Shown in pieces: positions 1 through 22,416 of a DNA stretch of 22,416 bases. Within the stretch, counting starts at the first letter, position 1; each line of letters begins with the position of its first letter. Source of the stretch: a virus; IMG/VR virus record IMGVR_UViG_3300025671_000593, positions 1 to 22,416 of that record; one strand, given 5' to 3'. The position numbers and the translations under genes are program-made. A model generated the notes under the pieces. It was not told the DNA's origin. It did no database searches and saw only the letters and a list, made by a program, of their open reading frames with translations.

Positions 1-756
1 ATCCCATCCAGCGTTCACGCCATTGCAGAAACCATAGCCAAGCGCATACGTCACCGTTATCCGAAAATATACAAACCTCGCGAGGAACGTGGACAGTGTT
101 CACGTGTGGCACAGGTCGGTGAACTAGACATGAGCGAAGGCTCGTGGCTCATCCTCGCGCAAGCAGGATACCAGTTGCAGCCCGTCGCCACAGACCTGCG
201 GTCCTTCGGATACCTGTACGAATATCGCGGATCACGGTCCATTGGGCAGAAGCTTAGTGACGCCGTCAACGGATGGACGGACCTGCAGAAGGGTAGAGAG
301 ATAAGCATCGACATAGTTCGTACTATATACAGCTACATGTCCACAGGCAAACGCGTCGCACGGGGATACAAAAAACTGACCGGCGTTCCCGACGACGAAC
401 TGGTCAATATCGACGATCTGCAAATCAAGCACGGCCTCATCGCCACCAAAGACATGATCTGGTCCGAAGCAATGGACCGCATCGCAGATAGAGATAGAGC
501 CTACATCACCGCACTACTGCGCAGGGGTGAAAAATTTAACGGAACGCCCCGTATAGTAGTGTCCACGATCCACGGCTCCAAGGGTGGAGAAGCGGACAAC
601 GTCGTGTTGTTTACTGACTTGTCACCCGCTGCGGACAGTACAATGAGAATTGCGCCCGACGATGTTCATCGCGTTTTCTACGTCGGCGTAACCCGTACAA
701 GAAAGAACTTGTATCTGGTGGAACCAGAAGACGCGACAAGGAGTTACGACATATGA
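1..756 (+). CDS. UvrD/Rep-type superfamily 1 DNA helicase, C-terminal part (5' truncated by window edge)
   Basis: The frame is open from base 1, so the gene begins upstream of the window and only about 251 residues are visible. Near the end are the two hallmarks of a UvrD_C domain. One is motif V, STIHGSKGGEADNVV (translated from about 570-606), which contacts nucleotide and DNA. The other is motif VI, VFYVGVTRTRKNLYLV (about 676-723), which carries the arginine finger. The motif IV region is probably around WLILAQAGYQL. The family unwinds duplex DNA 3' to 5' using ATP. With DNA polymerase A 700 bases downstream, this is most likely the phage replicative or repair helicase. The Walker A and B motifs lie outside the window. 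The stop overlaps the next start (ATGA), which implies translational coupling. Confidence 0.85.
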   Translation: MPSSVHAIAETIAKRIRHRYPKIYKPREERGQCSRVAQVGELDMSEGSWLILAQAGYQLQPVATDLRSFGYLYEYRGSRSIGQKLSDAVNGWTDLQKGREISIDIVRTIYSYMSTGKRVARGYKKLTGVPDDELVNIDDLQIKHGLIATKDMIWSEAMDRIADRDRAYITALLRRGEKFNGTPRIVVSTIHGSKGGEADNVVLFTDLSPAADSTMRIAPDDVHRVFYVGVTRTRKNLYLVEPEDATRSYDI

Positions 757-1076
757 CACCTGAACAAAGTCGTTTCGAATTTATTGAAGCCGAAATAGAA
801 AGAGCGTTTGTTCATGCAGATGACGAATGGAAGCAACAATACTATGAAAACGCAGCAAGGTATTTAGCCGAAAACAAAATAATCGAAGGTGGCAAAATCT
901 GCGCGTATTGTCGGGCACAAGGAATGCCTGATCCGCATCATCATAATGTATGGGGGGCTATGATGGCGTCTCTACAAAAACTGGGGTGGGTAGAAAAAAT
1001 AGGCATGGTCACCCCAACAACACGGCACACGCACATAAATAAAGTCTGCCAGTGGGAAAGCAAGTTATACAAATGA
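753..1076 (+). CDS. small phage protein with winged-helix-like C-terminus
   Basis: 107 aa, with a start that overlaps the helicase stop by four bases. The N-terminal half is acidic and helical (EIERAFVHADDEWKQQYYENAARYL). The middle has CAYCRAQGMPDPHHHN, with two Cys and three His close together that could bind a metal. The C-terminal segment, NVWGAMMASLQKLGWVEKIG followed by a hydrophilic end, resembles the recognition part of small phage winged-helix proteins encoded among replication genes. I recall similar proteins annotated only as hypothetical. Position between helicase and polymerase suggests a DNA-transaction role, but that is inference. Confidence 0.7.
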   Translation: MTPEQSRFEFIEAEIERAFVHADDEWKQQYYENAARYLAENKIIEGGKICAYCRAQGMPDPHHHNVWGAMMASLQKLGWVEKIGMVTPTTRHTHINKVCQWESKLYK

Positions 1077-1324
1077 CACGCGAAGAAATATTGAGGGAAG
1101 CAGAAGCCCTGATCAACGGGGACCGCGCCAATGACTACGGCGATGCAAAACAAAACTTTCAAGACATTGCAGAAATGTGGTCTATCTTTTTAGAAAAACC
1201 GATCAACCGTCAACAAGTGGCGGTCTGCATGGTTCTGGTCAAAGCAGCCCGTCTGATGAAGTCCAACAAACAGGACTCTTGGGTAGACATTTGCGGCTAC
1301 GCAGCATTAGGGGGCGAAGAATGA
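1073..1324 (+). CDS. DUF6378-like small phage protein
   Basis: 83 aa. I chose the ATG at 1073 because it overlaps the preceding stop (ATGA); an in-frame GTG at 1052 would extend it upstream. The pattern is recognisable: INGDRANDYGDAKQNF near residue 18, then IAEMWSIFL, then VAVCMVLVKAARLM, and a C-terminal DSWVDICGYAALGGEE. This order (RxxDYG, NF, MW, KxAR, D..GYAAL) matches a widespread phage family of unknown function that I associate with DUF6378. It often sits in nucleotide or replication clusters. It also overlaps the following gene by four bases. No catalytic role can be assigned from the sequence. Confidence 0.75.
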   Translation: MTREEILREAEALINGDRANDYGDAKQNFQDIAEMWSIFLEKPINRQQVAVCMVLVKAARLMKSNKQDSWVDICGYAALGGEE

Positions 1325-1500
1325 ACTGTTGGCACTGTAAGACCCAACTCATATGGGGCGGTGATGAGGACTGTATATTTGAAGAAGATTTTGATATGGT
1401 GACCAACCTATCCTGCCCAACATGCGAAAGCTTTGTTTTAGTATTCTACAAGGAAAAAGAAGATGAGCCTACAGATGGCGATGTTCACGCCGAACAGTGA
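1321..1500 (+). CDS. zinc-ribbon mini-protein
   Basis: 59 aa, with a start overlapping the previous stop (ATGA at 1321). Two CxxC knuckles, CWHC at residues 3-6 and CPTC near residue 35, are separated by about 30 residues and should bind one zinc ion. The acidic linker contains GGDEDCIFEEDFDMV and the tail is acidic too. Similar two-knuckle phage proteins are common in replication clusters and are usually left as hypothetical. The 3' end overlaps the polymerase gene by 38 bases in another frame. A longer upstream extension in the same frame (from 1177) would overlap the previous gene and is less likely. Confidence 0.75.
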   Translation: MNCWHCKTQLIWGGDEDCIFEEDFDMVTNLSCPTCESFVLVFYKEKEDEPTDGDVHAEQ

Positions 1501-3355
1501 ATGGGTGCCACCAAGCGAGTTGCCCGATCTTACAGGCGCTAAAAAGATCGCAATCGACTTGGAAACCAAGGACCCGAACATTAAAAACTCTGGACCCGGA
1601 TGGGCCACAGGAGATGGAGAAGTCGTAGGCTACGCCGTTGCCACAGAAAACTGGAAGGGTTATATCCCCATCAGGCACTTTGGCGGCGGCAACATCTGTG
1701 AAAAACAGGCCAACCGCTGGCTTAAAAAAGTGTTTGAAAGCCCTGCCGACAAGATCATGCACAACGCTCAGTACGACGCGGGGTGGGCAAGGCGCATGGG
1801 TTTTACCATCAACGGTAAAATCATCGACACAATGGTCCTCGCTTCTCTTTTAGACGAGAACCGGTTTAGCTACACGCTTAACTCGCTGGCATTTGATTAC
1901 CTTGGCAAGGTCAAGTCGGAGAAAGAACTGGTCGAAGCCGCAAAAAATTTTGGCGTAGACCCAAAGGCCGAAATGTGGAAACTGCCCGCAATGTTCGTAG
2001 GACCCTACGCAGAGGCCGACGCCGAACTGGCGCTCGAACTCCATAACTACTTCTCCGTTGAAATAGCTAAAGACGGCCTGACAAATATCGTGGACGTCGA
2101 AACACGGCTCCTGCCCTGCCTGCTTGACATGACATGGCGCGGCGTCCGCGTTGATACAGACAAAGCCGAAAGAACGCGGAACGCGCTTCTTAAACGAGAA
2201 AAAGAAGTTCTGAAAAAAATACGCAGTATCGTCGGCTTTGACGTAGAAATCTGGGCGGCACAGTCGATAGCCAAGGCTTTTGACGAGGCGTCCCTGCCAT
2301 ACGAAAAGACAGAAAAGGGACAGCCGTCCTTCACAAAAAGTTTTCTGTCCGATCACCCGCACGAATTGGCGCAGCTAATCGTGACTGCCAGAAACCTAAA
2401 CAAAACATCTGGCACGTTCATCAACACGATCCTCAAACATTGCAGATCAGACGGGCGTATCCACGCGCACATAAATCAAATTCGCTCCGACGATGGCGGA
2501 ACAGTTTCTGGACGCATATCCATGAACCACCCCAACCTCCAACAAATCCCTGCGCGGGATCCGGAACTGGGGCCAATGATACGCAGCCTCTTTCTCCCAG
2601 AAGAAGGGGACCAGTGGGCCGCAATAGACTTCTCGCAACAAGAACCACGGATCTTGGTTCACTACGCACACTTGTTTGGTGAACAACGGGGCCGTCCGCT
2701 CAAAGGAGCGAAAGAGTTTGTAACCAGCTACAACGAAGACAGTAGCACAGACTTCCACACGATGGTCGCAGAGATGGCACAAATACCGCGTAAGCAAGCC
2801 AAAACCATTAACCTTGGCATGATGTACGGTATGGGCGTGAACAAACTGGCGGCACAGTTAGACATTCCGGTGGATGAAGCCAAAACTATCGTGGCCCAGT
2901 ACCATGAGCGCGTTCCGTTCGTAAAAGCTTTGATGAACGGCGTGATGAACAGGCTGAATGAACGGGACAGTCGGGGCGCTTTGCGTTCTCTGCTTGGTCG
3001 TAAGCTGCGCTTTAATCTGTGGGAGCCAGACGGATTTGCCATGAACAAGGCAATGCCCTACGAAGAAGCCGTGAAAACATATGGCGACACAACCAGATTA
3101 AAACGGGCTTACACGTACAAAGCGCTGAACCGCCTGATCCAAGCGTCCGCCGCTGATATGACAAAGCAAGCTATGGTGAATATCTATGAAAGCGGTCGTA
3201 TCCCGCTGATCCAGATCCACGACGAAATCGCAATGTCCGTTAAAGACAGAGATGATGCAAAAGAGGTTGCCAACATAATGGAAAATGCTGTACCATTAAC
3301 TGTGCCCAGTCTCTGTGACGTGGAAGTCGGCCCTTCGTGGGGCGAAGCCGTCTAA
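1463..3355 (+). CDS. polA: family A DNA polymerase with 3'-5' exonuclease domain
   Basis: 630 aa. It starts at ATG 1463 behind AAGGA; an in-frame ATG at 1475 is an alternative. The exonuclease domain is at about 25-200, with Exo I D32/E34 (AIDLET), Exo II D105 (MHNAQYD) and Exo III Y182/D186 (YAEAD), so proofreading looks intact. The polymerase domain is at about 210-630. It has motif A Asp389 (AIDFSQQEPR, against the usual DYSQIELR), motif B R443/K447/L451/Y455 (RKQAKTINLGMMYG) and motif C H586-D587-E588. There is no room for a 5' nuclease domain, as is normal for phage PolA. Counting from R754 and K758 of E. coli Pol I, Leu451 replaces Phe762. This is the likely replicative polymerase. A terminator follows its stop. 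Confidence 0.97.
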   Translation: MSLQMAMFTPNSEWVPPSELPDLTGAKKIAIDLETKDPNIKNSGPGWATGDGEVVGYAVATENWKGYIPIRHFGGGNICEKQANRWLKKVFESPADKIMHNAQYDAGWARRMGFTINGKIIDTMVLASLLDENRFSYTLNSLAFDYLGKVKSEKELVEAAKNFGVDPKAEMWKLPAMFVGPYAEADAELALELHNYFSVEIAKDGLTNIVDVETRLLPCLLDMTWRGVRVDTDKAERTRNALLKREKEVLKKIRSIVGFDVEIWAAQSIAKAFDEASLPYEKTEKGQPSFTKSFLSDHPHELAQLIVTARNLNKTSGTFINTILKHCRSDGRIHAHINQIRSDDGGTVSGRISMNHPNLQQIPARDPELGPMIRSLFLPEEGDQWAAIDFSQQEPRILVHYAHLFGEQRGRPLKGAKEFVTSYNEDSSTDFHTMVAEMAQIPRKQAKTINLGMMYGMGVNKLAAQLDIPVDEAKTIVAQYHERVPFVKALMNGVMNRLNERDSRGALRSLLGRKLRFNLWEPDGFAMNKAMPYEEAVKTYGDTTRLKRAYTYKALNRLIQASAADMTKQAMVNIYESGRIPLIQIHDEIAMSVKDRDDAKEVANIMENAVPLTVPSLCDVEVGPSWGEAV

Positions 3356-3402
3356 GAGATTGATGTACTGCTCATTGGTTGATTTGCCTCAATCATAACT
3401 TA

Positions 3403-3446
3403 CCCGCCAGTTTGACCTGTTCTCCTTGATAACTGGCGGGTTTTTT
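3403..3446 (+). terminator. rho-independent terminator after polA
   Basis: CCCGCCAGTT (3403-3412) pairs perfectly with AACTGGCGGG (3431-3440) across an 18-base loop, and TTTTTT follows. It lies 48 bases after the polymerase stop and ends the replication operon. Confidence 0.85.
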
Positions 3447-3447
3447 C

Positions 3448-3476
3448 TTGTCATTTCGCATAACATCCTATATTGT
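3448..3476 (+). promoter_or_regulatory. candidate sigma70 promoter with TCGCATA in the spacer
   Basis: TTGTCA (3448-3453), a 17-base spacer, then TATTGT (3471-3476). The spacer contains TCGCATA (3456-3462), the element that recurs in many gaps of this window. It overlaps the end of the terminator T-tract and would drive the ribbon-helix-helix gene, with a start site about 20 bases before that gene's ATG. Confidence 0.5.
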
Positions 3477-3501
3477 TGGACAAAACTAGAGAGGTTCATA
3501 T

Positions 3502-3648
3502 ATGGATACCGATAAATGGAAGAGCGTCCTCGTGCCGATTGAGGTCTACAAAGAGATCAAAGCGCTTGCACAGTCCGAAGGCCGCACGATCAGCGGACAA
3601 CTGCGGATAATTTTTGAAAATTACAAGCGTGAGAAAGAAAACGCTTGA
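3502..3648 (+). CDS. ribbon-helix-helix (CopG/Arc-like) DNA-binding protein
   Basis: 48 aa, start ATG 3502 behind GAGAGG. The sequence reads as one RHH unit: a beta strand (SVLVPIEVY), helix 1 (KEIKALAQSEGR), a turn, and helix 2 (TISGQLRIIFENYK). RHH proteins dimerise and insert the paired strand into the major groove of short inverted or direct repeats. This is the clearest transcription-factor candidate in the window. A TCGCATA element lies in its own promoter spacer, and the same element recurs before many other genes, so autoregulation plus control of a phage regulon is a reasonable inference. Binding is not demonstrated. Confidence 0.85.
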   Translation: MDTDKWKSVLVPIEVYKEIKALAQSEGRTISGQLRIIFENYKREKENA

Positions 3649-3671
3649 CCTGTCGCATAATATCATATACT
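3645..3671 (+). promoter_or_regulatory. candidate promoter with TCGCATA in the spacer
   Basis: TTGACC (3645-3650) and TATACT (3666-3671) are separated by a short 15-base spacer that contains TCGCATA (3653-3659). It overlaps the stop of the RHH gene and would drive the 79-aa gene at 3730. The short spacer lowers confidence in basal activity and could mean that activation is needed. Confidence 0.45.
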
Positions 3672-3700
3672 CTGGGCCTACCTCATAAAAGATTTGGAAG

Positions 3701-3728
3701 CGCCCTGAAGTTTACTTTGGGGCGTTTT
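3701..3728 (+). promoter_or_regulatory. leader hairpin with T-tract abutting a start codon (attenuator-like)
   Basis: CGCCCTGAAG (3701-3710) pairs with CTTTGGGGCG (3715-3724), using two wobble pairs and a TTTA loop. TTTT follows, and the ATG of the next gene comes one base later, at 3730. The only Shine-Dalgarno-like bases (GGGG, 3719-3722) lie in the 3' arm. It could act as an attenuator or hide the ribosome site. Confidence 0.55.
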
Positions 3729-3729
3729 C

Positions 3730-3969
3730 ATGTCTGACAAAGACGATTACATAATCGCGTTGAAAGAAACCAACAGTTTAATAGACGAATTAATTGACGC
3801 CGAACTGAACGCAGGGGCCGCGTACACAGGTATACTGACCGCGGCCCTGTTCCGTCTTTTAAAGGGAAGCCCCGACAAACAAGACGTCTTGGGCATTTTA
3901 GGTGCCGCAATGGCGTCCGCCGCGGCACATGTAGAGATGGAACAATCTATTTTATCAGATATTCACTAA
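3730..3969 (+). CDS. hypothetical 79-aa helical phage protein
   Basis: 79 aa and not recognised. Composition is acidic and alanine-rich: an N-terminal helix (KDDYIIALKETNSLIDELIDAEL), then a more hydrophobic middle (AGAAYTGILTAALFRLLKG), then LGILGAAMASAAAHVEMEQ. Two amphipathic helices seem more likely than membrane spans, because the hydrophobic runs are short and broken by charges. It stands alone between two promoter-like regions. Its start sits directly after a terminator-like hairpin that contains its only Shine-Dalgarno-like bases, so expression may be conditional. Confidence 0.7.
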   Translation: MSDKDDYIIALKETNSLIDELIDAELNAGAAYTGILTAALFRLLKGSPDKQDVLGILGAAMASAAAHVEMEQSILSDIH

Positions 3970-3974
3970 TAGTA

Positions 3975-4004
3975 TTGACATTATCTTATAGCATCGCATA
4001 TACT
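3975..4004 (+). promoter_or_regulatory. sigma70-type promoter overlapping a TCGCATA element
   Basis: TTGACA (3975-3980), an 18-base spacer and TATACT (3999-4004). TCGCATA (3994-4000) overlaps the -10 box, so a bound regulator should block polymerase. A clear AAAGGAG ribosome site and ATG 4038 follow. No terminator is seen before the repeat array, so this transcript probably runs through 4599-5290. Confidence 0.6.
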
Positions 4005-4037
4005 CCTTTACACTAACTTCGCAAAAGGAGAACTTAA

Positions 4038-4598
4038 ATGCGTAATGTAAGAGTACACTTCGAAGGTATCGCACCTTATAGTCAATCTAAAATGCATGAA
4101 GAGCCCAAGCTGCCAAAAGAAACAGCCGACGCTTACGAAACCAGAACATGGCGTTCAAAATGCACCGTCGATAAAGATGGAAACATCATCATCCCCGCTA
4201 TGGCAATTAAGTTTAGTCTGTCTGCCGCCGCTAAAAAACTCGGCACACAAATTCCGGGCCGCGGCAAATCTACCTACACCAAATATTTTGAAGCCGACGT
4301 CGTCCCACTGAACGATCCAAAGCTGGATGTCAAACAAGCCGACGTCCGCGGCGAACGGCTCAACGTCAATGCTGACGGTGTACGCGGATCCGGTAAGCGC
4401 GTATGGCGAACCTTCCCCGTCGTTGACACAGGATATAAATCCTACATCGACTTTATGATTATGGATGACACAATTACAAAAGACGTTTTTGTAGATGTCT
4501 TCACCGCCGCAGGTTCTGGTATTGGCATTGGACGTTTCCGCCCAGAAAAAGGCGGCACTAACGGACGTTTCCGCCCAGTTAAATTCGAATGGTCATAA
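4038..4598 (+). CDS. conserved phage protein of unknown function with glycine-rich C-terminus
   Basis: 186 aa, with a strong ribosome site (AAAGGAG). The layout is one I recognise from many unrelated phages without a known function: GIAPYSQSK near residue 10, ETRTWRSKCTVDKDGNIIIP, KLGTQIPGRGKSTYTKYFEA, ADGVRGSGKRVWRTFP, and C-terminal GSGIGIGRFRPEKGG then NGRFRP. The repeated GRFRP and surrounding glycines resemble the glycine-rich loops of RAMP/Cas7-fold RNA-binding proteins. That resemblance is only by eye and I hold it at low confidence. It is the gene immediately upstream of the stop-free repeat array and has no terminator, so the two are probably co-transcribed. Confidence 0.75.
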   Translation: MRNVRVHFEGIAPYSQSKMHEEPKLPKETADAYETRTWRSKCTVDKDGNIIIPAMAIKFSLSAAAKKLGTQIPGRGKSTYTKYFEADVVPLNDPKLDVKQADVRGERLNVNADGVRGSGKRVWRTFPVVDTGYKSYIDFMIMDDTITKDVFVDVFTAAGSGIGIGRFRPEKGGTNGRFRPVKFEWS

Positions 4599-5290
4599 TT
4601 TACACATCATCGCGTCGCGCCGTACTTCGGCGCTTCGCTGCGCTCCTCATCGCGCCGCAACGATTTGTTTGTTACTTCGCAATGTGCCGCTACGCTACTC
4701 CGCACCGCTCGCTGCATCGCTCCTCTGTGCGCCGCAACGATTTGTTTGTTACAACGCTACGAACGCCGCGACTTGGCTCCGCTCGCCTCCGCGTATCGCG
4801 CTGCGCCGCAATTCAACGCTACGATTTGTTATGTACAACGCAACGAACTCCGCTCCTCACCTCCCCTCTGTGCATCGTGTTGCCGCGCTCCACAAAGCGT
4901 CGCTCCGCAACTCGGCTCAACGATTTGTTTGTTACAACGCAACGAACGGCACTGCGCTCCTCGCCTCACCGCCACGCATTACGCCACTCTTCACTGCTCC
5001 GATCCGCAACTCAACTCAACGATTTGTTTGTTACAATGCAACTCAACGCAGCCCAATGCAACTCGTCTGGCCTCGACGCGCCGCGGCTCATTGCCTCTCT
5101 CCTCAACTCAACGATTTGTTTGTTACAACGCAACTCAACGAACTGCGGCTCGACGTACCGCCCCGAGTGGCTCCGCACCGCTCCGCGCCTCAACTCAACT
5201 CGACGATTTGTTTGTTACTTCGCTCCGCAACGCTCTTCAGCAATACGCATCGCTCCTCATCGTGCCTCGACACAACTCTGTGCAACGAAC
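4599..5290 (+). repeat. 692-base tandem-repeat array, non-coding by appearance and free of stop trinucleotides
   Basis: Seven copies of CGATTTGTTTGTTAC begin at 4661, 4738, 4822 (variant CGATTTGTTATGTAC), 4921, 5020, 5112 and 5204. The spacings are 77, 84, 99, 99, 92 and 92. Inner copies usually continue as AACGCAACGAAC or AACGCAACTCAACG; the two outermost copies have TTCGC instead. GTTTGTT can pair with AACGAAC around the loop ACAACGC, most cleanly in the copy at 4921 and, with a longer loop, at 5112. Between the cores are C-rich microrepeats such as CGCTCCGCAAC, CTCAACTCAACG and GCTCCTC. I read every line and found no TAA, TAG or TGA in any + frame from 4599 to 5290. The translations of all three frames are low-complexity and share nothing with each other, so I do not call a protein. 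Candidates are a structured RNA, an iteron-type origin, or a protein-binding array. No promoter or terminator is visible inside it. Confidence 0.85.
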
Positions 5291-5313
5291 TGAAACTCTA
5301 ACAAGGAAAACAA

Positions 5314-5718
5314 ATGTTCAAACGTTCGAAACAAACTTTGGAAATGTGTGACCTGTTCCGTAATGCAAACGGACACCTGAGTTACGCAACCATAGAAACG
5401 CACTTCGGAAAAACAATTAATGAACTGCGTCCCACAATAATCGCTGCAAAGCGATACCTCGAAAGAGACGAAAGCATCGTCTTCGAATGCATCAGAGGCG
5501 AAGGATACAAACGCCTCGACGATAGCGCAAAAGTGGATAGCCTCAAAACATTCACAAGACGCATCAGACGTACCGCTAACAATGGGCAACTCCGCGCACA
5601 TACCGTCGAAAAACGAGAACAACTCACCAATGACGATAGATTACGGCTCACGATCCGTGAAACCGCCTTCTACGCCATTCAATCGCAACTCCATGAAATC
5701 AACGATAAGGATAGATAA
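5314..5718 (+). CDS. phage protein with winged-helix-type N-terminal domain
   Basis: 134 aa, starting at ATG 5314 behind AAGGAAAAC. Residues 8-70 look like a winged helix: helix CDLFRNANG, then LSYATIETHFGKTINELRPTI, then AAKRYLERDES, then the wing IVFECIRGEGYKRLDD. The ending IRGEGYKRL matches the hairpin wing seen in many wHTH regulators. The C-terminal half is basic (KTFTRRIRRTANNGQLRAH) and helical. Likely a DNA-binding protein of the phage; the target is unknown. It follows the repeat array directly and would be translated from the same transcript if the upstream promoter reads through. It starts a run of four genes with adjacent or overlapping ends. Confidence 0.7.
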   Translation: MFKRSKQTLEMCDLFRNANGHLSYATIETHFGKTINELRPTIIAAKRYLERDESIVFECIRGEGYKRLDDSAKVDSLKTFTRRIRRTANNGQLRAHTVEKREQLTNDDRLRLTIRETAFYAIQSQLHEINDKDR

Positions 5719-5937
5719 ATGATTGATGATCGCATCTGCGTTTTCTACGTCGCGGACCGCGTCGAAGATATCGCAAAAGCCGCCAACCCAACCAAAAAGG
5801 CACAAGACTTTTTGCAAGAATTAAACCATAATATCGGTGTGGATGCGCGTAGGAAGCGCAACAACCCTCCTCCGCCGCCACAGAATGAAATAACTGCCCC
5901 GCGGAAACGGAGAGGAAGGCCAAAGAAAAATGGGTGA
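5719..5937 (+). CDS. small protein with C-terminal AT-hook motif
   Basis: 72 aa, beginning directly after the previous stop. Residues 1-45 are a mixed helical segment (ADRVEDIAKAANPTKKAQDFLQEL). There follows a basic patch (ARRKRNN), a run of five prolines at about 50-54, and a C-terminal PRKRRGRPKKNG. RGRP (65-68) flanked by Lys and Arg is the core of an AT-hook, which binds the minor groove of AT-rich DNA. Such a hook is usual in eukaryotic HMGA proteins and occasional in bacterial and phage nucleoid-type proteins. AT-rich targets exist nearby at 6290-6340 and 7557-7800. Function is inferred from the motif only. Confidence 0.7.
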   Translation: MIDDRICVFYVADRVEDIAKAANPTKKAQDFLQELNHNIGVDARRKRNNPPPPPQNEITAPRKRRGRPKKNG

Positions 5938-6118
5938 CGAACAACTCTCAACATTCCAGTCAGCGCACCTGCGCTGGCTGAAACAACAAGTAAATAACCT
6001 ACAAGACTTGCGATACACAAGCAAAGCACCTAATGACCTAGATCGACAACTCTTCGCCGCCCGCGAAGAACTCGACGACTACGTCAACCAATTGAGAGAG
6101 CATGGAATAAACATATGA
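5930..6118 (+). CDS. hypothetical 62-aa coiled-coil-like protein
   Basis: 62 aa, overlapping the AT-hook gene by eight bases. It has a plausible GGAAGG ribosome site upstream and an ATGA overlap with the next gene. Two helices are likely: LSTFQSAHLRWLKQQVNNLQDLRY and NDLDRQLFAAREELDDYVNQLREHG, with heptad-like leucine spacing. Not recognised. The tight coupling suggests it works with, or is made in step with, its neighbours. Confidence 0.65.
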   Translation: MGDEQLSTFQSAHLRWLKQQVNNLQDLRYTSKAPNDLDRQLFAAREELDDYVNQLREHGINI

Positions 6119-6276
6119 CACTCATCGAAACCATCATCAAAACACTCGAAAAAGAATACGATGATATCATCTGGGACTTCGGCGTCGATGACCCACGGCT
6201 CGCGGACCTCGGACGACAACTCATCCATTATAAAAAACTCAGCGCCGCTGGCGAACTTTACGAACCTGATTTCTAA
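6115..6276 (+). CDS. hypothetical 53-aa acidic protein
   Basis: 53 aa (ATG 6115, TAA 6274-6276), with an ATGA overlap with the previous stop. The sequence starts MTLIETIIKTLEKEYDD, continues with an acidic stretch (DFGVDDPRLADLGRQL), and ends ELYEPDF. Codon choice (CTC, ATC, GAA) matches the flanking genes, and the coupling supports a real gene. Not recognised. It is the last gene before a regulatory gap. Confidence 0.6.
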   Translation: MTLIETIIKTLEKEYDDIIWDFGVDDPRLADLGRQLIHYKKLSAAGELYEPDF

Positions 6277-6289
6277 CCTTTACTTTAGT

Positions 6290-6308
6290 ATGCGACAATT
6301 TGTCGCAT
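6290..6308. promoter_or_regulatory. 19-base perfect inverted repeat, candidate operator
   Basis: ATGCGACAA-T-TTGTCGCAT is a perfect palindrome around a central T. Each arm contains the half-site TGCGA, which recurs across the window. It directly abuts the -35 box at 6308-6313. Confidence 0.7.
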
Positions 6309-6336
6309 TGAGCTATATGCGATTTTATGTTATTAT
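6308..6336 (+). promoter_or_regulatory. candidate promoter with TATGCGA in the spacer
   Basis: TTGAGC (6308-6313), a 17-base spacer and TATTAT (6331-6336). TATGCGA (6316-6322) lies in the spacer and the 19-base palindrome abuts the -35 side. The expected start, about 6343, coincides with a small hairpin, GGGGT (6344-6348) with ACCCC (6356-6360), at the 5' end of the leader. Downstream, up to 6447, I see another weak dyad near 6395-6408 and a TGAGGT ribosome site. Confidence 0.5.
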
Positions 6337-6447
6337 ATGTGATGGGGTAAAATGCACCCCGCGCTGTTTGACATTCAAATATCTCAACCCGACTAGGGGC
6401 AACGCCCTGATCATGTCAGACCAAATCTTTTACTGAGGTAAAGTAAA

Positions 6448-6819
6448 ATGACAGACCATGTTCTATCAAACGGAACAACATTTCTCGCAATAACCGCCGG
6501 AATGTACGGCTCTTGGGCCAAAGCAACCGACCCAATCACCGCAATCAAAAATGCCCACCGCAATGCCGGTGGCAAAAAAAATGCAATCTACGTCATTCAT
6601 GGCGTAAGCGACGAAATACAATGCACCGAATTGGGCGGTTATCAATGGGACAACAAAAATCCCCCAACACCGCTTGGGATTTTTACCGTCACAGACCGAT
6701 CCATCAAACCTGTTGCAAAAGGAGATTTTAACAAAAATCACTCCGATTGTCCGGAATGGATGCAAGACCAACTGGACGAACTCGCCCGTTGGAAACGAAT
6801 GCGCGAGGAAGAACAGTGA
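6448..6819 (+). CDS. hypothetical 123-aa phage protein
   Basis: 123 aa, start ATG 6448 with a GAGGT ribosome site. The N-terminal half reads FLAITAGMYGSWAKATDPITAIKNAHRNAGGKKNAIYVIHGV, a strand-helix-strand pattern typical of small alpha/beta phage proteins. The C-terminus is helical and charged (WMQDQLDELARWKRMREEEQ). I do not recognise the function. It has its own leader with an operator-like palindrome and is closed by a terminator five bases after its stop, so it is probably a single-gene transcription unit under separate control. Confidence 0.75.
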   Translation: MTDHVLSNGTTFLAITAGMYGSWAKATDPITAIKNAHRNAGGKKNAIYVIHGVSDEIQCTELGGYQWDNKNPPTPLGIFTVTDRSIKPVAKGDFNKNHSDCPEWMQDQLDELARWKRMREEEQ

Positions 6820-6823
6820 CACC

Positions 6824-6849
6824 AAAGCCCGCAAATCGCGGGCTTTTTT
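6824..6849 (+). terminator. rho-independent terminator
   Basis: AAAGCCCGC (6824-6832) pairs with GCGGGCTTT (6838-6846) around the loop AAATC. The T-run extends to 6849. Confidence 0.9.
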
Positions 6850-6855
6850 ATTGTC

Positions 6856-6884
6856 TTGACTATTATCCCATATTGTCCCATACT
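6856..6884 (+). promoter_or_regulatory. candidate sigma70 promoter
   Basis: TTGACT (6856-6861), a 17-base spacer and CATACT (6879-6884). The spacer holds TCCCATA (6866-6872), a one-mismatch form of the recurrent TCGCATA element, and a second TCCCATA overlaps the -10. It lies directly after the terminator and drives the operon starting at 6910. Confidence 0.55.
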
Positions 6885-6909
6885 GGGCCACCGTTATGAG
6901 GAGAACAAC

Positions 6910-7086
6910 ATGACTAGAGAATATAGAATAGCACTCGAACACTGGGCCAAACAATTCCGCAACGGAACCCTGTCCGATGAGTTCGCAGACGAAATAGCTT
7001 ACCTACTCGAAGATAAAGCGCACGATCTCAAATTGGATGAAGAAAAAACATTCGGCATCTACGATATAGCGGAGACAGACCAATGA
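6910..7086 (+). CDS. hypothetical 58-aa acidic helical protein
   Basis: 58 aa. I chose ATG 6910 because AGGAGA lies seven bases upstream; the same frame is open further upstream but would run through the promoter. The sequence is helical and acidic (YRIALEHWAKQFRNGTLSDE, FADEIAYLLEDKAHDLKL). Not recognised. It leads a four-gene operon whose members all overlap. Confidence 0.65.
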   Translation: MTREYRIALEHWAKQFRNGTLSDEFADEIAYLLEDKAHDLKLDEEKTFGIYDIAETDQ

Positions 7087-7259
7087 AAAAACGATACCGC
7101 GTCGAAGTCCGCCAAACCAACGTCTTCTACATCAAAGCAAAAAACGAAGACAAAGCACGGCAAATCGCTACCGAAGATTTCATCTGGGACGAAGATCAAC
7201 GTCCACCAAACCATTACGGCGTAGACATCATCGTTGAGGAAGATGGGTGGACAACATGA
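7083..7259 (+). CDS. hypothetical 58-aa small alpha/beta protein
   Basis: 58 aa (ATG 7083, TGA 7257-7259), with an ATGA overlap at both ends. It begins with a strand (KKRYRVEVRQTNVFYIKA), has a helix (NEDKARQIATEDFIW), and ends with a strand (HYGVDIIVEEDGW). This strand-strand-helix-strand order is the usual shape of small DpnD/PcfM-like phage and plasmid proteins. That is only a resemblance in layout, with no diagnostic residues. Confidence 0.65.
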   Translation: MKKRYRVEVRQTNVFYIKAKNEDKARQIATEDFIWDEDQRPPNHYGVDIIVEEDGWTT

Positions 7260-7450
7260 TGATCCATATCTCACGAGACGAAGCGCAAACATTGTTGAAC
7301 GCGGTCCAAGCACAAATGTCCACGGCACACGAAGAACTGTCCGATTGTTATGTGGACGCCGACATCCATTTTCATTGCGAAACTTTCATAAGGGCGCATG
7401 ATTTAGAGCATAAAATAATGAGGTGGTTAGACAGTGATCAAAAAGAATGA
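7256..7450 (+). CDS. hypothetical 64-aa protein
   Basis: 64 aa, ATG 7256 overlapping the previous stop. Mostly helical (SRDEAQTLLNAVQAQMSTAHEEL), with CYVDADIHFHCETFIRAHDLEHKI in the middle. That stretch holds two Cys and several His within about 20 residues, so metal binding is possible but unproven. Not recognised. The following 30-aa membrane peptide begins inside its 3' end. Confidence 0.65.
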   Translation: MMIHISRDEAQTLLNAVQAQMSTAHEELSDCYVDADIHFHCETFIRAHDLEHKIMRWLDSDQKE

Positions 7451-7526
7451 AGACAAAGTTATCTGCGCCGCAATCCTGATCATAGTTTTGGGATGGATAT
7501 TCGGGGTCAGCGTCGGAATACTGTGA
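7434..7526 (+). CDS. 30-aa single-span membrane peptide
   Basis: 30 aa, start GTG 7434 and stop TGA 7524-7526. AGGTGG lies seven bases upstream of the GTG. The sequence is MIKKNEDK followed by one uninterrupted hydrophobic stretch of 22 residues (VICAAILIIVLGWIF and so on to the end). The charged N-terminus predicts that it stays in the cytoplasm with a single inner-membrane span. A terminator follows within five bases, so it is the last gene of the operon. Size and shape would fit a small phage membrane effector or an accessory lysis peptide, but no motif allows a choice. Confidence 0.6.
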   Translation: MIKKNEDKVICAAILIIVLGWIFGVSVGIL

Positions 7527-7529
7527 ACA

Positions 7530-7556
7530 AAGGGCGTAACATTTGTTACGCCTTTT
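7530..7556 (+). terminator. rho-independent terminator with GTAAC/GTTAC arms
   Basis: GGCGTAAC (7533-7540) pairs with GTTACGCC (7545-7552) around the loop ATTT. Flanking A and T bases extend the stem and TTTT follows. The arms contain the same GTTAC core as the iterons just downstream. Confidence 0.85.
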
Positions 7557-7601
7557 ATATATATAGCCAGAAAAATAAAAAAAATAATTTTTGCGTTTAA
7601 G

Positions 7602-7841
7602 GGTGTTACAGGTGTTACGGTGTTACAAACATATCTAAGTGTATATAATAAAAGGGTTTTCTTGTAACTTTTTTGTGTAACACCTTCAATTCAAAAATGT
7701 TACATTTTATACCTTCCCATACACTCACATAAACACCCACACTAGATTTAGTGGTTTTTGTTTGTTAAGACACAATTATAGCAAAATAAAAGGTGTTACA
7801 AATGTCGAAAACGCCGCTAATTCCGAAGGGTTTGGTGTTAC
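7602..7841. repeat. GGTGTTAC iterons around the small terminase start
   Basis: Exact GGTGTTAC copies start at 7602, 7611, 7619 (adjacent, 8-9 bases apart), 7792 and 7834; the last is inside the terS coding region. An inverted copy GTAACACC is at 7677-7684. Shorter GTAAC and GTTAC matches occur at 7664-7668 and 7700-7704. The surrounding region 7557-7800 is strongly AT-rich. Such clustered iterons are typical of replication origins, operators or terminase recognition (pac/cos) sites. Confidence 0.75.
7621..7649 (+). promoter_or_regulatory. candidate promoter overlapping an iteron
   Basis: TGTTAC (7621-7626, part of the third iteron) as a weak -35, a 17-base spacer, then a perfect TATAAT (7644-7649). 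A protein bound to the iterons would touch the -35 position. The leader to terS would be about 145 bases. Confidence 0.5.
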
Positions 7842-8443
7842 GCGCAAAGAAAAAACCCACCGGAAAACGTTGGACAAAGCAAAATCCTGACGAATTAAGA
7901 GGCCGCAAGCGGCTCCACGAAAACTCTCCCCTGACACGTATGCAAGAAAAGTTTGTTAAAGAATTGGTTTCAAATGACGGGACCATCACAATGTCTGAAG
8001 CAGCGGAACGCGCAGGGTATACAAAAAAATCAGCGCCTGTTCGCGCTTCTCAAATGACTAACCCGCATATCAGCCCGCACGTTTGTGCCGCTATCAAACG
8101 ATATCGGGATGAATTGGACGCAAAGTTTGGCATCACATACCAAAGACACATACGAGACTTGCAGCGTATCCGTGACCTTGCTTTGGAGAACGGGGCATAT
8201 AGCGCCGCGGTCCAAGCAGAATATCGACGCGGTCAGGCACAGGGCGACATTTATGTAAGCAAGTCGGAAATTAGACACGGCAGCATAGATAGTATGAGCA
8301 AAGAAGAAGTCCAAAAAGCTTTGGAAGAATTGAAGCGTACCTATGGCGCAATTGATATTACCCCAGACGAAGATGGAAGCGGGCTTGTACCAGCAATTGA
8401 AGGCAGCTTCGAAGAGGTCGAAGAGGAACTTAATTCTAACTAG
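7802..8443 (+). CDS. terS: terminase small subunit
   Basis: 213 aa from ATG 7802, with AGGTG six bases upstream; that ribosome site is itself part of an iteron. After a basic N-terminus (residues 1-40), LTRMQEKFVKELVSNDGT starts the classic TerS helix-turn-helix region, continuing MSEAAERAGYTKKSAPVRASQM. The central region (DELDAKFGITYQRHIRDLQRIRDLALENGAYSAAVQA) is a likely oligomerisation helix pair, and the C-terminus is acidic. TerS forms rings that recognise the phage packaging site and stimulate TerL. The large subunit is 4.4 kb downstream, which is unusually far. The 3' end overlaps the next gene by about 100 bases. Confidence 0.85.
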   Translation: MSKTPLIPKGLVLRAKKKPTGKRWTKQNPDELRGRKRLHENSPLTRMQEKFVKELVSNDGTITMSEAAERAGYTKKSAPVRASQMTNPHISPHVCAAIKRYRDELDAKFGITYQRHIRDLQRIRDLALENGAYSAAVQAEYRRGQAQGDIYVSKSEIRHGSIDSMSKEEVQKALEELKRTYGAIDITPDEDGSGLVPAIEGSFEEVEEELNSN

Positions 8444-8771
8444 AATTGAGAACTGGGCAAGCCAAGGTATTCCGGACCTGATGATTTGCGATGAACGCGG
8501 GCAGTTTCATTTTGTAGAATTGAAGTTTTGTAGGGCTAACGCAGTAAATCTTAGCCCGCATCAAGTCGCTTGGCATATCCGTCATAAGCACAGTAGCACT
8601 TGGACGCTGGTCAAAAAGCAAAGCAAACCGGACGCGTCGCCATATTTATTTTTGTACCATGCAAGCCAAGCTTTGGATTTAAAAGCGGACGGCTTAAAAA
8701 CCGAACCGCGATTGATGCACGAAAAGAAATTTTTGTGGGATGACGTTTTTACCTTGATATGTCCCACATGA
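8343..8771 (+). CDS. VRR-NUC-type nuclease
   Basis: 142 aa if started at ATG 8343; ATG 8373 (MEAGLYQQL) is equally plausible, and neither has a strong ribosome site. Numbered from 8343, the PD-(D/E)XK motif is clear: E36 in RIENWASQGIPDL, D45 in GIPDL, then E59 and K61 in FHFVELKF, followed by LSPHQVAWHIRHK. This arrangement is that of VRR-NUC domains, found in phage Holliday-junction or structure-specific nucleases. The N-terminal residues before TerS's stop fit the family (EAGLYQQLK), so I accept an overlap of 71-101 bases with terS. A likely role is debranching replicated DNA before or during packaging. Confidence 0.8.
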   Translation: MAQLILPQTKMEAGLYQQLKAASKRSKRNLILTRIENWASQGIPDLMICDERGQFHFVELKFCRANAVNLSPHQVAWHIRHKHSSTWTLVKKQSKPDASPYLFLYHASQALDLKADGLKTEPRLMHEKKFLWDDVFTLICPT

Positions 8772-8778
8772 TCGCATA
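8772..8778. promoter_or_regulatory. TCGCATA element
   Basis: Exact TCGCATA directly after the nuclease stop, in the 38-base gap before the gene at 8810. No good -35 box is visible. The gap also holds the GAGGT ribosome site. Confidence 0.4.
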
Positions 8779-8809
8779 TTCTCTTATTTATAGAAAGTGA
8801 GGTAAAAAA

Positions 8810-9061
8810 ATGAAACAGGATGACTTTAGCCGGTTTGTGATAACTGACCTGTACCACATGCAAGAAAAAATACACGATATGCGGCGTATCGTTTCCAATC
8901 CAGATTTGGATGAATTTTTTGATTGTGTGCCGTCCGGTGTAAAAACCAGAAACGACATTCTTTCTGATTTAGATCAAGCGGGCGCTTGTTTGAACCAAGT
9001 GCATTTAGCGTGGCTAAGTGCCAGAAAAAGAAAGCGCGAGGTTGAGCATGTTTCTAATTAA
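8810..9061 (+). CDS. hypothetical 83-aa helical protein
   Basis: 83 aa, ATG 8810 with TGAGGT nine bases upstream. Predominantly helical (SRFVITDLYHMQEKIHDMRRIV, then DILSDLDQAGACLNQVHLAWLSARKRKREVE), with a basic RKRKR stretch near the C-terminus. Not recognised. A 32-aa gene overlaps its last 14 bases. Confidence 0.65.
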   Translation: MKQDDFSRFVITDLYHMQEKIHDMRRIVSNPDLDEFFDCVPSGVKTRNDILSDLDQAGACLNQVHLAWLSARKRKREVEHVSN

Positions 9062-9146
9062 TTGGTTAGCTCGATTATGGTATGGTCCGGACTTCGATGA
9101 ATTGATGCTGAAAGCAAATCGACGAAAATCAAAACGAAAAAAATGA
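9048..9146 (+). CDS. 32-aa amphipathic basic peptide (possible gene)
   Basis: 32 aa, ATG 9048, TGA 9144-9146, with GAGG six bases upstream of the start. The N-terminus is hydrophobic and aromatic (MFLINWLARLWYG). The C-terminus is strongly basic (NRRKSKRKK). That amphipathic layout would suit membrane association or nucleic-acid binding. The overlap with the upstream gene and the terminator eight bases after the stop support a real gene, but its size keeps confidence moderate. Confidence 0.5.
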   Translation: MFLINWLARLWYGPDFDELMLKANRRKSKRKK

Positions 9147-9153
9147 AAAAAGG

Positions 9154-9177
9154 CCCCGCATTGACGCGGGGTTTTTT
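9154..9177 (+). terminator. rho-independent terminator
   Basis: CCCCGC (9154-9159) pairs with GCGGGG (9166-9171) around ATTGAC, followed by TTTTTT. A run of A before the stem can extend it. Confidence 0.85.
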
Positions 9178-9188
9178 ATTTGGTAGGA

Positions 9189-9195
9189 TATGCGA
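9189..9195. promoter_or_regulatory. TATGCGA element in the leader of the Cys-rich gene
   Basis: TATGCGA lies between TTGGTA (9180-9185) and TATATG (9203-9208), a possible weak promoter with a 17-base spacer. A start from it would leave almost no leader before ATG 9220, so the promoter reading is doubtful; the element itself is exact. Confidence 0.4.
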
Positions 9196-9219
9196 CATAT
9201 CTTATATGAGGGTTAAACA

Positions 9220-9954
9220 ATGTTAAAAACTGTTGAAATATCACGGGCAAAGAAAACCAAAGGAATAGCCGTAACATATCGGGCGGGCAAAAATGATATG
9301 TTTGGAACATGCCCCAGCACTTGCAAGCTTAACGATAGCGGCAAAGGTGCAAGCGAAATTGATCAAGAATATTTAGACGCCTTACTTGACGCCGTGCCGC
9401 GCAAGGGGGTTGCGTTCACTTATACGCATTTTAATTGGATTGATTGGTCGCGCAAATTAAAACGCGGTAAAACCGTTATCAATTATTCCGCGGACAACTT
9501 ACACGACGCTGCAATTGCGGCGGGCGCGGTTCCGACGGTTACCGTTGTTAATGAGGCGAAATGGCAAGGAAAAAAATCATTTTGTGTTGAACTTGAAATT
9601 GAATATGCGCGGGATGACGTTCCGAACGAAAAACATACCGTTGTGAGATGCCCTGCGGAATATCGCAATATATCTTGTGCCCAATGTGGAAACGGTGAAC
9701 CTTTTTGCGCAAGGCTAAAACGCGATTTTATTGTAGGATTTACCGCGCATGGTCCGAATAAGCGCAAGGCCGCGGATGAAAACGCGCAAGGCGGTTGCTA
9801 TGGTGCGCAAGGAAATTGTCGCATTTGGTGGACTGAAACAAGCGAAACGGTTCAAGATGAAACGGACGCGGAAAAACTAAAGCGCTTTGTTTCTGGTTTG
9901 CCGCCGCGTTCAATTATTCGCCATCATGTGGCGGGGGATATAGGCGAAAATTAA
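9220..9954 (+). CDS. cysteine-rich phage protein, possibly of the gp88/DUF7227 type
   Basis: 244 aa with a GAGGG ribosome site. Cysteines cluster in CPSTC near residue 31, later in VRCPAEYRNISCAQCGNGEPFC (about 148-169) and in GGCYGAQGNC near the C-terminus. Between them are FTYTHFNWIDWSRKL and VINYSADNL. The second cluster is followed by ARLKRDFIVGFTAHGPNKRKA. The pattern CPSTC, then C-x5-C-x2-C and a final R...VGF..HG resembles phage proteins annotated as gene product 88 or DUF7227, which may bind an iron-sulfur cluster or zinc. The family name is my recollection and uncertain; the cysteine pattern is directly visible. Confidence 0.75.
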   Translation: MLKTVEISRAKKTKGIAVTYRAGKNDMFGTCPSTCKLNDSGKGASEIDQEYLDALLDAVPRKGVAFTYTHFNWIDWSRKLKRGKTVINYSADNLHDAAIAAGAVPTVTVVNEAKWQGKKSFCVELEIEYARDDVPNEKHTVVRCPAEYRNISCAQCGNGEPFCARLKRDFIVGFTAHGPNKRKAADENAQGGCYGAQGNCRIWWTETSETVQDETDAEKLKRFVSGLPPRSIIRHHVAGDIGEN

Positions 9955-9965
9955 AGCTTGCATAA

Positions 9966-9972
9966 TATGCGA
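9966..9972. promoter_or_regulatory. TATGCGA element before the DUF932 gene
   Basis: TATGCGA sits in an AT-rich stretch. TTGCAT (9958-9963) and GAGAAT (9981-9986) are 17 bases apart and could be weak promoter boxes. Confidence 0.4.
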
Positions 9973-9986
9973 TAATATAAGAGAAT

Positions 9987-10012
9987 AGGGGCGGGCAATT
10001 CCGCCCTTTTTT
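9987..10012 (+). terminator. GC hairpin with T-tract in the leader of the DUF932 gene
   Basis: GGGCGG (9989-9994) pairs with CCGCCC (10001-10006), extended by the flanking AG and TT. The loop is GCAATT and six T follow. The ATGAGGT ribosome site comes directly after. It may end the upstream gene or attenuate the downstream one. Confidence 0.75.
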
Positions 10013-10024
10013 ATGAGGTTAAAA

Positions 10025-11140
10025 ATGTTGAACTTGGAAAACGAAACTGGAACGCTTCAAAAGCTTTTGCAAACTGTACTGGAACAAAAAAACAGAAAAG
10101 AAGACTTTGTGACATCAACAGTGAACTTGCAAAAAACAACGGACGCGGACGGAAACGCGAAAATCGTTATTGAAGCAAGGGGCGGGGAACCAACCCGCAT
10201 TTTGAACATTAATTCCCACGCGCAAGGGCAGATTGCCGCCGCCGCCGAAATTGATACAAGGACGGCCCGCCGGTTGCAGGAAAATTATCCGGTCGAATAT
10301 GACGCCCTTATAAATGCGCGTTGGCAGCGCGAACCGGCCAACCGCATGGTCCGGACCTTTTTAGACGGTGACGAAACGTCCGGAACGGCGCGGGCGTTTG
10401 TTTCTGACAAATTCAAAACTTTTGACAATGCGGACCTTTTAGAAGCGGCATTGCCTCAATTGATTGAAAGCGATGCGCAATGGAAAATCGTTAATTCGAC
10501 CGTGACCGAAAAGCGCTTGTATATGCGGTTAAAAAGCGAAGTCCAAACCGGCGAGGCCGCGGTTGGGGATCATATGGCAAACGGGATTGGCTTTTCTAAT
10601 TCAGAAGTTGGGGCGGGTTCCGTAAACGTTTACCAAGTTTATTGGACGCTGGCTTGTTTGAACGGTATGCAAACCGAAAACAGAACGCGTTCAAGTCATA
10701 TAACCAGCGCACGGGATAGCGCCGACTATGGACTTTTGAGCAATGAGGCAAAAGACGCGGACAATAAAGCGCTTGCACTTAAATTGCGCGACTTGGCGGG
10801 CGCATATGCCAGCCGTGAAAGCTTTGACCAAATTCTCGACAAAATGCGGGCCGCGCACGGCGATGTAGTAGAGGGCGAATTTACAGAAATTCCGGAGCGC
10901 GTCGGATCAATCTTGAAATTGACGAAAAAAGAAAATTCCGACGTCCTAAACGGTTTGATGCAAACCCTGCGTCAAGATGGATATAACAACGCGGCGCAAC
11001 CGATCACACGTGCAACGCTGGTCAATGCCTTGACGGCGGTTGGTAATACTTGCGACGCGGATGAAGCGGACATGTGGCAACAGCGGGGCGGAAAGCTTTT
11101 GAATTTATCGGACCGTGAGTGGCAGCGCATTGCCGCATAA
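10025..11140 (+). CDS. DUF932 domain protein
   Basis: 371 aa. I start at ATG 10025 because an in-frame ATG at 10013 lies inside the GAGGT ribosome site. Recognisable DUF932 features are a middle region with RTFLDGDETSGTARAFVSDKFKTFDNADLLEAALP, then KRLYMRLKSE, and VGDHMANGIGFSNSEVGAGSVNVYQVYW, followed by CLNGM. This family is common on phages and plasmids, but its biochemical role is unknown. The C-terminal third (KKENSDVLNGLMQTLRQDGY) is helical. It is the largest gene between the two terminase subunits and has its own hairpin leader. Confidence 0.8.
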   Translation: MLNLENETGTLQKLLQTVLEQKNRKEDFVTSTVNLQKTTDADGNAKIVIEARGGEPTRILNINSHAQGQIAAAAEIDTRTARRLQENYPVEYDALINARWQREPANRMVRTFLDGDETSGTARAFVSDKFKTFDNADLLEAALPQLIESDAQWKIVNSTVTEKRLYMRLKSEVQTGEAAVGDHMANGIGFSNSEVGAGSVNVYQVYWTLACLNGMQTENRTRSSHITSARDSADYGLLSNEAKDADNKALALKLRDLAGAYASRESFDQILDKMRAAHGDVVEGEFTEIPERVGSILKLTKKENSDVLNGLMQTLRQDGYNNAAQPITRATLVNALTAVGNTCDADEADMWQQRGGKLLNLSDREWQRIAA

Positions 11141-11160
11141 AACTTTTCATTTTACATAAG

Positions 11161-11172
11161 CGCATATATGCG
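11161..11172. promoter_or_regulatory. CGCATATATGCG palindrome
   Basis: A perfect 12-base palindrome formed by CGCATA and its inverse, within the spacer of TTTACA (11151-11156) and TTATAT (11174-11179), 17 bases apart. Confidence 0.45.
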
Positions 11173-11180
11173 TTTATATG

Positions 11181-11206
11181 GGGGCGGGGCAATCCCGCCC
11201 CTTTTT
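11181..11206 (+). terminator. GC hairpin with T-tract in the leader of the 109-aa gene
   Basis: GGGGCGGG (11181-11188) pairs with CCCGCCCC (11194-11201) around the loop GCAAT, followed by TTTTT. An ATGAGGT ribosome site comes next. Confidence 0.8.
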
Positions 11207-11224
11207 CTATTTATGAGGTACACA

Positions 11225-11554
11225 ATGGAAAACGCCCAAACTTTAAACCCCGTCTTTGCTCGCCATAATGAGGACTTAGAGCGTGAGAACGCCGAATTGC
11301 GCGACAATGTTAAAATGTTAAAACAACGCCAAAAGGATTTTGGCGACGCATTTCTTGAATTGTTTGGCTCCCGTTTAGACGCGCATTTTGAAAATGCGCT
11401 CTCTGACTTCGACGTAATGCAGGAAGTGAATAACAATATCACCGACTTGGACACCAGCGGGCTGGACATTGACTTGTGGGACCATGAGGATGAGATCCGA
11501 GACATCCTTAATTCTATTTTGAAAAACAGGACAATCAAATTGGAGCTGTATTGA
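11225..11554 (+). CDS. hypothetical 109-aa coiled-coil protein
   Basis: 109 aa from ATG 11225, with TGAGGT as ribosome site. An extension of the frame to 11168 would translate through the hairpin and is rejected. Residues 15-40 (HNEDLERENAELRDNVKMLKQR) form a coiled-coil-like helix. The rest is acidic, with LDTSGLDIDLWDHEDEIRDIL. Not recognised. Coupled to the next gene by a TGATG overlap. Confidence 0.65.
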   Translation: MENAQTLNPVFARHNEDLERENAELRDNVKMLKQRQKDFGDAFLELFGSRLDAHFENALSDFDVMQEVNNNITDLDTSGLDIDLWDHEDEIRDILNSILKNRTIKLELY

Positions 11555-11772
11555 TGAACATTGATCGAGAATATGGCACGTTTGCCGATACCGTGAACCG
11601 TGAACAGTTTGGAGCGGTTTTGCAAAAGTATTGTCAGAACAGCGACGGGGCGTCCGATTTGGCGGAAATGCTGGCCCGCGTTCAGCCTACCATAGGCATG
11701 GACGGCGCTATCGTCCTGCAGTGGCGGGGCATGTGGCTTTGCATAGAGCGCGACGGTTATACACATTCTTGA
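11554..11772 (+). CDS. hypothetical 72-aa protein
   Basis: 72 aa, ATG 11554 sharing bases with the preceding TGA. The sequence has a helical first half (TVNREQFGAVLQKYCQ and DLAEMLARVQP) and a beta-like end (MDGAIVLQWRGMWLCIERDGY). Not recognised. Translation is probably coupled to the coiled-coil protein upstream. Confidence 0.6.
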   Translation: MNIDREYGTFADTVNREQFGAVLQKYCQNSDGASDLAEMLARVQPTIGMDGAIVLQWRGMWLCIERDGYTHS

Positions 11773-11786
11773 CCGTTGTGGGATAA

Positions 11787-11793
11787 TATGCGA
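11787..11793. promoter_or_regulatory. TATGCGA element before the 71-aa gene
   Basis: TATGCGA follows TTGACC (11769-11774) and GATAAT (11782-11787). These two boxes are too close to pair as one promoter, so the promoter itself is uncertain. The element ends just before the leader hairpin. Confidence 0.4.
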
Positions 11794-11795
11794 TC

Positions 11796-11822
11796 AAGGG
11801 GCAGGGCAATCCTGCCCCTTTT
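11796..11822 (+). terminator. GC hairpin with T-tract in the leader of the 71-aa gene
   Basis: AAGGGGCAGG (11796-11805) pairs with CCTGCCCCTT (11811-11820) around the loop GCAAT; the T-run ends at 11822. The arms differ from the hairpin at 11181 at one pair, and both sides change together, so the pairing is conserved. Confidence 0.8.
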
Positions 11823-11840
11823 CTTTATGAGGTGAACGAA

Positions 11841-12056
11841 ATGAAAAATTTAATCGAAGAAGTGAAACGCCACGCGGTGAAAAACTATAACAGCAACGGC
11901 TGGGACGTTTTAGTTGAGTGTTGGGACGACGGGGAACTTTTGGAACGCATAAGCGAAGCGAACGCCCAAACGCCCGACGCCGCCATCAAAGCTTGCCAGC
12001 GCTGGGTAGAACTTTACGACGAGCAGCGCCGCGCAATTAGAAATGAGGCGTTTTAA
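11841..12056 (+). CDS. hypothetical 71-aa protein
   Basis: 71 aa from ATG 11841, with GAGG eight bases upstream; the in-frame GTG at 11832 lies inside the ribosome site. The sequence (LIEEVKRHAVKNYNSNGWDV, LVECWDDGELLERI, DAAIKACQRWVELYDEQRRA) is helical with several tryptophans. Similar small phage proteins are common, but I know no function. Confidence 0.65.
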   Translation: MKNLIEEVKRHAVKNYNSNGWDVLVECWDDGELLERISEANAQTPDAAIKACQRWVELYDEQRRAIRNEAF

Positions 12057-12057
12057 G

Positions 12058-12309
12058 ATGAAAAGTATCACTAGACACACTGGCACACTTGAACTTGTGG
12101 AACGCATGAAAAATTCGCTTAATGGAAACCCTCAATTTATGCTTGCTCTTATTGAGCACTCAGAGCAGCGTCTAGGGTGGAAATTTCGCACAAAGGCAAA
12201 TGCCATGCATGCCTATAAAGTAGAGGGTTTTTTAGGAAAAAAGGTGACCGTCACGATAGGCACTTATCGCGGCAATGCAACGCTAAACACTATTGAGGAG
12301 GCATTTTAG
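12058..12309 (+). CDS. hypothetical 83-aa protein
   Basis: 83 aa from ATG 12058; GAGG (12045-12048) fits this start, while the in-frame ATG 12043 lies inside that site. Residues such as NPQFMLALIEHSEQRLGWKFRTKANAMHAYKVEGF, followed by KKVTVTIGTYRGNATLNTIEEAF, suggest a helical first half and a strand-rich end. Not recognised. It is the last gene before the GC-rich island. Confidence 0.6.
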   Translation: MKSITRHTGTLELVERMKNSLNGNPQFMLALIEHSEQRLGWKFRTKANAMHAYKVEGFLGKKVTVTIGTYRGNATLNTIEEAF

Positions 12310-12340
12310 TTTAACCGCGAATTGATCCCAATTGATAACT

Positions 12341-12365
12341 GGCCCGCCTTTGCGCGGGCCTTTTT
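12341..12365 (+). terminator. rho-independent terminator
   Basis: GGCCCGC (12341-12347) pairs with GCGGGCC (12354-12360) around CTTTGC, followed by TTTTT. It isolates the small-gene region from the GC-rich island. Confidence 0.85.
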
Positions 12366-12740
12366 ATTTGTGTTTAAGACTTGCGCCCGTCCTCCGCCTT
12401 CTTTGCGCCTTAAACCTACCGGCGGGATCCGCGGGCGGTGGGGATCGGTTCGAACCGCCCAGTTCGCGGCCCAAACCCACCGGCAGCCGGTGCGGTTCGC
12501 GCTGCAGTTTGGCGGGGATCCGCGGCCCGCGCTGGTCGTCGCCAGATCCACCGGCGGGCGTTCGCGGCCCGCGTTTGATGTCACCGGCAACGCTGGTTTG
12601 CAAACATCGCGCAGCCGCCGGATGTCGGCGATCCGGATCGGGTCCCCCGAATATCGGGTCAAAAACCGACATTTTCGCGCCAAAATCCGCCGTTTTCGCG
12701 CCGCGGCCCCGTGGCGAGCCCACGGGTGCATGGGCCATGT
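12366..12740. other. GC-rich, palindrome-rich non-coding island before terL
   Basis: About 375 bases, far richer in G+C than the flanks (46 of 60 bases in 12481-12540). Perfect palindromes include CGGTTCGAACCG (12446-12457), GTTTGCAAAC (12596-12605) and CGATCCGGATCG (12629-12640). Repeated words include a GGCGGGATCCGCGG form at 12421-12434 and 12511-12525, TTCGCGGCCC at 12463 and 12561, and TTTTCGCGCC at 12672 and 12693. Long frames are open on both strands, but they give arginine- and proline-rich translations and run through the terminator, so no gene is called. It could be a cos or pac site, an origin, or sequence acquired from a GC-rich source. Confidence 0.7.
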
Positions 12741-12742
12741 TT

Positions 12743-12771
12743 TTGACAAATAATCATGTAGAAAATAATAT
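12743..12771 (+). promoter_or_regulatory. sigma70-type promoter for the packaging and head module
   Basis: A perfect TTGACA (12743-12748), a 17-base spacer and TAATAT (12766-12771), at the switch from the GC-rich island to AT-rich DNA. The predicted leader contains TCGCATA (12796-12802) and GGGGCCCC (12803-12810) just before the terL start. Confidence 0.65.
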
Positions 12772-12795
12772 TGATTTGGGTTAATTTAGATAAAG

Positions 12796-12810
12796 TCGCA
12801 TAGGGGCCCC
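12796..12810. promoter_or_regulatory. TCGCATA element and GGGGCCCC dyad at the terL ribosome site
   Basis: TCGCATA (12796-12802) runs into the self-complementary GGGGCCCC (12803-12810), whose GGGG is the only Shine-Dalgarno-like sequence before ATG 12813. Dimer or alternative pairing could limit terL translation. Confidence 0.4.
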
Positions 12811-12812
12811 GC

Positions 12813-14270
12813 ATGAATGCAACCGTTGGTTCAATCGAAGATCGAATGCTAAAACTACAGTTGCGTTTGGCGCAGTTGGAGAAAAACGAATTAGCGCAAA
12901 ATAATTTTCTACATTTTGTACATGCGATGTGGCCTGAGTTTATATCTGGTAGGCACCACAAAATCATTGCGGAAAAGCTTCAACGCGTCGCGAGCGGCGA
13001 GTTAAAACGCTTGATTATTAACATGGCACCGCGGCACACGAAGAGTGAGTTTGCGTCTTTTTTGTTTCCTGCTTGGATGATGGGCCGTAATCCGGGGATG
13101 AAAATTATTCAGGCGACGCACACGACGGAGTTGGCGGTTAATTTTGGTCGTAAGACGAAGAATTTGATTGACAGTGATGAGTACAAGGCGGTGTTTCCGG
13201 AGGTTCGTTTGGCGGTGGACAGTAAGGCGTCTGGTCGTTGGGACACGAGCCGTGGTGGGATGTATTATGCTGTTGGGGTTGGTTCGAACTTGGCGGGTCG
13301 TGGTGGTGATTTGGTGATTATTGACGATCCTCATTCTGAGCAGACGGCTATGAGTAACAGTGGGTTTGATGATGCTTGGGATTGGTATACTGGGGGTCCC
13401 CGCCAACGTCTTCAGCCGGGGGGTAGTATAGTTTTGGTTCAGACTCGTTGGTCGGAGAAGGACATGACGGGTCAGTTGTTACGGGCGATGGCGAAGGATC
13501 CATTAGCGGATCAGTGGGAGGTAGTTGAGTTACCTGCTATTTTTGATGATGGTAAGCCGTGTTGGCCTGAGTTTTGGAGTATTGAGGATTTAACGGCGGT
13601 GAAGGCATCTATTCCGCCGAGTAAGTGGAATGCGCAGTATCAGCAGAATCCTACGGGTGAGGAGAATGCGATTATACCGCGGGAGTGGTGGCGTCGTTGG
13701 GAGGGTGAGAACATACCTAATTTGCAGTATGTGATACAGAGTTATGACACGGCGTTTACGAAGCGTGAGCGGTCTGACTTTAGTGCGATTACGACGTGGG
13801 GAGTATTTTATCCGGAGGAGGCAGGTCCGCCTAATTTGATTTTGTTGGATGCGAAGAAGGGACGTTATGATTTTCCTGAATTGAAGGCATTGGCTTTTGA
13901 GGAGTATGAGTATTGGGAGCCTGACACGGTTATTATTGAGGCGAAGGCGAGTGGTTTGCCTTTGACGCATGAGATGCGGCAGACTGGGATACCTGTTGTA
14001 AATTTCACGCCGAGCAAGGGTAATGACAAGGTGAGTCGTGTTTTTGCGGTAAGTCCGTTATTTGAGGCTGGCATGGTTTGGGCTCCGGACAAGAGTTGGG
14101 CGGATGAGTTAATTGAGGAGGTTGCGGCGTTTCCGGAGGGGGAGTATGACGATTTGGTTGACAGTATGACGCAGGCTTTGATGCGTTATCGTCAGGGGAA
14201 TTTTATTCAATTGCCAACAGATGATTGGCAAGATGAGGAAAAGTCTGTTATGGTAAGGTCGTATTACTAG
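12813..14270 (+). CDS. terL: terminase large subunit
   Basis: 485 aa. The ATPase domain has a deviant Walker A, APRHTKS (72-78), and Walker B LVIIDD (about 167-172). QTRWSEKDMTG lies at the expected coupling region. The C-terminal RNase H-like nuclease has its acidic triad in SYDTAF, VIIEAKASG and DDLVDSMTQAL. This is the ATP-driven motor that cuts concatemers and fills the head. Base use changes markedly inside the gene: from about 13,040 the codons favour G- and T-ending forms (TTG, GTT, GAG, CGT), unlike the C- and A-rich early genes. Translation probably starts at ATG 12813 with a weak GGGG site. The portal follows ten bases after the stop. Confidence 0.95.
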   Translation: MNATVGSIEDRMLKLQLRLAQLEKNELAQNNFLHFVHAMWPEFISGRHHKIIAEKLQRVASGELKRLIINMAPRHTKSEFASFLFPAWMMGRNPGMKIIQATHTTELAVNFGRKTKNLIDSDEYKAVFPEVRLAVDSKASGRWDTSRGGMYYAVGVGSNLAGRGGDLVIIDDPHSEQTAMSNSGFDDAWDWYTGGPRQRLQPGGSIVLVQTRWSEKDMTGQLLRAMAKDPLADQWEVVELPAIFDDGKPCWPEFWSIEDLTAVKASIPPSKWNAQYQQNPTGEENAIIPREWWRRWEGENIPNLQYVIQSYDTAFTKRERSDFSAITTWGVFYPEEAGPPNLILLDAKKGRYDFPELKALAFEEYEYWEPDTVIIEAKASGLPLTHEMRQTGIPVVNFTPSKGNDKVSRVFAVSPLFEAGMVWAPDKSWADELIEEVAAFPEGEYDDLVDSMTQALMRYRQGNFIQLPTDDWQDEEKSVMVRSYY

Positions 14271-14279
14271 GAGAGTTCT

Positions 14280-16691
14280 ATGGCGAGATCACCTATTGGC
14301 GGATTAATGGACAGGAATGTTCCGTCTCAATTGGACATGTCTGATTTAGAGGCGGAGTTGGAGTTAGAGATACCTGATTCGCGAGAGACTCCTTTGATGC
14401 TTGACGGCGACGAGGAGATTGAGATTGTCGAAGAGGATGACGGTGGTGTTCTTGTAGACTTTGATCCGTCGGAAGATTTTGATGATATGGATTTTGGTGC
14501 CAACTTGGCGGAGGTTATGGATGACCGCGAGTTGGGTGCTATTTCTTCTGAGTTGCTGGGCGAGTTTGATGCGAACAAGGCCAGTCGTCAGGAGTGGGAG
14601 GATGCGTACACGGAGGGTTTAGAGCTTCTTGGGTTTAATTACGAGGAGCGTACTCAACCGTTTCGTGGAGCCTCTGGTGTGACTCATCCGCTTTTGGCGG
14701 AAGCTGCGACGCAGTTTCAGGCGCAGGCGTTTAATGAGTTATTACCGTCGTCGGGGCCCGTTCGGACGGCAATTATGGGCGACGAGACGCGGGCCAAGCA
14801 GGAGCAAGCGTCGCGTGTTCGTAAGTTTATGAATTACTATATTACGAATGTTATGGAGGATTACACTCCAGACATGGACCAGATGCTGTTTTATCTGCCT
14901 TTGGCGGGTAGTACGTTTAAGAAGGTGTATTATGATGAGGTGATGGGCCGTGCGGTCAGTAAGTTTGTTCCTGCGGAGCATTTGGTTGTTCCGTATGAGA
15001 CGTCTGATTTGGACACGTGCAGCAACATTGCGCATGTAATACGGATGAATTTGAATGATTTACGCAAGCAACAGTTGGCGGGTGTATATCGTGATATACC
15101 TGTTATACCGCAGCAAGGTGCGGCGGATGAGGTTCAGGGTGAGTTGGACCGTATTACGGGATTTGAGCCCGGAAGTATTGATTATGACTGCACTTTGATT
15201 GAGTTTCACGCCAATTTGGACCTTGATGGGTTTGAGGATGAGGACGAGGACGGCGAGCCTACGGGCATAAAAGTACCTTATATTGTGACGATTTCGCAGG
15301 ATAATGGTCAGGTTTTGTCGATTCGGCGTAATTATCGCGAGGATGATCCGTTAAAGCGCAAGATACAATATTTTGTGCATTACAAGTTTTTACCGGGTTT
15401 TGGTTTTTATGGGTTGGGATTGATCCATACGATTGGCGGTTTGTCACGGACCGCCACAGCGGCGCTGCGGCAATTAATCGACGCTGGTACGTTGTCCAAT
15501 CTCCCGGCGGGTTTCAAGGCCCGCGGACTACGGATCAGGGACGACGATGATCCGTTGCAGCCGGGTGAGTTCCGCGACGTGGATGCACCCGGTGGGGCGA
15601 TTCGTGACAGCCTCATGCCGCTACCATTTAAGGGACCGGACCAGACGTTGTTTAATTTGTTGGGTTTTGTGGTTCAGGCGGGTCAGCGGTTTGCGACGAT
15701 TACTGATTTGAAGGTTGGTGATGGTAATCAACAAGCTGCGGTTGGTACGACATTAGCGATGTTGGAGCAAGGTACGCGTGTAATGAGTGCTGTTCACAAG
15801 CGGCTTCATTATGCGATGCGTATTGAGTTTAAGTTGCTTGCCCGTGTGATGAGTGAGTTTTTGCCGCAGGAGTATCCGTACAGTGTCGCGGGCGGTGATC
15901 AGTCGGTGATGGCGTCTGATTTTGATGACCGTGTAGATATTATTCCTGTAAGTAATCCGAATACGTTTAGTCAGGCGCAGCGGATAGCTTTGGCTCAGAC
16001 TAAGATGCAGTTGGCGACGTCGGCCCCTGAGTTGCATAATATGCATGAGATTTATCGTGATATGTATGAAGCGATTGGTGTGAGCGATGTTGACCGGTTA
16101 ATGAAGAAGGTTCCTGACGAGGAGCCGCGGCCCACGGACCCTGCATCTGAGAACATTAATGCTATGGATATGGTTCCATTGGTTGCGTTTCAGGGTCAGA
16201 ATCATCAGGCACATATTATGGCGCATTTGGTTTTTGCGTCGAGTCCTATGATTGGGGGTATGCCGCCTGTTGCGATGGCGATGCAGAAGCACGTTATGGA
16301 GCATGTAAAGTTGCAGGCGGAAGAGCAGGCGATGATGCAGTTGCAGCAAGCTGGTCCGATGCCCGCGGAGCAACAGGAGATGCAGTATCAGGCTTTGGTT
16401 GCACAGGGTGTGGCGCAAGGTTTGCAGCAAGTGAAGCAGATGAGTGCGCAGATATCTGGTGCGGGTCAACCGGATCCGTTGGTAAAGTTGAAAGAGCAAG
16501 AGTTGCAGATCAAGGCTCAGTCGGAGCAGGCGGATGCTCAGAACGATCAGGCGCGATTGCAGCTTGAGGCCCAGAACCAACAGATGCGTATGGAGCAATT
16601 TGAGAAGCGTTTGGCGAGCCAAGAGGCTCAGACGGCGGCTCGCATAGACAGTGCGATGCAGCGTGAACTTTTGAAGCAAAGGGGTCAGTGA
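14280..16691 (+). CDS. portal protein (large, P22-like in size)
   Basis: 803 aa, ATG 14280 behind GGAGAG. The N-terminal 90 residues are very acidic (EEIEIVEEDDGGVLVDFDPSEDFDDMDF). The core has FRGASGVTHPLLAEAATQFQAQAFNELLPSSGPVRTAI, DQMLFYLPLAGSTFKKVYYD, FVPAEHLVVPYE and GLIHTIGGLSRTATAALRQLIDAG, the usual signature of long portals of podovirus-like phages. The C-terminal 130 residues are rich in Gln and Ala with coiled-coil character (LKEQELQIKAQSEQADAQ), like the barrel helix of P22 portal. The portal dodecamer is the DNA gate and the docking site for TerL, whose gene is directly upstream. The stop overlaps the next start. Confidence 0.9.
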   Translation: MARSPIGGLMDRNVPSQLDMSDLEAELELEIPDSRETPLMLDGDEEIEIVEEDDGGVLVDFDPSEDFDDMDFGANLAEVMDDRELGAISSELLGEFDANKASRQEWEDAYTEGLELLGFNYEERTQPFRGASGVTHPLLAEAATQFQAQAFNELLPSSGPVRTAIMGDETRAKQEQASRVRKFMNYYITNVMEDYTPDMDQMLFYLPLAGSTFKKVYYDEVMGRAVSKFVPAEHLVVPYETSDLDTCSNIAHVIRMNLNDLRKQQLAGVYRDIPVIPQQGAADEVQGELDRITGFEPGSIDYDCTLIEFHANLDLDGFEDEDEDGEPTGIKVPYIVTISQDNGQVLSIRRNYREDDPLKRKIQYFVHYKFLPGFGFYGLGLIHTIGGLSRTATAALRQLIDAGTLSNLPAGFKARGLRIRDDDDPLQPGEFRDVDAPGGAIRDSLMPLPFKGPDQTLFNLLGFVVQAGQRFATITDLKVGDGNQQAAVGTTLAMLEQGTRVMSAVHKRLHYAMRIEFKLLARVMSEFLPQEYPYSVAGGDQSVMASDFDDRVDIIPVSNPNTFSQAQRIALAQTKMQLATSAPELHNMHEIYRDMYEAIGVSDVDRLMKKVPDEEPRPTDPASENINAMDMVPLVAFQGQNHQAHIMAHLVFASSPMIGGMPPVAMAMQKHVMEHVKLQAEEQAMMQLQQAGPMPAEQQEMQYQALVAQGVAQGLQQVKQMSAQISGAGQPDPLVKLKEQELQIKAQSEQADAQNDQARLQLEAQNQQMRMEQFEKRLASQEAQTAARIDSAMQRELLKQRGQ

Positions 16692-16975
16692 TGGCAAAAC
16701 AAAAAATTCTAAGCATGTCCCAATATTCGATGGGTCTTGTGGACGCCGCAGAGGGATCAAAGGCCGTGGCGGGCTCAGTGAAAAAACCCAAAAAACCGGG
16801 TCTTGTGGACGCCGCAGAGGGATCAAAAACGGCTGCGGACCTTACTAAACGTAAAAAAGGTAAACTTCGTGGTGGTGGGGGAGGTGCTATGTTAAATTTA
16901 AATAAGTTGGCCTCTGGCACAGAGATGCCGAAGATGAAAAAGCTTAAACGCGGAGGTCCCGTAAGAAAAAAATAG
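16691..16975 (+). CDS. small basic protein with an internal decapeptide duplication
   Basis: 94 aa, ATG 16691 overlapping the portal stop. GLVDAAEGSK occurs twice, 22 residues apart. The 30 bases encoding it (16732-16761 and 16798-16827) are identical, so the duplication is recent or under homogenisation. The remainder is Lys/Gly-rich: KKPKKPG, KRKKGKLRGGGGGAM and C-terminal KKLKRGGPVRKK. A basic protein next to the portal could be a minor head or DNA-associated component. Family not recognised. Confidence 0.7.
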   Translation: MAKQKILSMSQYSMGLVDAAEGSKAVAGSVKKPKKPGLVDAAEGSKTAADLTKRKKGKLRGGGGGAMLNLNKLASGTEMPKMKKLKRGGPVRKK

Positions 16976-16984
16976 GAGTTTAAA

Positions 16985-17215
16985 ATGGCACGAACCACGC
17001 CCTCATCCGACAAGGTTCGTCTTTCTGGTAGAGAGAACATGCGGAGAAATAAGCTGCGCAAAGAAAACCCTAATTATCCAGACAAGATTTTACGGGATCG
17101 GTTCGGTCCTCCGCCGGGCAAACCTGTTCGTAAAGTCCCTGATATGCCTTTATATCAAAGTACGATAGCAGGTTTTCTGAAATCTAACGATGGTAGCCCT
17201 GTAAAGAAGAAATAG
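16985..17215 (+). CDS. small basic protein of the head region
   Basis: 76 aa with an AGGAG site. The sequence has SGRENMRRNKLRKENPNYPDKILRDRFG, then PPPGKPVRKVPDMPLYQSTIAGFLKSND and a terminal SPVKKK. Strongly basic, proline-containing and probably partly disordered. Its last residues and the following stop-to-start cassette mirror those of the preceding gene, which suggests local duplication. No family recognised. Confidence 0.65.
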   Translation: MARTTPSSDKVRLSGRENMRRNKLRKENPNYPDKILRDRFGPPPGKPVRKVPDMPLYQSTIAGFLKSNDGSPVKKK

Positions 17216-17224
17216 GAGTTTAAA

Positions 17225-17428
17225 ATGGCAAGTGTAAAGATTGTAACGAATACACCGGGTGCGGCGCAAAAGGCGCAACCGTATGCGGATATTAAGGATC
17301 AGGGCCGTATTCCATATAAGCAGATGGAAGACGTTGCTACGCCTAACACGGCGAAGGCAAAGGTAACTACGGGCAAGAAGCGTGGTATGGGTGCGGCTCT
17401 CCGCGGCTCACGGTTCGTGAATGCTTGA
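17225..17428 (+). CDS. small basic protein of the head region
   Basis: 67 aa behind the same AGGAG cassette as the previous gene. It begins with a strand (MASVKIVTNTPG), continues AQPYADIKDQGRIPYKQMEDV and ends with a basic glycine-rich tail (TTGKKRGMGAALRGSRFVNA). Small basic proteins like this occur between portal and scaffold genes in several phages. I cannot assign a function. Confidence 0.65.
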   Translation: MASVKIVTNTPGAAQKAQPYADIKDQGRIPYKQMEDVATPNTAKAKVTTGKKRGMGAALRGSRFVNA

Positions 17429-17431
17429 CCT

Positions 17432-17566
17432 ATGTCTAAGGACGATAAGTGGGTGAGTTCGAAGATAAAGAAGCTTATGGATGAGGGCTATAAGCAGAAG
17501 CAGGCGGTTGCTATTGCTTTGGACATGAACCGGCAGCGGAAGAAAAAGCCGCGTAAAAAAGTTTAG
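17432..17566 (+). CDS. 44-aa Lys-rich protein, DUF6496-like
   Basis: 44 aa (ATG 17432, TAG 17564-17566). SSKIKKLMDEGYKQKQAVAIALDM is the characteristic core of small phage and bacterial proteins I associate with DUF6496, in which KQAxAIAL is strongly conserved. A basic tail follows (RQRKKKPRKKV). Function unknown; the family often appears near structural genes or in general stress contexts. The start has no strong ribosome site and lies four bases after the previous stop, so it may rely on re-initiation. Confidence 0.65.
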   Translation: MSKDDKWVSSKIKKLMDEGYKQKQAVAIALDMNRQRKKKPRKKV

Positions 17567-17748
17567 TGTGTGTACTGGTCGCAATTTTTTGGGGCCATTC
17601 GTTTTCTTTTGGGCTTTATAAGGTTTGTACTTACGATTGTGGGTATGACAGACCTAAATACCTGTGGTACGATGAGGCATACACGGTGGGACCCGACTAT
17701 GTATGCCCGGCGAGGTTTTATGAGGGTTGCGCTTGCATATTTTCTTAA
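17566..17748 (+). CDS. possible 60-aa secreted Cys-rich protein
   Basis: Tentative. A GTG at 17566 shares its G with the previous TAG. The translation starts with a short hydrophobic segment (VLVAIFWGHSFSFG) that could be a weak signal peptide. It continues YKVCTYDCGYDRPKYLWYDEAY and then VCPARFYEGC. The spacing CxxxC followed later by CPxxF resembles small exported phage and bacterial proteins, but no Shine-Dalgarno sequence is visible. A competing frame (GTG 17570 to 17776) also encodes a hydrophobic N-terminus. Otherwise this 224-base gap holds only the AAGGAA site for the next gene. Confidence 0.4.
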   Translation: MCVLVAIFWGHSFSFGLYKVCTYDCGYDRPKYLWYDEAYTVGPDYVCPARFYEGCACIFS

Positions 17749-17790
17749 CTTTTCTTATAAAAAGACAGAAATATAGGATTTTTTAAGGAA

Positions 17791-17988
17791 ATGGATGAAA
17801 TTTACGTTGCGGAAGCGGTGTTTCGTATTATAAGGGAACGTAGACATGCCGTTGTTGACCTGATGCAGTATGGCAACGTCAAGTCTATGGAGCAATATCG
17901 TGAGCTTATGGGGAACATGGAAGCCCTAAATCACGTGGAACAGGAACTCAAGGGCCTGCTAGATAAACAGGAGCGTAGTGTTGACTAA
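17791..17988 (+). CDS. hypothetical 65-aa helical protein
   Basis: 65 aa, ATG 17791 behind AAGGAA. It appears to be all-helical (YVAEAVFRIIRERRHAVVDL, MEQYRELMGNMEALNHVEQEL, GLLDKQERSVD), like small helical-hairpin proteins found upstream of phage head genes. The GroES-like gene starts within its last 11 bases, and its end provides the AGGAG ribosome site for that gene. Confidence 0.65.
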   Translation: MDEIYVAEAVFRIIRERRHAVVDLMQYGNVKSMEQYRELMGNMEALNHVEQELKGLLDKQERSVD

Positions 17989-18418
17989 GGTTGACCTTAA
18001 AAGCGTCGAAGACGCGGTAAAAAATCTTTCGGACGCGTATCAAGCTCCGAAAGTTCTCAATCCCGAAGCCATTGATGGAACGTTACTTGATCGGATGCCT
18101 TCACCCACGGGTTGGCGCATTCTAATTTTGCCTTACCGCGGCAAGGGTAAGACCGAATCTGGTCTGTATTTACCCGACCAAGTTGTAGAGCAAAATCAGG
18201 TTTCAACTCAGGTGGGGTATGTTTTGAAAGTAGGGCCGCTTGCGTACCAAGACGAGGAAAAATTTCCGAATGGGGCGTGGTGCGAGGAGCGCGATTGGGT
18301 TATGTTTGCTCGATACGCGGGTTCTCGTTTTAATATAGACGGCGGCGAAGTAAGAATTTTGAATGATGACGAAATTCTTGCTCGTATAACGGATCCTGCA
18401 GATATACTTCACTATTAG
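17978..18418 (+). CDS. phage GroES-like co-chaperonin (Cpn10)
   Basis: 146 aa from GTG 17978 (TTG 17981 also possible), with AGGAG upstream. Residues 39-140 follow the Cpn10 order: TGWRILILPYRGKGKTESGLYLP, then STQVGYVLKVGP, then RDWVMFARYAGSRFNI, GGEVRILNDDEILARI. The segment 54-70 matches the GroES mobile loop, with Leu63-Tyr64-Leu65 in place of the Ile-Val-Leu that docks on GroEL. There is a 38-residue N-terminal extension not present in GroES. Like T4 gp31, it would cap the host GroEL to fold the capsid protein, and it lies 2 kb before the major capsid gene. Assignment is by fold pattern; GroEL binding is inferred. Confidence 0.85.
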   Translation: MLTKVDLKSVEDAVKNLSDAYQAPKVLNPEAIDGTLLDRMPSPTGWRILILPYRGKGKTESGLYLPDQVVEQNQVSTQVGYVLKVGPLAYQDEEKFPNGAWCEERDWVMFARYAGSRFNIDGGEVRILNDDEILARITDPADILHY

Positions 18419-18426
18419 AGGCAGAA

Positions 18427-19266
18427 ATGGCAAAAGAAGATCAAATTGAACTAGATTTAGACGATTCTGAAGAAACTGAAATTGAGTTAGACAGTTCTTC
18501 GGACTCTGATGTTGAGGTTTCAGAACCGGACGCTTTTGAGAAAGCGGAAAGTAACACACAGAAGCGCATTGATCGTTTGACGAAAAAAATGCGGGAAGCG
18601 CAGCGTCGCGAAGAAGAAGCTTTACGGTACGCAAAAAGTGTTCAAGAAGAGTCCAATCAGCTTCGGCAACGATTTGACGCTTTGGACACCAGCTTTGTTA
18701 GCGAGTACGAAAGTCGGGTCACCACCCAGATGGATCAGGCGGAGCAAGCTTTGGCCCGTGCTATGGAAATTGGTGACACGGCTGCGGCGGTTGAGGCAAA
18801 CAAGCGCATAGCATCTTTGGCGATTGAAAATGATCGGTTGTCTCAAGCAAAACGTCAACAGGAAAGCCGGGTTCAATACGCGCAGCAACAGCAACCTCGT
18901 CAACAGCCTCCAGAGATGCGTCGTCCAGACGCTAGGGCGCAGGAGTGGGCGGCTCAGAATGACTGGTTTGGTCAGGATGAGGCGATGACTTTTGCGGCTT
19001 TTGGCATTCATAAACGGCTTGTTGAGAGCGAAGGGTTTGACCCGGCGACCGAAGAGTATTATACTGAACTTGATCGGCGTATTAGCGAAAAGTTTAATAT
19101 GCCCGCAAAAACCACCAGTAGACGGCCCGCTCAGACCGTGGCTGGGGTATCAAGAACCTCTGGGCGCAGCAGTGGGAAGAAGGTTAGACTCACCCCTAGC
19201 CAAGTCGCAATTGCGAAGAAATTGGGTGTGCCGCTTGAAGCATACGCGAAGTACGTGAAGGATTAA
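18427..19266 (+). CDS. capsid scaffolding protein
   Basis: 279 aa, eight bases after the co-chaperonin stop. The first 40 residues are very acidic (QIELDLDDSEETEIELDSSS). Residues about 45-160 form a long charged coiled coil (RIDRLTKKMREAQRREEEAL onward). A Gln/Pro-rich hinge (QQQQPRQQPPEMRRP) follows. The C-terminus is basic with a short helical hairpin (KKVRLTPSQVAIAKKLGVPL). Acidic N-terminus, coiled coil and basic C-terminal hairpin that binds coat protein is the standard layout of scaffolds, and its place before the capsid gene agrees. Confidence 0.8.
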   Translation: MAKEDQIELDLDDSEETEIELDSSSDSDVEVSEPDAFEKAESNTQKRIDRLTKKMREAQRREEEALRYAKSVQEESNQLRQRFDALDTSFVSEYESRVTTQMDQAEQALARAMEIGDTAAAVEANKRIASLAIENDRLSQAKRQQESRVQYAQQQQPRQQPPEMRRPDARAQEWAAQNDWFGQDEAMTFAAFGIHKRLVESEGFDPATEEYYTELDRRISEKFNMPAKTTSRRPAQTVAGVSRTSGRSSGKKVRLTPSQVAIAKKLGVPLEAYAKYVKD

Positions 19267-19269
19267 GCC

Positions 19270-19734
19270 ATGTCAGATACAGTAAAGCGAACTCCTCGCG
19301 CAAATGAAATGAGAGAGAAAACGGCGCAGCGTAGGCCGTGGGCTCCTCCCTCTATGTTAGATGCACCGCCTGCACCGGATGGATTTCGGCATCGTTGGAT
19401 CCGCGCAGAAACGCGTGGTTTTGATGATACTAAGAATATTAGCGCGAAAATGCGCGAAGGTTGGGAATTAGTTCGAAAGGACGAATATCCTGATTTTGAG
19501 GCCCCGGTTGTTGATTCAGGTAAGTACGAAGGTGTTTTTGGCGTAGGCGGTTTAGTTTTGGCTCGCATCCCAGATGAGACTGCAGAAGAACGTAATGCGT
19601 ACTATCAACGACGTAACGCGGATCAGGTACAAGCGGTTGATTCTGAGTTGATGGCTCAAAACCAACATTCAACCATGACGATTTCTAAACCAGATCGTCA
19701 GACTCGTGTAACCTTCGGTGGCCCTCGACGGTAG
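19270..19734 (+). CDS. conserved phage head-module protein of unknown function
   Basis: 154 aa, starting three bases after the scaffold stop. It contains RRPWAPPSMLDAPPAPDGFRHRWIR, then DTKNISAKMREGWELVRKDEYPDF, and FGVGGLVLARIPDETAEERNAYYQRR. I recall a similar arrangement in uncultured marine phages, always between scaffold and capsid genes. Its conserved place suggests a head-assembly factor or minor virion protein. The function is not known to me. Confidence 0.7.
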   Translation: MSDTVKRTPRANEMREKTAQRRPWAPPSMLDAPPAPDGFRHRWIRAETRGFDDTKNISAKMREGWELVRKDEYPDFEAPVVDSGKYEGVFGVGGLVLARIPDETAEERNAYYQRRNADQVQAVDSELMAQNQHSTMTISKPDRQTRVTFGGPRR

Positions 19735-19764
19735 TTAGGGTCGCTCTGATAAGGAGAAAAACAA

Positions 19765-20412
19765 ATGGCAAACCAAGATACTGCCTTTGGTCTTCGTCCT
19801 ATCGGGCTTAACGGCGCAGGAGCAAACACCACTGGTGTAACTCAGTATGAGATTGCATCTAACAATACAAACGCCATTTACCAGTATTCGCCAGTAATCC
19901 CTCTGGCGGCTGGGGTGATTGATATTGTTGGCAATGCCAACGGTGGTACAGTTCCCGCACTTGGAGTCCTTATGGGCGTAGAGTATGTTGATAGTTCTAC
20001 AGGTAAATCAACTTGGAAAAACTATTGGCCCGGTTCAAACAACGTAAGCGTTGATACGAACCATCCAGTAAAAGCCTTCGTGGCGGACAACCCCAATCAA
20101 TTGTTTATGGTTGCAGCAGACGGCAGTTCAACTGACCGCGCTACTGCACTTTCGAACATCTTTGCAAACGCCTCTTTGGCGACTGCAACTTCGGGGTCCA
20201 CAGCAAACGGTCGTTCAACTGCAGAGCTTGATATCTCATCAGTTGCGACTACTGCGACACTGTTCATGCGTATTGTCGGCCTCACGGGCGATGTTGCGAA
20301 CTTGGACTATGACGCAGCCGGTGTGAACTATGTTGTTCGTTTTAACTTCCACCACAACGCGCCAGTTGCGGCTTCTGCGTCGCAAACCACGTCGTTGTCA
20401 ACAGGCATTTAA
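19765..20412 (+). CDS. probable capsid decoration/cement-type protein
   Basis: 215 aa, behind AAGGAG. It starts MANQDTAFGLRPIG, the usual opening of small beta-rich proteins encoded directly before major capsid genes. Later segments (YEIASNNTNAIYQYSPVIPLAAG, GTVPALGVLMGVEYVD) are strand-rich, with few charges and many Thr, Ser, Ala and Gly. The C-terminus is RFNFHHNAPVAASASQTTSLSTGI. Composition and position suit a head decoration or accessory virion protein. No enzymatic motif is seen. The capsid gene follows 13 bases later. Confidence 0.65.
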   Translation: MANQDTAFGLRPIGLNGAGANTTGVTQYEIASNNTNAIYQYSPVIPLAAGVIDIVGNANGGTVPALGVLMGVEYVDSSTGKSTWKNYWPGSNNVSVDTNHPVKAFVADNPNQLFMVAADGSSTDRATALSNIFANASLATATSGSTANGRSTAELDISSVATTATLFMRIVGLTGDVANLDYDAAGVNYVVRFNFHHNAPVAASASQTTSLSTGI

Positions 20413-20425
20413 GGAGGGCTGAAAT

Positions 20426-21334
20426 ATGGCTATCTCTCGCGCACAATTAGCGAAAGAGTTGGAACCCGGCCTTAACGCCTTGTTCGGACTTGAGTATGAT
20501 CGTTACGAAAACGAACATGCCGAAATCTTTGAAGAAGAATCTTCGGATCGTGCATTCGAAGAGGAAGTGATGCTCGGTGGATTTTCCACAGCACCTATTA
20601 AAGCTGAAGGCGCTGCCATCAACTTTGATGATGCACAGGAAACATACACTGCGCGTTACACACATGAGACAATTGCTCTTGCGTTTTCTATTACGGAAGA
20701 AGCAATTGAGGACAATCTTTATGATCGTCTCGCATCTCGTTACACCAAAGCTCTGGCTCGCTCTATGGCGCAGACAAAGCAAATCAAAGCAGCCAACATT
20801 TTGAACAATGCGTTCAACACGGGTGCTAATGCAATTGGTGATGGTGCGGCTCTGTGTTCTTCGGCACACCCATCATTGTCTGGTAACCAGCGCAACCTTT
20901 TGTCAACTGCGGCAGACCTCAACGAGACTTCTCTTGAGCAAATGCTAATTGACATTGCTGGTTTCACTGACGAACGTGGTTTGAAAATTGCCGTTCGTGG
21001 TATGAAGCTTATTATTCCGAAAGAGCTTCAGTTCATCGCGGAGCGTGTACTTAATTCAAATCTGCGTCCGGGCACAGCGGACAATGACACCAACGCAATG
21101 CGCAGCATGGGGATGCTTCCTGACGGAGCGGTTGTAAACCACTTCCTGACGGATACTGATGCATTCTTCATCAAAACTGATGCGCCAAACGGTTTCAAAT
21201 ATTTCAACCGTTCAGCCATCAAGACTGCGATGGAAGGTGACTTTGACACTGGCAACATGCGCTTTAAAGCACGTGAGCGTTACAGCTTCGGTGTTTCCGA
21301 CTGGCGTTGTGTTTTTGGTACACCCGGCGCATAA
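20426..21334 (+). CDS. major capsid protein (HK97-fold type)
   Basis: 302 aa with a strong AAGGAGG site. Features typical of this class are the N-terminal AELGxx-like helix region (LAKELEPGLNALFGLEYDRY), EIFEEESSDRAFEEEVML, a central ANILNNAFNTG with LCSSAHPSLSGNQRN, then FTDERGLKIAVRGMKLIIP and C-terminal RFKARERYSFGVSDWRCVFG. The last motif is common to capsid proteins of the Mu gpT and P22-like type. It comes after scaffold and decoration genes and ends with a strong terminator, as expected for the most highly expressed head gene. Confidence 0.9.
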   Translation: MAISRAQLAKELEPGLNALFGLEYDRYENEHAEIFEEESSDRAFEEEVMLGGFSTAPIKAEGAAINFDDAQETYTARYTHETIALAFSITEEAIEDNLYDRLASRYTKALARSMAQTKQIKAANILNNAFNTGANAIGDGAALCSSAHPSLSGNQRNLLSTAADLNETSLEQMLIDIAGFTDERGLKIAVRGMKLIIPKELQFIAERVLNSNLRPGTADNDTNAMRSMGMLPDGAVVNHFLTDTDAFFIKTDAPNGFKYFNRSAIKTAMEGDFDTGNMRFKARERYSFGVSDWRCVFGTPGA

Positions 21335-21348
21335 ATTGTGCTACAATA

Positions 21349-21387
21349 GGGGGACTGATGGTATTTCATTAGTCATCCTCCCTGTTA
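21349..21387 (+). other. hairpin upstream of the post-capsid terminator
   Basis: GACTGATG pairs with CATTAGTC (one G-T pair) around GTATTT. Flanking G-rich and C-rich runs (GGGG and CCTCCC) can extend it past a small bulge. Together with the terminator it makes a double stem-loop 3' end that could protect the capsid mRNA. Confidence 0.5.
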
Positions 21388-21391
21388 AACT

Positions 21392-21419
21392 AGGGGCTAC
21401 TTCGGTAGCCCCTTTCTTT
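21392..21419 (+). terminator. strong rho-independent terminator with UUCG tetraloop
   Basis: AGGGGCTAC (21392-21400) pairs with GTAGCCCCT (21405-21413) around TTCG, followed by a T-rich tail. UUCG loops closed by C-G are extra stable. Confidence 0.92.
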
Positions 21420-21493
21420 TTAAAAATTTCTGTGTATACTTTGATTATCCCTGACAGCCAATAGGCTGACACACCCAAAGACAGGAGATCAAA

Positions 21494-21967
21494 ATGGGTC
21501 TAACTACCTTTTCAGGTCCCGTTCGTTCTGAACGCGGCTTTACGGCTGTAGGATCAACCGCAGTTGTAAATATTACGGCAGAAACAACTCTCACATATGC
21601 AGATCACGTAGGTCGTATCATTGAAATCAATGATGCAGACGGTGCGGTTACGCTTCCAGCAATCACCAGCGACACCATTGGCGCAACCTACAAGTTCTTT
21701 GTAGGCACCACTGCTTCTGACTTGGATATCAAAACAGATGGCACAGATAAGTTTGTTGGCAATCTCGTTCTTGCCGCCGCCGCCACTTCTCAAGCTAGGG
21801 GTTTCGCTCCTGCAGCAAGCAACGATGTCATTTCTATGAACGGCACCACTACAGGTGGTATTGCTGGTTCTGTTGTGGAAGTCACTGCGATTGCAACTGC
21901 AGAATATCTGGTCACTGGCACTCTTTTAGGTTCTGGTACACTAGCTACACCATTTGCAGACTCATAA
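21494..21967 (+). CDS. beta-rich virion protein
   Basis: 157 aa behind ACAGGAG. It opens GLTTFSGPVRSERGF, a common start of small head or tail proteins. The body is Thr/Ala/Gly-rich with alternating strands (TTLTYADHVGRIIEINDADG, TYKFFVGTTASDLDIKTDG) and ends LLGSGTLATPFADS. It fits a head decoration, fibre or tail-surface protein. It lies after the capsid terminator in a new transcript, whose leader holds TATACT near 21434 and a small dyad CAGCC-AATA-GGCTG near 21457-21470. Confidence 0.65.
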   Translation: MGLTTFSGPVRSERGFTAVGSTAVVNITAETTLTYADHVGRIIEINDADGAVTLPAITSDTIGATYKFFVGTTASDLDIKTDGTDKFVGNLVLAAAATSQARGFAPAASNDVISMNGTTTGGIAGSVVEVTAIATAEYLVTGTLLGSGTLATPFADS

Positions 21968-21977
21968 GGGGGTGTAG

Positions 21978-22253
21978 ATGGCTAATTCAGACGTAAAATC
22001 AAAACGTCTGACGGGAACAGGCGGGGCCTCAGTGGGCCGCGCCCGTTTGCGACAGGTACAGGTTTTGACAGCGGCGGGCGCAGGACGCCTTACGTTAACT
22101 GACGGAAACGGCGGAAGCACGGTTTTGGATTTGGATTTTCTAGCGTCTGATTCCCATTCCGTTAACATTCCAGACGAAGGTTTATTGTTTACAAGCGATA
22201 TTTATGTTGGCACTGCCACAAATATCACTGCAATGACGATATTCTATAGTTAG
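21978..22253 (+). CDS. small virion-region protein
   Basis: 91 aa with an AAGGGGGTG site. The N-terminal part is basic (DVKSKRLTGTGGASVGRARLRQ). The C-terminal part is strand-rich (VLTAAGAGRLTLTDGNGGSTVLDLDF, then VNIPDEGLLFTSDIYVGTATN). The last segment resembles short beta-domains found in phage tail and neck proteins. Function not established. Confidence 0.6.
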   Translation: MANSDVKSKRLTGTGGASVGRARLRQVQVLTAAGAGRLTLTDGNGGSTVLDLDFLASDSHSVNIPDEGLLFTSDIYVGTATNITAMTIFYS

Positions 22254-22261
22254 GAAATGCC

Positions 22262-22416
22262 ATGTCCCGCGAAATAAGTTCAATTTCCAGAGTTGGAACT
22301 AGCGAGCCGTTTGAGCTTCAAGTTGCTCGTGGGCAAATATCATTCCATAAAACGATATTTAAGTTTGGCTACAACAACGATGTTGGAAACACAAAAGAAA
22401 CCATCTGGGAACAAGG
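22262..22416 (+). CDS. virion-type protein, 3' truncated by window edge
   Basis: About 51 residues are visible, from ATG 22262. RGQISFHKTIFKFGYNNDVGNTKETIWEQ contains a pattern (KFGxNxxV....ETIW) I recognise from structural proteins of many phages, often annotated as hypothetical or tail-related. The gene continues past the window, so neither size nor domain set can be judged. Confidence 0.6.
   Translation, partial: MSREISSISRVGTSEPFELQVARGQISFHKTIFKFGYNNDVGNTKETIWEQ

Follow-up and report, generated by a model that had tools for sequence, protein, structure and literature searches.

A stop-free repeat block between two phage genes, most likely an array of VIPR guides whose scaffold differs from the published one

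VIPR (Viral Interference Programmable Repeat), described in 2026, is guided by RNA and reads its targets in a gapped code; it has been proposed as the ancestor of the RAMP proteins of CRISPR (PMC13142463). Its parts are the protein Vipr, the accessory protein Vap, and vrRNAs that consist of 9-16 YNNGG pentamers followed by an invariant 3' tail; the NN pairs read DNA, skipping one nucleotide each time, at the wobble base (PMC13142463). Seven types share the consensus GGY/NN "or a related consensus", and Vipr itself, about 20 kD in size, is recognized as a RAMP homologue with one RRM and a G-loop (PMC13142463). The systems of the Escherichia phage SUSP1 and of a Pseudomonas fulva prophage are of type II (PMC13142463).

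The window analysed here, the 22,416 nt of IMG/VR virus record IMGVR_UViG_3300025671_000593, from a marine phage, contains a block of 692 nt (4599-5290) with no TAA, TAG, or TGA on its + strand, which a preliminary description took for a noncoding RNA or a binding array. That was right in kind. The specific roles it offered (a large structured phage RNA, a sponge, or an origin) found no support, and a VIPR guide array was not among them. By sequence comparison the block is very probably just that, a vrRNA array of about eight guides on a variant scaffold, and the order vipr, guide array, vap most likely marks a phage VIPR locus (Table 1). The published anatomy is recognizable in a vipr gene, an adjoining vap gene, tracts with hypervariable NN, and, in the guides of relatives, the skip of one nucleotide at the wobble position. 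It is the Vipr and Vap neighbours together with the decoded targets that point to an RNA-guided VIPR system.

Table 1. Coordinates of the locus in the window and of HGG-motif loci in other records
Feature	Position	Strand	Basis
Sigma-70-like promoter TTGACA-18-TATACT ahead of vipr	3975..4004	+	11/12 consensus; pattern match only
vipr, 186-aa predicted RAMP-family (Cas7/Csm3-like) protein, C-terminal G-loop GIGIGRFRPEKGGTNGRF	4038..4598	+	PHROG, profile, fold
Probable guide (vrRNA) array	4599..5302	+	8 NN-YKY pentamer tracts, 7 core/tail repeats between
Guide tract 1, conserved leader tract, holds GCGCCGTACTTCGGCGC hairpin	4599..4660	+	pentamer parse; z -3.2
Core/tail 1	4661..4675	+	core scan
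Guide tract 2	4676..4737	+	pentamer parse
Core/tail 2	4738..4752	+	core scan
Guide tract 3, decoded as A E G R A R I/M A A	4753..4821	+	pentamer parse; 13 viral matches, no target claimed
Core/tail 3, variant CGATTTGTTATGTAC	4822..4836	+	core scan
Guide tract 4, decoded on the reverse strand as P L/F E T L/F E R T I/M Q/H G V E E	4837..4920	+	pentamer parse
Core/tail 4	4921..4935	+	core scan
Guide tract 5	4936..5019	+	pentamer parse
Core/tail 5	5020..5034	+	core scan
Guide tract 6, with variants common to L045, L037, L065, L015, L007	5035..5111	+	comparison with relatives
Core/tail 6	5112..5126	+	core scan
Guide tract 7	5127..5203	+	pentamer parse
Core/tail 7	5204..5218	+	core scan
Guide tract 8 (last)	5219..5285	+	pentamer parse
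Terminal element CGAACTGAAACTCTAAC, ends stop-free run	5286..5302	+	sequence; kept in relatives
vap, Vap1-family protein of 134 aa, predicted to bind DNA by a winged helix	5314..5718	+	phrog_5926; winged-helix label from sequence inspection
HGG-motif loci	L170 about 10560-10800; L167 2332-2832; L173 about 350-600; 80 loci L187-L266		HGG motif; phrog_6177

The 186-aa protein encoded upstream of the array falls in phrog_4652 (E 3.4e-8, and 3.8e-12 for its homologue in L112), the family to which the Vipr of SUSP1 also belongs (1.4e-96). The link to Vipr runs through profiles, a search of the PDB with the single window sequence having given no match. A bridged profile (A4), made from the window clade and the Vipr homologues of phages DSL-LC04 and LESphi2 with SUSP1 left out, reached the SUSP1 Vipr (PDB 36pp_D) over nearly its whole length with an E-value of 5.6e-23; a profile from the window clade only reached just 0.7. 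The G-loop, GIGIGRFRPEKGGTNGRF, is conserved. When an AlphaFold model of the protein (pLDDT 73, pTM 0.72, from an alignment of 13 rows) was compared using Foldseek and VIA-align, the matches listed were CRISPR RAMPs almost throughout, the best being Csm3 8do6_E (VIA Z 9.6, rmsd 4.7, 154 residues). With a fold library whose entries end at April 2026, nothing can be read into the lack of the SUSP1 Vipr chain among those matches. Family, profile, and predicted structure agree in identifying the protein as Vipr, with a predicted Csm3/Cas7-like RAMP fold.

Downstream of the array, the 134-aa protein matches phrog_5926 weakly (E 0.021) and its homologue in the L112 clade does so at 1.3e-5. That family also takes in Vap1 of SUSP1 (1.1e-75) and the LESphi2 protein (4e-31), and on this membership the 134-aa protein is identified as a Vap1 homologue, a direct hhalign comparison with SUSP1 Vap1 not being significant. 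No cas1, cas2, or other cas gene is found among the annotated genes of the window. The assigned genes of the window run on the + strand, as does the only promoter-like match within 3500-6000, the one ahead of vipr. By eye, a similar promoter-like sequence (TTGACC...TATACT) can be seen at 3640-3670, ahead of a 79-aa gene that begins at 3730.

The seven core copies at intervals of 77-99 nt, counted in the preliminary description, are six exact copies of CGATTTGTTTGTTAC and the one variant, CGATTTGTTATGTAC, with spacings of 77, 84, 99, 99, 92, and 92 nt. The pairs 77/84 and 92/99, which it had noted to differ by seven, do so because tracts 3-5 carry an extra AACGAAC-type segment at their 5' ends. 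The hairpin GTTTGTT/AACGAAC that it assigned to the inner copies stands for the units with that segment and fails for all others: in units 3-5, the 5' AACGAAC can pair with the GTTTGTT of the unit's own 3' core, making a panhandle possible in some units. As to a large structured RNA, units 2-7 fold no more stably than their shuffles (z -0.2 to 1.0), and it is unit 1, with its GCGCCGTACTTCGGCGC hairpin, that is more structured (z -3.2). A conserved hairpin was sought and not found in the invariant 15-nt element that follows each tract. No Rfam family matched the array, hence no hammerhead.

The element that ends the array, CGAACTGAAACTCTAAC, is possibly a degenerate last repeat. In six relatives (L031, L032, L071, L082, L038, and L015) the 3' end of the array is tgaAACTtaaCtag, which closes all three frames within 14 nt, and the end of the window's array has two of those three stops. 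At an altered core within the array of L038 there is also an inverted repeat, TTGATCATTTTGTTAACGTCAACAAAATGATC (about 3740-3781), that resembles a small insertion.

The spacers between the cores have a strict period of five nucleotides, NN-Y-K-Y, that is, two hypervariable bases and a scaffold of pyrimidine, keto base, and pyrimidine, mostly C-G/T-C. The preliminary description noticed C-rich microrepeats here and missed the strict periodicity of C. With pentamers anchored on the following core and 43 in-phase tracts taken from the window and its relatives, the entropies at positions 1 and 2 are 1.97 and 1.98 bits out of a possible 2, while position 3 is C in 86% and T in 10%, position 5 is C in 83% and T in 12% (each of these two a pyrimidine in about 95%), and position 4 is G in 56% and T in 36% (one or the other in about 92%). 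The autocorrelation of C is 0.47, 0.39, and 0.31 at lags of 5, 10, and 15, and about 0 in the neighbouring gene. Most tracts of the window have about 12-16 pentamers, those of relatives 9-21. Among 84 unique units, lengths modulo 5 are mostly 2 (46/84), the remainder mainly 4 or 3, and lengths modulo 3 spread over all the frames (24/28/32). Between homologous tracts, NN did not show a lower rate of substitution than the scaffold. Runs of three or more NNGGY pentamers are absent from both strands of the window's array, so that a locus with the anatomy of VIPR must differ in its scaffold, YKY/NN replacing the published GGY/NN.

The scaffold bears directly on the lack of stops. The run of 692 nt is by far the longest in the window, the next being 168 nt on the + strand and 183 nt on the - strand. 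When both strands of the array were examined, only the + strand was free of stops, because only this strand is C-rich in the relevant phase. With C at positions 3 and 5, every trinucleotide contains a C, and a stop is impossible. The figure of about 32 expected stops given earlier was too high; the array's own dinucleotides predict about 11, and a model of composition by 5-nt phase, run on 423 nt of tract in six tracts, predicts about 5, with P(0)=0.006. Most of the absence of stops is a by-product of the C-rich 5-nt guide scaffold. After phase-matched permutation a residual deficit remains in nonhomologous tracts (7 stops seen against 17.5 expected, 2.5-fold), and across all arrays stops within tracts are about 2- to 3-fold rarer than such permutations predict.

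A residual deficit of this kind, with 692 nt open in three frames and with the arrays of relatives ending in stops in three frames, is what a translated low-complexity repeat protein might leave, or a sequence kept deliberately stop-free and read in three frames. That reading is highly improbable: unit lengths occupy all residues modulo 3, ruling out one single reading frame, spacers are exchanged between phages regardless of frame, stop trinucleotides do occur within tracts of relatives, and control words deviate from the phase-matched permutation as much as stops do. Selection for freedom from stops was rejected as well, since the deficit remains but the control words deviate alike. The preliminary description had held that no single protein explains the absence of stops, and the units do run over three frames, in a block that is reshuffled between phages.

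For the comparison with related phages that it had proposed, IMG/VR was scanned for the exact core, which turned up in 82 stretches of DNA; in about 17 of these it forms multi-copy arrays. With the two flanking proteins as queries, 22 related contigs were found to carry arrays. Where a contig reaches far enough, the 186-aa gene lies upstream and the 134-aa gene downstream. Full-length copies of Vipr in the main clade are 93-100% identical to the window's (one partial copy, 91%), and the 134-aa protein is 86-100% identical, except for L062 at 62%. In a second clade (L112-L116) Vipr is 66% identical, with the same pentamers and the same core. Between near-identical flanks the guides are reshuffled, the same spacer being found at differing positions in different phages.

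An array so modular and fast-changing might be a functionless tandem-repeat expansion. There is very little probability in this, given that contigs spanning the locus, those of the clade with 66% identical Vipr included, retain the array between this pair of genes, and that the scaffold is constrained and guides match targets. Another reading is a replication origin, or an array for protein binding, in which the iterons lie far apart and the core is the site for the downstream winged-helix protein. The core is invariant and repeated, AT-rich amid GC-rich surroundings, and adjoined by a gene for a DNA-binding protein, all as such a reading would have it. However, spacing across arrays is not constant, ranging from 58 to 124 nt instead of the approximate helical turn by an initiator gene that characterizes iterons, and such a reading leaves unexplained the strict NN/YKY pentamers, an NN entropy at its maximum, spacers that can be interchanged, and the matches to targets. 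We consider it very unlikely.

What the guides read can be asked by applying the published VIPR rule, read NN and skip one base. One guide, common to the relatives L031 and L032, has the NN series AA CT CA GG GG CT AG AC GG CC CG AC GC AA and decodes to K/N-L-H-G-G-L-S-T-G-P-R-T-A-K/N. A scan of viral sequences with 18 fixed bases of this guide gave five matches, four of the five in frame in a conserved motif, HGGxSTGPRTAEG. When its core of 12 NN (24 bases) was used against 257 Gb of genomes, a single match was obtained, in L173, again at the HGG motif. The site lies inside KLHGGLSTGPRTAK, where both flanking NN match too, giving 14/14 dinucleotides in codon phase. A variant of the guide in L015, with TT in place of CT, matches 12/12 in L170, where the motif reads RFHGG. 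In another genome, L333, a TTG allele gives a match of 11/12. In a test of 96 guides against 85 HGG loci at skips of 0-3, runs of 14, 14, and 12 appeared at a skip of 1 only and at the HGG motif only, and a further run, of 8, also fell at the motif. The longest runs were 7 for shuffled guides and 8 for other skips. Contiguous readings and readings with skips of 2 or 3 nt, no better than shuffled guides, were set aside.

The motif is spelled by further guides of relatives. Tract 9 of L060 spells HGGxSTGPK (8/8, but it needs one pentamer of 4 nt), tract 1 of L062 spells the HGG motif at 7/8, tract 8 of L114 decodes GPRTAEGK in a run of 8, and tract 1 of L112 matches the motif on the other strand at 8/11. 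The target protein belongs to phrog_6177. It is small (CxxxTRxGxPC..RCxxHGGxSTGPRTAEG) and widespread in phages, and in L170 its gene adjoins one that resembles a small terminase. Scans of other guides with 16-18 fixed bases gave 3 to 45 matches (four guides were scanned in all), and scaling these counts down by the extra fixed bases leads to an estimate of about 0.01-0.03 chance matches when 24 bases are fixed and the genome collection is scanned, with the flanking NN and the coincidence of family still to be taken into account. The HGG gene is quite probably a true target of the relatives' guides.

All guides that decode to the HGG motif are in relatives and none is in the window, and this weighs somewhat against the VIPR reading. 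The window's own guides, which would be read by the same rule, yielded no target in scans of viral contigs, HGG loci, target and sister records, and the genomes of one order. The core of tract 6 gave scattered matches of generic coding sequence in the scan of viral contigs, as did a tract labelled U_C; tract 3 gave 13 matches, likewise generic. Examples from the three scans are KKVAEAGI and AEGRARIAA. Such matches in three scans imply that codon-like guides match by chance at 16-18 fixed bases, and so no target is claimed for these guides. Tract 3 was considered as a guide to the neighbourhood of the motif, since AEGRAR follows HGGxSTGPRT in L171, but 0/13 of its matches proved to be the HGG gene. 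Tract 5 had a single match, with 3 mismatches, in 50 target and sister records, and tract 4 none in 298 genomes of one order. Nothing was found by tblastn with a padded decoded peptide, and decoded peptides had no match in PHROGs, where the positive control was likewise without a match.

If the locus is a VIPR locus, the array is probably cotranscribed with vipr from the promoter ahead of it, and cleavage of the transcript, which may fall in the U-rich cores, would release some eight guide RNAs, each roughly 75-100 nt long and made of a pentamer tract with the invariant core as its 3' tail. The RNA would be coated by Vipr, each subunit taking one pentamer, holding its YKY as the scaffold, and leaving the two N bases free. 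These N pairs would be matched to double-stranded DNA in the pattern NN-skip-NN-skip, the wobble base being the one skipped. In this way genes of competing phages or mobile elements may be silenced, with Vap as a proposed DNA-binding accessory. Silencing, suggested by analogy, is preferred over cleavage because the published system silences and no recognized nuclease gene stands beside the array.

The guide strand is likely the sense (+) strand: the genes run on +, the sole promoter-like match is on +, and on this strand a tract is followed by an invariant element, as in SUSP1. A VIPR locus whose functional guide is instead an antisense RNA, with GMG/NN pentamers and a promoter inside or beyond vap, is a lesser possibility and on balance unlikely. 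The antisense strand, reading R-M-R/NN, would keep the G-rich look of GGY/NN, and the decoding of targets is identical for either strand. Against it, besides the direction of the genes and of the promoter-like match, are the pentamers of SUSP1, DSL-LC04, and LESphi2, which share the strand of vipr (in NNGGY runs 9-11 pentamers long), and the order of tract then core on +, like the tract then tail of SUSP1.

Compared with the VIPR systems of SUSP1 and P. fulva, the locus is alike in its tandem 5-nt guides with hypervariable NN, in the order of tract and invariant 3' element, and, so far as the guides of relatives tell, in the skip of one nucleotide at the wobble base and in targets on mobile elements; its vipr and vap share phrog_4652 and phrog_5926 with those of SUSP1. 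It differs in several respects, the first two of which count against the VIPR reading: the scaffold is YKY in place of GGY, with no NNGGY run on either strand; the tail is a short U-rich core and not a pseudoknotted tail (a structured tail like that of SUSP1 was looked for in the array and not found); and the guides form one CRISPR-like array, with up to 9-10 repeats, between vipr and vap. The phage DSL-LC04 and Pseudomonas phage LESphi2 have Vipr homologues 31% and 24% identical to the window's, and the TerL of DSL-LC04 is 59% identical, but in both phages the guide tracts, upstream of vipr on the gene strand, are ordinary NNGGY runs 9-10 pentamers long. In L267 (DSL-LC04; 9930-10870) and L271 (LESphi2; 4403-5945) the annotation of these Vipr homologues reads HTH regulator or hypothetical protein.

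With Class 1 CRISPR-Cas the locus shares the RAMP fold (the Csm3/Cas7 backbone) and a repeat-separated array. It differs in that the repeats are of 15 nt, the setting is viral, and no cas genes are recognized nearby. A contiguous match of spacer to protospacer (skip 0) did not rise above shuffles in about 0.84, 0.48, and 1.1 Mb, and a Class 1 array was rejected for want of contiguous pairing and of a cas gene set. TIGR-Tas arrays (PMC12045711) are likewise tandem interspaced guide RNAs in phages; in a broad comparison, the locus is set apart by its RAMP protein and by an NN/YKY code that fits VIPR.

There is perhaps an even chance that the locus represents a marine-phage subtype of VIPR, in which YKY has come to replace GGY in the scaffold through drift, the rule of NN and skip-one being kept, and in which CRISPR-like, repeat-separated arrays are reassorted between sister phages, several guides converging on the HGG-motif gene of rival elements. 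The distinction from the published types rests on their GGY/NN consensus, to which the paper adds "or a related consensus" (PMC13142463). If the subtype is real, recognition of the scaffold and the code for the target would evolve independently: a scaffold triplet that differs while the target rule holds sets the part gripped by the protein apart from the part that does the reading. A search for NNGGY only would miss a clade with a YKY scaffold. Sister phages with near-identical proteins and reshuffled guides also open the gain, loss, and exchange of guides to direct study, and the decoded targets point to rivals that can be put to the test and to a target gene that is conserved, HGG/phrog_6177.

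Elsewhere in the window, a GC-rich region (12370-12745, about 61%) with no recognized gene and no match among phage records lies between terL (12813) and a hairpin that resembles a terminator (about 12340-12365). It has stop-free runs of about 165 nt, two on + and one on -, and a repeat in two copies, GGCGGG..CGCGGCCCGCG, with a change in the sign of GC skew nearby.
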